The notes under the pieces were generated by a model. That model saw nothing but the letters and a program-made list of their open reading frames with translations. It searched no databases and was not told the DNA's origin. Positions 1-64,000 of a DNA stretch of 64,000 bases are shown here, one piece after another. The number at the start of each line of letters is the position of its first letter. Position 1 is the first letter of the stretch. This DNA is from Jiangella alba (GTDB lineage: Bacteria > Actinomycetota > Actinomycetes > Jiangellales > Jiangellaceae), in assembly GCF_900106035.1 (NCBI RefSeq), contig NZ_FNUC01000003.1, positions 248,001-312,000 on the forward strand. The letters run 5' to 3'. Both the position numbers and the translations under genes were made by a program.

Positions 1-344
1 CGCTGGCCGCGCTGCGCGCCGGGTCCGCACCGCTGTCGCAGCTGCTCGCGCCGTACGAGCGCTACGTCGCGTCCGGCGAGATCAACAGCACGGTCGACGA
101 CGCCGGCGCGGTCACCGCGCGGGTCGAGGAGGCGTTCGGCAAGGCGCCCGACGTCACCACCGACCACCTCGACGGCCTCACCGTCGAGTTCACCGGCACC
201 CCGATGTGGTGGTTCAACCTGCGCCCGTCCAACACCGAGCCGCTGCTGCGGCTCAACGTCGAGGGCGCCGACCGCGCCGTCATGGAACGGGTGCGCGACG
301 ACGTCCTGCGGGTGGTCCGCGGGTCAGAGGAGGGGGCCGCGTGA
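1..344 (+). CDS. manB: Phosphomannomutase/phosphoglucomutase, C-terminal end (partial)
   Basis: This is the last 113 codons of a gene that begins before the window, read in the frame whose TGA is at 342-344. Near the end the residues WWFNLRPSNTEPLLRLNVE form the phosphate-binding loop of domain 4 of the alpha-D-phosphohexomutase family. The enzyme interconverts mannose-6-phosphate and mannose-1-phosphate for GDP-mannose and glycan synthesis; choosing mannose over glucose as substrate is inferred from the downstream trm112, SIS and manA genes, an arrangement known from mycobacteria. The stop overlaps the GTG start of the next gene (GTGA), so the two are probably translationally coupled. The active-site serine and metal-binding domains lie outside the window. 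Confidence 0.85.
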   Translation, partial: LAALRAGSAPLSQLLAPYERYVASGEINSTVDDAGAVTARVEEAFGKAPDVTTDHLDGLTVEFTGTPMWWFNLRPSNTEPLLRLNVEGADRAVMERVRDDVLRVVRGSEEGAA

Positions 345-517
345 GGCTCGATCCGACGCTGCTGCAGGTCATCGCCTGCCCGGTCTGTCACAGTGCGCTG
401 GAGCCCGACGACGCGGCCGGCGAGTTGCTGTGCACCGGCTGCCCGCGCGCGTACCCGGTGCGCGACGACATCCCCGTGCTGCTGGCCGACCAGGCCCGCA
501 GCCGTCCGGCGGAGTAG
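341..517 (+). CDS. Trm112-family zinc-ribbon protein
   Basis: A 58-residue protein starting at the GTG that overlaps the manB stop. It carries two cysteine pairs, CPVC near residue 13 and CTGC near residue 31, followed by the hydrophobic segment YPVRDDIPVLL, which is the usual layout of Trm112/UPF0434 small zinc-ribbon proteins. In eukaryotes and archaea Trm112 activates methyltransferases; the bacterial role is less clear. Its position between manB and the SIS-domain gene is the standard actinobacterial order. An upstream in-frame ATG exists inside manB but would only add residues with no family similarity. Confidence 0.8.
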   Translation: MRLDPTLLQVIACPVCHSALEPDDAAGELLCTGCPRAYPVRDDIPVLLADQARSRPAE

Positions 518-523
518 CCGGCG

Positions 524-1540
524 GTGTTCTTCGACGGCTCGCTCGACGACCCGGACGCGTTGAGCGTCATCGACCCGGTCCTGCGCGACATCGCCGGCTG
601 GGGCGCCCAGGTCCGCCTCGCCGACGTCGCGTCCGCCGACGCGCTGGCCGCGCTGGCGCCGGGTGACCGGCCGCGGGCCGTCGTCGCGGGCGGCGCCGAC
701 GGCCGGCTGTTCCGGGCCGTGCTCGAACCGGTCTGCCCGGTCCCGTTCGTCGCCTGGCCGCACCGCGGCCTGCCCGGCTGGGCCGGCCCGCTCGACCTCG
801 TCGTCGTGGTGTGCCGCTCCGGCCAGGGCGAGGACGAGATCTCCGCCGTCGCCGAGGCCCGCCGCCGCGGCTGCGCCCTGCTCGTCGCCGCGCCCTCGGA
901 CTCGCCGATGGCCGCGGCCGCCGCCGGTCGCGGCACGACGTTCCTGCCGGCCGGCAGCGCCGACCCCACCGCGCTGGCCGTCCCTGTCCTGCGCGCCCTG
1001 CACGTCATGGGCCTCGGCCCGCAGGTGGAGTCCGAGCCGGTCGCCGCCGCCCTCGACGACGTCGCGGAGCGGTGCGGCCCGAGCGTCCCCGCCGACGTCA
1101 ACCCGGCCAAGGAGCTCGCCCTCGGCATCGCCGACGACGTCCCCGTCGTGTGGGGCGGGTCGGTGCTGGCCGCCCGGGCCGCCCGGCGAGTGGCCGAAGC
1201 GCTGCGCTCGGCCAGCGGCCGGCCCGCGCTGTCGGGCGAGGCCGACCAACTGGCGCCGATCTTGGAGGGCGCACCCGAGCCGGACCTGTTCGCCGACCCG
1301 TTCGAGGACGGCGGCTCCTCGGCGCCCCGCCCCGCCCTGATCATCCTCGACGACGGCGCCGACAGCCCGGCCGCAGTCGCCGGCCGGGCCCGGCTGGACG
1401 CCGCCGCCGGGAACGGGTCGGTGCGGGTCCAGGAGGTCCGTGCCACCGAAGGGCCCGACATCGGCCGGTTCGCGGCGCTGCTGGCCACCGGCCGGTTCGC
1501 GGCTGCCTACCTGGCCCTCGGTCTCGGCCGCCCGGCCTGA
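524..1540 (+). CDS. SIS-domain phosphosugar isomerase-like protein
   Basis: A 338-residue protein beginning with GTG six bases after the trm112 stop. It has two alpha/beta halves as in bifunctional phosphoglucose/phosphomannose isomerases: a first SIS-like half (residues about 50-150, with DLVVVVCRSGQGEDEI in the sugar-phosphate loop region) and a second half from about 195 with VPVVWGGSVLAARAARRVAE. The sequence is weakly conserved against true isomerases, and actinobacterial members at this locus (Rv3256c-type) are mostly uncharacterised. Neighbours manB and manA suggest a role in mannose/glucose phosphate metabolism. I see the fold and synteny; catalytic activity is inferred. Confidence 0.7.
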   Translation: MFFDGSLDDPDALSVIDPVLRDIAGWGAQVRLADVASADALAALAPGDRPRAVVAGGADGRLFRAVLEPVCPVPFVAWPHRGLPGWAGPLDLVVVVCRSGQGEDEISAVAEARRRGCALLVAAPSDSPMAAAAAGRGTTFLPAGSADPTALAVPVLRALHVMGLGPQVESEPVAAALDDVAERCGPSVPADVNPAKELALGIADDVPVVWGGSVLAARAARRVAEALRSASGRPALSGEADQLAPILEGAPEPDLFADPFEDGGSSAPRPALIILDDGADSPAAVAGRARLDAAAGNGSVRVQEVRATEGPDIGRFAALLATGRFAAAYLALGLGRPA

Positions 1541-1543
1541 CGG

Positions 1544-1870
1544 TCAGCGCAGCAACCGGACCTCGGCCCCGACGTCGAGACCGGACCAGGCCTGATCAGC
1601 GGTGAGCGCGGGCGCCTGGAGACGTCCGGCCAGAGCGAGGCAGCAACGATCGCCGAGCGACAGCCCGGCCGGACGCGTGGCCGGGTACAGCTTCGCGGCG
1701 CGCATCGCGTCGTCGCGCGTCAACGGCTCGACCGTCACGCCGAGGACGGTCAGCAGGGTGCCCTGCCGGTCCGCGTCGCCGCCGTGAAAGGCGATCTTCT
1801 GCATCGTCTCGGACCAGTTGGCCGCGCTGATCCGTCGAGCATGATCACCGGCCGTCCATCTCTCCAGCAT
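1544..1870 (-). pseudogene. Truncated PIN-domain (VapC-like) protein, likely remnant
   Basis: The 108-residue frame matches the middle and end of a PIN-domain ribonuclease. ISAANWSETMQKI carries the conserved glutamate of the second helix, LSLGDRCCLALA the third acidic residue, and ALTADQAW the last aspartate. The N-terminal beta strand with the first catalytic aspartate is missing: upstream of the ATG only seven codons without PIN similarity precede an in-frame stop at 1892-1894. No antitoxin gene is adjacent. Families of this type are about 130 residues long. The best reading is a decayed VapC toxin left between the SIS gene and manA. A functional shortened protein cannot be excluded. Confidence 0.6.
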
Positions 1871-1920
1871 GCCTGACTTTGCGAGTGGGCGTCACGTCTC
1901 GGCCCGGCGGGCGGGTCAAC

Positions 1921-1926
1921 TAGGCT
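1921..1926 (+). promoter_or_regulatory. Putative -10 element for leaderless manA
   Basis: TAGGCT fits the actinobacterial TANNNT -10 pattern and lies 8 bases before the preferred GTG start of manA. No Shine-Dalgarno sequence is visible, so transcription probably starts at or next to the start codon. No convincing -35 is visible. Confidence 0.45.
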
Positions 1927-1934
1927 CTCGGCTC

Positions 1935-3101
1935 GTGGCCGTGCTTCTGGACAACCCCGTGCGTTCCTATGCGTGGGGTTCGCCCACCGTCATCCCCGAG
2001 CTCCTCGGCCGGGCGCCGTCCGGGCAGCCGGAGGCGGAGCTGTGGGTCGGTGCGCACCCCGGGTCCCCGTCGACGGTGGTGGGCGACGGGCGGCCGCTGT
2101 CGGCGCTGATCGAGGCCGACCCGGCCGCGACACTCGGCGCGGCGGTCGTCGGACGGTTCGGGCCGCGGCTGCCGTTCCTGCTGAAGGTGCTGGCGGTCGA
2201 GCGGCCGCTGTCGATCCAGGTGCACCCGACCATCGAGCAGGCGGCCGAGGGCTACGACGCCGAGGACGCGGCGGGCCTGGCGCTCGACGACCCGCGCCGC
2301 TCGTACCACGACCGCAACCACAAGCCCGAGATGGCGGTCGCCGTCACCCCGTTCGACGCGCTGGTCGGCTTCGACGACCCCGCCGCGGTCGCCGCGTCGC
2401 TGGAGCAGTGCGAGCACACCGACCTCGTCGGCGCCGCCGCCGTCCTGCGCGAGAGCGACGGGCTGGAGCGGCTGGTCCGCCGCTGGCTCACCCTCGACGA
2501 CGCCGCGGCCGCGCAGATCGTCACGGCCCTGACGGCGGAGGCGTCGGCCCGGCGCGACGACCCGCGGTTCGCGCTGGTGCACCGGCTCGCCGAGGTGTAC
2601 CCGCACGACCGCGGCCTGCTGCTGGCGCTGCTGCTGCGCCACCACACGCTGGCGCCCGGCGAGGCGGTGTTCGTCCCGGCCGGCGTCCCGCACGCCTACC
2701 TGTCCGGCGTCGCCGTCGAGCCGCAGGCCAGCTCCGACAACACGCTGCGCGCCGGGCTCACGCCCAAGCACGTCGACGCGCCCGAGGTGCTGCGGATCCT
2801 GCGCTACGAGCCGCACGGCGCCGTCGCGGTGCGGCCGGTCCCGGCCGGTCCCGGCCTGGAGCGCTACCCCGTCGACGGCATCGACGAGCTGGGGCTGAGC
2901 CGGGTGCGGCTCACCGCCGGGACCGCCGTGCCGGTGCCCGGGCCGCTGCTGGTGCTCGTCGTCGAGGGGGCGGCGGCGGTCGACGGCGTGACGCTGGCGC
3001 GCGGGCGGGCCGCGTTCGTCCCCGCCGCCGAGTCGGGCGCGACACTCACCGGCGACGGCGTGGCGTTCACCCTGACGACGGCGCTCGACCAGGCACGATA
3101 G
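1935..3101 (+). CDS. manA: Mannose-6-phosphate isomerase, class I
   Basis: The cytosolic zinc enzyme converts fructose-6-phosphate and mannose-6-phosphate. The 388-residue protein opens with LLDNPVRSYAWGS, the typical N-terminus of the family. It carries the metal-site segments SIQVHPT and DRNHKPEMAVA and later FVPAGVPHAYLSG in the cupin core. The frame is open up to 1869, but that longer start would add 22 unrelated residues and overlap the PIN remnant. GTG 1935, or the GTG two codons later, fits the family N-terminus and the -10 element just upstream. Together with manB and the SIS protein it supplies GDP-mannose precursors. Confidence 0.9.
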   Translation: MAVLLDNPVRSYAWGSPTVIPELLGRAPSGQPEAELWVGAHPGSPSTVVGDGRPLSALIEADPAATLGAAVVGRFGPRLPFLLKVLAVERPLSIQVHPTIEQAAEGYDAEDAAGLALDDPRRSYHDRNHKPEMAVAVTPFDALVGFDDPAAVAASLEQCEHTDLVGAAAVLRESDGLERLVRRWLTLDDAAAAQIVTALTAEASARRDDPRFALVHRLAEVYPHDRGLLLALLLRHHTLAPGEAVFVPAGVPHAYLSGVAVEPQASSDNTLRAGLTPKHVDAPEVLRILRYEPHGAVAVRPVPAGPGLERYPVDGIDELGLSRVRLTAGTAVPVPGPLLVLVVEGAAAVDGVTLARGRAAFVPAAESGATLTGDGVAFTLTTALDQAR

Positions 3102-3139
3102 ACCTCGACCTCGACACGCACACCGGAGCGAAGGAAACC

Positions 3140-4099
3140 ATGGCCACTGAGGGTGGTACCAAGGCCGTCGTCGCGGCCCTGCTGGCGAACAGCGGCATCG
3201 CGATCACCAAGTTCGTCGCGTTCGCGCTCACCGGTGCGTCGTCGATGCTGGCCGAGGCGGTGCACTCCGTCGCCGACGCCGGCAACCAGGTGTTGCTGCT
3301 GGTCGGCGGCCGGCGGGCACGGCGCAAGGCGACGCCGGAGCACCCGTTCGGCTACGGCCGGGTGCGCTACGTGTTCGCGTTCATCGTGTCGATCGTGCTG
3401 TTCAGCCTCGGTGGCGTGTTCGCCCTGTACGAGGCGTACCACAAGTACGAGGAGGTGCACGCGGGCCACCCGAACGAGCTGCTGGAGAGCAAGTGGTGGT
3501 GGGTGCCGATCGTCGTGCTGGTCGCCGCGATCATCATGGAGTCGTTCTCGCTGCGCACCGCGGTCGTCGAGTCCAACCACGTCCGCAAGGGCCGGTCCTG
3601 GGTGCAGTTCGTCCGCCGGGCCAAGTCGCCTGAGCTGCCGGTCATCCTGCTCGAGGACATCGGCGCGCTGCTCGGCCTGGTGTTCGCGCTGATCGGCGTC
3701 GGCCTGGCCCTGATCACCGACAACGCCTACTGGGACGTCGCCGGCACCGCGGCCATCGGTGTGCTGCTGGTCGTCATCGCGGTGATCCTGGCCATCGAGA
3801 TGTCCAGCCTGCTGATCGGTGAGGGCGCCGCCGCCGAGAACGTCGAGAAGATCCTCGCCGCGGCCACCGCCTCCGACGACATCGGCCGCGTCATCCACCT
3901 GCGCACGCTCTACACCGGCCCGGAGGAGCTGCTGGTCGCGGCGAAGCTGGCGGTCCGGACCGATCAGACGGGCGAGCAGATCGCGGCCGCGATCAACGGT
4001 GCCGAGGAGCGCATCAGGGCGGCGCTGCCGGAGGCCCGGCACATCTTCCTCGAACCGGACATCGACCGCGCGGCGGCGCCCACGCCCGAGCCGTCCTAG
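3140..4099 (+). CDS. Cation diffusion facilitator family metal transporter
   Basis: The ATG follows a good ribosome site (GGAGCGAAGGA) 38 bases after manA. The 319-residue protein has about six hydrophobic segments and a C-terminal cytoplasmic domain. Transmembrane helix 2 holds the metal-site residues H42 and D46 (HSVAD), and a later helix has LLEDIGALLG in place of the second HxxxD, as in the SLC30A9-like branch of the family. The proline-rich tail ends at a TAG that overlaps the stop of the convergent gene. CDF proteins export Zn2+, Mn2+, Fe2+ or similar ions against protons; the metal here cannot be told. Synteny with Rv3253c-region genes is only approximate. Confidence 0.85.
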   Translation: MATEGGTKAVVAALLANSGIAITKFVAFALTGASSMLAEAVHSVADAGNQVLLLVGGRRARRKATPEHPFGYGRVRYVFAFIVSIVLFSLGGVFALYEAYHKYEEVHAGHPNELLESKWWWVPIVVLVAAIIMESFSLRTAVVESNHVRKGRSWVQFVRRAKSPELPVILLEDIGALLGLVFALIGVGLALITDNAYWDVAGTAAIGVLLVVIAVILAIEMSSLLIGEGAAAENVEKILAAATASDDIGRVIHLRTLYTGPEELLVAAKLAVRTDQTGEQIAAAINGAEERIRAALPEARHIFLEPDIDRAAAPTPEPS

Positions 4100-4749
4100 T
4101 CGTCGCGGGGTTCGCGGTCGGCCAGGATCTTGTCGACGGCGTCGGCCTGCTCGGTGTGCCCGGTCTCGCGGTAGCTTCGCTGCGCGTCGAGGAGGTCGGC
4201 GCGGGCTTCGGCGGCCCGCTCGCCCTCGGCCGGCCCGCTGCGGCGACCGGTCGCGGTGAGCTCGTCGAGGCGCTTGCGGAACCCGGCCGGTTCGGGCCGC
4301 GAGTACTCGACGTCGGCGCCGGGTTCCCGGTAGGCGGCCAGGTCGTCCAGGCTGACGCCGCGAGCCTCCAGCCACGTGAGCGATTCCGGACGCACGCGCT
4401 CGGGGTGTCGATGGGGGATGTCGCGCAGGTAGGTGGTCATGCGGTGGCGGCCCCACCGTTCCCGAGGGACGGGGTACGGGTCGCCCGGCGGAGGCTCCGC
4501 CCCGAACACGTCGAACCACAGATCACGCAGGTGCTCGTCGGTGGTCCACTGAGTCTCTGACGGGAACGGGCCCACCGACGAGTCGCGAATGTGGGCCGCG
4601 AGCTCGTCACGGAAACCGCGCAGGTCGTTGACGTTGCTCTCCAACCAGCCCGGGACAGCGTCGCACGCCTCCACGTAGTACTCCACGAGTTCGCCGCCGC
4701 CGTCGCTGAAGACTTCTCGCCATTGCCGAAAGTTCTCGCTGATCTCCAT
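4096..4749 (-). CDS. Acidic hypothetical protein, candidate immunity partner
   Basis: A 217-residue protein not recognised from any family. It starts at the ATG that overlaps the upstream gene's stop (TGATG), so the two are one translationally coupled unit. The N-terminus [18 protein letters not shown] and most of the chain are rich in Asp, Glu and aromatic residues; the last 60 residues are a charged, probably helical tail. There is no signal peptide or membrane segment. Small acidic proteins encoded just downstream of a toxin-like ORF are commonly immunity proteins in polymorphic toxin systems; that is the main reason for the call. Its stop TAG shares CTAG with the convergent transporter gene. 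Confidence 0.5.
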   Translation of the reverse strand: MEISENFRQWREVFSDGGGELVEYYVEACDAVPGWLESNVNDLRGFRDELAAHIRDSSVGPFPSETQWTTDEHLRDLWFDVFGAEPPPGDPYPVPRERWGRHRMTTYLRDIPHRHPERVRPESLTWLEARGVSLDDLAAYREPGADVEYSRPEPAGFRKRLDELTATGRRSGPAEGERAAEARADLLDAQRSYRETGHTEQADAVDKILADREPRDD

Positions 4750-5861
4750 CACAGCTCCGTGTAGCGCATCGTGTTCTTGGTGTCGTCCATGAAGTAGCTG
4801 GTGACCAGCCGCCACGGCTGGTTCGGCCGCCTGACGAACATGATCATGCTGCCTGGCCGATCCCCTTGGCCAATCGTGTCGTACTCCCGCACCGCGGGCG
4901 GGTCGCCGTGACCGGCCATCGAACCCTCGCGTGCGTCGTCCCACATCGAGGCACCGGCGATGGTGTCGGTTCCGGGCGCGCGCACGGTATGGAGGTCCGC
5001 TGTCGTGATGCCGGTGTCACTCGGGTGCAGGAAGAGTTTCACCACCGTCTGGCCGTTGGCCTTGCCGTTCAGGTAGCCGTCCAGCGCGGCCTGCGTGCGT
5101 CCAGCGGCCTCCAGAAGGGCGATGAGCGGCCTCGCCACGGCATGAGGTGAGGCATAGTTCCCGGCTGCGGTGCCGACGCCGTGTGGGCCGTTGCCATGCT
5201 TGCGCCAGGACTCGGCGGAACCGTCCGAGTTCAGCCGCCAGCCGTCCACTCCGGCGGGATCGAGGCGCCATTGGACGCGGGCGATCTGGTGGTCGCGGCG
5301 TAGGTGGTGGCCGTGGCGTTCGACGGCGTGGGAGGAGTGGCCGAGGAGCAGGGTGCGGGCGAGGTGCTGCAGCATCGGCGGGAACTGGGCGACGACCTGG
5401 TTGATGGCGCGGCGTTGGGCGGCGGCGTCGGGGAGTTGGCGCTGCACCGCAGCGGCGTCGAGGGCGCTGGTCTGGACGCTCGGTGCCGGGACAGGTGGCG
5501 GTGCGGGGACGACCGGGGCCGCGCCGGCGCCGTCGGGAGCGGGGCGGAGGAGGGCGTCGATCTCGTCGGCGTGCTGGGTGAGGGTGTGGGCGACCTCGGC
5601 GAAGGTGTCTTCGCGGGTGGCGGTCAGGTGGGTGCCGAGGAGGCGGATCTCGTGCGCGGTCCCGAGCAGCGACCGGCGGATCTCGGCCGCGGGCGCAGCC
5701 GCAGCGGCGGCTTCCACTGCGCCGGTCGTCGCGTCGATGCGGGCCCGGACGGCGCCGTCGAGGTGTTCGGCGAGGTCGGGGAGGGCGTCGAGGGCGGCGC
5801 GCAGGGACTCGGCGGCGTGCCGCACGCCGTCGCCGTCAGCACCGTCGTTCCCCGAGGTCAT
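4749..5861 (-). CDS. Putative polymorphic toxin with RNase A-like C-terminal domain
   Basis: A 370-residue protein. Residues 1-105 are helical and Ala/Glu rich; 106-130 are a Pro/Ala linker ([10 protein letters not shown]); 130-370 form a distinct C-terminal domain. That domain has H178-A-V-E-R-H183-G, an Arg-rich stretch, [16 protein letters not shown] and a final [18 protein letters not shown]. The order His, Arg, then Thr-x-Tyr near the end (T354, Y356) matches the active-site pattern described for CdiA-type RNase A-like toxins, so tRNA or other RNA cleavage is a reasonable inference. No signal peptide, WXG motif or transmembrane segment is seen, so the export route is unknown. The start ATG is inferred: the frame continues upstream across ahcY antisense, where it has no coding character. 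Confidence 0.5.
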
Positions 5862-5936
5862 CCGCCGCCCTGCATCGTGTCGATCTACCCGAACCACGGT
5901 AGCGGGTGATCGGCGGCCCCGCCGGAAAGCCGGGGG

Positions 5937-5942
5937 TAGACT
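5937..5942 (+). promoter_or_regulatory. Putative -10 element for ahcY
   Basis: TAGACT fits TANNNT. A start near 5949 would give a leader of roughly 125 bases containing the hairpins described next. No clear -35 hexamer is seen. Confidence 0.35.
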
Positions 5943-5975
5943 CCAGGTGACCACGCCGGCGCAGGTGATGCCGCG

Positions 5976-6042
5976 GACCCAGATGGGTCGCGCCGGGTCG
6001 GACGATCGTTCGAGGCCGCCTCGTCGTGCCCGCGTCCGACCC
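5976..6042 (+). promoter_or_regulatory. Structured 5' leader of ahcY
   Basis: Two independent hairpins can be drawn by eye. The first is GACCC-AGAT-GGGTC (5976-5989). The second is a perfect 10-bp stem of GGGTCGGACG (5995-6004) with CGTCCGACCC (6033-6042), enclosing a nested CGAGG-CCG-CCTCG (6011-6023). They lie between the putative -10 and the strong ribosome site of ahcY. I could not match the layout to the SAH or SAM riboswitch consensus, so regulation is only a possibility. Confidence 0.4.
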
Positions 6043-6075
6043 CTGACCGCCAGTCCCGCTGGGAGGAGCCGTTCC

Positions 6076-7512
6076 ATGTCTCTTGATTTCAAGGTTGCTG
6101 ATCTGTCGTTGGCCGATTTCGGTCGTCGTGAGATTCGTTTGGCTGAGCATGAGATGCCGGGTTTGATGGCGATGCGTGCGGAGTTCGGTGAGAGCAGGCC
6201 GTTGACCGGCGCGCGTGTCACGGGGTCGTTGCATATGACGGTGCAGACGGCGGTGTTGATCGAGACGTTGACGGTGTTGGGCGCGCAGGTGCGCTGGGCC
6301 AGTTGCAACATCTTCTCCACCCAGGACCATGCGGCGGCGGCGGTCGCGGTCGGCCCGACCGGGTCGGTGGGGGCGCCGGCGGGGGTGCCGGTGTTCGCGT
6401 GGAAGGGGGAGTCGTTGGAGGAGTACTGGTGGTGCACGGAGCAGGCGTTGTCGTGGCCGGGGCAGGCGGGCCCGAACATGATCCTCGACGATGGTGGTGA
6501 CGCCACCCTGTTGGTGCACAAGGGGGTGGAGTTCGAGAAGGCCGGCGTCGTCCCGGAGCCTGTCGCCGATGATCCGGAGGAGTGGCGGGTGGTGCTGGGG
6601 CTGTTGAAGCGGTCGCTGGCCGAGAGCGACACCCGGTGGACGGTGATGGCGCAGGACGTTCGTGGGGTGACGGAGGAGACGACGACCGGGGTGCACCGGT
6701 TGTACGAGATGATGCGTGATGGGGCGTTGTTGTTCCCGGGGATCAACGTGAATGATTCGGTGACGAAGAGCAAGTTCGACAACAAGTACGGGTGTCGGCA
6801 TTCGTTGATCGATGGGATCAATCGGGCCACGGATGTGTTGATCGGTGGCAAGGTCGCGGTGGTGTGCGGGTATGGCGATGTGGGCAAGGGGTGTGCGGAG
6901 TCGTTGCGTGGTCAGGGCGCGCGGGTGGTGGTGACGGAGATCGACCCGATCTGTGCGTTGCAGGCGGCGATGGACGGGTACGAGGTCACCACGTTGGACG
7001 AGGCGATCGAGCGGGCCGACATCGTGATCACCGCGACGGGGAACAAGGATGTCCTGACGGTGGATCATCTGGTGCGGGCGAAGCATCAGGCGATCGTGGG
7101 GAACATCGGGCATTTCGACAACGAGATCGACATGGCCGGGCTGGCCGCCGTGCCGGGGATCGTGCGGACCGAGGTGAAGCCGCAGGTGCATGAGTGGAGC
7201 TTCCCGGATGGGCATACGGTGATCGTGTTGTCCGAGGGTCGGTTGTTGAATCTGGGTAATGCGACCGGGCATCCGTCGTTCGTGATGTCGAACTCGTTCA
7301 CCAATCAGGTGCTGGCGCAGATCGAGTTGTTCGCGAAGACCGCGGACTATCCGCTGGGTGTGTACACGCTGCCCAAGCATCTGGACGAGCAGGTGGCCCG
7401 GCTGCACCTCGACGCGCTCGGGGTGAAGCTGACCGAGCTGACCGAGTCGCAGGCCGACTACCTCGGCATCCCGGTCCAGGGCCCGTACAAGAGCGAGCAC
7501 TACCGCTACTGA
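6076..7512 (+). CDS. ahcY: Adenosylhomocysteinase
   Basis: The enzyme hydrolyses S-adenosylhomocysteine to adenosine and homocysteine, removing the product inhibitor of methyltransferases. The start ATG follows GGGAGGA (6061-6067) and gives 478 residues, close to actinobacterial homologues. Visible blocks are [12 protein letters not shown], the NAD-binding [33 protein letters not shown], and the C-terminal PYKSEHYRY that completes the active site of the neighbouring subunit. The first about 1,250 bases use many TTG and NNT codons, whereas the last about 40 codons return to CTG/CTC and NNC like the neighbours. The function is certain from the motifs; the codon shift suggests a different history for most of the gene. 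Confidence 0.97.
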
Positions 7513-7513
7513 G

Positions 7514-8356
7514 TCACGCGGGGCGGACGAGGCGCACGTTGCGGGCGTAGACCCGGAAGCCGAGCGCCTCGTACGCCGCCCGCGCCGCCGGGTAACCGTC
7601 GTCGCCGCGGGCGCAGACCCGGGCGTCGCGGGCGCCGAGGTCGCGGGCGGCTCGCAACGCGGCCAGTGAGGCCGCCCCGGCCAGCCCGCGCCGGCGGTGG
7701 TCGGGCGAGGTGCCGACCGGCTCCAGCACGGCGGCGTCGCCGTCGACCCAGGCGAGCGCCGACGCGGCCGGGGCGCCGTCCGGCGCGACGATCAGCTGGT
7801 CCAGCTCGGGCCGGTACGACGGCGCGCGCTGAACGCCGCGGTAGACGGCCTCCGGCATCGTGACGCCGAACGCGACGGAGTGGATGGCGGCCCGCGCGGC
7901 CGCGTCGGCCGGCTGCCAGGTGTACCCGTCCGGCAGCGGCGCGGCCGCCGGGAGCCCGTCGAGCGAGCGACGCAGGTGCGCGAAGAACCGGTCGTCGTCG
8001 CGGCGCGCGTAGCCGTGCTCGCCCAGTGCGTCGATCAGCTCGGTCTCGGCGTCCAGGACGGTCACCGTGTGGCCGCCGAACCACGCCACGACCTGCTCCG
8101 TCAACGCGAGGTGGGACGGGTCGAGCTGGAGGTCCAGGCGGCCCCCGCGGTCCCACGCCCACGCCACCACCCGGCCGCGGTGCCGCCAGTACGCCGTCCG
8201 CCACGCCGGGTCCGGGCCGCCGTGCTCGTGCCAGAACCACGCCAGCTCGCCCGGATGCCACCGGCTGGACCAGCTCCACAGCCGCCCGGCGAGGTCGCGC
8301 ATGGCGGCCAACTGCTCCGGCCCGGCGCCGTCGACCCGCTGATAGGCGCCGGTCAC
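7514..8356 (-). CDS. GNAT-family N-acetyltransferase
   Basis: A 280-residue cytosolic protein starting at a GTG that overlaps the stop of the upstream RDD gene (GTGA). The C-terminal half holds the acetyl-CoA loop in VGTSPDHRRRGLAGAASLAAL and the later ARAAYEALGFRVYARN, both typical of GNAT enzymes; the first half is a divergent, Trp-rich GNAT-like or substrate domain. The substrate cannot be deduced. It converges on ahcY with a single base between the stops, so neither gene has room for its own terminator there. Coupling with the RDD gene suggests co-expression rather than a shared reaction. Confidence 0.8.
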   Translation of the reverse strand: MTGAYQRVDGAGPEQLAAMRDLAGRLWSWSSRWHPGELAWFWHEHGGPDPAWRTAYWRHRGRVVAWAWDRGGRLDLQLDPSHLALTEQVVAWFGGHTVTVLDAETELIDALGEHGYARRDDDRFFAHLRRSLDGLPAAAPLPDGYTWQPADAAARAAIHSVAFGVTMPEAVYRGVQRAPSYRPELDQLIVAPDGAPAASALAWVDGDAAVLEPVGTSPDHRRRGLAGAASLAALRAARDLGARDARVCARGDDGYPAARAAYEALGFRVYARNVRLVRPA

Positions 8357-9207
8357 GACGGCGGGGCGAAGCCGCCGTCGGTGCGCGACGGCGGCCGCGG
8401 CTGCTCCACCGGTGGCGGCGGTACGAACGGCGGTGGTGGCTGTGGCTGCGGCCGCAGCGCCGGGTCGCCGTAGCGCAGCGCGTCGCGGCGGCGGCGTTCG
8501 GCCAGCACGGCGGCGAGGTAGTCCCAGGGCGGCAGCCCAGGCGGAGGCGGCGGGCTGACCAGCGCGGACACCTCGTTGGCGAGGTCGACGGCGAGCCGGG
8601 TGCGCACCTCGGGCGCCAGCTGCGGCGCGCGGGCCAGCAGCGACCGCGCGGCCATGGCGAGGCGGTCGGGCAGCCGGGACAGCTCCAGCGACGCGGCCCA
8701 CGGGGCCAGCCGGGGGTCGAGGACGGGCAGCGGCGCGGCCGTCGACGGGATGCGCTCGCGGACGACGACGGTGCCGGCCAGCACGTCGCCGATGCGCTTG
8801 CCGCGCGGGTTGAGCAGCGAGCAGACCATGGCGCCGACGCCGAGCGTCAGCACGAAGTCGGCGAACACCCCGGCCAGCGCGCGGACCAGGGCGTGCCGGA
8901 ACCGGATCGGGCCGCCGTCGTCGCGGACCACCCGCAGCCCGGCCGCCGCCTTCCCGACCGACTTGCCGCGGGTCAGCGTCTCGACCGTCGTCGGGATGAC
9001 GACCAGCAGGAACACCGTCCCGCCGATGATGAGCGCGGCCGCCAGAGCTTCGTCGACGCCGGGCGCGATCTGGCCGAGCAGGAGCAGCAGTACGAACCCC
9101 ACCACTGCGAGGATGAGGGCGTCGAGCAGCAGTGCGAGCGCACGCGAGGGCAGCTTGGCCAGCCGCAGCTCGAGGGGGACGGCCTCGCCGGTCACCAGGT
9201 CGCTCAC
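8353..9207 (-). CDS. RDD-family membrane protein
   Basis: A 284-residue protein started at the GTG giving VSDLVTGEAVPLELRLAKLPSR, the usual beginning of RDD proteins; the frame is open further upstream but without similarity. LPSRALALLLDAL contains the Arg and Asp pair that names the family, followed by three hydrophobic helices and GKSVGKAAAGLRVV. The C-terminus is proline-rich and probably cytoplasmic. The gene is the normal first member of the actinobacterial RDD/SpoIIM/DUF58/MoxR cluster, with SpoIIM here displaced 5.5 kb away by a subtilase gene and repeats. Function is unknown; some RDD proteins act as sodium/proton antiporters. Confidence 0.85.
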   Translation of the reverse strand: MSDLVTGEAVPLELRLAKLPSRALALLLDALILAVVGFVLLLLLGQIAPGVDEALAAALIIGGTVFLLVVIPTTVETLTRGKSVGKAAAGLRVVRDDGGPIRFRHALVRALAGVFADFVLTLGVGAMVCSLLNPRGKRIGDVLAGTVVVRERIPSTAAPLPVLDPRLAPWAASLELSRLPDRLAMAARSLLARAPQLAPEVRTRLAVDLANEVSALVSPPPPPGLPPWDYLAAVLAERRRRDALRYGDPALRPQPQPPPPFVPPPPVEQPRPPSRTDGGFAPPS

Positions 9208-9314
9208 CCGGCCAGTCTGCCGTAGCCGGGCCCGCTGTCCGAAACGCGACATGTCGCAACCCCGGCACCCGCCGCCCGCTGACAACGGCGGCCGCGCCCG
9301 CCACGGTGGCTTTC

Positions 9315-12300
9315 ATGCCGAATCGGTTCATATCGCTCCCCGTGCTGGTGAGTGCGGTCCTGCTGACGGCGACGGTCGCGGGTCCCGCCCCGGCCGCCGC
9401 ACCCACCGCGCCCGCCACGGCCACCGCCCCGGGCACGGTCACGCTGGTCACCGGCGACGTCGTCCACGTGACGGAGGTCGCGGACGGCCGCCGGTCCGTG
9501 CGCGTCGACCCCGCGCCGGGCCGCGAGGACATCACCGTCCACCAGCTCGAGGTCGACGGCCGGTCGCTGGTGATCCCGTCCGACGCGGTCGAGCTGCTGG
9601 CCGCCGGCCGTCTGGACCGCGCGCTGTTCGACGTCGGCGCGCTGATCGAGCAGGGGCACACCACGTCGCTGCCGCTCATCGCCACCGGCGCCGGAAGCGC
9701 GGGGATCGCCGCGACGCCGGCGGGCGCCCAGGCCGGGCCGGAGCTGGCGAGCATCGGCGGCCGGGCGCTGGAGGTCGCGGCGGACGACGCGGCCGGCTTC
9801 TGGGCCGCGCTCACGGGCCCGTCCGCGACGTCGCTGGCCGGTGGCATCGACACGCTCTGGCTCGACGCCCGGGTCGCGGCGACGCTGGACCACAGCGTCC
9901 CGCAGATCGGCGCGCCGGCCGCGTGGGAGGCCGGGCTGGACGGCGCCGGCGTCACCGTCGCGGTCCTCGACACCGGCGTCGACGCGGAGCACCCGGACCT
10001 CGCCGGGCAGGTCGCCGCGGCCGCCGACTTCACCGGCAGCCCGTCGACGGACGACCTGTTCGGCCACGGCACCCACGTCGCCGCGACGATCGCCGGCACC
10101 GGTGACGGCGGCAGCCCGAGCCGGCCCGGTGTGGCGCCAGGCGCACGGATCCTGTCAGGCAAGGTGCTCGGCGACGACGGCTTCGGCGACAGCTCCAGCG
10201 TCATCGCCGGCATGGAGTGGGCGGTCGCGCAGGGCGCCGACGTCGTGAACCTGAGCCTCGGCGGCGGCCCGTCCGACGGCACCGACCCGCTCAGCCTGGC
10301 CGTGAACCGGCTCAGTGCCGAGAGCGACACCCTGTTCGTCGTCTCGGCCGGCAACGACGGCCCGGGCGCGGTCTCCATCGGCAGCCCGGGCAGCGCCGAC
10401 GCCGCGCTGACCGTCGGCGCCGTCGGCCGGGACGAGTCGCTGGCCGAGTTCTCCAGCCGCGGCCCGCGCCTCGGCGACCAGGCCGTCAAGCCCGACATCA
10501 CCGCGCCCGGCGTCGGCATCGTCGCCGCGCGGGCCGCCGGCACGACGCTGGGCTCGCCGGTCGACGCGCTCTACACCGCCGCCAGCGGCACGTCGATGGC
10601 CGCGCCGCACGTCGCCGGTGCCGCCGCCCTGCTGGCCCAGCAGCACCCGGACTGGACCGGCGAGCAGCTCGAGGACGCGCTGGTCAGCACCGCCCGGCCG
10701 AACCCGGACCTGTCACCTGACGAGCAGGGCGCCGGCCGCGTCGATCTCGCCCGGGCGGTCGCCCAGCCGGTCGTCGGCACCGGCGGACTGGCCCTCGGCA
10801 CGTACGCCGACGGCGACACCACGCCCGTCGCCCACGACGTCACCTACACCAACACCTCCGCCGCGCCGGTCGTGCTGACCGTGGATCTCACGCTCGCCGG
10901 CCGCGACGGGGCGCCGCCCGCCCCTGACGCCGTCGTCCCCGGCGCCGAGGCGGTGACGGTCCCGGCCGGCGGGTCCGCCACGGTCGCCCTCACCGTGGAT
11001 CCCGCCGCGCTGGGCCGGGGCCGCTACACCGGCCGGCTGGTGGCCGCGTCGGCGGACGGCACGACGACCGTGGCGACGACGCTGTGGCTGGTCAAGAGCG
11101 CGCCGGTGCACGACGTGACGATCAGCGCCGTCGACCGGGAGGGTCGGCCGGCGTATGCGTCGCCGGTGTTCCTGCACGGCGCCGACCCGCGCTACGACAC
11201 CATCACGCTGCTGCCCACCGGCGACCCGAGGACGCTGCGTCTGGGCGAGGGCGACTACGTTCTGCACGCGCTCATCCCCAGCGAGGTGGACGGCGAGGAG
11301 GCGGTGTTCCTGGTGGTCGACCCGGACCTCGAGGTCGACGGCGACACCGAGGTCGTGCTGGACGCGCGGGAGACGCGGCAGGTGGAGATCCGTACCCCGA
11401 AGCCGGCCGAGCAGCGCGGCATCTGGGGCTTCTACACGCACCGCGAGGTCGACGGGCGCGCCGTCGTCCACGGGACGATGGAGTTCGACTCCGTCCGGTC
11501 CCTCTGGGTCACGCCGACGGACGAGGCGACCGGCGGCACGTTCGAGTTCATGTCGCGCTGGCAGCTGGTCGCACCGGCGTTCACCGCGACGGCCGTCGGC
11601 GGCGCGCGGCTCTCGGCCACGCCGCAGCCGCTGAACCAGTCGCCGCTGTTCGACGGACGCCGCACGCTGGAGGCCGTCGCGGCCGGTGGCGGCGGTGCGG
11701 ACGACTATGCCGGCTTGGACGTGCGCGGGAAGGCCGTCGTCGTGGCACCGCCCGGCGAGCCCGACGCCGACACGCTGGCGGCTGCCGCGGCCGCGGCGGG
11801 TGCGGCGATGCTGCTGGTCATCGCGCCGGACGGCGGTGACTGGCCGCAGTTCTGGCGCCCCGACGGCGACCGGCTGCCGCTGCCCGCGGCGACGTTCTCG
11901 CCGGCCGAGGCGCGCGCCGTCGCCGAGCGGTTGGAGGACGGCCCGTTCCGGCTGCGCGTCGACGGCGTCGCCGTCAGCCCGTACCTCTACGACGTCATGC
12001 AGGTCTCGTCCGGCCACGTCCCCGACCCCATCGTGCACACCGTCAGCACCGCGAACAGTGCCGTCGTCACCGCCGCCTACCACCAGAGCGGCGACGGGAC
12101 GTGGGCGAAGGAGCAGCGCTACGGCTGGCGGCCCTGGCAGGCCGAGACGATCATCGAACAGCAGCGCTACGTCGGCACCGGACGGCAGCGGGAGGAGTAC
12201 GTGTCGGCCGGCGACACCGTCTGGCGCCAGCACGTGCTGCACTACCTCAGCCGCGACGACATGAACCCGGTGACGTCCGGCCTCAGCCACGACCTGCGCA

Positions 12301-13031
12301 CGTACGCCGCGGGGGAGCGGTCGCGGGAGACCTGGTTCGCGCCGGTGGTCCGCCCGGCCGCCCCCGCCGGCGCCGCGCCGTCGCGGACCGGCGACACGCT
12401 CGCGCTGCACATCGCCGAGTTCGCCGACGCCACGCACACCGGCCGGCCCGAGCCGTACCTGTTCGAGGAGCCGGACCTGGTCGAGGCGCGGCTCTACGAG
12501 GACGACCGGCTGATCGCTGAGACCGGCGCCGTCTGGGGCGCGTTCCCGGTGACCGGCGCGTCCGGACGGTACCGGCTGGAGCTCGGCACCGAGCGGCGCC
12601 GGCCGGACTGGCGGTTCGCGCCGCGCACCGACACCGCCTGGACGTTCCGGTCCGAGCGTCCGGCGGCCGGGGCCGGCGCGGTGTTGCCGTTGCTGCAGGT
12701 GGACTACGAGGTGCCGGCCGGCCTGGACAACCGGGTCCCGGCCCGGCCGCCCGCGCGGCTCGCCTTCACCGTCCGGCACCCCGACGGGCTGGCGGACCCG
12801 CCGCGGATCGTGCGGATGCGCGCCTGGGTCTCCTACGACGACGGCGGCCGCTGGACGCCGCTCGCTGTCCGGCGCGACGGCGACGGTGGTGGCGGCGGTG
12901 GCGGCGGCGTCCGGTGGACGGCGGAGGAGCGCGGCCGCGGCGGCGAGTACGTGTCGCTGCGGGTCGAGGCCGCCGACGCCGACGGCAACACCGTCACCCA
13001 GACCGTGGAGCGCGCCTACGGCCGGCGATGA
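9315..13031 (+). CDS. Secreted S8 (subtilisin-like) serine peptidase, large
   Basis: A 1,238-residue exported protease. The ATG precedes a signal peptide (MPNRFISLPVLVSAVLLTA) with a likely AxA cleavage region near residue 29. The catalytic triad is D219 in VAVLDTGVD, H251 in FGHGTHVAA and S427 in SGTSMAAPHVAG. A propeptide-like region lies before D219. After residue about 480 come beta-rich modules, and a PA-like segment near residues 790-860 (LDVRGKAVVVAPP). A short glycine run sits close to the C-terminus. No membrane anchor is seen, so the enzyme is probably released. It is inserted between RDD and SpoIIM, which are usually adjacent; the flanking repeats support a later insertion. Substrate is unknown. 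Confidence 0.93.
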   Translation: MPNRFISLPVLVSAVLLTATVAGPAPAAAPTAPATATAPGTVTLVTGDVVHVTEVADGRRSVRVDPAPGREDITVHQLEVDGRSLVIPSDAVELLAAGRLDRALFDVGALIEQGHTTSLPLIATGAGSAGIAATPAGAQAGPELASIGGRALEVAADDAAGFWAALTGPSATSLAGGIDTLWLDARVAATLDHSVPQIGAPAAWEAGLDGAGVTVAVLDTGVDAEHPDLAGQVAAAADFTGSPSTDDLFGHGTHVAATIAGTGDGGSPSRPGVAPGARILSGKVLGDDGFGDSSSVIAGMEWAVAQGADVVNLSLGGGPSDGTDPLSLAVNRLSAESDTLFVVSAGNDGPGAVSIGSPGSADAALTVGAVGRDESLAEFSSRGPRLGDQAVKPDITAPGVGIVAARAAGTTLGSPVDALYTAASGTSMAAPHVAGAAALLAQQHPDWTGEQLEDALVSTARPNPDLSPDEQGAGRVDLARAVAQPVVGTGGLALGTYADGDTTPVAHDVTYTNTSAAPVVLTVDLTLAGRDGAPPAPDAVVPGAEAVTVPAGGSATVALTVDPAALGRGRYTGRLVAASADGTTTVATTLWLVKSAPVHDVTISAVDREGRPAYASPVFLHGADPRYDTITLLPTGDPRTLRLGEGDYVLHALIPSEVDGEEAVFLVVDPDLEVDGDTEVVLDARETRQVEIRTPKPAEQRGIWGFYTHREVDGRAVVHGTMEFDSVRSLWVTPTDEATGGTFEFMSRWQLVAPAFTATAVGGARLSATPQPLNQSPLFDGRRTLEAVAAGGGGADDYAGLDVRGKAVVVAPPGEPDADTLAAAAAAAGAAMLLVIAPDGGDWPQFWRPDGDRLPLPAATFSPAEARAVAERLEDGPFRLRVDGVAVSPYLYDVMQVSSGHVPDPIVHTVSTANSAVVTAAYHQSGDGTWAKEQRYGWRPWQAETIIEQQRYVGTGRQREEYVSAGDTVWRQHVLHYLSRDDMNPVTSGLSHDLRTYAAGERSRETWFAPVVRPAAPAGAAPSRTGDTLALHIAEFADATHTGRPEPYLFEEPDLVEARLYEDDRLIAETGAVWGAFPVTGASGRYRLELGTERRRPDWRFAPRTDTAWTFRSERPAAGAGAVLPLLQVDYEVPAGLDNRVPARPPARLAFTVRHPDGLADPPRIVRMRAWVSYDDGGRWTPLAVRRDGDGGGGGGGGVRWTAEERGRGGEYVSLRVEAADADGNTVTQTVERAYGRR

Positions 13032-13135
13032 CGTGATGCGCCGCGCGGCGCGTCGGCGCGGTACTCCGTGCTCGTCGACGAGCGGCCGCGCGACGCCGCC
13101 GCCGGCTGACCGGGCTGGACGCTTTGCAGTGAGCA

Positions 13136-13170
13136 CCCATACGCACCACCCCGCTGGTGGTGCGTATGGG
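13136..13170. repeat. Palindrome family A, copy 1
   Basis: CCCATACGCACCACC and GGTGGTGCGTATGGG form a perfect 15-bp stem around CCGCT. The left flank TTTGCAGTGAGCA is shared with copy 2 at 46897-46954, so this is a dispersed palindromic element. It follows the subtilase gene and could also act as a transcription terminator. Confidence 0.75.
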
Positions 13171-13180
13171 CGTTGGGCCC

Positions 13181-13670
13181 ACCCCTCCCGGCCGGGTGGG
13201 CCACCGACTCTACGGGCGCGCACCGACAACGTCCGCGGTTACGGCTGCGGCTGCGGCCGGCGGTGACGGGGCACGAACATGGCGGCTGACGAGCGGGGCG
13301 GCCGTCGGCGGCCGGGCACGAGATCGAGCGGGTGCGGCGCAACGAGTGCGGGCGGGGCGGCCGGCGTGGTGACGGGCGCGAGGCGACGCGGCGTGGGCCC
13401 GCCCCTCCCGGCCGGGTGGGCCACCGACTCTACGGGCGCGCACTGACAACGTCCGCGGCTTCGGCTGCGGCTGCGGCCGGCGGTGACGGGGCACGAACAT
13501 GGCGGCTGACGGGCGGGGCGGCCGGCGGTGGCCGGGCACGAGCATGGCGGGTGCGGCGCCTCGAGTGCGGGCGGGGCGGCCGGCGTGGCGACGGGCGCGA
13601 GGCGACGCGGCGTGGGCACACCCCTCCCGGCCGGGTGGGCCACCGACTCTACGGGCGCCCACCGACAACC
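13181..13670. repeat. About 220-bp direct repeat, two units plus a partial third
   Basis: The phrase CCCTCCCGGCCGGGTGGGCC followed by ACCGACTCTACGGGCGC recurs at about 13181, 13401 and 13620, a period of 219-220 bases. Between copies, the segments GGCGGTGACGGGGCACGAAC and GACGGGCGCGAGGCGACGCG also repeat. The period is not a multiple of three, and no frame carries a recognisable protein. A related sequence lies in opposite orientation at 57746-58043. Confidence 0.75.
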
Positions 13671-13725
13671 TCGCCCACAGCCCACAGCCCACAGCCCACA
13701 GCCCACGCCGGTCGACGGGGCCGAG

Positions 13726-14712
13726 TCAGGCCAGCCAGCCGCGCCGCGCCACCTGCCAGGCCAGCTGCATCCGGGTCTCGGCGCTGGCCAGCGCCATCAG
13801 GTCGCGGATGCGCCGCTGGACGGTGCGCATGCTGACGCCGAGGCGGGTCGCGATGGCCTTGTCCGTCACGCCGGCGACCAGCAGCGACAGCAGGAACCGC
13901 TCGTCACCGGAGAGCGGCCCGGTCCCCGCGCCGGGGCCGGCCACCGCGACACCGTCAGACAGCTGGATCGGCGTCGCGGACGCCCAGTAGCTCTCGAACA
14001 GCGCGATCAGCGCCGTCAGCAGGTTGCTGTCGCGGACGATCGCGGCGGTCGGCTCGGTGCTGCCGTCGCTGCGCGGGACCAGCGGGCAGATCGCCACCGA
14101 CCGGTCCGAGATCGCCAGTCGCACGGGCAGCGACGGCGCCGAACGCGCCTGTTCGCCGGCCGCGATGCCCTTCGCGAGGTCGTCGAGCATGCCGGGCTCC
14201 TCCAGCAGCTGCCGCTCGTACAGCACCCGGTAGCTGACGCCGCGGGCGAGCATGTCGTACTCCTCGACGTTGTCCTCCGACGGCATCGCGACGTGCCCGG
14301 CCCGGCAGAACCACAGCAGCTCCTCGCGGGTGCCCAGCTGGACGGTGCGGATGCGTTCGCGGATCGCCTCGCCGCCGGTCACGATCTCCAGCAGCTGCCC
14401 GGCGTCGCGCCGCCGGGCGGTGGCGCGGTGCTCCTCGGCCAGCTCGGCGACGGCGGAGCGGGCGCGGTCCAGCGCCTCCTGGCCATGCAGCAGCAGCGGC
14501 CCGAACGCGACGTCGGGCGGGTTCGGGGCGTAGCGCTCGCCGCCGCCCGGCAGCCGCCGGACCAGGCCGAGTTCGGCCAGTCCGCCGGCCACCGCGGCGG
14601 CGTCCACGCCGGGCAGCCGGGCCGCGAGGCCGGCGACGTCCAGTTCGCCGGCCCGCACCAGCAGGCGGTAGGCCTCTTCCTCGGCTGCGGTGACACCGGT
14701 GCCTTCGAGCAT
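13726..14712 (-). CDS. LuxR-type transcriptional regulator with TrmB-like N-terminus
   Basis: A 328-residue protein; ATG is chosen because GAGGAGG lies eight bases before it. Residues 1-70 resemble a TrmB-like winged helix (EEEAYRLLVRAGELDVAGLA), the middle is a ligand- or phospholipase-D-like region (VQLGTREELLWF), and the C-terminus has a LuxR-type helix-turn-helix: LSGDERFLLSLLVAGVTDKA then LGVSMRTVQRRI. Such proteins are common single-copy regulators in actinomycetes with unknown targets. The neighbouring subtilase gene ends toward it, and the SpoIIM gene is divergent; either could be a target but nothing in the sequence proves it. Confidence 0.8.
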   Translation of the reverse strand: MLEGTGVTAAEEEAYRLLVRAGELDVAGLAARLPGVDAAAVAGGLAELGLVRRLPGGGERYAPNPPDVAFGPLLLHGQEALDRARSAVAELAEEHRATARRRDAGQLLEIVTGGEAIRERIRTVQLGTREELLWFCRAGHVAMPSEDNVEEYDMLARGVSYRVLYERQLLEEPGMLDDLAKGIAAGEQARSAPSLPVRLAISDRSVAICPLVPRSDGSTEPTAAIVRDSNLLTALIALFESYWASATPIQLSDGVAVAGPGAGTGPLSGDERFLLSLLVAGVTDKAIATRLGVSMRTVQRRIRDLMALASAETRMQLAWQVARRGWLA

Positions 14713-14786
14713 CGCGGTCCTCCTCGTCGCGAGTGATGCCCTAGTCTCGGACACGGGCTCGGAGTCGGCGTGCGAAGGGACGGCAG

Positions 14787-15788
14787 GTGGACCTCGACGC
14801 GTTCGTCGCCGCGCACCGCGACGAGTGGGACCGCCTCGAGCGGCTGGTCCGCCGCCGCGGCCGGCTCACCGGGCCCGAGGCCGACGAACTGGTGGCGCTG
14901 TACCGCGCCGCGTCCACGCACCTGTCCACGCTGCGCTCGGCCGCGCCCGACCCCGTCCTGCTCGGACGGCTGTCGTCGCTGGTGGCGCGGGCCCGTACGG
15001 CCATCGCCGGCGCTCACGACCCGGGCTGGCGCGACGTCGTCCGCTTCCTCACCGTCGGCTTCCCGGCGGCCGTGTACCTCAACCGGCGGTGGTGGATCGG
15101 CGCGGCGCTCGCGTTCGCCGTCGTCTCCGTCGCGATCGCCTGGTGGGTGGCCGCGAACCCGGCCGTGCAGGCGTCCATCGGCGCGCCGGAGCAGATCAGG
15201 CAGCTGGTCGAGCACGACTTCGAGGACTACTACTCGGCCAACCCGGCCGGCTCGTTCGCCGCCCGCGTGTGGGTGAACAACGCCTGGGTGGCGGCGGCCT
15301 GCCTCGCGCTCGGCGTCTTCCTCGGCATCCCGGTCGTGTACGTGCTGTGGATGAACGCCGTCAACGTGGCCGCGTCGGCCGGGCTGATGGCGGCGGCCGG
15401 CCGGCTCGACGTGTTCTTCGGCCTCATCACGCCGCACGGCCTGCTGGAGCTGACGGCGGTGTTCGTCGCCGCCGGCGCCGGGCTCCGGCTGGGCTGGACG
15501 GTGGTCGATCCGGGTCCGCGCGGCCGCGGCGAGGCGCTCGCGGAGACCGGACGGGCCACGCTCGGCATGGCGCTCGGTCTGGCCTGCGTGCTGCTGGTGT
15601 CCGGCGTCATCGAGGCGTTCGTGACGCCGTCGGGCCTGCCGACGTGGGCGCGCATCGCCATCGGGGTGCTCGCGGAGGCGCTGTTCCTCGCCTACGTGTG
15701 GGTGTACGGACGGCGCGCGGTGCTGGCCGGCGAGGTCGGCGACATCGCCCGCGACGCCCGCGCCGACATCCTGCCCGTCGCCGGTTAG
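14787..15788 (+). CDS. Stage II sporulation protein M-like membrane protein
   Basis: A 333-residue integral membrane protein beginning with GTG; MDLDAFVAAHRDEWDRLERL is the standard N-terminus of actinobacterial SpoIIM-like proteins. Several hydrophobic segments follow, including NAWVAAACLALGVFLGIPVV and the conserved ITPHGLLELTAVFVAAGAG. A likely -10 (TAGTCT, 14741) is about 45 bases upstream. In many actinobacteria it sits beside RDD, DUF58 and MoxR genes in organisms that do not sporulate, so a sporulation role should not be assumed. Its TAG stop overlaps the TAA of the convergent DUF58 gene. Confidence 0.88.
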   Translation: MDLDAFVAAHRDEWDRLERLVRRRGRLTGPEADELVALYRAASTHLSTLRSAAPDPVLLGRLSSLVARARTAIAGAHDPGWRDVVRFLTVGFPAAVYLNRRWWIGAALAFAVVSVAIAWWVAANPAVQASIGAPEQIRQLVEHDFEDYYSANPAGSFAARVWVNNAWVAAACLALGVFLGIPVVYVLWMNAVNVAASAGLMAAAGRLDVFFGLITPHGLLELTAVFVAAGAGLRLGWTVVDPGPRGRGEALAETGRATLGMALGLACVLLVSGVIEAFVTPSGLPTWARIAIGVLAEALFLAYVWVYGRRAVLAGEVGDIARDARADILPVAG

Positions 15789-17080
15789 AGCCGTCCGGTC
15801 GCCTTGAGCTCCAGGTAGGCGTCGGCGACGGCGGGCGGGAGGTCGGCCGGGGGCTGGTCGACGACGTGGGCGCCGCGGCGGCCGAGCAGCTCGGCCAGCT
15901 GGGCGCGGGCGAGGCGGTCGTGCTCGGCGGCGGCGGCCGCGTAGACGGCGTCGGAGTCGCCCCGGCCGGCGGCCAGCTCGGCCAGCCGGGGGTCGGCCAC
16001 CGACGCGACCATGACGGTGTGCCGACGGGTCAGCCGTCCGAGCACCGGCAGCAGCCCCAGCTCGACGGCGCTGGAGTCGAGCCCGGTGACGATGACGACC
16101 AGCGCGTGCTGCCCCGCCCGGCTCAGGATCTCGGCCGTGAGCTGCCGGTAGTCGGTCTCCAGCAGCTCCGGCTCCAGCACCGCCAGCGCGCCGACCATGC
16201 GCCGCAGCACGTCGGTGGCGTCGAGCCGGGCGACGTCGGCGCGGACCTGGCGGTCGTAGGCGAGCAGGTCGACGCGGTCGCCGGCGCGCGCGGCCAGCGC
16301 GCCGAGCAGCAGCGCGGTGTCGATGGCGGCGTCCAGCCGCGGCTCGTCGCCGACCCGGCCCGCGGAGGTTCGGCCGGTGTCGAGGACGATCAGCACGTGC
16401 CGGTCGCGCTCGGGCCGCCACGTCCGCACCACGACGCCGCCGTGCCGGGCGGTGGCCCGCCAGTCGATGGACCGGACGTCGTCGCCGCGGACGTACTCGC
16501 GCAGCGAGTCGAACTCGGTGCCCTGGCCGCGGATGCGCACCGCGGACCGGCCGTCGATCTCGCGCAGCCGGGCCAGCCGCGACGGCAGGTGCCGGCGGGC
16601 CCGGAACGGCGGCAGCACCCGGACGGTCCACGGCACGGCGTGCGAGCCCTGCCGCCCGGCCAGCCCGAGCGGGCCCAGGCTGCGCACCGTCACGCGGTCG
16701 GCGGTGCGGTCGCCCCGCCGGGTCGGCCGCAACGACGTCTCGACCAGCCGTCGCTCACCGGCCGGGAGGTCGACGGCGACGCGGTCGGCGACGGCGCCCG
16801 CGGACGGCGGCCAGGCGTCGCGCAGCAGTCCGCGGACCCGGCGGCGGCCGTCGTTGCGCACGCTCAGCCGCACCGTCGCCGTCGTGCCCAGCCGCGCCGT
16901 GTGGTCGCCGTCGCGGGACAGCCGCAGCGCCCGCGGCGACCCGGCCAGCAGCACGTCGGCCAGCGCGAGCGCCAGCACGACCCCCGTCACGCCCAGGATG
17001 CCGGCCCACGACGGCGCCGCGGCCGCCACGACCACCGCGCCGATGGCCGCCAGCGCCGCGACCCGCCCCGTCAGGACCAT
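15785..17080 (-). CDS. DUF58-domain protein
   Basis: A 431-residue protein whose ATG shares a base with the stop of the MoxR gene (TGATG). Two hydrophobic helices at residues 5-45 anchor it in the membrane. The DUF58 hallmark is LREYVRGDDVRSIDW followed by RATARHGG, and the C-terminal half has a von Willebrand A-like core (HVLIVLDTGRTSAG). DUF58 proteins are nearly always paired with MoxR ATPases and are thought to act as their membrane or chaperone partners. Here all genes from the upstream membrane protein to this one overlap, so it is the last member of a coupled operon. Confidence 0.9.
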   Translation of the reverse strand: MVLTGRVAALAAIGAVVVAAAAPSWAGILGVTGVVLALALADVLLAGSPRALRLSRDGDHTARLGTTATVRLSVRNDGRRRVRGLLRDAWPPSAGAVADRVAVDLPAGERRLVETSLRPTRRGDRTADRVTVRSLGPLGLAGRQGSHAVPWTVRVLPPFRARRHLPSRLARLREIDGRSAVRIRGQGTEFDSLREYVRGDDVRSIDWRATARHGGVVVRTWRPERDRHVLIVLDTGRTSAGRVGDEPRLDAAIDTALLLGALAARAGDRVDLLAYDRQVRADVARLDATDVLRRMVGALAVLEPELLETDYRQLTAEILSRAGQHALVVIVTGLDSSAVELGLLPVLGRLTRRHTVMVASVADPRLAELAAGRGDSDAVYAAAAAEHDRLARAQLAELLGRRGAHVVDQPPADLPPAVADAYLELKATGRL

Positions 17081-18063
17081 CAGCGCGGGACGGGGACCGT
17101 GGCCAGGACCGTCTCGAGCACGGAGTCGGCGGTGACGCCCTCCATCTCGGCCTCCGGCCGCAGCGTCAGGCGGTGCCGCAGCGTCGGCCGGGCCAGCGCC
17201 TTGACGTCGTCGGGCGTGACGTACCCGCGCCCGGACAGCCAGGCCCACGCGCGCGCCGTCTTGAGCAGCGCCGTCGCGCCACGCGGCGAGACGCCCAGCT
17301 GCACCGACGGCGACGTGCGGGTGGCCCGGCAGACGTCGACGACGTAGCCGAGCATGTCGGGCTCGACCCGGACGGCGGCGACGGCCTCGCGTGCGGCCGC
17401 GAGGTCGTCCGGCCCGGCCACCGCCTGGACCCCGGCGGCCGCGAGGTCGCGCGGGTCGAACCCGTCGGCGTGCCGGCGCAGCACCGCGATCTCGTCGTCG
17501 CGCTCGGGCACCGTGACGGTGAGCTTGAGCAGGAAGCGGTCCAGCTGCGCCTCGGGCAGCGGGTAGGTGCCCTCGTACTCGACCGGGTTCTGGGTGGCGG
17601 CGACGAGGAACGGGTCGGGCAGCGGCCGTGGCCGGCCGTCGACGGAGACCTGCCGCTCCTCCATCGCCTCCAGCAGCGCGGCCTGCGTCTTCGGCGGCGT
17701 CCGGTTGATCTCGTCGGCGAGCAGCAGGTTGGTGAAGACCGGGCCCTCGACGAAGGAGAACTCCGCCGTGCGCGCGTCGTAGACCAGCGAGCCGGTGATG
17801 TCGCCGGGCATGAGGTCGGGGGTGAACTGCACCCGCTTCGTCTCGACCCGCAGCGTCGTCGCGAGCGCCCGCACCAGCAGCGTCTTCGCGACGCCGGGCA
17901 CGCCCTCGAGGAGCACGTGACCGCGGCAGAGCAGCCCGATGACCAGGCCGCTCACCACGGCGTCCTGCCCGACGACGGCCTTCGCGACCTCTTCGCGGAC
18001 GGTGGTCAGCGCCGCGCGGGCGGCGTCGGAGGTGGGAGCGGGGGACTGCGCCGAGAACGTCAC
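17080..18063 (-). CDS. MoxR-family AAA+ ATPase
   Basis: A 327-residue cytosolic ATPase. Walker A is GVPGVAKT at residues 54-61, Walker B is LLLADEINR, and sensor and arginine-finger regions follow (VAATQNPVEYEGTYPLPEAQ, then LDRFL). The GTG start overlaps the stop of DUF4350 (GTGA). MoxR ATPases act as chaperones that insert cofactors or remodel complexes, usually with a DUF58/VWA partner encoded next to them, as here. Length and motif order are typical and nothing is missing. Confidence 0.93.
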   Translation of the reverse strand: MTFSAQSPAPTSDAARAALTTVREEVAKAVVGQDAVVSGLVIGLLCRGHVLLEGVPGVAKTLLVRALATTLRVETKRVQFTPDLMPGDITGSLVYDARTAEFSFVEGPVFTNLLLADEINRTPPKTQAALLEAMEERQVSVDGRPRPLPDPFLVAATQNPVEYEGTYPLPEAQLDRFLLKLTVTVPERDDEIAVLRRHADGFDPRDLAAAGVQAVAGPDDLAAAREAVAAVRVEPDMLGYVVDVCRATRTSPSVQLGVSPRGATALLKTARAWAWLSGRGYVTPDDVKALARPTLRHRLTLRPEAEMEGVTADSVLETVLATVPVPR

Positions 18064-19286
18064 GATGGACGGGGATCCTTTCCGGTGGGCGACGTGCCGG
18101 TGGCCCGGGGGACACCGGCATTCTCCAGGTCGTCGAGGTCGTCGGCCAGCCGCACCAGGGCGGCGTCGTCGGCCGGCGGCGGGCCGGCCAGCAGCGCGGT
18201 GATCTGCGCGGCGGGCCGGCCGGTGCGGGCGGCGAGCGTGGCGGCCAGGGCGCCGACGGCGTCGGGCCCGGCCTCGCCGGTCTCGCCGGGCAGCCGGGCG
18301 GACGCGGCCAGCCGGCGGATCGCGGCCGCCCGGAGCAGCCCGGCGGCGTGCTCGCGGGACCGGCCGCGGCGGTACAGCCGGGCCCGTCCCTCCGTGGTCT
18401 CACTGGCCCGGACGACGACCGGCAGCGGCTCGGTGACCAGCCGGCCCAGCCGCCGCGCCCGCCACACGGCGGCCAGCGCCACGGCGATCGCCAGTTGCCA
18501 GGCGCCGGCCCGCACCCAGCCGGGCAGCTCGTCGGTGAACGCGGCCGGCGCGTCGGTGCCCTGCTCGGGGATGGGGCGGTACCAGATCAGCCGCCGCGTC
18601 TCGCCGAGCAGCCCCAGCGCCAGCGCGGCGTTGCCGTCGTCGTCGAGGTACTCGTTCGTCAGCGGTTCGGCGGTGCCGAGCAGCACCACCTGGCCGCCGC
18701 TCTCCGTCGACGACACCGCCAGCGCCGGCTCGCCGTCGACGGCGTAGCAGGCGGCGCCCTCGGACCGGCTGAGGTCGCCGCTGAAGCCGAGCCCGCCCAG
18801 CCGTGCCGACCCGGCCCGTTCGGCGACCGGCAGCCCGCAGCCGGGCTCGACCGTGCCGGGCGCGTCGACCAGCACGGCCGTCAGCCCCGGCGCGTAGTCG
18901 GGAACCCGCAGCTCGGGCGCCACCAGCACCAGCCGGGCGCCGGTGTCGACGAGGCGGTCGATCTGGCCGGTCGTCAGCAGGTCGGGCACCGTCACCAGCA
19001 CGGTGTCGTCGGGGCCCGCGGCCGCGACGGCGTCGGCGTTGCCGCGCACGGACGTGATGTCGACGCCCTGCTCGGCCAGCAGCGTGGCCAGCGCCCGCGC
19101 GCCCGGGTTGTCGACGCCCTCGGGATCGAGGTAGCCGCGGCCGGCCTGGCTCTGCACGATGCCCAGGACGACGGCCGTGACCAGCAGGAACGCTACGACC
19201 GCGAGCGGCCGGCGCCAGCGCCGCCAGTGCTCGGCGCTGGTGGGATCGAGCGGCCGCGACTCGGGCGGTGCGGTGGTCGTGCTCAC
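18060..19286 (-). CDS. DUF4350-domain membrane protein
   Basis: A 408-residue protein with a first transmembrane helix (LAVVAFLLVTAVVLGIV) after a short cytoplasmic N-terminus and a second near residue 270 (WQLAIAVALAAVW). Between them is a DUF4350 domain of GATase-like fold (DTVLVTVPDLLTTGQIDRLV). It starts at a GTG overlapping the stop of the DUF4129 gene and ends inside the MoxR start. It is a regular member of the DUF4129/DUF4350/MoxR/DUF58 unit. Molecular function is unknown. Confidence 0.85.
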   Translation of the reverse strand: MSTTTAPPESRPLDPTSAEHWRRWRRPLAVVAFLLVTAVVLGIVQSQAGRGYLDPEGVDNPGARALATLLAEQGVDITSVRGNADAVAAAGPDDTVLVTVPDLLTTGQIDRLVDTGARLVLVAPELRVPDYAPGLTAVLVDAPGTVEPGCGLPVAERAGSARLGGLGFSGDLSRSEGAACYAVDGEPALAVSSTESGGQVVLLGTAEPLTNEYLDDDGNAALALGLLGETRRLIWYRPIPEQGTDAPAAFTDELPGWVRAGAWQLAIAVALAAVWRARRLGRLVTEPLPVVVRASETTEGRARLYRRGRSREHAAGLLRAAAIRRLAASARLPGETGEAGPDAVGALAATLAARTGRPAAQITALLAGPPPADDAALVRLADDLDDLENAGVPRATGTSPTGKDPRPS

Positions 19287-19948
19287 CGGGGCACCGCCAG
19301 GACGGGCCCGCCGGTGGCCGGCTCGGGCCGCGGCCGCGCCGCGGCGACGGCGTCGTCGAGCTCGCGCAGCAGCAGGTCGTCGGCCTGCGTCGCCGCCGCC
19401 CCGCCGTAGCGGACGCCGTCGAACAGCCGGGCGCCCGCGTGCATGCCGCCGTCCGGTCGTGGGAGGTCGCCGAGCAGCGTCGCGGCCTCGCGGGCCGCCT
19501 CGTCCGCCGTGCGGCCGGCCCGCGGGTCCAGGACGCCGCGCTCCTCCAGCCCGGCGACGACGGCGCGGAACCGTTCGACGACGGCGGCCGGCCAGTCGCC
19601 GCGCCCGGCGGCGGCGTCGGCCGCGGCGCGGTACTCGGCGGCGCTGCGCCGGCGGCCGGGCAGGACGGCGCCGGAGCGGGCGGCGTTGCGCTTGGCCAGC
19701 GGCCCGGCCCGGAGGATCACCAGGGTCGCGAACCCGACCGCGATGGCGACCACGATGGCCAGCCCCAGCTGGGTGGACAGCGTCCCGGTCGCCGCCTCGA
19801 GGACGCGTTCCAGCTGCTCGGAGAGCCAGCGCAGCACCCTCGTCACGATGGGGGTGTCGCGCTCGTAGGACGGCTTCGCGAGCTCCTGCCGGGCGAGCTC
19901 GCGCGCCTCGTCGCGGCCGAGGTCGACCGGGATCGACGCCGCGATCAC
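19283..19948 (-). CDS. DUF4129-domain protein
   Basis: The frame is open for 495 codons but the gene is the last 221, from the GTG that overlaps the stop of the upstream membrane protein (GTGA). One transmembrane helix is visible (LGLAIVVAIAVGFATLVIL). The DUF4129 domain follows with RAVVAGLEERGVLDPRAGRT and EAATLLGD. The N-terminal RDEARELARQELAKPSY is a typical start for the family. DUF4129 occurs at the end of transglutaminase-like proteins and in MoxR operons; its role is unknown. Confidence 0.85.
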   Translation of the reverse strand: MIAASIPVDLGRDEARELARQELAKPSYERDTPIVTRVLRWLSEQLERVLEAATGTLSTQLGLAIVVAIAVGFATLVILRAGPLAKRNAARSGAVLPGRRRSAAEYRAAADAAAGRGDWPAAVVERFRAVVAGLEERGVLDPRAGRTADEAAREAATLLGDLPRPDGGMHAGARLFDGVRYGGAAATQADDLLLRELDDAVAAARPRPEPATGGPVLAVPR

Positions 19949-21789
19949 GGCGAGCCCGGAGGCGCTCCGCTGCCGCCGCGTCCGTGCAGGTCGACGCCGG
20001 CCGCGCGGGCGAGCTCGATGTCGAGGCCCTCGCGCCGGATGCGCCGGTCGATGTACAGCAGCGCCGTGGCCGCCGCCGCGAACGGCGCCGTGATGGTCGC
20101 CGAGATCATGCCGGCCAGTGTGTTCAGCACGTACCAGGTGACGGGGTCGTCGGCGGCGCTGGTGCCGAGCATGGACGGCACGCCGAACGGCACCGCCACC
20201 ACCTGCCCGATCAGGAACGTGATGAACAGGATCAGCAGCAGGATGGCGAACACCCGCCACCACGACGTCTTCACCAGCGTCGCCGACCGCCGCAGCGACT
20301 CGACCACCCGGATCGGCCGCGTCGCGCCCTCGGCCGTCGTCGTCTCCAGCATGAGCGACGGCGTCGACAGCGCGTAGCGCACGTACAGCCAGATGGTCAC
20401 CGGGACCGCGGCCACCCCCAGCAGCACGACCAGTGCTGCCGCCGCCGTCCCGCCGACGGCCGCCAGCCCCAGCGCCGCCAGCAGCACCACGATGGCCGGA
20501 CTGAAGTAGATCAGCGTGTACAGGAAGGTCAGCCCCAGCAGCCGCGGCAACCGGCCCTTCGACTCGCGCCAGGCCTGCCCGATGCTGAGGTCGCGGCCCA
20601 GCACCGCCTGCCCCACCACCACCGTCAGCACCCCGGTCAGGAACACCGTGACGACGACGGTGACCAGCCAGCCGATCAGCGCCGCCGGAATGCCCCGCGC
20701 CAGCGCGTCGAACGTCTCGGCCTCGGTCATGCCGAGGTCGGGCTGGGTGATGGTCTCGCCGAACACCCACGCCAGCAGCGCCGACGACAGGATCTGCGTC
20801 GTCGCCGCCACGACCGCGGACAGGCCGAGCATGGCGGCGAGGTTGCGGCGGATGGTCGTGATGGCGCCGTCGAGGATCTCCGTGACGCCGAGCGGGCGCA
20901 GCGGGATGACGCCCGGCTTCACGTCGGGCGCCCGCCAGGCCGGTCCCGGGCCGTTCGACCAGGCGCCGTAGCCCGGCTGCCCGTAGCCCGGCTGGCCGTA
21001 GCCCGGCTGCCCGTAGCCCGGCTGGCCGTAGCCCGGCTGGCCCTGGCGGGGGTCGCCGTAGGCCGGGCCCTGGCCGGGCTGGCCTGCGCCGGGCTGGCCC
21101 GCGCCGGGCGGGCCGGTGTAGGTGGGGCCGCCGGGACGGTCCCAGCCGCCCGGCTGGCCGGCGGACGGCCGCTGCCAGCCCTGCGGGGACTGGTCCCAGC
21201 CGCTGCCCGGACCCCAGCCGCCGGCGTTCCAGCCGCTGCCCTGGCTGCTCTGGCCGCCCGGTTCGCCGGGGCCGCCGACCTGCCTGCCCTGTCCGCCGGG
21301 GCGGTCGTCCTGCCCGCCTGGTCCGGCGCCTGGGTGGCCCGGTCCGGCGCCCGGGTGGCCGGGGCCGGCGCCCGGCTGGCCCGGGCCGCCCGCCGGCATC
21401 CCCGGCTGCTGCGGCGACCAGCCCGGATACGGCGGCGGCGCGGGCGGGGCCACCGGCTCGGCGCCGCTCACCTGTCCAGCGCCCGCCTGCGCGGCAGCGC
21501 CCGTCTGCGCGGCACCGCCCGTCTGCGCGGCACCACCCGTCTGCGCGGCAGCGCCCGCCGAGCCGCTGCCGCCGCTCGCGAACGGGTTCGGCCGAGCCGA
21601 CTGGGCCGCGTGCGCGTCGCCCGCCTGGGCGTCGCCCGACTGAACCGTCCGCGCGTCGCCCGCCGAGCCGCTGTCGCCGCCCGCCTGGGCCGCGTCGCCG
21701 TCCGGGGCGGGCACGTGGCCGCCGCGCGTCGCGTCGTCCTCGCGCGCCGCGTCGTCGTCCGGCGGAGGCGCCCCCGCGATCCCGGACAT
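19945..21789 (-). CDS. Multi-pass membrane protein with long disordered N-terminus
   Basis: A 614-residue protein started at the ATG behind GGAGAAGGGAG. Residues 1-300 are low-complexity Gly/Pro/Ala/Gln, including AQTGGAAQTGGAAQTG repeats and five tandem GQPGY units. The C-terminal 300 residues begin with IPLRPLGVTEILDGAITTIRR, the entry to a membrane domain related to that of glycerophosphoryl diester phosphodiesterases, with about six hydrophobic helices. No catalytic domain of that enzyme is present. It is the first gene of the coupled five-gene set and lies divergent from mtrA. Confidence 0.82.
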   Translation of the reverse strand: MSGIAGAPPPDDDAAREDDATRGGHVPAPDGDAAQAGGDSGSAGDARTVQSGDAQAGDAHAAQSARPNPFASGGSGSAGAAAQTGGAAQTGGAAQTGAAAQAGAGQVSGAEPVAPPAPPPYPGWSPQQPGMPAGGPGQPGAGPGHPGAGPGHPGAGPGGQDDRPGGQGRQVGGPGEPGGQSSQGSGWNAGGWGPGSGWDQSPQGWQRPSAGQPGGWDRPGGPTYTGPPGAGQPGAGQPGQGPAYGDPRQGQPGYGQPGYGQPGYGQPGYGQPGYGAWSNGPGPAWRAPDVKPGVIPLRPLGVTEILDGAITTIRRNLAAMLGLSAVVAATTQILSSALLAWVFGETITQPDLGMTEAETFDALARGIPAALIGWLVTVVVTVFLTGVLTVVVGQAVLGRDLSIGQAWRESKGRLPRLLGLTFLYTLIYFSPAIVVLLAALGLAAVGGTAAAALVVLLGVAAVPVTIWLYVRYALSTPSLMLETTTAEGATRPIRVVESLRRSATLVKTSWWRVFAILLLILFITFLIGQVVAVPFGVPSMLGTSAADDPVTWYVLNTLAGMISATITAPFAAAATALLYIDRRIRREGLDIELARAAGVDLHGRGGSGAPPGSP

Positions 21790-22021
21790 CGGGCTCCCTT
21801 CTCCGGCGCCGGACGGCCGTCGCGGGCCGATCCGGCGCATGCTCCGCACGCCCCTGGGCGCTGTGGCCGTCGCCGTCGCAGGCCCGCGAACCCCCGCGGA
21901 CCCGCCGGTCTCACCTCAATCCTGTCACGTCCTGCGGGCTCTGCTCAGACGAGCCACCGGCGCGCCCGACGGCACGCTGGCGAGCAACTTTTTCACTCTG
22001 AGGCCTCTTCGGTGTCACGAT

Positions 22022-22705
22022 ATGGACATGAAGGGACGTGTGCTCATCGTCGACGACGACACAGCGTTGGCGGAGATGCTAGGGATTGTGCTGCGTGGCG
22101 AGGGGTACGAGCACGCCATCATCACGCGTGGCGACGACGTTCTGCCGGCGTTCCGCGAGTTCAAGCCCGACCTCGTGCTGCTCGATCTCATGCTCCCCGG
22201 CCGCGACGGCATCGACGTGTGCAAGGAGATCCGCGCCGAGTCCGGTGTGCCCATCGTCATGCTGACCGCCAAGAGCGACACCGTCGACATCGTCGTGGGC
22301 CTCGAGTCCGGCGCCGACGACTACGTCGTCAAGCCGTTCAAGCCGAAGGAACTGGTCGCCCGCGTGCGGGCCCGGTTGCGCCGCACCGACGACCCCAAGC
22401 CCGAGACCCTGCAGGTCGGTGACGTCGTCATCGACGTCGCCGGTCACTCGGTCAAACGCGACGGCCAGCCGATCTCGCTGACGCCGCTGGAATTCGACCT
22501 CCTCGCCTGCCTGGCCCGGCGCCCGTGGCAGGTGTTCACCCGCGAGGAGCTGCTCGAGAAGGTGTGGGGCTACCGCCACGCCACCGACACCCGCCTGGTC
22601 AACGTGCACGTGCAGCGGCTGCGCTCCAAGATCGAGCACGACCCCGAACGACCCGAGATCGTCGTGACCGTCCGTGGTGTGGGGTACAAGGCCGGACCTG
22701 GGTGA
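22022..22705 (+). CDS. mtrA: Two-component response regulator MtrA
   Basis: A 227-residue OmpR/PhoB-type regulator. The receiver domain holds the acidic pair in LIVDDD, the phospho-acceptor D55 in LVLLDLMLPG, and the conserved Lys in VVKPFKPKE. The winged-helix output domain has LTPLEFDLLACLARRP and VHVQRLRSKIE. MtrA controls cell division, envelope and replication genes in actinobacteria. ATG at 22022 or 22028 are both possible; no strong ribosome site is seen. mtrB follows after four bases. Confidence 0.96.
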   Translation: MDMKGRVLIVDDDTALAEMLGIVLRGEGYEHAIITRGDDVLPAFREFKPDLVLLDLMLPGRDGIDVCKEIRAESGVPIVMLTAKSDTVDIVVGLESGADDYVVKPFKPKELVARVRARLRRTDDPKPETLQVGDVVIDVAGHSVKRDGQPISLTPLEFDLLACLARRPWQVFTREELLEKVWGYRHATDTRLVNVHVQRLRSKIEHDPERPEIVVTVRGVGYKAGPG

Positions 22706-22709
22706 GCGG

Positions 22710-24506
22710 ATGATCGGTCCCGTCGGCGGGGATGACGCGGGGGCGGCAGCGGCGGGCGCGGGAGCCGACGCGCTGTCGCGATTCCTGCCGCGCCTGGCCC
22801 AGTGGTCGATGCGGCCGTGGCGGCTGGTCCGGGGCGCCTGGCGGCGCTCGATCCAGCTGCGCGTCATCACGGCGACGCTGGCGTTGTCGCTGGTCGTCGT
22901 GTCGCTGCTGGGGGTGACGCTGTCGCGGCAGATCACCGACGGCCTGCTGCGGGCACACGCCGACGCCGCCGTCGCCGACGCCGCCGCGGGCGTCGACAGC
23001 GCCCAGCGCACGCTCGCGGTGTCCGACGCACCGCCCGACGAACTGCGGCAGACGCTCACCAGCATCGTCGAGACGCTCGCGGCCAGCGGCAACACGTCCG
23101 CCGCGAGCGACCCGCTGTACGAGATCGTCGTGCTCGGCGGCGAGGGCGCACGCACCTACCGCTCCGGCGTCAGCCCGCTCAGCGTGCCCGGCTCGCTGCG
23201 CGACCGCGTCGCCGACGAGGAGCGGATCTTCCGCACGTACACCTCCATCCGCTACCTCGACGGCCGCGAGGTGCCCGGCCTGGCCGTCGGCGGGCAGATC
23301 ACCGACCCCTACGGCGGCGACTACGAGCTCTACTACCTGTTCCCGCTGACCGAGCAGCAGCAGACCGTCGACCTCGTCCTGACGGCGCTGACGACGGCCG
23401 GCGTGCTGCTGATCGTGCTGCTGTGCGCGCTGGCCTGGTTGGTCGCGCGGCAGGTCGTGACGCCGGTGCGGCTGGCGGCGCGCATCGCCGAACGGTTCTC
23501 GGCCGGCAACCTCGCCGAACGCATGGCCGTCCGCGGCCGCGACGACCTCGCCCGGCTGGCGATGAGCTTCAACCAGATGGCGGCCAGCCTGCAGCACCAG
23601 ATCGGCCAGCTCGAGGACCTCTCGCGCATGCAGCAGCAGTTCGTCTCCGACGTCTCGCACGAGCTGCGCACGCCGCTGACCACGGTGCGCATGGCCGCCG
23701 ACGTCCTGTACGAGTCGCGCGGCCAGTTCGACGCCGTCACCGAACGCTCCGTCGAACTGCTGCAGGCCCAGCTCGACCGGTTCGAGGCGCTGCTCACCGA
23801 CCTGCTGGAGATCAGCCGGTTCGACGCCGGCGCCGCCGCGCTCAACGCCGAGCGGTACGACGTCCGCGACGTCGTGCACAAGGTGGTCGACGCCGCCACG
23901 CCGCTGGCCGTCGAGAAGGGCAGTGAGCTGGTCGTCGACGTCCCGGTCGAGCCGGCGATGGCCGAGATCGACGCCCGGCGCATCGAGCGCATCGTCCGAA
24001 ACCTCGTCGTCAACGCCGTCGAGCACGGTGAGGGCCACGACGTCCGCATCACCGTCGCCGCCGACGACCACGCCGTCGCCGTCACCGTCCGCGACCACGG
24101 CGTCGGCCTGAAGCCGGGGGAGTCGTCGCTGGTCTTCCACCGGTTCTGGCGGGCCGACCCGGCCCGGGCGCGGACCACCGGCGGCACCGGCCTCGGGCTG
24201 TCCATCGCGCTGGAGGACGCCCGGCTGCACGGCGGCTGGCTGCAGGCGTGGGGCGAACCGGGCGAGGGGTCGCAGTTCCGGCTCACGCTGCCCCGGCTGG
24301 CCGGCGACGACCTGCGCTCGTCGCCGCTGGCCCTCGTCCCCGGCGATGTCGGCGACGGGCTGATGGACGCCAGCGCCATCGGGGCGCCGTACCGCCGGCT
24401 GCTGTCGTCCGCCGACGAGCCGTCGCCGGTCTCGTCCGCGGCTCCGCCCGAGGTCACCCCGTCGTCGTCTCCGTCGGCGTCGGCGGAGGAGGTGCGGCAT
24501 GGGTAG
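22710..24506 (+). CDS. mtrB: Sensor histidine kinase MtrB
   Basis: A 598-residue membrane kinase. Transmembrane helices flank an extracellular sensing region: LRVITATLALSLVVVSLLGV near residue 60 and VLLIVLLCALAWLVARQVV near 240. A HAMP segment follows, then the dimerisation helix with H317 in FVSDVSHELRTPLTT, and the ATPase boxes RNLVVNAVEHGEG, VRDHGVGL and GGTGLGLSIA. The N-terminus has a cytoplasmic RPWRLVRGAWRRS segment, and a Ser/Pro tail follows residue 540. It phosphorylates MtrA. The last eight bases overlap lpqB. Confidence 0.96.
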   Translation: MIGPVGGDDAGAAAAGAGADALSRFLPRLAQWSMRPWRLVRGAWRRSIQLRVITATLALSLVVVSLLGVTLSRQITDGLLRAHADAAVADAAAGVDSAQRTLAVSDAPPDELRQTLTSIVETLAASGNTSAASDPLYEIVVLGGEGARTYRSGVSPLSVPGSLRDRVADEERIFRTYTSIRYLDGREVPGLAVGGQITDPYGGDYELYYLFPLTEQQQTVDLVLTALTTAGVLLIVLLCALAWLVARQVVTPVRLAARIAERFSAGNLAERMAVRGRDDLARLAMSFNQMAASLQHQIGQLEDLSRMQQQFVSDVSHELRTPLTTVRMAADVLYESRGQFDAVTERSVELLQAQLDRFEALLTDLLEISRFDAGAAALNAERYDVRDVVHKVVDAATPLAVEKGSELVVDVPVEPAMAEIDARRIERIVRNLVVNAVEHGEGHDVRITVAADDHAVAVTVRDHGVGLKPGESSLVFHRFWRADPARARTTGGTGLGLSIALEDARLHGGWLQAWGEPGEGSQFRLTLPRLAGDDLRSSPLALVPGDVGDGLMDASAIGAPYRRLLSSADEPSPVSSAAPPEVTPSSSPSASAEEVRHG

Positions 24507-26247
24507 CCGCGCCGCCGTCACCGTCGCCGTGCTCGCCGCCGCGGCCGTCGTCGCCGGGTGCAGCGAGATCCCGACGTCCGGCCCGGTCGTCGACGCGGGC
24601 GCCGTCGGGCCGCAGGCCGACGACCAGAGCCGCTACATCGAGGTCATCGAGGCGCCGCCGCAGCCCGGCATGACGCCGAAGGAGATCGTCGACGGCTTCA
24701 TCGAGGCCATGGCGTCCTACCAGCCCGGTTACGAGACCGCCCGCGAGTACCTCACCGAGGAGGCCGGCGCGGAGTGGGACCCGTACGCCCGCGTCGGCGT
24801 GTACTACGAGCCCAAGCCCGACACCCAGCAGCTCAGCGACAACGTCGTCCACGTGAAGACGACGCCGCGCGGCGAGGTCGGCCCCGACGGCGCGTTCAGC
24901 GAGGGCGACGGCCGGCTGCCGCGCGAGTTCGACCTGCAGCTCGACCAGGTCGACGGCGAGTGGCGCATCGCCAACCCGCCGCCGGGCATCCTCGTGTCCG
25001 ACTTCAGCTTCGAGCGCGAGTACCAGGCCCGCAACATCTACTTCTTCGACCCGGGCTTCGAGGTGCTGGTGCCCGACGTCGTCTACCTGCCGCGCACCGC
25101 CAACGACGCCACCGCGACGCTGCTGGCCCGCAAGGTGCTGAGCGGTCCGACCGAGTGGCTGGCGCCCGCCGTCGCCACCGCGTTCCGGCCCGACGCCGAG
25201 CTCGCCATCGACGCCGTCCCCGTCCGCGACGGCGTCGCCACCGTCGAGCTGGGCGCGGGCGCCGCGCTGGCCGGGCCGGAGGAGCGCGAGCGCATGGTCG
25301 CCCAGCTGGCGTGGACCCTCGGTGTCCTGCCCGAGGTCGAGAAGGTCGAGGTGCTGGCCGACAAGCTGCCGCTGATCTCCGGTGACCCGATGTCGCCGCA
25401 GGAGCCGCCGCTGAGCTCGTACGACCCGTCCGTGCTGCCGTCCGGCACGCCGCTCTACGCCATCGGCGAGACCGGCGTCGTGTCGGTGTCCGACGGTGAG
25501 ATGACGCCCGTCCCCGGGCCGCTGGGCGAGCAGGCCGACGCGCACGAGGTGGCCGTCAACCTCGCCGCCAACCGCGGCATCGTGATCAACGCCGACCGCA
25601 CCGCCATCCAGGCCGCCTCGTTCGGCGAGGACGAGCCGCTGGAGACGCTGCTCACCGGCACCTCCCTCTCCTCGCCCGCCTGGGACCGCACCGGCCTCAT
25701 CTGGGCCGTCGACGCCGGCGCCCCCGCCCCCGGCATCGTCGTCGCCCGCCCCGACGGCCAGCCCGTCGCCGTCACCGCCCCCGAACTCACCGACCAGGCC
25801 GTCGACCACCTCGCCGTCTCACCCGACGGCACCCGCCTCGCCCTCGTCGCCGGCGGCCACGCCATGGTCGCCAACATCATCCGCGACGCCGACAGCGACG
25901 CGACGATCCGCATCGACCAGCCCCAGCCGATCGGCCCCTCCGGCCTCGCCCGCGACGTCGCCTGGAGCTCGACCAGCCCCTCCTGGAGCGCCGCCGACAC
26001 CGTCGTCATCCTGCTCGAGACCAAGTCCAACGCCGGCGAGACGACGGTCGAGCCCTACTACGCCGCCCTCTCCGGCCAAGAGACCCTCCCCCGCGGCGGC
26101 CTCCCCGCCGGCGACGCCGCCCACGTCGGCGCGGCCGCCGGCCTGCCCGTCGTGCTCGAGTCCGGTGACGGCGTGCTGTACGTGCAGCGGTCGAGCAACG
26201 CGTGGACGGAGATCGGGCCCGCCCGCAGCCCCGCCTACCCTGGCTGA
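24499..26247 (+). CDS. lpqB: Lipoprotein LpqB
   Basis: A 582-residue exported lipoprotein that interacts with MtrB in mycobacteria. The signal peptide ends in the lipobox VVAGC with Cys 21. A GerMN domain occupies roughly residues 170-280 (DATATLLARKVLSGPTEWL), and a C-terminal beta-propeller-like domain follows (VDHLAVSPDGTRLALVAGG). Overlap with mtrB fits a three-gene mtrA-mtrB-lpqB operon. The last third is extremely C-rich at third positions but remains in frame. Confidence 0.94.
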   Translation: MGSRAAVTVAVLAAAAVVAGCSEIPTSGPVVDAGAVGPQADDQSRYIEVIEAPPQPGMTPKEIVDGFIEAMASYQPGYETAREYLTEEAGAEWDPYARVGVYYEPKPDTQQLSDNVVHVKTTPRGEVGPDGAFSEGDGRLPREFDLQLDQVDGEWRIANPPPGILVSDFSFEREYQARNIYFFDPGFEVLVPDVVYLPRTANDATATLLARKVLSGPTEWLAPAVATAFRPDAELAIDAVPVRDGVATVELGAGAALAGPEERERMVAQLAWTLGVLPEVEKVEVLADKLPLISGDPMSPQEPPLSSYDPSVLPSGTPLYAIGETGVVSVSDGEMTPVPGPLGEQADAHEVAVNLAANRGIVINADRTAIQAASFGEDEPLETLLTGTSLSSPAWDRTGLIWAVDAGAPAPGIVVARPDGQPVAVTAPELTDQAVDHLAVSPDGTRLALVAGGHAMVANIIRDADSDATIRIDQPQPIGPSGLARDVAWSSTSPSWSAADTVVILLETKSNAGETTVEPYYAALSGQETLPRGGLPAGDAAHVGAAAGLPVVLESGDGVLYVQRSSNAWTEIGPARSPAYPG

Positions 26248-26947
26248 TGCCGCGCCCCTGTCCCGCCTGCTGCCGGCCGCCTGCTGCCGGCCGCCCGCTG
26301 CCGGCCGCCCGCTGGCTGACGCCCGCTCGCTGCCCGTGGAGACTGGCGCCGTAGTCGCCGCCGCCTTCACATCCGCTCTTCGCTGTCCGCTCGCCTCCTG
26401 CCGGCCGACGCTGCACCTCTTCGCCGGCTGCTGGCTGCCGGCCGCTCGCTCGCTGCTTGCTGGCCGCTTGCCGGTGCGGCCGGTGGGTGGCCGGTGGGTG
26501 GCCGGTGGCTGCTGCGCCGTGGTTTGCCACCGCCGACACGTCCACAGGTCCCTCACCTGGTCGGGCCACCATCCGGCCGACCTTGTCGGACCCATGGTGC
26601 ATGCTGGTTCCATGATCATTTACAGCCGCATCACAGCCCACACCAGCCAGCCCGAGAGCCACGCTCGCGCCGCCACCAGGCCCAGCCATCCTGAGAGCGC
26701 CGCCGACGCTACCGCCCGGACCAGCCGCGCCGAGGCAGCCGCCCGGACCAACCGCGCCGACGCTGCCGCCCGGACCAACCGCGCCGACGCTGCCGCCCGG
26801 AACAACCGCGCCGAGGCACCCGAGCACGCCACCGCGGCCGCTACCCGGTCCGGCCGCCCCGGCAGCACCGCCCGCGCCGCCACCCAGACCCTCCACGTCG
26901 TCGCCCGGGCCGGCCCTTCTCGTCCCGCCGGTCCACGCCGTGCCGGC
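26248..26947. other. Low-complexity stretch between lpqB and comF
   Basis: The first part holds four copies of CTGCCGGCCGCC-like units (about 26266-26315), then GGTGGGTGGCC repeats near 26480-26510. From 26594 the comF frame is open and contains three 27-bp units (26726-26806) that would encode RADAAARTN-type repeats. Whether this part is an N-terminal extension of comF or untranslated cannot be decided by eye; an ATG at 26594 or 26612 would include it. Confidence 0.6.
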
Positions 26948-27922
26948 GTGCGGCCCGCGCTCGTGCGCCTCCGACATACCGTCGCCCGCCTCGGGCACGC
27001 GGCGGCCGATCTCGCCCTCGGCAGCACGTGCGCCGGCTGCGGCGAGCACGCCGGCCTGCTCTGCCCACCCTGCCGTGCGGCGCTGCTGGGCTCGGCCGCG
27101 CGCCTCCGGACGGTTCCCGGTCGCCCCGACCTCCCGCTGGCCGGAGCCGCCGCCTACGCCGACGCCGTCGGTGCCGCGATCATCGATCACAAGGAACGTG
27201 GTCGCCTACCCCTGGCCAAGCCCCTCGGCGACGCCCTCGCTGTCGCGATCACCGCCACTACCGACCACCTCGCCGCTCCCATCCCCGACCGCGCCATCCA
27301 CGGCGCCGCCCCTGCCCTCGATCGCGCCACCCACGGCGCCATCCGCCTCGCTGCTCCCACCCCCAGCCGGGCCATCCATGCCGCCGCCCACGGCGCCCCC
27401 TACCTCGCCGCCCCTACCGTCGATCACGCCATCCACGGCGCCGCCACCCACGCCCGCGCCACCCACGCCCGCGCCACCCACCTCGCCGCGCCCACCCTCG
27501 ACCCCGCTGTCCTCGCCACCACCGCCTCCGGCCACGCCACCCACGGCGACCGCCCCATAGTCCTGATCCCGGTCCCGTCCGCGCCCTCCGCCGTCCGCCA
27601 CCGCGGCCACGACCCCGTCCTCCGCACCGCCCGCCGAGCCGCCGCCACCCTCCAGCGTTCCGGCCAGGCCGCCACCGTCGTCCCCTGCCTCCGACACGGC
27701 CGCCGCGTCGCCGACCAAGCCGGCCTCGACCGCCACGAACGCGAACACAACCTGTACGGATCCCTCGTCGCCACGGCCGCCGCGACCCGCCGCACCACCG
27801 GCTGCTGCGTCGTCATCGTCGACGACGTCATGACGACCGGGGCCACGCTGCGCGAGAGTGCCCGAGCGCTCGAGGCCGCCGGCCTGCGCCCTTGCGCGGC
27901 GGCGGTGATCGCGGTGGTGTGA
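26948..27922 (+). CDS. ComF-family phosphoribosyltransferase-like protein with repeat insertion
   Basis: ComF proteins are linked to DNA uptake or DNA-damage handling. The call rests on the N-terminal zinc finger CAGCGEHAGLLCPPC, the conserved YADAVGAAIIDHKERGR, and the PRPP loop VIVDDVMTTGATLRESA near the end. Conserved ComF would need about 230 residues; here about 90 extra residues lie between the two halves, composed of PDRAIHGA- and ATHARATHARATH-like repeats. The start is uncertain: GTG 26948 fits the family N-terminus, but the frame is open to ATG 26594. The position between lpqB and hpf is the mycobacterial order (Rv3242c). All motifs remain in one frame, so the gene is probably intact. 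Confidence 0.75.
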   Translation: MRPALVRLRHTVARLGHAAADLALGSTCAGCGEHAGLLCPPCRAALLGSAARLRTVPGRPDLPLAGAAAYADAVGAAIIDHKERGRLPLAKPLGDALAVAITATTDHLAAPIPDRAIHGAAPALDRATHGAIRLAAPTPSRAIHAAAHGAPYLAAPTVDHAIHGAATHARATHARATHLAAPTLDPAVLATTASGHATHGDRPIVLIPVPSAPSAVRHRGHDPVLRTARRAAATLQRSGQAATVVPCLRHGRRVADQAGLDRHEREHNLYGSLVATAAATRRTTGCCVVIVDDVMTTGATLRESARALEAAGLRPCAAAVIAVV

Positions 27923-28032
27923 CGTCGGCCTCGGCGGAGCAGAAATCAAGGGGTTCCACGTGTACGAAAGGCGACGAACGGCTAACGTTTGTGCATGGCA
28001 CCCATTGTCGATCCTCGACCCCACGAGGAAGG

Positions 28033-28103
28033 CCGGGTGCGAACCCCGGTGACTTGAGCGTGTGGGTGCCGCTTGACCGTCAGACCCCACACGACCGGGA
28101 GGT
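28033..28103 (+). promoter_or_regulatory. hpf leader hairpins and ribosome site
   Basis: CCGGG/CCCGG (28033-28048) and GTGTGGG/CCCACAC (28060-28092) form two small stems. The second ends four bases before the ribosome site GGGAGGT, six bases upstream of the GTG start. TAACGT at 27983 is a possible -10. Confidence 0.3.
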
Positions 28104-28108
28104 TTCGA

Positions 28109-28741
28109 GTGGATATCGTCATCAAGGGCCGTCACACGACCGTGCCGGAGCGATTCCGTAACCATGTCGCGGAGAAGCTCTCCAAACTCGACAAGATCGC
28201 TCACAAGGTCATCAGAGTGGACGTCGAGATCACGGCCGAGGCCAACCCTCGACAGACCGACCAGTCCGAACGGGTCGAACTGACCTTGCACTCCAAGGGC
28301 CCGGTCATCCGGGCCGAGGCGGCCGCCGCCGACCGGTACGCCGCGCTCGATCTCGCCACCGACAAGCTCGTCGCCCGGCTGCGCAAGGCGGCCGACCGCC
28401 GGCGCGTCCACCGCGGCAGCCGCACGCCGATCTCCGTCGCCGCGGCCACCGCCGGGCTCGACGGCGCCGCCATCCCCGCGCAGCCGACGCCCGCTCCCGC
28501 CGCGAAGGCGGCCACCGCGGTCGAGGAGCCGCCGGACGCCTACGCCGTCCCCGACTCCGGGCCCATGGTGGTCCGCGAGAAGACCCACCGCGCCGAGCCC
28601 ATGACGCTCGACCAAGCGCTCTACGAGATGGAACTGGTCGGCCACGACTTCTACCTGTACGTCGACGCCGAATCCAAGATGCCGAGCGTCGTCTACCGGC
28701 GTCGCGGCTACGACTACGGCGTCATCCGCCTCGACGTCTGA
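28109..28741 (+). CDS. hpf: Long-form ribosome hibernation promoting factor
   Basis: A 210-residue protein starting at GTG after GGGAGGT; the first residues VDIVIKGRHTTVPERFRNHV are the family N-terminus. The N-terminal ribosome-binding domain (1-100) carries the basic helix and ERVELTLHSKGPVIRAEA. The C-terminal dimerisation domain runs from about residue 155 to the end (PMTLDQALYEMELVGHDFYL, then VVYRRRGYDYGVIRL). Long HPF dimerises 70S ribosomes into inactive 100S particles in stationary phase. The linker is Ala/Pro-rich. secA lies downstream as in M. tuberculosis, but here two genes and a repeat array intervene. Confidence 0.93.
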   Translation: MDIVIKGRHTTVPERFRNHVAEKLSKLDKIAHKVIRVDVEITAEANPRQTDQSERVELTLHSKGPVIRAEAAAADRYAALDLATDKLVARLRKAADRRRVHRGSRTPISVAAATAGLDGAAIPAQPTPAPAAKAATAVEEPPDAYAVPDSGPMVVREKTHRAEPMTLDQALYEMELVGHDFYLYVDAESKMPSVVYRRRGYDYGVIRLDV

Positions 28742-28753
28742 CGTCGCCCCACC

Positions 28754-28789
28754 GCGTCGGCGCGTCCTCCGCGGAGGGCGCGCCGACGC
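28754..28789 (+). terminator. Hairpin terminator after hpf
   Basis: GCGTCGGCGCGTCCTC pairs with GAGGGCGCGCCGACGC over 16 bp with one G-U pair and a CGCG loop, 12 bases after the hpf stop. There is no T-run, as usual for GC-rich actinobacterial terminators. Confidence 0.6.
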
Positions 28790-28838
28790 GCGTCTGCACC
28801 GCCCCGACCCTGTCGGTGCCCGCTGATAGCTTCGCGAC

Positions 28839-30053
28839 ATGGCCAGACGAGAGAGGTTGACGAACGCGGCGGCCCGGCGGGTGGCGCTCGCGGCCCAGGG
28901 GTTCGCCGACCCCCGCCCGCCGAGCCCCGACCGGCGCGCCGTCCGCCGCGTCGTCGACCGCGTCGGCGTCGTGCAGATCGACTCCGTCAACGTGCTCTCG
29001 CGCTCGCACTACCTGCCGTTCTTCAGCCGCCTCGGCCCCTACCCGCGCGCCGAGGTCGACCGCGCGGCCAACAAGTCGCCGCGCATGCTGTTCGAGTACT
29101 GGGCCCACGAGGCGTCGCTGCTGCCGGTGCGCACCCAGCCGTACCTGCGCTCGCGCATGGCCCGCGCCGACGAGCTCGCCTGGGGCGGCATCCGGCGGCT
29201 GGCGCAGGAGAAGCCCGATTTCGTCGCCTGGGTGCTCGACGAGGTGAAGCGGCTCGGCCCGGTCACGTCCGGCGAGATCGAGCACGACGCCCCTCGCGAG
29301 AAGACCGACTGGGGCTGGAACTGGTCGGACGTGAAGACGGCGCTCGAGTACCTGTTCTGGGCCGGCGAGGTCACGGCGGCCGGCCGCAACGGCTCGTTCG
29401 CCCGGCTGTACGACATCCCCGAGCGGGTCCTGCACCGCGACGTCCTCTCGGTCCCGACGCCGACGCCCGACGAGTCGCATCGCGAGCTGGTCCGCATCGC
29501 CGCCCGGGCGCACGGGGTCGGGTCCGAGCAGTGCCTGCGCGACTACTTCCGCCTGCCCGTCGCCGGCGCGAAGTCGGCCATCGCCGAGCTGGTCGACGCC
29601 GGTGAGCTGCTGCCGGTCACCGTCGACGGCTGGAAGCGGCCGGCCTACCTCCATCGCGACGCCCGCGTGCCTCGCCGGGTCGACGCCCGGGCGCTGCTGA
29701 GCCCGTTCGACTCGCTCATCTGGGAACGCGCCCGCACCGAGGCGCTGTTCGGGTTCCGGTACCGGCTGGAGATCTACGTCCCGCCCGAGACACGCGTGCA
29801 CGGCTACTACGTGCTGCCGTTCCTGCTCGGCGACGAACTGGTGGCCCGGGTCGACCTCAAGGCCGACCGTCAGGCCGGAGTGCTGCTGGTGCAATCGGCG
29901 TGGGGCGAGCCCGGCTCACCGGCCGACACCCCCGACGAACTGGCCGACGAGCTGGTGTCGCTGGCCGGCTGGCTCGGCCTCTCCGGCGTGACGACCACCG
30001 GCCGCGGCGACATCGCCACCCCACTCCAGGAGGCCCTCGACCGCGCCGCCTGA
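28839..30053 (+). CDS. YcaQ/AlkX-type winged-helix DNA glycosylase
   Basis: A 404-residue protein of the HTH_42 family, whose characterised members unhook interstrand DNA crosslinks. The catalytic Q-x-D motif is Q46-I47-D48 in [19 protein letters not shown]. Tandem winged-helix regions follow, and a C-terminal beta domain starts at [20 protein letters not shown], both typical of the family. The ATG start follows only a weak ribosome site. It stands alone between the hpf terminator and the tandem repeat. The exact substrate cannot be read from sequence; the Q-x-D form is that of the E. coli YcaQ branch. Confidence 0.85.
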
Positions 30054-30235
30054 CCTCGACCCCACCCTGCCGGGCGGCCGCCCCTCCGCGCCGACCGTCC
30101 TCCGCCGGCCGCCGGAACGGTGCCAACTGCCCGGCGAAATGGCGAACGGCGCCGGCCCAGCGGGCAGCTATGCACGCTCGTCTCCTGCGGACGGCCGCCC
30201 TCCGCGCTCGGCGTCTGGTCCGCCGGCCGCAGGCG

Positions 30236-30980
30236 GCGCGAGACGGCGTCAGATCCGCCCGCCGCGGGACGCCGCAGGACGGCGTCAGGTCCGCCCGCCG
30301 CGGGGTGCTGCAGGGCGGCGTCTGGTCCCGGCCGCGGGGCGCTGCAGGACGGCGTGAGGTTCGCCGGCCGCGGGGCGGCGCGAGACGGTGTCAGATCCGC
30401 CCGCCGCGGGACGCCGCAGGACGGCGTCAGGTCCGCCCGCCGCGGGGTGCTGCAGGGCGGCGTCTGGTCCCGGCCGCGGGGCGCTGCAGGACGGCGTGAG
30501 GTTCGCCGGCCGCGGGGCGGCGCGAGACGGTGTCAGATCCGCCCGCCGCGGGACGCCGCAGGACGGCGTCAGGTCCGCCCGCCGCGGGGTGCTGCAGGGC
30601 GGCGTCTGGTCCCGGCCGCGGGGCGCTGCAGGACGGCGTGAGGTTCGCCGGCCGCGGGGCGGCGCGAGACGGTGTCAGATCCGCCCGCCGCGGGACGCCG
30701 CAGGACGGCGTCAGGTCCGCCCGCCGCGGCGTGCTGCAGGGCGGCGTCTGGTCCCGGCCGCGGGGCGCTGCAGGACGGCGTGAGGTTCGCCGGCCGCGGG
30801 GCGGCGCGAGACGGTGTCAGATCCGCCCGCCGCGGGACGCCGCAGGACGGCGTCAGGTCCGCCCGCCGCGGGGTGCTGCAGGGCGGCGTCTGGTCCCGGC
30901 CGCGGGGCGCTGCAGGACGGCGTGAGGTTCGCCAGCCGCGGGGCGGCGCGAGTCGGCGTCTGGTCCGCCCGCCGCGGGCG
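30236..30980. repeat. 142-bp tandem repeat, five units plus a partial sixth
   Basis: GCGCGAGACGGYGTCAGATC recurs at 30236, 30378, 30520, 30662 and 30804, with a divergent form at 30946, exactly 142 bases apart. Each unit is built of four related blocks of 36, 34, 36 and 36 bases with the pattern CGGCGTSAGGTYCGCC, then GCGGGGCG and GCAGG. The period is not a multiple of three, so the open frames over it are not genes. The 30054-30235 stretch before it holds no gene either. Confidence 0.9.
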
Positions 30981-31015
30981 GCGCAGGACGGCGGGCCGGC
31001 CGGACGTGCGCGGCG

Positions 31016-32185
31016 TCAGAGCAGCGGCTCGTCCGGGGGCAGGGAGCCCGCCGACCGCGGCAGCGGGTCGTCCGAGAGGAGGTCGTACCAGTGCAGGTCG
31101 AGGACGGTCCCGCCGCGGATCCGATCGCCGGCCCGCTCGACGCCGTAAGGCCGGAAGCCGGCCCGCTCGATCACCTTCCGCGACCCGTCGTTGCCGGTCA
31201 CGTGCGCGATCACGAGCCGCCGCAGGCCGAGCCCACCCGACGGCACCGGCGCGAACGCGTGCCGCGCCATCAGCCCGACCGCCTCGGTCGCCACGCCACG
31301 GCCCCGCGCCGCCGGGTGCACCCAATACCCGATCTCCGCCCCGCCGTCGTGCGTCAGCAGGCCCATCAGCGAGAACGCCCCGATCGCCGGCCCGCCCTCC
31401 GGTAGCGCCGCCGCCCAGTGCACACCCCGCCCCGAGGCCGCCTCCTCCTCACGGTCGCGGATGTAGGCGCGTGCGATGTCGCGCGTGTACGGCGACGGCA
31501 GCCCGCCCAGCCAGTGCTGCGTGACGGGGTCGTTGCAGGCCTCGACGACGGCGGCGGCGTCGGAGTCGGCGAACCGGCGCAGCGAAACCCGCGAGCCGCG
31601 CAGCGTCGGGACGTCCAGCCACGGCGACACCGGGCGCATCGGCTCGCCGGCCATCAGCGTCCCGACCCAGGTGTCGCGACGGATGCCGCGCTGCGCGTTG
31701 CCGCCGCGGATCAGGCCCTCGATCCGGAACCCGCACGCCCACGCGACCCGCCGCGACGCCCAGTTGCCGACGACGGCCCGCCAGCGCAGGTGCGTCAGCC
31801 CCAGCCCGATGTCGGCGAACGCGTATTCGGCGACCAGCCGGACCGCCCGCGAGACCAGTCGGTCGCCGCGGGCCTCGGGTCCCACCCAGTAGCCGACCTC
31901 GGCGGCGCCGTCGCCGTGCGAGCGCAGCCCGATGACGCCGTGAACGCGCCGGTCCTCCGGCGAGCGGATGGCCCAGACGAGATCCTGCTCGGTCTCCCAG
32001 CCGCGGCGGACGGCGTCCTCGACGAAGCTCTTGGCGTGCTCGTGCGTGTAGGGGGAGGGCAGCGTGGTCCAGCGCTGGATCTCGGGGTCCTGGCACAGCT
32101 CGGTGATGCGCTCGATGTCGGCGGCCACCGGCACCGCGAGCAGGAGGCGCTCTGCGCGGAGCTCGAACGGTTGCACGTCCTGCAT
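31016..32185 (-). CDS. Protein with two tandem GNAT acetyltransferase domains
   Basis: A 389-residue cytosolic protein. Two GNAT domains of the RimJ type follow each other: domain 1 (about 5-185) with GVIGLRSHGDGAAEVGYWVG, domain 2 (about 195-370) with AEIGYWVHPAARGRGVATEA and NDGSRKVIERAGFRPYG. Each begins with a similar R(L/V)xLR segment. The ATG was chosen because the family starts there; the open frame upstream has no similarity. It is divergent from secA. The last codons reach the end of the 142-bp repeat array. RimJ-like enzymes acetylate protein N-termini, but the substrate here is unknown. Confidence 0.85.
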   Translation of the reverse strand: MQDVQPFELRAERLLLAVPVAADIERITELCQDPEIQRWTTLPSPYTHEHAKSFVEDAVRRGWETEQDLVWAIRSPEDRRVHGVIGLRSHGDGAAEVGYWVGPEARGDRLVSRAVRLVAEYAFADIGLGLTHLRWRAVVGNWASRRVAWACGFRIEGLIRGGNAQRGIRRDTWVGTLMAGEPMRPVSPWLDVPTLRGSRVSLRRFADSDAAAVVEACNDPVTQHWLGGLPSPYTRDIARAYIRDREEEAASGRGVHWAAALPEGGPAIGAFSLMGLLTHDGGAEIGYWVHPAARGRGVATEAVGLMARHAFAPVPSGGLGLRRLVIAHVTGNDGSRKVIERAGFRPYGVERAGDRIRGGTVLDLHWYDLLSDDPLPRSAGSLPPDEPLL

Positions 32186-32217
32186 CCTGCCCGCTGCCGC
32201 GCTTCGAGGTCGAGTCG

Positions 32218-32245
32218 TTATCTTTTCCGTGACCCGACGTACCAT
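32218..32245 (+). promoter_or_regulatory. Possible secA promoter
   Basis: TTATCT (32218-32223) and TACCAT (32240-32245) are separated by 16 bases. They lie 80 bases before the secA start and 33 bases outside the divergent GNAT gene. Confidence 0.35.
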
Positions 32246-32325
32246 GGGTCGACGAGCCTCTGTACCTCCCCGGAGCCACCGGGCGCGACCAACGCCCAAG
32301 CCCGCTGCATAGGAGTTGACCCCGC

Positions 32326-35247
<2,922 letters not shown>

Positions 35248-35261
35248 GCTGATCCCCGGTC

Positions 35262-35294
35262 GAGCGGCCGCCGGCGTCCTGCTGGCGGCCGCTC
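35262..35294 (+). terminator. secA terminator hairpin
   Basis: GAGCGGCCGCC and GGCGGCCGCTC form a perfect 11-bp stem with an 11-base loop, 14 bases after the secA stop. No T-run follows. Confidence 0.65.
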
Positions 35295-35334
35295 GCCATT
35301 TCACGCCTGTCGTGCCGCCGCTGCCGTTCGCGCC

Positions 35335-35600
35335 GTCGGCTGGCCGTGCGGTGCGGTGGGTCCGTTCGCGGTCTGCTGCCGTTCGCCGGGTCGGCTGGCG
35401 GAACGGTGCGGTAAGTCCGCTCCGGTCTGCTGCCAGCGGCCGGGTCGGCTGGCGCGCCGTACGGTGCGGTGGGGTCTGCTGCCGGCCGGCGTATCAGCTG
35501 GCCGTACGGTGCCGCGGGTCCGCTCGCGGTCTGCTGCCGGCCGCCGGATCGGCTGGCGTGCGGTGCCGTAGTGCTGCCGCTGCCCCTGCCCCTGCCCCTG
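35335..35600. repeat. Degenerate tandem repeat downstream of secA
   Basis: Five units of 47-56 bases each begin with GTCGGCTGGC-like and end with GGTCTGCTGCCG-like sequence (starts near 35335, 35390, 35444, 35491 and 35547), followed by CTGCCCCTGCCCCTGCCC. The remaining gap to 35938 shows no gene. Confidence 0.7.
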
Positions 35601-35938
35601 CCGGTGCCGCGGCCGGTCGCCGGTTCGGCTTGCCGAGCGTCACGGTGACCGCGGCACAGCGCCTGACTCCGCACGCCCACCGGCGGGGTGGCTCGCTGGT
35701 GACCGCAGCGTCGCGCCGAGCGGGCCGGGCGCCGTCCGGCATTCGCTTCGCTGGACGGGTCACGCGCGTTCAGGCGGGTTGTCACGCCGCGGCGCCGATT
35801 CGTCGTCCGTTGTTGGCGGAATGTGTCCCGCATACGGCATCCGTCCGCTATCGTCCACTGTGACGCTCGGTGATGCCGGGTGTCACAATCCCCGGACGGC
35901 GGATGGGAGGAGCGGCCGCGACCGGCCGCGTAGTGCTC

Positions 35939-36904
35939 ATGACCCACACCTCGACCACCCACCACCAGCAACGATCCCCTCGCTCCATCGCCAGAACGGC
36001 CGTCACGCTCTGCGTGGCGGCCGTCGTGCTCGTGGGAGCGGCCCTCGGCGCGGCGGCGGACGCGTCGGCGGCGGAGACGACGGAATCGGCGGACCCACCG
36101 TCGGCCGTCATCACGCTGGGCGACTCGTACTCGTCGGGCCTCGGCGCCGGCGGCTATCTCGACGACTGCGACCGAACGCCGCGGGCGTGGAACAACCTGA
36201 TCTTCGGCGACGCGGTGTCCGACCGGACGCTGCTGGCCTGCTCGGGCGCACGGATCGCGGAGGTGACGCAGCAGGTGCGGCAGCTGGAGGCGATCCCCGG
36301 CGCCGGCGACCGGCTGATCACCGTCACGGTCGGCGGCAACGACGCGGGCTTCGCCGACGAGCTGGTCAACTGCCTGGTCTCGTTCCTGTCGTGCACCCGG
36401 CGTGAAGCCGAGCTGACCACGTTGATCAACAGCCTGCGCCAGCCGCTCGTGCAGCTCTACGACGCCGTGCAGGCGGCGGCGCCCGGCGACGAGGTGATCG
36501 TCGGCGGGTATCCGATGCTCGTTCCCGACCCGGCCGTGCGCAGCGACTGCCCGGCGCTGACCGGCCTGCTGTCCGACTCCGAGCGGCAGATGATCCGCCG
36601 CCTCGGCGTCCTGCTCAACGACGTCATCGACGCCGCTGCCGCCGACGCCGGCGTGGAGTCGGCCTCGGGCGAGGTGGCAGCCGGATTCGACGGACACGAG
36701 GCGTGCGCCAACGGGTCCGGTGACTGGCTCTACGGCCTGAAGATCTCGTGGTCGGCGGCGGACGAGCCGGGTACGGCGAGCGCCTCGCCGTACCAGCCGC
36801 AGTGGGACGTCGCGTCGTCATTCGTGCGTGACTCCTTCCATCCGACGGTGAACGGCCAGGCGGCCTACGCGGACGCGTTCGAGGAGGCCTGGGCGGCCCG
36901 CTGA
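35939..36904 (+). CDS. Secreted SGNH/GDSL-type hydrolase
   Basis: A 321-residue exported esterase or lipase. A Lys/Arg-containing N-terminus is followed by the hydrophobic signal core VTLCVAAVVLVGAALGAAA and an AxA cleavage region near residue 45. Catalytic Ser63 is in TLGDSYSSGLGAGGY (block I), the oxyanion Asn is in VTVGGNDAGF (block III), and D298 and H301 are in DSFHPTVNG (block V). Several cysteines suggest disulphides, as in streptomycete esterases. The start at ATG 35939 is chosen for the signal peptide; ATG 35903 and GTG 35933 are alternatives. Its 3' end overlaps the convergent gene by 40 bases. Confidence 0.85.
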   Translation: MTHTSTTHHQQRSPRSIARTAVTLCVAAVVLVGAALGAAADASAAETTESADPPSAVITLGDSYSSGLGAGGYLDDCDRTPRAWNNLIFGDAVSDRTLLACSGARIAEVTQQVRQLEAIPGAGDRLITVTVGGNDAGFADELVNCLVSFLSCTRREAELTTLINSLRQPLVQLYDAVQAAAPGDEVIVGGYPMLVPDPAVRSDCPALTGLLSDSERQMIRRLGVLLNDVIDAAAADAGVESASGEVAAGFDGHEACANGSGDWLYGLKISWSAADEPGTASASPYQPQWDVASSFVRDSFHPTVNGQAAYADAFEEAWAAR

Positions 36905-38202
36905 CCCCTGGTGCCGCCCTTGGCGCCGTTGGACGCGGCGCCAGGGGCGGCTCCGCGCAGGGTGCCGCGGCGGGCCGGGCCCGGCTCGGCGATGTCGAAG
37001 GCCGTGCACAACCACCGCCCGTCGTCGGCTTCGAGGCGCACCGCGACGGCCCGCGCCACCTCCCCGACCTGCACGACGACGCTCGCCTCGGCCACTCCAG
37101 GTGTGACGCGGCAGACACGCAGCGCCCGGATCCGCGGCCGCACGGCGGGCGCCTCCTCCTGCGCGACCGCCCGGCGGCTGAGGTCGCGGTAGACGGACTC
37201 GGCGGTCCACCGGACCAGCTGCTGCAGAGGGCGGCGGCCGTGCAGGCACTCGAGCGCCGACTGGGCCAGTCGGGCGGTCCACCGGCGCGGATCCGGCAGC
37301 TCATCGGCCGTTGTCGTCGTGGCGGTCGTGGCGGCGGTCGTCGTGGCGGTCGTGGCGGCCGGGGCGGCGGTCGTCGCGGCGGTCGCGATACGTGTGGTGG
37401 GCCCTGGCCCGGCTGTTGCGACGGCGACGGCGGTTGTGGCCCGGGTTCCGGCTCCTGACCTGACTGTGGCGGTGGCCGCGGTGGCGGTCCGGGTGGCCGG
37501 TCCAGGCTCTGTCGCGGTCGCGGTCGCGGTCGCGGCCCGGGTGGCGGGTCCGGACCCGCTGGCGGCTCTGGCAGGAGCCTTCGCTGGAGTACCGATTCCT
37601 GGTCTGGCTGCTGCGGCGGTCGTGGTCCGGGTGGCGGGTCTTGGTCCGGCGGCGGCTGGGGCGGTGGTCGTGGCTGGGCCTGCCGCGCAGGCGCGCGCGG
37701 TCTCGCTGAGCCCGCCGCTGTCGCGAGCCGGATCGGCGCCGCGGGCTTGGCCGGCGGCGCGGGCTTGGCCGGCGGCGCGGGCTTGGCCGGCGGCGCGGGC
37801 TTGGCTGGCGGCACGAGCCGGGGCAGTGGCGCGGGCTTGGCCAGCGGCGCGGGTTGCGGCGCCCTCGCGGGCCGGGCCGGCGGCGCTGTCGCGAGCCGGC
37901 TCGCGGGGCGCTCGGGGTTCGGGGCCGGGGTAGCGCAGCCACAGGCTGTCCGTCACCACCGCTGGGCCGACCCCGATGGGGCGCAGCTGGTCCTCGAAGA
38001 CGCCGTCGAGGTCGAGCGGAAGTGTCCCCTGGACCGCCGCCCCCGCCCCGGCCCCCGTCCCCGCTCCCGTGTCCGCCGTCCGCCGCTCGCCGCGGGGCAC
38101 GACGACACCCAGTTCGTCGTCGAAAGGCGGCTCGGTGACCGGGACCGGCAGCAGGCGCACCCGGCTCACGTACGGCTCGGGCGGTGCGGACGTGGCGGTC
38201 AT
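36865..38202 (-). CDS. Rv3235-family protein with long Ala/Thr-rich repeat linker
   Basis: A 445-residue protein behind a good ribosome site (AGGAGG). The C-terminal 130 residues carry the Rv3235-family core: RWTARLAQSALECLHGRRPL, VYRDLSRRAVAQE and RVCRVTPGVAEASVVVQVGE. The first 90 residues include a short conserved N-terminus. The middle, about residues 105-310, is almost only Ala, Thr, Arg, Pro and Gly, with AGQARAAGQARAAGQAR and ATTA-type repeats. Family members are usually under 200 residues, so the linker is an expansion. The protein lies near secA as in M. tuberculosis. Function is unknown; no signal peptide is seen. Confidence 0.7.
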   Translation of the reverse strand: MTATSAPPEPYVSRVRLLPVPVTEPPFDDELGVVVPRGERRTADTGAGTGAGAGAAVQGTLPLDLDGVFEDQLRPIGVGPAVVTDSLWLRYPGPEPRAPREPARDSAAGPAREGAATRAAGQARATAPARAASQARAAGQARAAGQARAAGQARGADPARDSGGLSETARACAAGPATTTAPAAAGPRPATRTTTAAAARPGIGTPAKAPARAASGSGPATRAATATATATEPGPATRTATAATATVRSGAGTRATTAVAVATAGPGPTTRIATAATTAAPAATTATTTAATTATTTTADELPDPRRWTARLAQSALECLHGRRPLQQLVRWTAESVYRDLSRRAVAQEEAPAVRPRIRALRVCRVTPGVAEASVVVQVGEVARAVAVRLEADDGRWLCTAFDIAEPGPARRGTLRGAAPGAASNGAKGGTRGQRAAQASSNASA

Positions 38203-38303
38203 CGCGGCCTCCTGACTGGGCGGACATCGGCGTCAGGAGCATCGAAACCGCCGGGCGGCGACGGGGTCAACGGCATCGGGCGGCCGGGCAGACCCGAGGC
38301 GGG

Positions 38304-38374
38304 AACGGGCAAACGGGCAACCTCTGGGGAGCCCGGAAACGGTGAACGGGCAACCGGTGAAGGGGAACGGGCAA
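38304..38374. promoter_or_regulatory. Four AACGGGCAA boxes between divergent genes
   Basis: The nonamer AACGGGCAA occurs at 38304, 38312, 38345 and 38366, all on the plus strand, in the 240-base gap between the Rv3235-like gene and the patatin gene. Repeated boxes in a divergent promoter region suggest a regulator binding site, though no regulator is known. Confidence 0.4.
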
Positions 38375-38442
38375 ACACGGTTCTGTCACATTCCGACCAT
38401 TGATGCGTGGCACGAACCAGCTTGTTGCAGGAGAATCAACAA

Positions 38443-39435
38443 ATGGAGGCCATTCGTCACAACGGGCCGCGGCGGGGGCTGGTGCTCGGCGGCGGCGGGG
38501 TCCTGGGCGCGGCGTGGATGGTCGGCGCGCTGAGCGCCATCGAGGAATCGACCGGCGCCGACCTCCGGTCCTTCGACTACATCCTGGGCACGTCCGCGGG
38601 CTCGGTGCTCGCCGCGCTGCTCGGCGCCGGGGTCGACGCCGAGCAGTTGCGCGACCACCAGCTGGGCAATCCGATCGACGGCCCGCTGTCCGACCACACC
38701 TGGGACTACGAGACCGCGACCGGCGGCTCGCGCCCGCAGCTGCCCCGGTTCGGGGTCGGCTCGCCGGCGCTGGTCCGGCGCAACGTCCGACGGCTGCGCC
38801 GCATGCCGCCGACCGCCGTCCTGTCGGCGCTGATGCCGGTCGGCCGCGGCTCGCTGGACGGCGTCGGCGACCTCGTCGACGCGGTCACGGGGCCGGACGC
38901 CGGGTGGTCGCCGCACTCGGGCGTCTGGATCGTCGCGATGGACTACGAGACCGGTCGCCGGGTCCCGTTCGGCCGGGCCGGCGAGCCGCGGGCGTCGCTC
39001 CCGCAGGCCGTCATGGCGTCGTGCGCCATCCCGGGCTGGTTCGCGCCGGTGATGATCGGCGGCCACCGCTACGTCGACGGCGGCACCTGCTCGGCCACGT
39101 CGGTCGACCTGTTCGGCAGCCTGGGCCTGGACGAGGTCTACGTCGTCGCGCCGATGGTGTCGTTCGAGCTGGACCATCCGCGGGCGCTGCTGCCGCGGCT
39201 GGAACGTCGCTGGCGGCGGCGCTGCACCCGCCGCTGCCTGCGTGAGGCGGCGAAGCTGGAGGCCGCGGGCACCGCCGTCACGATCCTCGGCCCCGGCCCG
39301 GAGGACCTCGTCGCGATCGGCGCGAACGTCATGGACACCGGCCGCCGCATGGCCGTCCTCGAGACCTCGCTGCGGACGTCGGAGGAGGCGCTCACCCAGG
39401 GCCGCTCCTGGGCCGACGCGGCCGAAGCCGGCTGA
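38443..39435 (+). CDS. Patatin-like phospholipase family protein
   Basis: A 330-residue serine hydrolase; the ATG is chosen because GCAGGAGAA lies eight bases before it. The oxyanion loop LVLGGGGVLGAAW, the nucleophile S51 in GTSAGS, and the catalytic Asp in YVDGGTCSA are all present, so it should be active on acyl lipids. No signal peptide or transmembrane segment is seen, so it is probably cytosolic or peripheral. Patatin proteins in bacteria include membrane-remodelling enzymes and virulence factors; the substrate here is unknown. It is divergent from the Rv3235-like gene. Confidence 0.9.
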   Translation: MEAIRHNGPRRGLVLGGGGVLGAAWMVGALSAIEESTGADLRSFDYILGTSAGSVLAALLGAGVDAEQLRDHQLGNPIDGPLSDHTWDYETATGGSRPQLPRFGVGSPALVRRNVRRLRRMPPTAVLSALMPVGRGSLDGVGDLVDAVTGPDAGWSPHSGVWIVAMDYETGRRVPFGRAGEPRASLPQAVMASCAIPGWFAPVMIGGHRYVDGGTCSATSVDLFGSLGLDEVYVVAPMVSFELDHPRALLPRLERRWRRRCTRRCLREAAKLEAAGTAVTILGPGPEDLVAIGANVMDTGRRMAVLETSLRTSEEALTQGRSWADAAEAG

Positions 39436-39719
39436 AGTCGGCTGAAGGGCGGCGTACGGCTGTCGTTCATACCACGGAGGCGATACGCTTCGCAGCCGGT
39501 AGCGTTGAGGTCGACGACAATCCCACCGGAGCGGTCGCCGGGCGGCAGCCATTCGGGGGAAGTCGGGCCAGTGGGACGAATGACAAGGCGGGTTCGGTGC
39601 AGAATCTTCTACGGTGGACGAGCGCTCGAGCCGTGACGGAGACGTTCGCCCCCGCTGCACGCGCACGAGTGCCCGCACATGGGTGAGCCGAGAGATGAGA
39701 ACACGAGGTGTCAAGCGTG

Positions 39720-40298
39720 ATGGATGACCGGCTGTCGACCAGGCCGTACGTCGCACGAGCGGTGCGACTGCTGTCCCAGCCCCGTCGGAGTCCCGCCGAC
39801 GGCGCACTGGTCACCGCGGTAGCACTGCGGCTGGCCTCCCTCGACAGCGACAGCGAGACGGCCGAGCGGCTCGTCGCCGCGTCCGACCGGGTGATGGCCG
39901 GGGTCGCCGGCCTCATCGGGGAGCAGGCGCCGGCGTCGGACTGGAGCGACACTGCCGAGGCGCTGGCGCTGATGATCGCCGGCCGGCCGCTGCAGCGCGG
40001 TCACCTCATGGCGGCGCGCGCGACGCTCGGCACGGCCGACAAGGTCATCGACCTGTCCGACCGGCTGCGTCGCACCGCCGAGGAGCCCATCGACCGCGAC
40101 GACCTCGGCCGCGCGCTGGCCATGGCCGTCACGGGCCCGGCCGAGCTGGCCGAGGCGCTGCTCGAGCGCGAGTCGACCGACTCCGCGCCCGCGGCGGCCG
40201 CCGAGGCCCCCGCGCCGCGGCAGCCGGGGCGCCGCGCCGGCGCCGCCGAGCGCAACGTGTCGCTGCGCGCCCTGGACGGCGGCGTCCCCGGCCGTTGA
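39720..40298 (+). CDS. Hypothetical helical protein
   Basis: A 192-residue protein that I do not recognise. Residues 1-145 are predicted mostly helical with heptad-like Leu and Ala (RAVRLLSQPRRSPADGALVT; ALALMIAGRPLQRGHLMAAR). The last 45 are Ala/Pro-rich and basic. There is no signal peptide, membrane segment or known motif. AGGTG at 39706 favours the ATG at 39720 or the GTG three bases before. The 284 bases upstream contain no other gene. Codon usage is normal for the window, so it is probably real. Confidence 0.6.
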   Translation: MDDRLSTRPYVARAVRLLSQPRRSPADGALVTAVALRLASLDSDSETAERLVAASDRVMAGVAGLIGEQAPASDWSDTAEALALMIAGRPLQRGHLMAARATLGTADKVIDLSDRLRRTAEEPIDRDDLGRALAMAVTGPAELAEALLERESTDSAPAAAAEAPAPRQPGRRAGAAERNVSLRALDGGVPGR

Positions 40299-40516
40299 AG
40301 GGGCGGCCGCTGAGCTGCTCTCTTCTGGATTGACGGTATCGGCGTCAGCTCCGCTGGGGTGCTCCTGAAGGGGACCGGGCGACCGGTCGTCTGACACGCC
40401 TGTCCGCCCGCGCCGTCCGCCGCCCCGAAGACGTCCGCCGGGCGGCCGCACCGTGCGCCGGGCCGGGACGGGACGTTGGCGTGCTCAGTGCGCCCCGACC
40501 TCAGCAGGCCCCGGGC

Positions 40517-41011
40517 TCAGCGCTTCCCTGCGAGCCAGTCGTTACCGACGCGTTCCTCGACCTTGACCGCGTGCATCAGACCCTGGTGCACCGCCTGCTC
40601 GATCTTCCCGCCGACCAGCGGCACCGACGCCTTCAGCAGGGCCTTGATCGTCAGCACGGTCGTGGCGCCGTTCGCGGCCAGCCGCATGGTGCCGGTGGCA
40701 CGGACCGGTGCGCCGGACATCTCCAGCTCGATGCTGCCGTCACGCGACCCGTCCGCCGCGGCCGGGCCCCAGGTGTCGCGCTGCTTGATGTCGATCGTCT
40801 CGCCGACGAAGCGGCGGACGAAGTCGGGGACGTCCGGGGGCATGACACGCAGGAGGTCGATGGTGACGCGGTCGCCGTCGCGGCGGACGGAGGCCTGGTG
40901 CCGGATCGCGTTGGCGGCCATGGTCTTCTTCTCGATGTAGGCCTCGTCGGTCAACATCGCGAAGACCGCTGCCGGATCGGCGTCGAAACGCAGCTCGCTG
41001 TTCAGGTCCAT
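40517..41011 (-). CDS. DUF2505-domain protein
   Basis: A 164-residue cytosolic protein of the SRPBCC/START-like fold. It begins MDLNSELRFDADPAAVFAML and continues with LTDEAYIEKK, the usual start of DUF2505, with TWGPAAADGSRDGSIELEMS in the middle. Members are common in mycobacteria and bind hydrophobic ligands by fold analogy; none has a firm function. It is divergent from tryptophan dioxygenase, with the two starts only 31 bases apart. Confidence 0.85.
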   Translation of the reverse strand: MDLNSELRFDADPAAVFAMLTDEAYIEKKTMAANAIRHQASVRRDGDRVTIDLLRVMPPDVPDFVRRFVGETIDIKQRDTWGPAAADGSRDGSIELEMSGAPVRATGTMRLAANGATTVLTIKALLKASVPLVGGKIEQAVHQGLMHAVKVEERVGNDWLAGKR

Positions 41012-41030
41012 GGCTCCACATCCTGACCCA

Positions 41031-41036
41031 TACGCT
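41031..41036 (+). promoter_or_regulatory. Putative -10 for leaderless tryptophan dioxygenase
   Basis: TACGCT fits TANNNT and lies six bases before the GTG start; no ribosome site is visible. This suggests a leaderless transcript. A -35 is not evident. Confidence 0.4.
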
Positions 41037-41042
41037 GGCGAG

Positions 41043-41846
41043 GTGACCACCGACAAGGAGATCAGTCCTCCGTCCGCACAGTTCGGCGAGGACGGTGCCC
41101 GGCTCAGCTACGGCACCTACCTGCGTCTCGCGCAGCTGCTCGACCAGCAGCGACTCGAGACCGATGCTCACGACGAGCTGCTGTTCATCACCATCCACCA
41201 GGTCTACGAGCTGTGGTTCAAACAACTGCTGCACGAGCTGGAGGCGGCCCGGCAGGCGATGTTCGACGACCGCCTGTGGTGGGCCCGGCACCTGCTGAAC
41301 CGGGTGCACGAGATCGAGCGGATCCTGATCGAGCAGGTCGGCGTCCTGGAGACGATGACCCCGCAGGACTTCCTGGAGTTCCGGGCCCGGCTGGCGCCGG
41401 CCAGCGGCTTCCAGTCGGTGCAGTTCCGCGAGCTGGAGTTCGTGTCGGGCGCGAAGGACGCGGCGTTCCTGCGCCGGTTCCGTGGCCTGACGGACGACGA
41501 GGCGGCGCGGCTGCGGCGCCGGCTGGACGAGCCGACGCTGTGGGACGCGTTCCTGGCGGCGATGCGGGCCCGCGACCTCCCCACCGGAACGGACGACGAG
41601 ATCAGCGCGTCGCTGCGCACGGCGGCGCACGACCGCGGCGGCTACGGCGAGGTCTGGGAGCTGGCCGAGGGGCTGATGTCGCACGACGAGCTGGCCGCCG
41701 GCTGGCGGGCCCGGCACGTCACGATGGTGGAACGGATGATCGGGACGAAAACCGGCACCGGCGGCTCGTCCGGCGCCTCCTACCTGCGCAGTCGCCTCGA
41801 CTTCCGCTACTACCCGCTGCTCTGGGAGCTGCGTTCCTGGCTCTGA
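41043..41846 (+). CDS. kynA: Tryptophan 2,3-dioxygenase
   Basis: The haem enzyme opens the indole ring of L-tryptophan to N-formylkynurenine, the first step of the kynurenine pathway. The 267-residue protein carries LSYGTYLRLAQLLDQQ, FITIHQVYELWFKQLLHELE, SGFQSVQFRELEF, and the substrate loop GTKTGTGGSSGASYL with the haem-ligand region RHVTMVERMIG. GTG 41043 is preferred to the open frame further upstream because of the -10 element and family start. No kynureninase or formamidase gene is adjacent. Confidence 0.93.
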   Translation: MTTDKEISPPSAQFGEDGARLSYGTYLRLAQLLDQQRLETDAHDELLFITIHQVYELWFKQLLHELEAARQAMFDDRLWWARHLLNRVHEIERILIEQVGVLETMTPQDFLEFRARLAPASGFQSVQFRELEFVSGAKDAAFLRRFRGLTDDEAARLRRRLDEPTLWDAFLAAMRARDLPTGTDDEISASLRTAAHDRGGYGEVWELAEGLMSHDELAAGWRARHVTMVERMIGTKTGTGGSSGASYLRSRLDFRYYPLLWELRSWL

Positions 41847-41955
41847 GATGATCATGAACCGGGGGTCGGGCAGCGGCCGCGGCGGGGAGCTACTAAGGTT
41901 CTGAGAGGTCCCGTACAACGACGTGCGGGGTCTAGCTCCGGGGGTTGGTGGATCC

Positions 41956-44900
41956 ATGCGTAATCGGCTCGACGAAGCCAAATCCGAGCTCCTCGCCAAA
42001 GCCGCGCTGGTCGGCGACCGCGGGAGCCGCGACGAGGACGAAGCCTTCCTTCGCCGGTACTACCGGCACGTCGCCGCCGAGGACCTCGTCGACCGCGACG
42101 TCGTCGACGTCTACGGCGTGGCCGCGTCGCACCGGCGCTCGGCGCAGACCAGGCCGCAGGGCACCGCCGTCGTCAACGTCTACACGCCGACGGTCGACGA
42201 GCACGGCTGGGCGTCCGGGCACACCATCGTCGAGGTCGTCATCGACGACATGCCGTTCCTGGTCGACTCCGTCACCATGGCGCTGTCCGAGCACGAGCAC
42301 GCCATCCGCCTCGTCGTCCACCCGCAGCTGGTGGTCCGCCGCGACATCACCGGCCAGCTGATCGAGGTGCTCGACCTCAACGAGAACGACCGGCGGCGCG
42401 ACGCCGGCACCGTCGTCGAGTCGTGGATGCACGTCGAGATCGACCGCACCGACGACCCTGACGACCAAGCCGCCATCGAGCAGTTGCTGCGCGATGTGCT
42501 CCGCGACGTCCGCGAGGCGGTCGAGGACTGGCCGCGCATGCGCCAGCGCGCCATCGACATCGCCGGCGAGCTGGAGCACCCGCCGTCGTCGATCAAGGCG
42601 CCCGAGGCCGACGAGGCGCGCGAGCTGCTGCACTGGCTGGCCGACGACCACTTCACCTTCCTCGGCTACCGCGAGTACCAGCTCGACGAGGTCGACGGCG
42701 AGGACGTGCTGCGCGCGGTCACCGGCACCGGCCTCGGCATCCTGCGCTCCGACCAGGACCTCTCCGGCTCGTTCGGCAAGCTGCCGCGCGAGGTGCGCGC
42801 GAAGGCGCGCGAGAAACAGCTGCTGGTGCTCACCAAGGCCAACTCCAAGGCGACGGTGCACCGCCCGGCCTACCTCGACTACGTCGGGGTGAAGACGTTC
42901 GACGAGTCCGGTGAGGTGGTCGGCGAGCGGCGCTTCCTCGGGCTGTTCACGTCCGCCGCCTACACCGAGAGCGTCCTGCGCATCCCGGTGCTGCGGCGCA
43001 AGGTCCAGGAGGTCATCGAGCAGGCCGGGTTCGCACCGTCCGGCCACTCCGGCAAGGACCTCCTGCAGGTGCTCGAGACGTACCCGCGCGACGAGCTGTT
43101 CCAGATCCCGCCCGAGGAGCTGCTGCCCACCGCGCTCGCCGTCGTCCACCTGCAAGAGCGCCGCCACCTGCGCATGTTCGTCCGCCGCGACGACTACGGG
43201 CGCTACCTGTCGTTCCTCGTCTACCTGCCGCGCGACCGCTACAACACCGACGTGCGCGAGCGCATCCAGCGGCTGCTGCTGGCCGCCACCGACGGCGACT
43301 CCATCGACTTCACCGCGCGGGTCGGCGAGGCCGCGCTGGCCCGGCTGCACTTCGTCGTGCGCATGCGGCGCGACCAGGAGCTGCCCGTCATCGACGTCCC
43401 GGCGCTGGAGAAGGCGCTGGTCGGCGCCACCCGCTCGTGGATCGACGAGTTGTCCGACGCGCTGGCCGAGCAGGTCGGCGAGGAGGGCGCGGCGAAGCTG
43501 CTGCGCCGGTACCGGCAGGCGTTCCCCGAGGGCTACAAGGCCGACTTCCCGGCACGGACGGCGGTGGCCGACGTCCGCCGCCTCGAGGAGCTGCCGGCCG
43601 AGGACGGCCTGGGCATGAACCTCTACCAGCCGGTCGGCGGGCTGGCCACCGACCGCCGGTTCAAGATCTACCGCACCGGCGCGCCCATCTCGCTCACCCA
43701 GGTGCTGCCGATCCTGTCGCGCATGGGCGTCGAGGTGGTCGACGAGCGGCCGTACGAGATCGTCCGGCGGGGCCACGACACCGAGTCGACGGCGTACATC
43801 TACGACTTCGGGCTGCGCTACCGCGGGCTGCGTGCCACCGAGGCCGACCGCCTCAAGGTGCTGTTCCAGGACGCGTTCGCCGCGGTGTGGCGGGGCGACG
43901 CCGAGAGCGACGGGTTCAACGCGCTGGTGCCGCAGGCGGGGCTGTCGTGGCGGCAGGCGTCCATCCTGCGCGCGTACGCCAAGTACCTGCGCCAGACCGG
44001 CACCACGTTCAGCCAGAACTACCTCGAAGAGGCGCTGTCCGGCCACGTCGACGTCGCGCGCATGCTCGTCGACCTGTTCGAGATCCGTTTCGACCCGGAA
44101 CGGTACGACGCCGACGACGCCGGTCGCGCGGCCCGGCAGACGGCCGCCGACGAGCTGAACGGGCGCATCGACGAGGCGCTCGACCAGGTCGCCAGCCTCG
44201 ACCAGGACCGCATCCTGCGCTCGTTCCTGCGGCTGGTGAAGGCGACGCTGCGGACCAGCTACTACCGCACCACCGTCGGCGGGCCGCAGACCGTCACCAG
44301 CTTCAAGATCGACTCCCGGTCGCTGCCCGACCTCCCCGACCCCAAGCCGAAGTACGAGATCTGGGTGTACTCACCCCGGGTCGAGGGCGTGCACCTGCGC
44401 TACGGCGCCGTCGCCCGCGGCGGGCTGCGCTGGTCCGACCGGCGCGAGGACTTCCGGACGGAGATCCTCGGCCTGGTCAAGGCGCAGGCGGTGAAGAACT
44501 CCGTCATCGTCCCGGTCGGCGCGAAGGGCGGCTTCGTCGGCAAGCGCCTGCCCGACCCCGCCGTCGACCGCGAGGCGTGGCTGGCCGAGGGCGTCGAGTG
44601 CTACAAGACGTTCATCCGGGCCATGCTCGACATCACCGACAACCGCGCCGCCGACCGCAGCGTCGTCCCGCCGCCGATGGTCGTCCGCCACGACGGCGAC
44701 GACCCGTACCTCGTCGTCGCGGCCGACAAGGGCACCGCGTCGTTCTCCGACATCGCCAACGACGTCTCCCACGAGTACGGCTTCTGGCTCGGCGACGCGT
44801 TCGCGTCCGGCGGCTCGGCCGGCTACGACCACAAGGCCATGGGCATCACCGCCCGCGGCGCCTGGGAGTCGGTGCGGCGGCACTTCCGCCAGCTCGGCCG

Positions 44901-46842
44901 CGACACCCAGACCGAGGACTTCACCGTCGTCGGCATCGGCGACATGTCCGGCGACGTGTTCGGCAACGGCATGCTGCTGTCCGAGCACATCCGCCTGGTG
45001 GCCGCGTTCGACCACCGGCACATCTTCCTCGACCCCGACCCCGACGCGGCGGAGTCCTACGCCGAGCGCCGTCGCCTCTTCGAGCTGCCGCGGTCCAGCT
45101 GGAACGACTACGAGCCCAAGCTGATCAGCGAGGGCGGCGGCGTCTACCCGCGCACGGCGAAGACGATCAAGCTGTCGGCCGAGGTCAAGCAGGTGCTGGG
45201 CATCGACGCGTCGGTCGAGACCATGTCGCCGCCCGAGCTGATGCACGCCATCCTCGGCGCGCCCGTCGACCTGCTCTGGAACGGCGGCATCGGCACCTAC
45301 GTGAAGGCGTCGACGGAGTCCAACGCCGAGGTGGGCGACAAGGCCAACGACGCCATCCGCATCGACGCCGCCGACCTCCGCGCGCAGGTCGTCGGCGAGG
45401 GCGGCAACCTCGGCCTGACCCAGCGCGGCCGCATCGAGTTCGCTTTGAAGACACCGTCCGGCGGGCGCATCAATACGGACGCCATCGACAACTCCGCCGG
45501 CGTCGACACCTCCGACCACGAGGTGAACATCAAGATCCTGCTCGACGGCGTCGTCCGGGCCGGCGACCTCACCGAGAAGCAGCGCAACGAGCTGCTGGCC
45601 GAGATGACCGACGAGATCGCCGGCCTCGTGCTGACGAACAACTACGGCCAGAACATCGCGCTGGCCAACGGCGTGTTCCAGGCGCCGAACCTGGCCCACG
45701 TCCACCGGTCCTACCTGGCCAAGCTGGAGGCCCAGGGCAAGCTCGACCGCGCCATCGAGGCGCTGCCCACCGACCGCCAGCTGGCCGAGCGCATGGCCGC
45801 CGGCAAGGGCCTGACCAGCCCGGAACTGTCCGTCGTCCTCGCGTACACGAAGAACCTCATGTACGAGGAGCTGCTGGCCGGCGGCATGCCCGACGACCCG
45901 TACCTCGGCGCCGCGCTGCACGCGTACTTCCCGAGCGCGCTGCGCGACACCTACGGCGACGTCATCGACAACCACCCGCTGCGCCGCGAGATCATCTCGA
46001 ACGTCGTGGTCAACGAGCTGGTGAACACCGCCGGCACGACGTTCGCGTACCGGCTGGGCATGGAGACCGGCGGCACCGTCGAGGACCTCGCCCGCGCGCA
46101 CACCGTCGGCGGCGTCGTCTTCCAGATCCCCGACCTCATGGTCGCGATCAAGGAGCTCGACAACGTCGTCGACTTCGACGTCCAGACGCGCATGCGGCTG
46201 GAGGCGCGGACGATCACCGAGCGGGCCACCCGCTGGCTCACCGTCAACCGCCGGCCACCCATCGACATCGCCTGGCAGATCGGGTTCTTCGAAGAGCCCA
46301 TCGCCCGGCTGCTGGTGGCGCTGCCCGAGGTGCTGTCCGGGCGCGAGCTGGACCTCTACCACGAGCGGCTGGAGGCGCTGGCCGCCGACGGCGTGCCGGA
46401 ACCGCTGGCCAACCGGGTCGCGGTGCTGCCGCCGGCCTACGCCGGGCTCGGGATGGTCGAGAACTCGCTGGCCACCGGCACCGACCTGCTCGAGGTGGCG
46501 CGGGTGCACTTCACCCTCGGAGCGTTCCTCGAACTGGGCCGGCTACTGGAGCGGATCATCTCGCTGCCGCGGCGCGACCGCTGGCAGACGATGGCCCGGG
46601 CCGCCCTGCGCGACGACCTCCACGCCGTCCAGGCGGCGCTGACGGCGCAGGTCATCCAGCACACGCACGAGGAGTCGGCGCCGCAGGACCGGGTCGAGGC
46701 GTGGGCGGCGCAGGACGACGTCGTGGTCGCCCGCACCCAGGGCATGCTGCGCGAGATCGTCGAGGGCGACAGCTTCGACCTCGCCAGGCTCTCGGTCGGC
46801 CTGCGCGCCGTCCGCGGCCTGCTCCGCCCCGACGCGACGTAG
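41956..46842 (+). CDS. gdhB: NAD-specific glutamate dehydrogenase, large type
   Basis: A 1,628-residue enzyme of the 180-kDa GDH class that deaminates glutamate to 2-oxoglutarate, typical of amino-acid catabolism. The N-terminal half holds regulatory ACT-like segments (DMPFLVDSVTMALSEHEHAI). The catalytic core includes YGAVARGGLRWSDRREDF, VIVPVGAKGGFV with the catalytic Lys, and the NAD domain with VVGIGDMSGDVFGNGM. The start ATG follows GGTGG; TAAGGT (41892-41897) may be its -10. The next gene upstream makes N-formylkynurenine, so both act in amino-acid breakdown, but no coupling is seen. Confidence 0.96.
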   Translation: MRNRLDEAKSELLAKAALVGDRGSRDEDEAFLRRYYRHVAAEDLVDRDVVDVYGVAASHRRSAQTRPQGTAVVNVYTPTVDEHGWASGHTIVEVVIDDMPFLVDSVTMALSEHEHAIRLVVHPQLVVRRDITGQLIEVLDLNENDRRRDAGTVVESWMHVEIDRTDDPDDQAAIEQLLRDVLRDVREAVEDWPRMRQRAIDIAGELEHPPSSIKAPEADEARELLHWLADDHFTFLGYREYQLDEVDGEDVLRAVTGTGLGILRSDQDLSGSFGKLPREVRAKAREKQLLVLTKANSKATVHRPAYLDYVGVKTFDESGEVVGERRFLGLFTSAAYTESVLRIPVLRRKVQEVIEQAGFAPSGHSGKDLLQVLETYPRDELFQIPPEELLPTALAVVHLQERRHLRMFVRRDDYGRYLSFLVYLPRDRYNTDVRERIQRLLLAATDGDSIDFTARVGEAALARLHFVVRMRRDQELPVIDVPALEKALVGATRSWIDELSDALAEQVGEEGAAKLLRRYRQAFPEGYKADFPARTAVADVRRLEELPAEDGLGMNLYQPVGGLATDRRFKIYRTGAPISLTQVLPILSRMGVEVVDERPYEIVRRGHDTESTAYIYDFGLRYRGLRATEADRLKVLFQDAFAAVWRGDAESDGFNALVPQAGLSWRQASILRAYAKYLRQTGTTFSQNYLEEALSGHVDVARMLVDLFEIRFDPERYDADDAGRAARQTAADELNGRIDEALDQVASLDQDRILRSFLRLVKATLRTSYYRTTVGGPQTVTSFKIDSRSLPDLPDPKPKYEIWVYSPRVEGVHLRYGAVARGGLRWSDRREDFRTEILGLVKAQAVKNSVIVPVGAKGGFVGKRLPDPAVDREAWLAEGVECYKTFIRAMLDITDNRAADRSVVPPPMVVRHDGDDPYLVVAADKGTASFSDIANDVSHEYGFWLGDAFASGGSAGYDHKAMGITARGAWESVRRHFRQLGRDTQTEDFTVVGIGDMSGDVFGNGMLLSEHIRLVAAFDHRHIFLDPDPDAAESYAERRRLFELPRSSWNDYEPKLISEGGGVYPRTAKTIKLSAEVKQVLGIDASVETMSPPELMHAILGAPVDLLWNGGIGTYVKASTESNAEVGDKANDAIRIDAADLRAQVVGEGGNLGLTQRGRIEFALKTPSGGRINTDAIDNSAGVDTSDHEVNIKILLDGVVRAGDLTEKQRNELLAEMTDEIAGLVLTNNYGQNIALANGVFQAPNLAHVHRSYLAKLEAQGKLDRAIEALPTDRQLAERMAAGKGLTSPELSVVLAYTKNLMYEELLAGGMPDDPYLGAALHAYFPSALRDTYGDVIDNHPLRREIISNVVVNELVNTAGTTFAYRLGMETGGTVEDLARAHTVGGVVFQIPDLMVAIKELDNVVDFDVQTRMRLEARTITERATRWLTVNRRPPIDIAWQIGFFEEPIARLLVALPEVLSGRELDLYHERLEALAADGVPEPLANRVAVLPPAYAGLGMVENSLATGTDLLEVARVHFTLGAFLELGRLLERIISLPRRDRWQTMARAALRDDLHAVQAALTAQVIQHTHEESAPQDRVEAWAAQDDVVVARTQGMLREIVEGDSFDLARLSVGLRAVRGLLRPDAT

Positions 46843-46896
46843 GGCACGGGCGGCGCGTCGTTCAGGCGCGCTTCGGTGACCCCGCGCTCGCCCCTT

Positions 46897-46954
46897 TTGC
46901 AATGAGCACCGATACGCACCACCCAGCCGGCGATGCGTATCGGTGTCATTGCAA
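46897..46954. repeat. Palindrome family A, copy 2
   Basis: TTGCAATGAGCACCGATACG (from 46897) pairs with CGTATCGGTGTCATTGCAA (to 46954) over about 21 bp with a single bulged G and a 15-base loop. The loop side ACGCACCACCC and the left arm match copy 1 at 13136. It sits between convergent gdhB and mmpL and could also end transcription. Confidence 0.75.
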
Positions 46955-46971
46955 GCGGTGGGGGACGTGCG

Positions 46972-47019
46972 ATGGCTGGCGGTTTGCTGGTGTCAGGGCA
47001 CCAGCAAACCGCCAGCCAT
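46972..47019. repeat. Palindrome family B, copy 1
   Basis: ATGGCTGGCGGTTTGCTGGT (from 46972) and its complement to 47019 form a perfect 21-bp stem with a TCAGGG loop. It is 17 bases after family A copy 2 and 17 bases before the mmpL stop. 17 of 21 arm positions are identical to the palindrome inside mmpL. Confidence 0.8.
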
Positions 47020-47035
47020 GAGGCCGCCGTGCGGG

Positions 47036-49810
47036 TCAGCGAGTGGGAACGAGCTCCGGTGCGCCGGCGCCGCGGACGTCCGTCCCGACCGCGTCCGCCT
47101 CCGCGTCGGGCAGGTAGAGCTCAGGCCGGCCCTCGACGTGCAGCTGGGGCAGCCGGCGCTCCAGCCAGGAGGGCAGCCACCAGTTGGCCCGTCCCAGCAG
47201 GTGCATGACGGCGGGGACCAGCAGCATCCGCACGACGGTGGCGTCGACGAGGATCGCCGCGGCCATGCCGACGCCGATGACCTTGAGGAACACCTCCGGG
47301 CTCGGGATGAACGCCGCGAACACCGCGACCATGATCGCCGCCGCGGCGGTGATGACGCGTCCCGTGCCGGCCAGCCCTTCGACGATGGCGCGGGCGTTGT
47401 CGCCGGTCCGCGTCCACGCCTCGCGCATGCGGCTGATCAGGAACACCTCGTAGTCCATCGACAGCCCGAACAGCACCGCGAAGACCAGCACCGGGATGAA
47501 CGCCGGCATCGGCGTCTCGGTGTCGATGCCGATCAGCTGCCCGGCCCAGCCGCCCTCCAGGACCAGCGCGACCACGCCGTACGCGGCGGCGACGGAGAGC
47601 AGGTTCATCAGCGCGGCCGTGATCGGGATGACGATGCTGCGGAACGACACCAGCAGCAGGACCATCGACAGCAACACCACGCCGCCGATCAGCAGCGGCA
47701 GCCGCTCGGCCGTGTTCTCCGTCGAGTCGATCGACGTCGCCGTGACGCCGCCGACGTGCACCTCGAGATCGGCGCCCGGCAGCACGTCGTCGCGCAGGGT
47801 GTGGACAAGATCCTCCGTGGCGGCGTCCTGTGGACCGGTCGCCGGGAGGACGGTGAGCAGGGCGGCGTCGCCGGCCTCGTTGACGGCGGGCGGCATGATG
47901 GCGGCGACGCCCGGGGTCGCGGTGACGGCTTCGGCGAGCGCGGGCAGCGCGGCCTCGTCGCCCGGGCCGTCCAGGTCCGCGACCAGCAGCAGCGGTCCGT
48001 TGGCGCCCGCGCCGAAGCCCTCGGACAGCAGGTCGTACGCCTGCCGCGACGAGCGGTCCTCCTCGTTGTTGCCCGCGTCGGGGAAGCCGAAGCGGACACC
48101 GAGGAACGGCGCCGCGAGCGCGAGCAGCAGGCCGACGCCGACGACCGTCGCGATGATGCTGTGCCGGTCGACCAGCCGGCCCCAGCGCAGCCACATCCGG
48201 GACGGCTCGACGTGCCCGCCCGCGGCCAGTTGCGCCGTCGTCCGTCGGCGGCGGCCCAGCGGGAGGCGGAGGCGGTCGACCCAGCGGCCGAAGAAGCCGA
48301 GCAGCGCCGGGAACAGCGTCGCGGCCGCGGCCATGACGACGAGGACGGCGACGATCGTCACCAGCGCCGCGCCCTGCATGAACGAGAGGCCCATCGCGAA
48401 CAGGCCGAACATGCTGACCATGACGGTGCTGCCGGCGACCATGACGGCCCGCCCGGCGGTGTCGAGCGTCGCGACGGTGGCCCGTTCCGGGTCGAGACCG
48501 GCGGCGCGCCATTCGCGGAACCGCGTCACCATGAGCAGCACGTAGTCGATGCCGAGCGCGATGCCCATCATCGTCGCCAGCGCCGTCGACCAGTCCGGCA
48601 CGTCCACCAGCGCCGCGACGACGCCGGTGAGGGCGCCGCTCAGCGCCAGCCCGGCGACCGCGACGATCAGCGGGAGCCCGGCCGCGACGACCGAGCCGAA
48701 CGTGATGAGCAGGATCACCGCGGCGGCGGCCATGCCGATGGCCTCGGAGCCGATCTCGCCCTGCTCCGCCAGCGCGACCGTCTGCCCGCCGAGCGCGATC
48801 TCCAGCCCCGGCCGTTCCGCGTCGGCGGCCATCGCCAGGAGCTCCTCGGTCTTCTCGACCGGCATGTCGTCCGGCAGCACGACGTCCAGGTTCACCGTCG
48901 CGACGAGGATGTCCCCGCTCTGCGAGATGCCGCCCGGCGTCGCGTACGGATCGTCGACGGCGACCACGTGCGGCTGCGCCCGCAGCGCGTCGAGCAGCGC
49001 GGTGACGTCGGCCTGCACTTCCGGGTCGGTGACCCCCGTCCCGTCCGTCTTCACCACCACGTCGATGGTGTCGCCGGACTGTGCCGGGAAGCGCTGCTCC
49101 AGCAGATCCTGGGCTTCGCGGGAGTCCGAGCCGGGCGCCGAGTAGTCGGCGGTGAAGTCGCCGGCGAACGCGGCGGACAGCCCGAACGCGCCCGCGATGG
49201 CCACCACCCACGCGACGATCACCCGGCCGCGGCGCCGGTAGGACGCGCCGGCGAGTCGGCCGAGCACACCGGGACGCGGGGGAGCGGCGGACGTGTCGGT
49301 CGGCGCCCCGCCGCGGTCGTTGCTGCCGTGGCCGCCGTTGCGGCCGGCGTTGTCGGTGTGGCCCACGCGGCTGCCGTTGCCCCTGTGGCCGCTTCGGCCG
49401 TTGTTGCCGCGGTCGTCGGACTCGACGTATGCGCCGGTCTGGGCGTCGTCGGTGCGCCAACCCGCCGTCGTCGACTGGTCGGCCGGGTCGGGGCCTCGCG
49501 ATGGCGGGTGGTTCGGTGGTGCTGTAGCACCACCGAACCACCCGCCATTCGTGCGGCCGGCCGAGTCGACGTGGCCGTCGTCGGTGGCGGCGGGGGTGTC
49601 AGCAGTGGCGGCTGTGGTTTCAGCGGCGGCGGGGGTGTCAGCGGTGGCGTCGGTGGCTTTAGTGGCGGAGTCGGCGGCGGGGCTGGCGTCTGCGGCGAGG
49701 CGGTCTGCCGCAGTCGTCGCCGGGTCGGGCTGGGTGGGCCGGTCCGCCGCGCCGGCACCCGGAGGCGTCGTCGGCCGGTCTCCGTCGTCAGTGGTGGTGG
49801 GCTCGTTCAT
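47036..49810 (-). CDS. MMPL-family RND transporter
   Basis: A 924-residue inner-membrane exporter. Residues 1-175 are a Thr/Ala/Asp/Gly-rich cytoplasmic extension of low complexity, unusual for the family. The membrane part starts at GRLAGASYRRRGRVIVAWV and has two six-helix blocks: the first includes LATMMGIALGIDYVLLMVTR, the second LVFAVLFGLSMDYEVFLISR, each with the conserved D-Y pair used for proton coupling. Two large extracellular loops lie between helices 1-2 and 7-8. The TetR gene is divergent and probably controls it. A 48-base palindrome is translated within the extension. Substrate is unknown; relatives export lipids or drugs. Confidence 0.93.
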   Translation of the reverse strand: MNEPTTTDDGDRPTTPPGAGAADRPTQPDPATTAADRLAADASPAADSATKATDATADTPAAAETTAATADTPAATDDGHVDSAGRTNGGWFGGATAPPNHPPSRGPDPADQSTTAGWRTDDAQTGAYVESDDRGNNGRSGHRGNGSRVGHTDNAGRNGGHGSNDRGGAPTDTSAAPPRPGVLGRLAGASYRRRGRVIVAWVVAIAGAFGLSAAFAGDFTADYSAPGSDSREAQDLLEQRFPAQSGDTIDVVVKTDGTGVTDPEVQADVTALLDALRAQPHVVAVDDPYATPGGISQSGDILVATVNLDVVLPDDMPVEKTEELLAMAADAERPGLEIALGGQTVALAEQGEIGSEAIGMAAAAVILLITFGSVVAAGLPLIVAVAGLALSGALTGVVAALVDVPDWSTALATMMGIALGIDYVLLMVTRFREWRAAGLDPERATVATLDTAGRAVMVAGSTVMVSMFGLFAMGLSFMQGAALVTIVAVLVVMAAAATLFPALLGFFGRWVDRLRLPLGRRRRTTAQLAAGGHVEPSRMWLRWGRLVDRHSIIATVVGVGLLLALAAPFLGVRFGFPDAGNNEEDRSSRQAYDLLSEGFGAGANGPLLLVADLDGPGDEAALPALAEAVTATPGVAAIMPPAVNEAGDAALLTVLPATGPQDAATEDLVHTLRDDVLPGADLEVHVGGVTATSIDSTENTAERLPLLIGGVVLLSMVLLLVSFRSIVIPITAALMNLLSVAAAYGVVALVLEGGWAGQLIGIDTETPMPAFIPVLVFAVLFGLSMDYEVFLISRMREAWTRTGDNARAIVEGLAGTGRVITAAAAIMVAVFAAFIPSPEVFLKVIGVGMAAAILVDATVVRMLLVPAVMHLLGRANWWLPSWLERRLPQLHVEGRPELYLPDAEADAVGTDVRGAGAPELVPTR
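49501..49548. repeat. Palindrome family B, copy 2, inside the mmpL reading frame
   Basis: Two arms of 23 bases (ATGGCGGGTGGTTCGGTGGT and on) are perfectly complementary around GT. The mmpL frame reads through it as NGGWFGG-ATAPPNHPPS, in the disordered N-terminal region. It is the same family as 46972-47019. Confidence 0.85.
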
Positions 49811-49827
49811 GTCCTGCCCCTCGAAGC

Positions 49828-49911
49828 GTTACGTGACGTAGCGTTAGAACTGTTACTCGACATAACAAACACGACGCGGCTAAACTTGTCAAGAGGCTTC
49901 ACATCTGTGAA
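49828..49911. promoter_or_regulatory. Candidate operator region between mmpL and tetR
   Basis: The 147-base divergent gap holds GTTAC/GTTAG boxes at 49828, 49843 and 49852, an ATAAC at 49862, and a dyad TTCACA-TC-TGTGAA at 49898-49911. TTGTCA at 49886 could be a -35 for tetR. TetR regulators usually bind such dyads next to their own gene; the assignment is inferred. Confidence 0.4.
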
Positions 49912-49957
49912 AGTGCTTCACGCATTGCCGCCGCACGACACAAGGAGGTGGGCGCAG

Positions 49958-50932
49958 ATGGCAGGCGAGATCCCCCAGCCCGGTCGTGAGCCGGAGCGGC
50001 CGCCGTCGCGGCAAACGGGACCGACCCAGGCCGCGCAGCCGCCGTTCCCCCAGGCGGAGCGGCGACCGGAGCAGCGGTCGTCCCGACAGGCCGAACGGCC
50101 GCCGTCCTCGCAGGCGGAACAGCCGCCGTCGCGGCAGACGGGACAGACGCAGGCCGCGCAGCCGCCGTCCCCACAGTCGGAGCAGCGGCCGGAGAAGCCG
50201 CCGTCCCGGCGGGAGCGGGCTCGTGCGGCGACCATCGGGGAGATCAAGCAGACCGCGCTGGGCCTGATGCGCGAGCAGGGCACGACCGACTTCCGGTTCT
50301 CCGACATCGCCCGCCTCATGGGCATGACGGCGCCGGCGCTGTACCGCTACTTCGCCGACCGCGACGAGCTGCTGACCGAGCTGATCGTGGACGCGTACAA
50401 CGATCTGGGCGAGGCCGTCGCGGACGCACGCGACCAGATCCCCGTCGACGATCCGGGGGGCCGGTTCACCGCGGTCGCGCAGTCGTACCGGCGGTGGGCG
50501 CGGGAGGAGCCGCAGCGGTTCGCGCTGATCCTCGGCATGCCGGTCCCCGGCTACCACGCCCCCGAGGAGGGCCCGACGACGGAGGCGGCGAGGCGCGCGA
50601 TGGCGCAGCTGAAGTCACTGTTCTACGAGGCCACCCAGGCCGGCCTGCTGCGCCGTCCCATGCTCGCGGACGACGACGGCGGCATCGCCCGCATGCTGGC
50701 GGAGCACCACGAGGCGAAGGATCTGCCGATCGACGGACCGCCGGTGGCGCCGGAGACGTTCCAGGCGATGCTGCACTGCTGGGCGAGCCTGCACGGCTTC
50801 ACCTGCCTGGAGTCGTACGGCCACCTCGACTGGATGCCCGGGGAGCTGCGCGACGCCATCTTCGACTCCAGCATCCGGCTCATCGCGAAGGTCGCCGGCC
50901 TCCCCGAGCCGGGGCAGCCGCCGGCGCCGTGA
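49958..50932 (+). CDS. TetR-family transcriptional regulator with repeat-rich N-terminus
   Basis: A 324-residue regulator behind a near-perfect ribosome site AAGGAGGTG. Residues 1-85 are Pro/Gln/Arg-rich and contain an internal duplication (RQTGPTQAAQPPFPQAE and RQTGQTQAAQPPSPQSE). The helix-turn-helix follows at about 107-135 (FRFSDIARLMGMTAPALYRY), then a ligand-binding domain with WAREEPQRFALILGMPVPGY of the TetR_C_13-like type. A TetR regulator is normally about 200 residues, so the N-terminal tail is extra. It is divergent from mmpL, its probable target. Its stop lies three bases from the convergent reductase gene. Confidence 0.88.
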   Translation: MAGEIPQPGREPERPPSRQTGPTQAAQPPFPQAERRPEQRSSRQAERPPSSQAEQPPSRQTGQTQAAQPPSPQSEQRPEKPPSRRERARAATIGEIKQTALGLMREQGTTDFRFSDIARLMGMTAPALYRYFADRDELLTELIVDAYNDLGEAVADARDQIPVDDPGGRFTAVAQSYRRWAREEPQRFALILGMPVPGYHAPEEGPTTEAARRAMAQLKSLFYEATQAGLLRRPMLADDDGGIARMLAEHHEAKDLPIDGPPVAPETFQAMLHCWASLHGFTCLESYGHLDWMPGELRDAIFDSSIRLIAKVAGLPEPGQPPAP

Positions 50933-50935
50933 CCG

Positions 50936-52123
50936 TCAGGCGGCGACCGCGTCCTGCCAGGGCGCGGCGCCGGCGACCAGCGCGCGGGCCCGCAGCAGCT
51001 CGCGCGGCGAGCGCCAGCCCAGTACGCCGACGACCCGCTCGCCGCGTCCGTAGGCCGCGACGAACCGTCGTTCCTCCAGCGATCCGCTGATGACGGCGAA
51101 CCGTTCGGCCGCGGAGGTCTGGCCGTAGGCCTGGAGTTTCGTGTCGTACTGGTCGCTCCAGAAGTACGGCACCGGCTCGTACGCCTGCCCCGCGCCCAGC
51201 ATGGCGCGCGCGGCGGCCATCGCCTGCTCGGTCGCGTTGGTCCGGTGCTCGACGCGCAGGCTGGCGCCGTGGCCGCGGTGGAACCAGCGGGCGACGTCGC
51301 CGGCGGCGAACACGTCCGGTGCGGCCTGGCAGTGCGCGTCGCACCCGACGCCGTCGGTGAGATCCAGGCCGCTGCCGTCGAGCCAGCCGGTGGCCGGGGT
51401 GGTCCCGATCGCCACGAGCACGCACGGGCTGCGCACTGCCGTGCCGTCGCCGAGCCGCACGCCGGTGACGCGGCCGCCGTCCTGCTCGATGCCCCGCACG
51501 GTGACGCCGAGGCGCAGGTCGACGTCGTGCTCGGTGTGCAGGCCGGCGAGCAGCCGCGCCACCTCCGGCCCGACCTGACGCAGCATCGGCGCCGGCGCGG
51601 GGTCGACGAGCGTGACGGGGATGCCCAGGCCGCGCAGGGTGGCGGCCGCCTCCGCGCCGAGGAACCCCGCGCCGATGACGACCACCCGCCCGGCGGTGTG
51701 CGCCGCCGCCTTGAACGCGACGGTGTCGTCGATGGTGCGCAGGACGTGGACACCGTGCAGCCCGTCCGTCCCCGGCCACCGGCGCGGCTGGACGCCGGTG
51801 GCGATGAGCAACCGGTCGAAGCCGAGGTCGGCGCCGCCGACGCGGACCGTCCGCCCGGCGACGTCCAGCGACGTCGCAGCGGCGCCGAGCCGGCAGCCGA
51901 TCGCCAGCTCGTCGTACCGATCACGGGGCAGCAGCTCCAGCCGGTCCGCCTCCCACGCCCCGGAGAGCAGTTGCTTCGACAGCGGCGGGCGGTCGTACCC
52001 GAGGTGCGCTTCGGCGCCGACGACGGTGACCTCGCCGTCGAAGCCGTCGGCGCGCAGCGACTCCGCGGCCGTCAGGCCGGCCGCCGACGCCCCGACGACG
52101 ACGATGCGACGCGGCGGCGTCAC
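50936..52123 (-). CDS. FAD-dependent ferredoxin reductase
   Basis: A 395-residue flavoprotein that likely passes electrons from NAD(P)H to the adjacent ferredoxin. FAD binding is seen in RIVVVGASAAGLTAAESLRA, NAD(P)H binding in RVVVIGAGFLGAEAAATL, and the second FAD site in APDVFAAGDVARW; the C-terminal domain is of the reductase type (SDQYDTKLQAYGQ). The GTG start overlaps the ferredoxin stop (GTGA). Similar reductases serve P450 systems in actinobacteria; its place at the end of the P450 operon supports this. Confidence 0.92.
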   Translation of the reverse strand: MTPPRRIVVVGASAAGLTAAESLRADGFDGEVTVVGAEAHLGYDRPPLSKQLLSGAWEADRLELLPRDRYDELAIGCRLGAAATSLDVAGRTVRVGGADLGFDRLLIATGVQPRRWPGTDGLHGVHVLRTIDDTVAFKAAAHTAGRVVVIGAGFLGAEAAATLRGLGIPVTLVDPAPAPMLRQVGPEVARLLAGLHTEHDVDLRLGVTVRGIEQDGGRVTGVRLGDGTAVRSPCVLVAIGTTPATGWLDGSGLDLTDGVGCDAHCQAAPDVFAAGDVARWFHRGHGASLRVEHRTNATEQAMAAARAMLGAGQAYEPVPYFWSDQYDTKLQAYGQTSAAERFAVISGSLEERRFVAAYGRGERVVGVLGWRSPRELLRARALVAGAAPWQDAVAA

Positions 52124-52311
52124 GCCTCGACCAGGATCGCGCGCGCCGGGCACAGCCGGGCGGCGAGCTGGACGTCGTCGGACGCGGACGCCGGGGGATC
52201 GTCGTCGAGCAGGACGGCGAGGCCGTCGTCGTCCTGGTCGAAGACGTCGGGCGCGGCCATGACGCACTGACCGCCACCGACGCAGCGGTCGATCTCGACG
52301 ATGATCTTCAC
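52120..52311 (-). CDS. [3Fe-4S] ferredoxin of the P450 type
   Basis: A 63-residue protein. Cys10, Cys16 and Cys54 are placed as CVGGGQC and RLCPARAI; the usual second Cys position is Gly13, so three cysteines ligate a [3Fe-4S] cluster, as in the ferredoxins that feed streptomycete P450s. It is acidic, with DQDDDG in the middle. Start GTG overlaps the P450 stop, and its own stop overlaps the reductase start, so the three genes are coupled. The partner is almost certainly the P450 just upstream. Confidence 0.92.
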   Translation of the reverse strand: MKIIVEIDRCVGGGQCVMAAPDVFDQDDDGLAVLLDDDPPASASDDVQLAARLCPARAILVEA

Positions 52312-53522
52312 GACTGCTCCTCCCAGGTCACCGGCAGCGCAGTGAGGTTCAGGAACGCGTACTCCTTGACCGACAGCGACTCCGCGTCCGTGGCCAGCCG
52401 CAGCGACGGGATGCGCCGCAGCACCGTCGCGAGCACCGTCTGCAGCTCGATGCGCGCGAGCGGCTGCCCGAGGCACTGGTGCACCCCGTAGCCGAACGCG
52501 ACGTGGTGCCGCGCCTCCCGGTGCGGGTCGAAGCGTGCCGCGTCGGCGAACGCGGTGTCGTCGCGGTTGGCCCCGGCGACGGCGGCGATCACGCCGTCGC
52601 CGGGCTCGATGACGTGACCGCCGATCTCGATGCGCTCCGTGGCTACCCGCGTCGGCGAGATGTGGAAGATGCTGATGTAGCGCAGCAGCTCCTCGACGGC
52701 GTTGGGCACCAGCGACGGGTCGGCCCGCAGCTCGCGCAGCTGCTCCGGGTGGCGCAGCAGGGTGGCGATGCTCATCGAGATCATGTTGGCGGTGGTCTCG
52801 TGGCCGGCCGTGATGAGCAGCCGGACCGCCGCGATGAGCTCGTCCCGGGTGACGGTGTCGCCGTCGAGCTGGTCGGCGACGAGCGCGCTGACGAGGTCGT
52901 CGGCGGGTTCACGCTGCTTGCGGGCGATCAGCGCGTCGGCGTAGGCGAGCATCTCCTCGGTCGCGTGCCGGACGTCCTCGGGCGACGTCGTCAGCGTGTT
53001 GCGCCGGTGGTCGAGCTCCTGGATGCGATGGCGGTCCTCGAACGGCATGCCCAGCACGCGGCAGATCGTGCGGGCCGGCACCTCCAGCGCCAGCGCCGGC
53101 ACGAGGTCGGCCGGCGGCCCGGCCGCCAGCAGGTCCGACACCAGCTCGTCGACGATCTCCTGGACCATCGGCCGCAGCGTCTCGATGCGCTTGACCGCGA
53201 AGTACTTGGTGAACACCCGGCGCAGCCGCCCATGCTCGGGCGGGTCCATCTGGATGAACGTGCGGCCGGACCGCTCCAGCGCCTCGCGGCCGGCCGTCGG
53301 GAACGGGAAGCCCGGGTTGGTCCGGTCGGCGCTGATGCGCGGATCCGCGAGCAGCGAGCGCACCTCGTCGTACCCGGTGACCAGCCAGGCCGCCCGGCCG
53401 TCCCAGAGCCGCACCCGGGCCAGGCCGCCGGCCGCGCGGACGGCGGCGTACTCGTCGGGCGGGTCGAACGGTGTCGGCCGCGGCATCGGGAACGCGGGGA
53501 GCGGCTCGGAGGTCTGGGTCAC
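52308..53522 (-). CDS. Cytochrome P450
   Basis: A 404-residue bacterial class P450. The oxygen-activation helix is LLITAGHETTANM, the ExxR pair is in AVEELLRY, and the haem Cys350 is in FGYGVHQCLGQPLAR. The N-terminus is soluble with no membrane anchor. GTG start follows GAGGTGA, four bases after the stop of the dehydrogenase gene. Electrons probably come from the ferredoxin and reductase encoded next. Which substrate it hydroxylates is unknown; the CYP family cannot be assigned by eye. Confidence 0.95.
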   Translation of the reverse strand: MTQTSEPLPAFPMPRPTPFDPPDEYAAVRAAGGLARVRLWDGRAAWLVTGYDEVRSLLADPRISADRTNPGFPFPTAGREALERSGRTFIQMDPPEHGRLRRVFTKYFAVKRIETLRPMVQEIVDELVSDLLAAGPPADLVPALALEVPARTICRVLGMPFEDRHRIQELDHRRNTLTTSPEDVRHATEEMLAYADALIARKQREPADDLVSALVADQLDGDTVTRDELIAAVRLLITAGHETTANMISMSIATLLRHPEQLRELRADPSLVPNAVEELLRYISIFHISPTRVATERIEIGGHVIEPGDGVIAAVAGANRDDTAFADAARFDPHREARHHVAFGYGVHQCLGQPLARIELQTVLATVLRRIPSLRLATDAESLSVKEYAFLNLTALPVTWEEQS

Positions 53523-53526
53523 GGTG

Positions 53527-54516
53527 TCACCTCACGGGGTTGAGGACGGGCGGGCGGACGCCCTGCCGGACGAAATCGAGGGCGATGCGGGCCGCCGACG
53601 CGCCCAGCTGCTGCTCGGAGCCCTGCGAGTACCAGGCGACGTGCGGGGTCACGACGACGTCGGCGCGGCCGAGCAGGGCGGCGTGCCGCGCCACGTCGTG
53701 CTCGTCCTCCAGGACGTCGAGGCCGGCGGCCCGGACGACACCGGCGTCGAGCGCCTCGGTGAGCGCGGCGGTGTCGACGAGTCCGCCGCGTGCGGTGTTG
53801 ACGACGACCGGCGAGCGCCGCATCCGGGCGAACGCGGCGCGGCCGAGGAGGTGGTGGCTGTCCGCCGTCAGCGGCGCGTGCAGGCTGATGACGTCGCTGC
53901 CGGCCAGCAGCTCGTCGAGGGAGACGCCGGCCGCGCCGGCCCGAGCGAAGGCGTCGGCGCCGACGTACGGGTCGTGGGCGACGACGTCCATGCCCAGCGC
54001 CCGCGCGCGTTCGGCCGTCGCCGTCCCGATGCGGCCCAGGCCGACGATGCCGAGGCGGCTGCCGCGCAGCCGCATGACGGGCGGGCGGTCGACGGTGACC
54101 CAGTCGGCGCGCGTGGACGCCTGGAAGTGCGCGAGCCGGCGGACCGCGGCGAGCATTAGCAGGACGGCGTGGTCGGCGACCTCGTCGGTCGCGTAGTCGG
54201 GGACGTTGGCGACCAGGACGCCGAGCTCAGTCGCCGCCTCGAGGTCGATGCGGTCGACGCCGACGCCGGCCCGCACCACCAGGCGCAGCCGGGGCAGCGA
54301 CGACAGCAGCGTCCGGGAGACCTCCGCACCGCCGACGACCAGGGCTTCGGCGTCGGCGGCGCGGTCGAGACCGGGCGCGCCGGGCTCGTCCGGCAGGACG
54401 ACGTAGGGGACGCCGGCGTCGTCCAGGGTCCGCAGCGCGGCGGGCAGGAAGGGCGACGCGGCCGCCCAGATCGCGATCACCGGCTCGGCCTCCTCACGCA
54501 TGGCATGCCGTTCCAT
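53527..54516 (-). CDS. D-2-hydroxyacid dehydrogenase family protein
   Basis: A 329-residue NAD-dependent oxidoreductase. The Rossmann loop is [17 protein letters not shown], and catalytic residues are the Arg in NTARGGLVD, the Glu in GLDVLEDE and the His in TPHVAWYS. It belongs to the branch with C-terminal-binding proteins and phosphoglycerate-type dehydrogenases. It is the first gene of the P450 operon, with a consensus promoter placing transcription start at its ATG. The substrate may be linked to P450 products but is unknown. Confidence 0.88.
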
Positions 54517-54522
54517 GACGGG

Positions 54523-54551
54523 AACCTACTGTCGGCTCCAGAGGTCGTCAA
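54523..54551 (-). promoter_or_regulatory. Strong promoter of the P450 operon
   Basis: On the minus strand TTGACG (54551-54546), a 17-base spacer and TAGGTT (54528-54523) give a near-consensus housekeeping promoter. Seven bases downstream of the -10 is the ATG of the hydroxyacid dehydrogenase, so the message is probably leaderless. Further upstream, GTGC(G)ACGTCACG occurs twice (about 54606 and 54632), possibly an operator. Confidence 0.6.
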
Positions 54552-54728
54552 GGTCCTGGACGCGGCGCGGACCCGCCTGGTGGTGGCCCCGCCAGGGCCG
54601 CAACGGTGCACGTCACGCAACATGGAACGCCGTGCGACGTCACGTTTTGTGCGGCTGCCGGGCAGGTCCCCGCCCAGGTCGCCGCCCGCGTCGGCCGTCG
54701 TCGTGCCGGGAATCTCAGCCGCAGCGCG

Positions 54729-54734
54729 TACCCT
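54729..54734 (+). promoter_or_regulatory. Putative -10 for leaderless prfB
   Basis: TACCCT fits TANNNT and ends eight bases before the GTG start of prfB, where no ribosome site is present. Confidence 0.4.
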
Positions 54735-54742
54735 TGTGCGAC

Positions 54743-55861
54743 GTGGCAGCACGTGACGTAGACGCCGAGATCGCGGACCTCTCGCAGACCCTGGCCAGCA
54801 TCGAGAACGTTCTCGAGCCGGAGAAGATGCGAGAGCGCATCACCGACCTCGAGGCGCACGCGGCGGCTCCGGACCTGTGGGACGACGTCGAGCAGGCGCA
54901 GCAGGTCACCAGCCAGCTGTCGTACCTGCAGGCCGAGTTGCGCAAGGTCACCGAGCTGCGCCAGCGCATCGAGGACCTCCCGGTCATGGTCGAGCTGGGC
55001 CGCGACGAAGGCGACGCCGACGCCATGGCCGAGGTCGAGCGCGAGATCGACGACCTCCGGAAGGTCATCTCCGACCTCGAGATCCGCACGCTGCTGTCCG
55101 GCGAGTACGACGAGCGCGAGGCCGTCGTCACCATCCGGTCCGGCGCCGGAGGCGTCGACGCCGCCGACTTCGCCGAGATGCTGCTGCGCATGTACCTGCG
55201 CTGGGCCGAGCGGCACGGCTACAAGACCGAGGTCCTCGACACCTCCTACGCGGAGGAGGCCGGCCTCAAGTCGGCGACGTTCGAGGTCAAGGCGCCGTTC
55301 GCGTACGGGACGCTGTCCGTCGAGGCGGGCACGCACCGCCTCGTCCGCATCTCGCCGTTCGACAACCAGGGCCGCCGCCAGACGTCGTTCGCGGCGGTCG
55401 AGGTCATCCCGCTGATCGAGACCACCGACCACGTCGACATCCCCGAGGCGGACATCCGCATCGACGTGTTCCGGTCGTCCGGTCCCGGCGGGCAGAGCGT
55501 CAACACCACCGACTCCGCCGTCCGCATCACCCACCTCCCGACCGGCCTGGTGGTGTCGATGCAGAACGAGAAGTCGCAGATCCAGAACCGCGCCGCCGCC
55601 ATGCGCGTCCTGCAGTCCCGGCTGCTGCTGCTGCGCCGTGAAGAGGAGCAGGCGCAGAAGAAGGAGCTGGCCGGCGACGTCAAGGCGTCGTGGGGCGACC
55701 AGATGCGCTCCTACGTCGTCCACCCGTACCAGATGGTGAAGGACCTGCGCACCGAACACGAGGTCGGCAACCCGCAGGCCGTGTTCGACGGGCAGATCGA
55801 CGACTTCCTGGAGGCCGGCATCCGCTGGCGCAAGCAGCAGGAGCAGGCCGAGGCACAGTGA
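54743..55861 (+). CDS. prfB: Peptide chain release factor 2
   Basis: A 372-residue factor that ends translation at UGA and UAA. The stop-codon recognition tripeptide SPF is in [15 protein letters not shown], and the peptidyl-hydrolysis GGQ is in [13 protein letters not shown]. The N-terminal helical domain is complete. GTG 54743 is chosen from the -10 element just upstream; a longer open frame has no similarity. No internal UGA frameshift site is present, so the autoregulatory frameshift of many prfB genes is absent. ftsE and ftsX follow as in other actinobacteria. Confidence 0.95.
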
Positions 55862-55937
55862 CGTCTCTGCTGTCCTACGGGAACCTTCGTGGCGCCACGC
55901 CGCGTTGGTTCTCCCAGCGTGCGGTCACATCCGGACG

Positions 55938-55943
55938 TACACT
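55938..55943 (+). promoter_or_regulatory. Putative -10 for ftsEX
   Basis: TACACT fits TANNNT in the 148-base gap between prfB and ftsE; the leader would be about 60 bases. No clear -35 is seen. Confidence 0.35.
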
Positions 55944-56009
55944 CACAGACGAGCTTCAGGCGGTCAGGGCCATCGCAGGAGCGTCTGACATCCACATCGG
56001 CGAGGCATC

Positions 56010-56699
56010 GTGATCCTTTTCGACAACGTCAGCAAGTTGTACCCGACGCAGAACCAGGCAGCGCTGGAAAGCCTGTCCCTGGAGATCGAGAAGGGCGAGT
56101 TCGTCTTCCTCGTCGGGCCGTCCGGGTCCGGCAAGTCGACCTTCCTGCGGCTGACGCTGCGCGAGGAGAAGCCGACCGCGGGCCGCATCCGCGTCGCCGG
56201 CAAGGACCTCCACCGGCTGTCGAACTGGAAGGTCCCGCACCTGCGCCGCCGCATCGGCACCGTCTTCCAGGACTTCCGGCTGCTGCCGAACAAGACGGTG
56301 TTCGAGAACATCGCGTTCGCACTGCAGGTCATCGGCAAGCCGCGCCGCCAGATCAACCGCGACGTCCCCGCCGTCCTCGAGCTCGTCGGGCTCGACGGCA
56401 AGGAGGACCGGCTGCCCGACCAGCTCTCCGGCGGCGAGCAGCAGCGCGTCGCCGTCGCCCGCGCGTTCGTCAACCGCCCGCTGATCCTGCTGGCCGACGA
56501 GCCCACCGGAAACCTCGACCCGGGCACCAGCGTCGGCATCATGAAGCTGCTCGACCGCATCAACCGCACGGGCACCACCGTGGTCATGGCCACCCACGAC
56601 CAGTCCATCGTCGACCAGATGCGCAAGCGCGTCATCGAGCTCGAGCACGGCAAGCTGGTCCGCGACCAGTCGCGCGGCGTCTACGGCTACACCCGCTGA
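56010..56699 (+). CDS. ftsE: Cell division ATP-binding protein FtsE
   Basis: A 229-residue ABC ATPase that drives FtsX. Walker A is GPSGSGKST (residues 36-44), the signature is [17 protein letters not shown], and Walker B is [16 protein letters not shown] is the start, giving [14 protein letters not shown], typical of FtsE. It pairs with ftsX forty bases downstream. The FtsEX complex activates peptidoglycan hydrolases at the septum; a likely target is encoded nearby. Confidence 0.96.
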
Positions 56700-56739
56700 C
56701 ACCGCCCTTCGTCCCGAACCCGCCGACCCGGAAGAAACC

Positions 56740-57645
56740 ATGCGCTTCCAGTACGTCCTGTCCGAGATCACCACCGGCCTGCGCCGCAACCTGACGATGA
56801 CCATCGCGCTCGTCATCGTGGTGGCCATCTCCATCGCCATGCTGGGCGCCGGCCTGCTGATCCGATCCCAGGCCGAGACCACCAAGGGCTACTGGTACGA
56901 CCGCATCGAGATCTCGGTGTTCATGTGCAACGAGTACTCGACCGGGGCCGGCTGTGCCGACGGCGCCGTCACCGACGCGCAGCGCGACACCATCCGGCAG
57001 ACGCTGGAGTCGCACCCCGAGGTCGACGAGGTGTTCTACGAGAACCAGGAGCAGGCGTTCGAGCGGTTCAGCGAGCAGTTCGACGACTCCGACATCGGCG
57101 GCATCATCACGCCCGACCAGCTCCCCGAGTCCTTCCGCGTCGCCCTGCAGGACCCCGAACAGTACGACGGCGTCGTCTCGGCGGTGGCCGGGCTGCCCGG
57201 TGTCCAGGAGGTCACCGACCAGCGGCAGCTGCTCGAACCACTCTTCCGGACGCTCGACGGGTTCCAGCTGGTCGCGTTCGCCATCACCGTCATCCAGATC
57301 ATCGCGGCGGTGCTGCTGATCGGTAACACCATCCGGCTGGCCGCGTTCAACCGCCGCCGCGAGACCGGCATCATGCGGCTGGTCGGCGCGTCGAACTTCT
57401 ACATCCAGCTCCCGTTCATCCTGGAAGCGGCCATCGCCGGCCTGCTCGGCTCGGTGCTCGGCGTCATCGCCCTCTTCGGCGGCGTCGAACTGATCGTCGG
57501 CCGGTTCATCGCGCCGAACCTCCAGTTCACGTCGTGGGTCGACAGCGCCGACGTGTGGGCGGCGACGCCCTGGCTGCTGGTGGCCGGCGTGCTGTTCTCG
57601 ATGCTGGCCTCGTTCGTGACGCTCCGCCGCTACCTGCGCGTTTAG
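56740..57645 (+). CDS. ftsX: Cell division protein FtsX
   Basis: A 301-residue membrane partner of FtsE. Four transmembrane segments are seen: TMTIALVIVVAISIAMLGAG near residue 20, LVAFAITVIQIIAAVLLIG, a third near residue 235 (AAIAGLLGSVLGVIALF), and a last one at TPWLLVAGVLFSMLASFV. The large extracellular loop (about 45-165) contains two cysteines and would contact the hydrolase. RRRETGIMRLVGASNFYI is the typical FtsX intracellular loop. Start ATG has a GAAGAAACC ribosome region. Confidence 0.95.
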   Translation: MRFQYVLSEITTGLRRNLTMTIALVIVVAISIAMLGAGLLIRSQAETTKGYWYDRIEISVFMCNEYSTGAGCADGAVTDAQRDTIRQTLESHPEVDEVFYENQEQAFERFSEQFDDSDIGGIITPDQLPESFRVALQDPEQYDGVVSAVAGLPGVQEVTDQRQLLEPLFRTLDGFQLVAFAITVIQIIAAVLLIGNTIRLAAFNRRRETGIMRLVGASNFYIQLPFILEAAIAGLLGSVLGVIALFGGVELIVGRFIAPNLQFTSWVDSADVWAATPWLLVAGVLFSMLASFVTLRRYLRV

Positions 57646-57745
57646 CACTGGACCGGCGTCGGCCACTCGCCGCTCATGGCGAGGTGGCGGGCGGCCGGGC
57701 GCGGTCCGTCACCGTAGGGGTCGCTGGCGCGCGGACCTTGTCGAT

Positions 57746-57808
57746 GCGCGGACGTTGTCGGCGCCCGCCCGTAGGGTGGGTGCCCTCCCGGCCGGGCGGG
57801 GACCGTAC
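57746..57808. repeat. 63-bp repeat, copy 1, related to the 13-kb repeat
   Basis: It begins GCGCGGACGTTGTCGGCGCC and ends GCGGGGACCGTAC, and is identical to 57981-58043. Its reverse complement contains CTACGGGCG followed by CCGACAACGTCCGCG, shared with the repeat units at 13181-13670. Confidence 0.8.
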
Positions 57809-57980
57809 CTCGCGTCAGTCGAGTCGGCCGAGCTTGACGGAGCGGCCGCGCCGGTAGCGGGCGGGGCCTCAGCCGACCCCGCGGCGGCGCACCAGCCGGA
57901 CTGCGGCCAGGCCCGCGGCGGCGCACCAGCCGGACCGCGGCCAGACTCGCGGTGGCGGACCGCCCCGGGCCTCGGCCGGC

Positions 57981-58043
57981 GCGCGGACGTTGTCGGCGCC
58001 CGCCCGTAGGGTGGGTGCCCTCCCGGCCGGGCGGGGACCGTAC
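57981..58043. repeat. 63-bp repeat, copy 2
   Basis: Exact copy of 57746-57808, 235 bases downstream in the same orientation. The flanks, including CGGCCGCGCCGGTAGCGGGC, are also similar, so the true unit is longer than the identical core. Confidence 0.8.
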
Positions 58044-58283
58044 GTCGGGTCGACCGGGCTCGACGAAGCGGCCGCGCCGGTAGCGGGCGGGGGCTCGGCC
58101 AGACCCGTGCCGGCGCATCACCGAGGCGGCCGCGCGGCCCTCATCGGCACCGTCCGACACGCCGAGGCGGCGAAATCCGGCGTCCCCGCCGATTCGCGGC
58201 ACTTGCCCACCTTGTGCGCTCGCCTGCGGAAATGACAGCGCTGTAGTTATCGCGGGCTGCTTCGCGGCCAGAGTGAATGGTGT

Positions 58284-58313
58284 TACGGTCATGCACGAGT
58301 GGTGCGAGGGAGG
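58284..58313 (+). promoter_or_regulatory. -10 and ribosome site of the M23 gene
   Basis: TACGGT (58284-58289) fits TANNNT, and GAGGGAGG (58306-58313) is six bases before the GTG start. TTCGCG lies 17 bases before the -10 as a weak -35. Confidence 0.45.
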
Positions 58314-58318
58314 CCGCT

Positions 58319-59758
58319 GTGAAGGCTGTGACAACTGAGACGTCGTGGGCGCGGCGGGTGACCGTGATCGTCGTCACCGTCGGCCTTCTCTGCACCGGTC
58401 TGAGCCAGGCATGGGCCACGTCCGACGCCGAGCGACGGTTGAAGGACGCGCAGAACAGCCTGGAGCACGCCCAGGATCAGCTGGCCCACTCCACGCAGGC
58501 GCTCGCCGACGCGACGGCCGCGTACCAGGCGGCGACGGCGCAGTTGCCGGCCGCCGAGGCGACGCTGGCCGGTGCACAGCAGGGCCTGGCCACCGCCGAG
58601 CACGAGCTCGAGGTCGCACGCGGCGAGGTCGCCGCGGCACGGGCGGCGGACGAGGCGGCGGCGCAGAAGCTGGCCGAGGCCGAGAAGAAGGTCAAGGACC
58701 AGATCGCCAAGATCGACGATGTCACCGAGCGGATCGACGGCAAGCGGGCGTCGATCAGCCAGGTCGCCGTCGAGGCGTACACCCGCGGCGTCGGCGCCGA
58801 CCTCGCCAGCCTCACCATCCTCATGCAGGCCGACAGCATGGACGCGCTCGCCGCACGCGCCGCCGCGTCGACGTCGGTGCTGACGGCCGAGAACACCATC
58901 CTCGGCGCCCTCAAGGACGACCGCGCCGAGCTGGCCAACGAGCGCGTCGTCCTCGAAGACCTCGAAGCGGCCGCCGAGGAGGCCCGCCAGCTGGCGGCCG
59001 CCACCCTGCAGGCGACGGAGGAGCGCGAGCAGGCCGCCGAGGCCGCCCGCGCCACCGCGCAGGCGGCCAGCGACGCCGCCGCGGCGGCGAAGGCCGAGGT
59101 CGACCAGCTCGTCTCCGCCCGCGACGGTGCGAGGACGGCGGCGGAGGCGGCCCAGGTCGCGGACCAGGCCCAGACGGCGGCCTGGTCGGCCGAGCGGGAC
59201 CAGATCGAGGCCGAGATCGCCGAGATCCAGCGCAGGCAGCAGGAAGAGGCCGAGCAGGAGCAGGCCGAGCAGGAAGCCGAAGAGGACAACGGCGGCGGCG
59301 GTGGCGGCGGCGGAAACGGCGGCGGCGGAGGCGGCGGCGGTGGAGGAGGCGGCGGCGGTGGCGGCAGCTCCGTCACGCTGGCCTTCCCGACCGCGAACCC
59401 GTACGTCACGTCGCCCTACGGCATGCGCGTCCACCCGGTCACCGGCGTCTACAAGCTGCACGACGGCACCGACTTCCGGGCCTACTGCGGCACGCCGATC
59501 CGCGCGGCCGCCGCGGGCACCGTCGAGTGGGCCTACTACCGGGGCGCGTACGGCAACCAGGTCGCCGTCAGTCACCGGCGCATGGTGTCGACGTACAGCC
59601 ACCTGTCGCGGTTCGCCGTCAGCGATGGCGAGAGCGTGTCGCAGGGCGAGATCATCGGCTACTCCGGCACGACCGGCAGCTCGACCGCGTGCCACCTGCA
59701 CTTCATGCTCTACGTCGGCGGCGAGCGCGTGAACCCGATGAACTACCTCGGGCAATAA
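58319..59758 (+). CDS. Coiled-coil M23 peptidase, probable FtsEX-dependent wall hydrolase
   Basis: A 479-residue exported protein. The signal peptide is [20 protein letters not shown] near residues 14-33. Residues 35-315 are an Ala/Glu/Gln-rich coiled coil as in PcsB and EnvC proteins. A linker of about 25 residues is nearly all glycine. The C-terminal LytM domain has the zinc ligands in LHDGTDF (HxxxD) and HLHF (HxH), so it should be an active endopeptidase. PcsB-like proteins act with FtsEX, encoded just upstream; in mycobacteria the partner RipC is NlpC/P60, so the M23 type is a variation. smpB follows. Confidence 0.92.
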
Positions 59759-59799
59759 CGCAGTCGTCTCGGGGGCACCGGAGGTGCGATCCTTGGGGC

Positions 59800-60273
59800 A
59801 TGGCACGAGAACGCGGACGCACCGTGGTGGCCCAGAACCGCAAGGCCCGCCACGACTACCACATCGACGACACCTACGAGGCCGGCATCGTCCTGACCGG
59901 CACCGAGGTGAAGGCGCTGCGGGCCGGCAAGGCGTCGCTGGTCGACGGGTTCGCCGAGGTCCGCGACGGCGAGGTGTGGCTGCGCAACGTGCACATCCCC
60001 GAGTACGACCTCGGCACCTGGAACAACCACGCGCCGCGGCGTTCGCGCAAGCTGCTGCTGCGCAAGGACGAGATCAGCAAGCTGATCGGCAAGACTCGCG
60101 AGACCGGGTACACGCTGGTCCCGCTGACGCTGTACTTCAAGGACGGCTACGCCAAGATCGAGCTGGCGCTGGCCCGGGGCAAGAAGGCCTACGACAAGCG
60201 GCACACGCTGGCCGAGCGCGAGGCGAAGCGCGAGGCCGAGCGCGCCATGGCCAACGCCCGCCGCAAGCGCTGA
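59800..60273 (+). CDS. smpB: SsrA-binding protein SmpB
   Basis: A 157-residue RNA-binding protein that brings tmRNA to stalled ribosomes. Motifs include [35 protein letters not shown] and the basic C-terminal tail [20 protein letters not shown]. The ATG start follows GGAGGTG at 59780. No tmRNA gene is seen on either side. The order ftsE-ftsX-hydrolase-smpB is common in actinobacteria. Confidence 0.96.
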
Positions 60274-60280
60274 GCCCGCG

Positions 60281-61288
60281 GTGAGCCCGCGGCGGGTCGC
60301 GACGGCGACAGCCCTGCTCCTGGCGGCGATGCTGCTGGCCGGCTGCGGCGGGGGCTCCGCGGCCTCGACGCCGTCGCCGTCCGCCTCGACGTCGACCACG
60401 ACGGCGACGGCGACGCCCACCCCGGCCCCGGCCTGGCCGCTGACCGGCCTGCCGGCGCCGTCGGCCGCCGACGCCGCGAGGCCGGCGCTGGTCGTGAAGA
60501 TCGACAACACGCCGTCGTCGGCGCCGCAGCTGGGGCTGTCGAAGGCCGACCTCGTGGTCGAGGAGCTGGTCGAGGGCGGGCTGACCCGGCTGGCCGCGAT
60601 GTTCCAGTCGGCGCTGCCGCCGGTCGCCGGGCCGGTGCGGTCGGTGCGCACCACCGACGCCGGTCTCGCGCTGCCGGCCGGCGGCGTGCTGGTCGCGTCC
60701 GGCGGCGCGGAGCGGGTGCTGAAGGCGCTGGACGAGGCCGGCGTCACCGTGCTGACCGGCGGCGGCAACGGTCTGTCCCGCGACCACAGCCGGCCGGCGC
60801 CGTACAACGTCATGCTCGATCCCGCCCAGGCGGTGGCGAGCCTGCCCGCCGGCGCCGGCGTCCCCACCGGCCCGTACCTGCCGTGGGGGACGGCGCCCGC
60901 GGGCCGGCCGGTCGGCGGCGCCGTCGTGACGTTCTCCGCCGCGCGCACCTCGACGTGGACGTGGTCCGACGGCGTCTGGGTGCTCGACGGCGACCACGCG
61001 GCCGACGGCGACCGGTTCGGCCCGGCGACGGTGCTGGTGCTGCGGGTCGAGCTGCGCGACGCCGGCTACGAGGACCCGGCCGGCAACCCGGTCCCCGAGA
61101 CCGTCCTCGTCGGCTCCGGCGCCGCGACGCTGCTCACCGGCGGCGCGGCCGTCGAGGGCACGTGGAGCAAGGAGTCGCTGGCGGCGCCGCTGACGCTGGC
61201 CGACGCCGCCGGGGCGCCGCTGCACGTGCCGCCGGGGCGGGTGTGGATCGAGCTGGTCCCCGACTCCGGCTCGGTGACGCTGCGCTGA
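60281..61288 (+). CDS. DUF3048-domain lipoprotein
   Basis: A 335-residue exported lipoprotein. Signal peptide RVATATALLLAAMLLAGC ends at Cys22 (LAGC lipobox). A Ser/Thr/Pro linker is followed by the DUF3048 domain: PLTGLPAPSAADAARPALVV, DLVVEELVEGGLTRLAAMFQ and AGPVRSVRTTDAGLA. Family members such as YerB are found at the cell surface but lack a firm function. The GTG start is seven bases after smpB, with GAGCCCGCG between, so the two may be cotranscribed. Confidence 0.85.
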   Translation: MSPRRVATATALLLAAMLLAGCGGGSAASTPSPSASTSTTTATATPTPAPAWPLTGLPAPSAADAARPALVVKIDNTPSSAPQLGLSKADLVVEELVEGGLTRLAAMFQSALPPVAGPVRSVRTTDAGLALPAGGVLVASGGAERVLKALDEAGVTVLTGGGNGLSRDHSRPAPYNVMLDPAQAVASLPAGAGVPTGPYLPWGTAPAGRPVGGAVVTFSAARTSTWTWSDGVWVLDGDHAADGDRFGPATVLVLRVELRDAGYEDPAGNPVPETVLVGSGAATLLTGGAAVEGTWSKESLAAPLTLADAAGAPLHVPPGRVWIELVPDSGSVTLR

Positions 61289-61311
61289 CCGCGCCGTGCG
61301 AGGCTGGCCCG

Positions 61312-61794
61312 ATGACCGACGACGCATGGGAACGACGCATCGCCGCCGCGTGGGCGTCCATCGACGAGTACGACGACGACGCGTTCCGGGCCGTCGTCGA
61401 CGACCTGGCCGCCGAGCTGCCCGCGGGGCACCCCGTCGCGGCGTTCGAGCGGGCCTGCGCCTTCGACTCGACCGGCCGTCCCGACCTCGCCGAACCGCTC
61501 TACCGTGAGGCGCTGGCCGGCGAGCTGCCGGGCGAGCGTCGTCGCCGGGCGGTGATCCAGTTGGCCAGCACCGTCCGCAACCTCGGCCGTCCGGGTGAGA
61601 GCGTCGAGCTGCTCATCGCGGAGCAGGGCCGCGGCTCGGACCACCTGGACGACGCGGTCAGCTGCGTGCTCGCGCTGGCGCTCACCGACGCCGGGCGCGA
61701 GCGCGAGGCCGTCTCCGTCGCCGTCGGCGCGCTGGCCCGGCACCTGCCGCGCTACCAGCGCTCGATGGCCGCCTACGCCCGGGCCCTGGTCTAG
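61312..61794 (+). CDS. Small TPR-like protein
   Basis: A 160-residue, mostly helical, acidic protein. FERACAFDSTGRPDLAEPLY and RRAVIQLASTVRNLGRPGES are two tetratricopeptide-like units, and a third may follow at AVSCVLALALTDAGREREAV. This fits the short tetratricopeptide proteins common in actinobacteria. No signal or membrane segment is seen. ATG follows a GAGG ribosome region. Role unknown. Confidence 0.75.
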   Translation: MTDDAWERRIAAAWASIDEYDDDAFRAVVDDLAAELPAGHPVAAFERACAFDSTGRPDLAEPLYREALAGELPGERRRRAVIQLASTVRNLGRPGESVELLIAEQGRGSDHLDDAVSCVLALALTDAGREREAVSVAVGALARHLPRYQRSMAAYARALV

Positions 61795-61826
61795 GACGAC
61801 GTGATCCGCGCCGCACTCGGGAGGCC

Positions 61827-61855
61827 TTGCCAGGCCGCTTAAAAGAAGGGATATT
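61827..61855 (+). promoter_or_regulatory. Possible promoter of the 61-aa gene and MaoC
   Basis: TTGCCA (61827-61832), 17 bases and GATATT (61850-61855) precede GGAGG by about 25 bases. The spot is unusually AT-rich for the window (TTAAAAGAAGGGATATTCG). Confidence 0.4.
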
Positions 61856-61890
61856 CGTTTTAGGAACTCGCCGACCCACGGAGGCATCCC

Positions 61891-62076
61891 GTGACGCCAC
61901 CACGCGCGCTGCAAGGCCGACCGCCGGTGCGGATGGAGCGGGTCGCCGGGCGGTGGTGGTGGGTCCGGCGCGACTGCTACGGCCGGGTCGCCGCGATGGC
62001 GGCGGACCTCGACGGCGTCCGGACGCTCGACGTCGCCGTGGTCGTCCGGCGCGATGGGGCGGGAGCCCGCCGATGA
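61891..62076 (+). CDS. Small basic hypothetical protein
   Basis: A 61-residue Arg-rich protein. GGAGG lies about six bases before its GTG, and its stop overlaps the ATG of the MaoC gene (ATGA), which argues for translation. RVAGRWWWVRRDCYGRVAAM is the most distinctive stretch. No family is recognised. It could be a functional leader peptide for MaoC or a remnant of a larger gene. Confidence 0.45.
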   Translation: MTPPRALQGRPPVRMERVAGRWWWVRRDCYGRVAAMAADLDGVRTLDVAVVVRRDGAGARR

Positions 62077-62498
62077 CGTCGTCCATCGTGGAGGCGGGCC
62101 TGGCGGCCGGGACCGTCGTGGCGAGTGACGAGTACCGGATCAGCCGCGCGGACCTGGTCCGCTACGCCGGCGCGTCGCACGACTTCAACCCCCTGCACTG
62201 GAGCCCGCGGGTCGCCGCCGCGGCCGGGCTGCCCGGCGTGATCGCGCACGGCACCCTCCTCCTCGGCCTGGTGACGCGGCTGCTGACCGGCTGGCTGGGT
62301 GACCCGGAGCGGCTCGACGAGCTCACCTTCCGCTTCGTGCGCCCCGTCGTGGTGCCAGACGACGACGTCACGGTCGCGCTATCGGCCCGGGTCGCGGAGC
62401 GTCAACCGGACGGCCGGGTCGCCCTGACGGTGGTCGGGTCGGTCGAGGGCGCCGGCACCGTGGGCCGGGGCCGGGCGATCGTCCGGCCGCCGGACTAG
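62073..62498 (+). CDS. MaoC-like hot-dog dehydratase
   Basis: A 141-residue protein of the R-specific enoyl hydratase type, related to HadB of mycobacteria. The hydratase motif is YAGASHDFNPLHW with the Asp-His pair, followed by GLPGVIAHGTLLLGL. It hydrates enoyl-CoA or dehydrates 3-hydroxyacyl thioesters. Coupling with the 61-aa ORF is by ATGA overlap; the usual HadA partner is not present. Its stop shares CTAG with the convergent acyl-CoA dehydrogenase gene. Confidence 0.88.
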   Translation: MTSSIVEAGLAAGTVVASDEYRISRADLVRYAGASHDFNPLHWSPRVAAAAGLPGVIAHGTLLLGLVTRLLTGWLGDPERLDELTFRFVRPVVVPDDDVTVALSARVAERQPDGRVALTVVGSVEGAGTVGRGRAIVRPPD

Positions 62499-64000
62499 AG
62501 TGCGCGGCGGGCGACGTTCTCGCCGGGCTCGGCGGACGGCGCGACCGGCGCGATCCACGGGCCGGTGCCCTCGCTCTGGTCCAGCACGTCCGCCTCGAAC
62601 CACGTGTGCTCGCCGGCCAGCACGGCCTTCGCCAGGGCTTCGTCGGCGCCGTCGGTGTTGCGCCAGAGCGCGTCGAACAGCCGCTCGACCCGCAGCCGGG
62701 CCTGCCGCGCGAACACGTCGGCCAGTTGGACGGAGCCGGAGTCGGGCAGCATGCGCGCCCGCACGCAGGACGCCGCGATGGCGAACAGTTCGGCGCCGAT
62801 GTCGACGATCCGGCCGAGGAAGCCCTGCTTGCGCTCGAGGCCGCCCTGCCAGCGGGCCATGCCGTAGAACGTCGACCGTGCCAGCCGCCGCGACGCGCGC
62901 TCGACGTAGCGCAGGTGCGGCGCCAGCACGCCGAAGTCCTGGTAGGACGTCGGCAGCTGGCCGGGCCCGGTGACCAGCTGCGGCAGCCACTTCGCGTAGA
63001 ACCCGGTCGCCTTGACCGCCGCCCTCGCCTTGCCCGGCAGCGCGACGTCGGGGTCGACGATGTCGCCGGCGGCCTGCAGGTGGGCGTCGACGGCCTCGCG
63101 GGCGACGAGCAGGTGCATGATCTCCGTCGAGCCCTCGAAGATGCGGTTGATGCGCACGTCGCGCAGGATCTGCTCGGCCGGGACCGCGCGTTCGCCGCGG
63201 GCCCGCAGCGAGTCGGCGGTCTCGTAGCCGCGGCCGCCGCGGATCTGCACCAGCTCGTCGGCCACCTGCCAGGCCGTCTCGCTGCACCAGAGCTTCGCCA
63301 GCGCCGCCTCGATGCGGATGTCGCGCCGCCCCTCGTCGGCCAGGTGGGCGGAGAGGTCGAGGACCGCCTCCTGCGCGAACGACGTGGCCGCGATGTAGGA
63401 CAGCTTGTGCGCGACGGCGGCGTGCCGGCCGACCGGGCGGCCCCACTGCACCCGCTCGGCGGACCACTCGCGGGCGATCTTCAGGCACCACTTCGACGCC
63501 GCCGTGCACAGCGCCGGAATCGAGAGCCGTCCGGTGTTCAGTGTGGTCAGCGCGATCTTCAGGCCCTCGCCCTCGCGGCCGACGCGGTTGGCGGCCGGCA
63601 CCCTGACGCCGTCGAGCCGGGTGACGCCGTTCTCGATGCCCTTCAGCCCCATGAACGTGTTGCGGTGTTCGACGGTGATGCCGGGGGAGTCGGCCTCGAC
63701 GACGAACGCCGTGACGCCGCCGCTGCCGCCGTCGTGCTCGGGGACCCGCGCCATGACGATCAGCAGCTCGGCGATGACGCCGTTGGTGGTCCACAGCTTG
63801 GTGCCGCTGAGCTCGTAGGCCGCGCCGCCGTCGACCGGGACGGCCTGCGCCGCGAGGCGGGCGGGGTCGGAGCCGACGTCGGGCTCGGTGAGCAGGAACG
63901 CGCTGATGGCGCCGGCGGCGCAGCGGGGCAGGAACGCCCGCTTCTGCTCGTCGGTGCCGAACAGCTTCACCGGCTCCGGGACGCCGATCGACTGGTGCGC
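62495..64000 (-). CDS. Acyl-CoA dehydrogenase, partial (5' end beyond window)
   Basis: The C-terminal 501 residues of a flavoenzyme. FAD and substrate segments are FLLTEPDVGSDPARLAAQAV and TKLWTTNGVIAELLIVMA; the catalytic Glu lies in INRIFEGSTEIMHLL. A long C-terminal extension of about 180 residues follows (GKARAAVKATGFYAKWLPQL), as in the large dehydrogenases of the long-chain type. The start is outside the window; the frame is open to the last base. The neighbouring MaoC protein suggests fatty-acid turnover. Confidence 0.9.
   Translation of the reverse strand, partial: AHQSIGVPEPVKLFGTDEQKRAFLPRCAAGAISAFLLTEPDVGSDPARLAAQAVPVDGGAAYELSGTKLWTTNGVIAELLIVMARVPEHDGGSGGVTAFVVEADSPGITVEHRNTFMGLKGIENGVTRLDGVRVPAANRVGREGEGLKIALTTLNTGRLSIPALCTAASKWCLKIAREWSAERVQWGRPVGRHAAVAHKLSYIAATSFAQEAVLDLSAHLADEGRRDIRIEAALAKLWCSETAWQVADELVQIRGGRGYETADSLRARGERAVPAEQILRDVRINRIFEGSTEIMHLLVAREAVDAHLQAAGDIVDPDVALPGKARAAVKATGFYAKWLPQLVTGPGQLPTSYQDFGVLAPHLRYVERASRRLARSTFYGMARWQGGLERKQGFLGRIVDIGAELFAIAASCVRARMLPDSGSVQLADVFARQARLRVERLFDALWRNTDGADEALAKAVLAGEHTWFEADVLDQSEGTGPWIAPVAPSAEPGENVARRAL

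Follow-up and report, generated by a model that had tools for sequence, protein, structure and literature searches.

A dispersed intergenic repeat family of Jiangella that joins a PafBC-type promoter motif to a GC palindrome

Introduction

Promoters propagate in prokaryotic genomes as mobile promoters, which lie before genes. Another relevant system is the RecA-NDp promoter, reportedly described by Gamulin in 2004. RecA-NDp is the older name of the promoter class of the DNA-damage activator PafBC, a class that, according to extracts of the papers cited, reaches beyond mycobacteria (PMC8223512) and is found in Streptomyces as well (PMC5087735). The extracted text of PMC8151990 prints the PafBC motif as TGTCGG-10xN-TA-3xN-T, gives TGTCAG and TGTCAC variants in M. 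tuberculosis, and reports the orientation of the motif as important. Known PafBC sites are solitary and stand before genes. The GTAG-tagged REPs, BIMEs and REPINs, which go with RAYT transposases, form a further group of short, high-copy, intergenic, palindromic and species-variable elements in convergent and tandem spacers (PMC3733652, PMC2817692, PMC8049555, all in extract). One end of the REP palindrome bears a fixed GTAG (or CGTC) tag. Their dimers are mostly head-to-head or tail-to-tail in the case of REPs (PMC3733652, in extract), and E. coli BIME-2 binds gyrase (PMC2817692, in extract).

The repeat described here, from the genome of Jiangella alba (7.68 Mb, four contigs), has traits of all of these. 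In most copies it matches the PafBC motif exactly, as TGTCGG/TGTCAG-N10-TA-N3-T (PMC8151990, in extract), but it occurs in more than 100 similar copies, mostly at gene 3' ends and accompanied by a GC palindrome. With mobile promoters, a comparison that draws on general knowledge of that class, it shares a promoter-like sequence multiplied across a genome, whereas its copies are mostly not before genes. It has the size, copy number, placement and species variability of REPs, and repeated palindromes also liken it to the gyrase sites of BIME-2, a likeness drawn without sequence comparison. Among the literature matches listed, all from open-licence papers, there was no report of this repeat or of repeated PafBC motifs, which is weak evidence of absence.

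Results

Two sites of one repeat family

The window, a stretch of 64,000 nucleotides, has five copies of the repeat at two sites (Table 1). The spacers that hold them are free of called genes, in line with the description of the element in an earlier sequence-only reading as dispersed and mostly intergenic. The 13 kb spacer is flanked by the 3' ends of a subtilase gene and of an HTH regulator gene (with a LuxR-type GerE match just below the Pfam cut-off). The array there consists of three copies that start near 13174, 13394, and 13615 (spacing 220 and 219) and have identities of 94–95% over 126–149 nt. The pair at the 57.7 kb site starts at 57746 and 57981 (spacing 235), lies on the opposite strand to the 13 kb copies, and is identical over the first 63 nt and 97% identical over 71 nt. 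After reverse complementation the two sites have in common CCCGGCCGGG and CTACGGGCG[C/G]GC[A/G]CCGACAACGTCCGCG, while 13 kb copy 2 reads CACTGACAACG and copy 3 reads CGCCCACCGACAACCTCG. A 27-mer searched with up to three mismatches had four matches in the window, as against none in 100 shuffles. This shared core confirms the proposal, made in the sequence-only reading, of one repeat family at both sites in opposite orientation. Rfam 15 gave no match in the window at the gathering score.

Table 1. Coordinates of repeat copies and related features. Positions are those of the window except for the last three rows, which give positions on contigs of the J. alba genome.
Feature	Position	Strand	Sequence or context
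Head-to-tail array, ~220-bp units with three cassettes	13174..13672		within convergent spacer 13032-13725
Cassette copy 1, 13 kb	13183..13228	-	motif TGTCGGTG-CGCGCCCG-TAGAGT at 13207-13228
GC palindrome of copy 1	13183-13200		CCCaCCC-GGCC-GGGaGGG
Cassette copy 2, 13 kb	13403..13448	-	motif TGTCAGTG-N8-TAGAGT at 13427-13448; palindrome 13403-13420
Cassette copy 3, 13 kb	13622..13667	-	motif TGTCGGTG-N8-TAGAGT at 13646-13667; palindrome 13622-13639
Single non-repeat PafBC-type motif	28811..28832	+	TGTCGGTGCCCGCTGATAGCTT; 48 nt before AlkZ-like DNA glycosylase gene 28881-30053
Spacer between ftsX and M23 peptidase gene	57646..58357		holds copies 4 and 5
Cassette copy 4, 57.7 kb	57756..57800	+	motif TGTCGGCG-CCCGCCCG-TAGGGT at 57756-57777
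GC palindrome of copy 4	57783-57800		CCCtCCC-GGCC-GGGcGGG
Cassette copy 5, 57.7 kb	57991..58035	+	sequence as copy 4; motif 57991-58012; palindrome 58018-58035
GTTCACG copies, contig C2	214822-214984; 259119
GTTCACG copies, contig C3	2776866-2777234; 2824717; 3136178-3136652
GTTCACG copies, contig C4	3033974; 3147128; 3147428

Three further features adjoin these copies. A partial left-end copy (GCGCGGACCTTGTCGATGCGCGGACG) occupies 57723-57755, immediately before copy 4, and short tandem CCCACAG units at 13674-13707 adjoin copy 3. Past the subtilase gene, positions 13136-13170 form a near-perfect inverted repeat, CCCATACGCACCAC...GTGGTGCGTATGGG, with a folding z of -7 relative to shuffles. It is perhaps a terminator of that gene, although it has no T-run and a scan of the 13 kb site for intrinsic terminators (hairpin plus T-run) lists none.

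Size and distribution of the family

The core pattern, with up to three mismatches allowed, matched 37 times in the J. alba genome and not once as a reversed-pattern control. Of the first 30 copies, 29 went into a sequence model (L025, cut by an insertion sequence, was omitted), which gave at least 149 matches at E<=1; 135 of these reached 6e-6 or better. The count of 149 and that of at least 150 in the genome designated G010 may be undercounts. Curation removed seven of the 149 (reverse hits on the same palindrome, duplicates, and pieces at insertion sequences), leaving 142 copies, or about 140. Some comparisons below use the 135 top copies, from which the 14 lowest-ranked matches are left out.

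The family varies widely in number within the genus. At E<=0.01 the model found at least 147 matches in J. alba and 7, 25, 0, 6, 74, 1, 26, 76, 36, at least 150, and 46 in the other Jiangella genomes. Matches thus occur in 11 of 12 genomes at this threshold, the single match of G006 being marginal (E 0.00997), and in 10 of 12 at E<=1e-4; at the latter threshold, ten genomes from five other genera of the order gave none. Similarly, a cassette pattern (motif, gap of 3–7, palindrome) was found in 10 of 12 Jiangella genomes, with 113 matches in J. alba and 181 in G010, but in none of 381 other genomes sampled from part of the class, and its reversed control had none. A scan of named genomes with the exact core 29-mer returned 16 stretches, all from Jiangella. 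The repeats are one family of ~75-bp intergenic cassettes, confined to Jiangella among the genomes searched.

The core matches the PafBC motif

Read on the strand opposite to that quoted in the sequence-only reading, the core is TGTCGGTG-CCCGCCCG-TAGGGT. This sequence fits TGTCRG-N10-TANNNT, the published motif of PafBC, and the earlier reading, which quoted the other strand, had overlooked this known promoter motif in the shared core. The match is exact in 119 of the 142 curated copies, in 113 of the 135 top copies, and in all five window copies. A stricter form, TGTCRGTG-N8-TANNNT, has 118 exact matches in the genome (reversed control, 0), 94 of which lie within the 135 top copies.

Variation among copies follows the motif. 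In the 125 copies that begin with TGTC, the fixed positions 6, 17, 18, and 22 of the 22-mer deviate 0, 3, 2, and 1 times, as compared with 1–18 deviations (mean, 8) at the 14 positions given as R or N in the consensus (Mann-Whitney p = 0.006, which is only a guide because the copies are related). Both motif halves are kept by 11 of the 12 copies whose spacer is two or more changes away, versus 108 of the 130 others; copy detection requires two of three modules, which favors copies with an altered spacer that keep both halves. Most copies also conserve the spacer CCCGCCCG well, beyond what a promoter alone would require. A coding reading of the core (D-V-V-G-A-R-P-stop) was dropped on inspection by eye, several variants altering residues or losing the stop.

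Single motifs outside the repeat provide a comparison. The motif before the AlkZ-like gene (Table 1) may serve as a reference for an ordinary promoter of the PafBC class. The same motif, in single form, precedes genes that we take, from recognition of their translations rather than a family search, to be recA (53 nt), uvrB (34 nt), and uvrC (7 nt), as well as genes for a DEDD exonuclease/UvrC-like protein (37 nt), a HEPN protein (51 nt), and thymidylate kinase (6 nt). Not all single motifs precede repair genes. Among the first seven motif loci, one stands before what is presumably an AzlC-like transporter gene, L100 before an unnamed protein, and L095 without a near gene; L095 and L100 are also divergent copies of the repeat. 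The 12 further loci include one motif within a called gene with no start behind it, one without a same-direction start within 600 nt, one with its nearest start at 171 nt, and two that overlap called gene starts (of a NIPSNAP protein and a methyltransferase-like protein); the genes behind others have no known role in repair (GDPD, two AraC-type regulators, DUF4262).

The genome also encodes a PafC-type protein (HTH_PafC, E 2.4e-37), directly preceded by a WYL/WCX protein, both 4–6 kb from pafA; PafB is assigned by position and domains only, and NCBIfam named neither candidate. Strict motifs number 3–26 per genome in other genera of the order, 29–35 in Jiangella G001–G004 and G006, 118 in J. 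alba, and 198 in G010, with reversed controls of 0–4 per genome. Judged from these sequences, the PafBC-type motif is in use in this genome.

The palindrome and a variant upstream half

A palindrome of the form CCCxCCC-N2-7-GGGyGGG is present in 136 of 142 copies, and in 130 of 142 it starts 4–6 nt past the last T of the -10 element. Transcription normally starts 6–8 nt after the -10 element, so that transcription from a cassette would begin at the edge of the palindrome. The middle pair of the palindrome is T/C, A/A, or A/C in 121 copies, T/A in 14, and G/A in one. It is mismatched in 122 of 136 copies, indicating that base pairing is not being maintained there. DNA folds of the five window cassettes were not clearly better than those of shuffles (z from -0.9 to +2.1), and RNA folds of five stretches were unremarkable, one of them (57700-57762, minus strand) being uninformative on the palindrome. 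RNAalifold found no compensatory pair in 29 copies, and we therefore make no claim of RNA structure. Instead of forming a hairpin, the palindrome may be recognized by a protein.

In 13 copies the TGTCRG half-site is replaced by a direct repeat with an 11-nt period, GTTCACG-N4-GTTMACG, or a close variant (Table 1). All 13 have a T/A palindrome, and the repeat lies at a nearly constant distance from the -10 element. The GTTCACG half is possibly the swapped-in site of another activator, and these copies also speak against PafBC as the driver of the whole family.

Genomic context

Copies favor convergent spacers and avoid divergent ones, the usual place of promoters. Of 101 intergenic sites, 41 are in convergent spacers, compared with 24 of 202 copy-free spacers (p = 3e-8), while divergent spacers hold 10 of the 101 sites and make up 88 of the 202 (p = 9e-10). 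The background comprised copy-free spacers of at least 100 bp from the same stretches as the copies, and 13 sites that overlap called genes were set aside; genes came from a home-made codon caller, which extends some of them into spacers. Orientation in tandem spacers is random, the motif running with the gene direction in 31 cases and against it in 27, with median distances to the stop codon of 245 and 159 nt. Strand showed no clear bias along the two large contigs.

A gene start in the same direction lies within 200 bp for only 14 of the 135 top copies, and ten of these 14 genes, when tested, were not a repair set. The copies are hence promoter-like without being members of a gene-regulating PafBC set, and the scarcity of downstream genes is the main evidence against a gene-regulating promoter. 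Their placement is compatible with noncoding transcription, with a 3'-end element, or with copies simply sparing promoters from harm.

Adjacent copies are on the same strand, head-to-tail, in 23 of 23 pairs; four of 27 listed pairs were left out (two reverse-strand hits on the same palindrome, a split hit, and an element cut by an insertion sequence). Their starts are 117–369 bp apart, and the spacing, noted as 220–235 bases in the sequence-only reading, is not fixed.

Conservation in place and change in copy number

Single copies were compared between J. alba and G010. In 13 ortholog pairs, identity covers 281 of 286 bases in the core and 378 of 390 in the palindrome, the former value being partly built in, since the core was used for finding the orthologs, and the latter depending in part on the exclusion of three pairs of another type. 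Further out, identity drops to 84% over the adjoining 8 nt upstream and to 65% over the 12 nt beyond them, to 59% in the 14 nt past the palindrome, and to 43–44% in the outer flanks (20–60 nt upstream and 66–100 nt downstream). These flank values are ungapped, and flanks at a few sites (18, 30) still partly align. For comparison, fourfold-degenerate sites in 95 genes that match G010 at >=85% identity differ at 1981 of 21305 positions (9.3%). The single copies are islands of conservation in largely unalignable spacers for these 13 pairs of J. alba and G010.

Eighteen sites on contig C3 could be placed on an 800-kb stretch of G010. Twelve have a standard core in G010, sites 14, 19, and 25 are variant or degenerate, site 32 is without a copy in G010, site 28 gave a weak match, and site 15 was not read. 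The test omitted two non-orthologous rows from contig C4, sites 15 and 28, sites 19 and 32 (whose J. alba copy is without a standard core), and three pairs in which the palindrome differs or an indel occurs (557672 and both ftsX copies). Among 29 G010 core matches, the ortholog ranks first for 12 of the 13 copies. It also scores higher than the best paralog in J. alba for 11 of 13 (one tied, one lower), and gene conversion is consequently not favored as the cause of the likeness.

Copy number at a given site, by contrast with sequence in place, is changeable. The 13 kb site has no copy in G011, one of another palindrome type in G005, two in G008, and three in J. alba. The spacer after ftsX has two copies in J. 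alba, one in G010, and one in G008, with none in the 720 nt after the gene in the other nine Jiangella genomes. The mobility suggested in the sequence-only reading is only part of the picture: Jiangella genomes have between 0 and at least 150 copies, and the 13 kb site between 0 and 3, whereas the compared single copies are held in place.

The spacer after ftsX is swapped almost wholesale between species whose ftsX genes are 85–98% identical (L216–L227), and G001 and G003 have a different sequence there. Other recurrent intergenic palindromes were seen by eye: TGATCATCAACCTTTTG... and TGACCATCCAAGAAACGGG... in L220 and L225 (ftsX spacers of G009 and G011), L128, L136, L127, and L138, and palindromes like CTTCACYAGG...CCTGGTGA in L219, L221, and L227.

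Relation to transposable elements

The Y1_Tnp profile (RAYT/IS200), the one transposase profile searched, had no match in any of 12 Jiangella genomes, J. alba included, and was positive in 5 of 14 genomes as a control. This agrees with the sequence-only reading, which had seen no linked transposase, and an origin from RAYT/IS200 elements was rejected on this result. The sequence GTAG is present at the palindrome end, where its G deviates in 15, its T in 3, and its A in 2 of 125 copies; GTAG is also the edge of the -10 element.

In L199 (C4:2297977-2299035), L149 (C3:1624039-1624087), and L116 (C1:51822-51855), copies seem to be interrupted at CTAG by insertion sequences. One of these sequences has the ends ATGAGTGAGTCC and GGACTCACTCAT, which are 1 kb apart in L199, and is followed by a DDE_Tnp_1 gene in L149; the third copy is cut by another element, which starts with GTGTGGTGTCCA.

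Discussion

We propose, with about an even chance of being right, that the repeat is a Jiangella promoter-plus-palindrome cassette kept by selection, which probably starts damage-induced noncoding RNAs; its promoter activity is deduced from the motif. A typical cassette would consist of a PafBC-type, RecA-independent DNA-damage promoter followed by a GC palindrome over the expected transcription start. Cassettes would have spread through the genome and then multiplied locally by head-to-tail duplication, and those at single sites would later have been kept by selection. PafBC and housekeeping RNA polymerase would fire them after DNA damage. The products would be noncoding RNAs, as the scarcity of same-direction gene starts suggests, and would often run toward or across the 3' ends of neighboring genes.

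The main rival, which we consider rather unlikely, is a nonautonomous, largely functionless mobile palindrome of the REP/BIME kind, with the promoter match as a by-product. The range from 0 to at least 150 copies between species, the 0, 1, 2, or 3 copies at one site, and the preference for convergent and tandem spacers, as for REPs (PMC3733652, in extract), all suit such an element. So does its sequence, since GTAG followed by GGTGGG resembles the Haemophilus REP GTAGGGTGGGCTTcAGCCCACC, which, as the Jiangella core does, starts with GTAGGGTGGG (PMC2817692, in extract). However, the genus has no Y1_Tnp, and clusters are head-to-tail only, as opposed to the head-to-head or tail-to-tail REP dimers. 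Nor is the G of GTAG fixed; the five window copies fold no clearly better than shuffles, the middle pair is mostly mismatched, and the compared copies are conserved at their sites. Because two defining REP features fail, we do not file the Jiangella repeat as a REP. A structural element at gene 3' ends that has no promoter role, serving either as a bidirectional terminator or, like BIME-2, as a site for gyrase or a nucleoid protein, would account for the strong convergent excess, the indifference to orientation, and the nearly universal GC palindromes. It is nonetheless less probable again than a REP-like origin, given the lack of a T-run or terminator-like site at 13 kb and the long distances from stop codons, and it leaves the least-variable positions, TGTCRG and TANNNT, unexplained.

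The cassettes could also act as decoys, which would capture the PafBC-polymerase complex after damage with no productive transcription and thereby adjust the response. Their excess over single motifs (94 of the 118 strict matches) and the position of the palindrome right at the expected start are compatible with decoys, but a decoy does not need a palindrome, and we regard this explanation as quite improbable. That the window holds two unrelated local duplications, alike by chance, was the refuting outcome named in the sequence-only reading; a genome-wide copy search rules it out, with 37 matches against none in the control and at least 149 with the model, leaving it practically no probability.

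If the promoter-plus-palindrome reading is carried to the whole genome, some Jiangella would have extended their damage regulon by ~110–180 dispersed cassettes, which are conserved at their sites in the comparisons made and would initiate noncoding RNAs, often antisense ones, at the ends of genes. We offer this extension tentatively, as a possibility somewhat short of even. If true, it would constitute a genome-wide damage-response layer with no counterpart in these searches, built on a swappable upstream module that is mostly the PafBC half-site and, in 13 copies, the GTTCACG direct repeat. Without damage-induced transcription, the family would be a repeat of the REP type whose motif is striking. 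The usual explanation for dispersed repeats in bacteria is a palindrome that a transposase has moved; the Jiangella repeat carries the full motif of a known activator that senses single-stranded DNA, and it is conserved at its site in the 13 pairs compared. The family raises the questions of how more than 100 promoter sites at gene ends would affect the damage response and how a promoter-like sequence multiplies without a known transposase, and its copy number, from 0 to about 180 within one genus, makes Jiangella a natural experiment.
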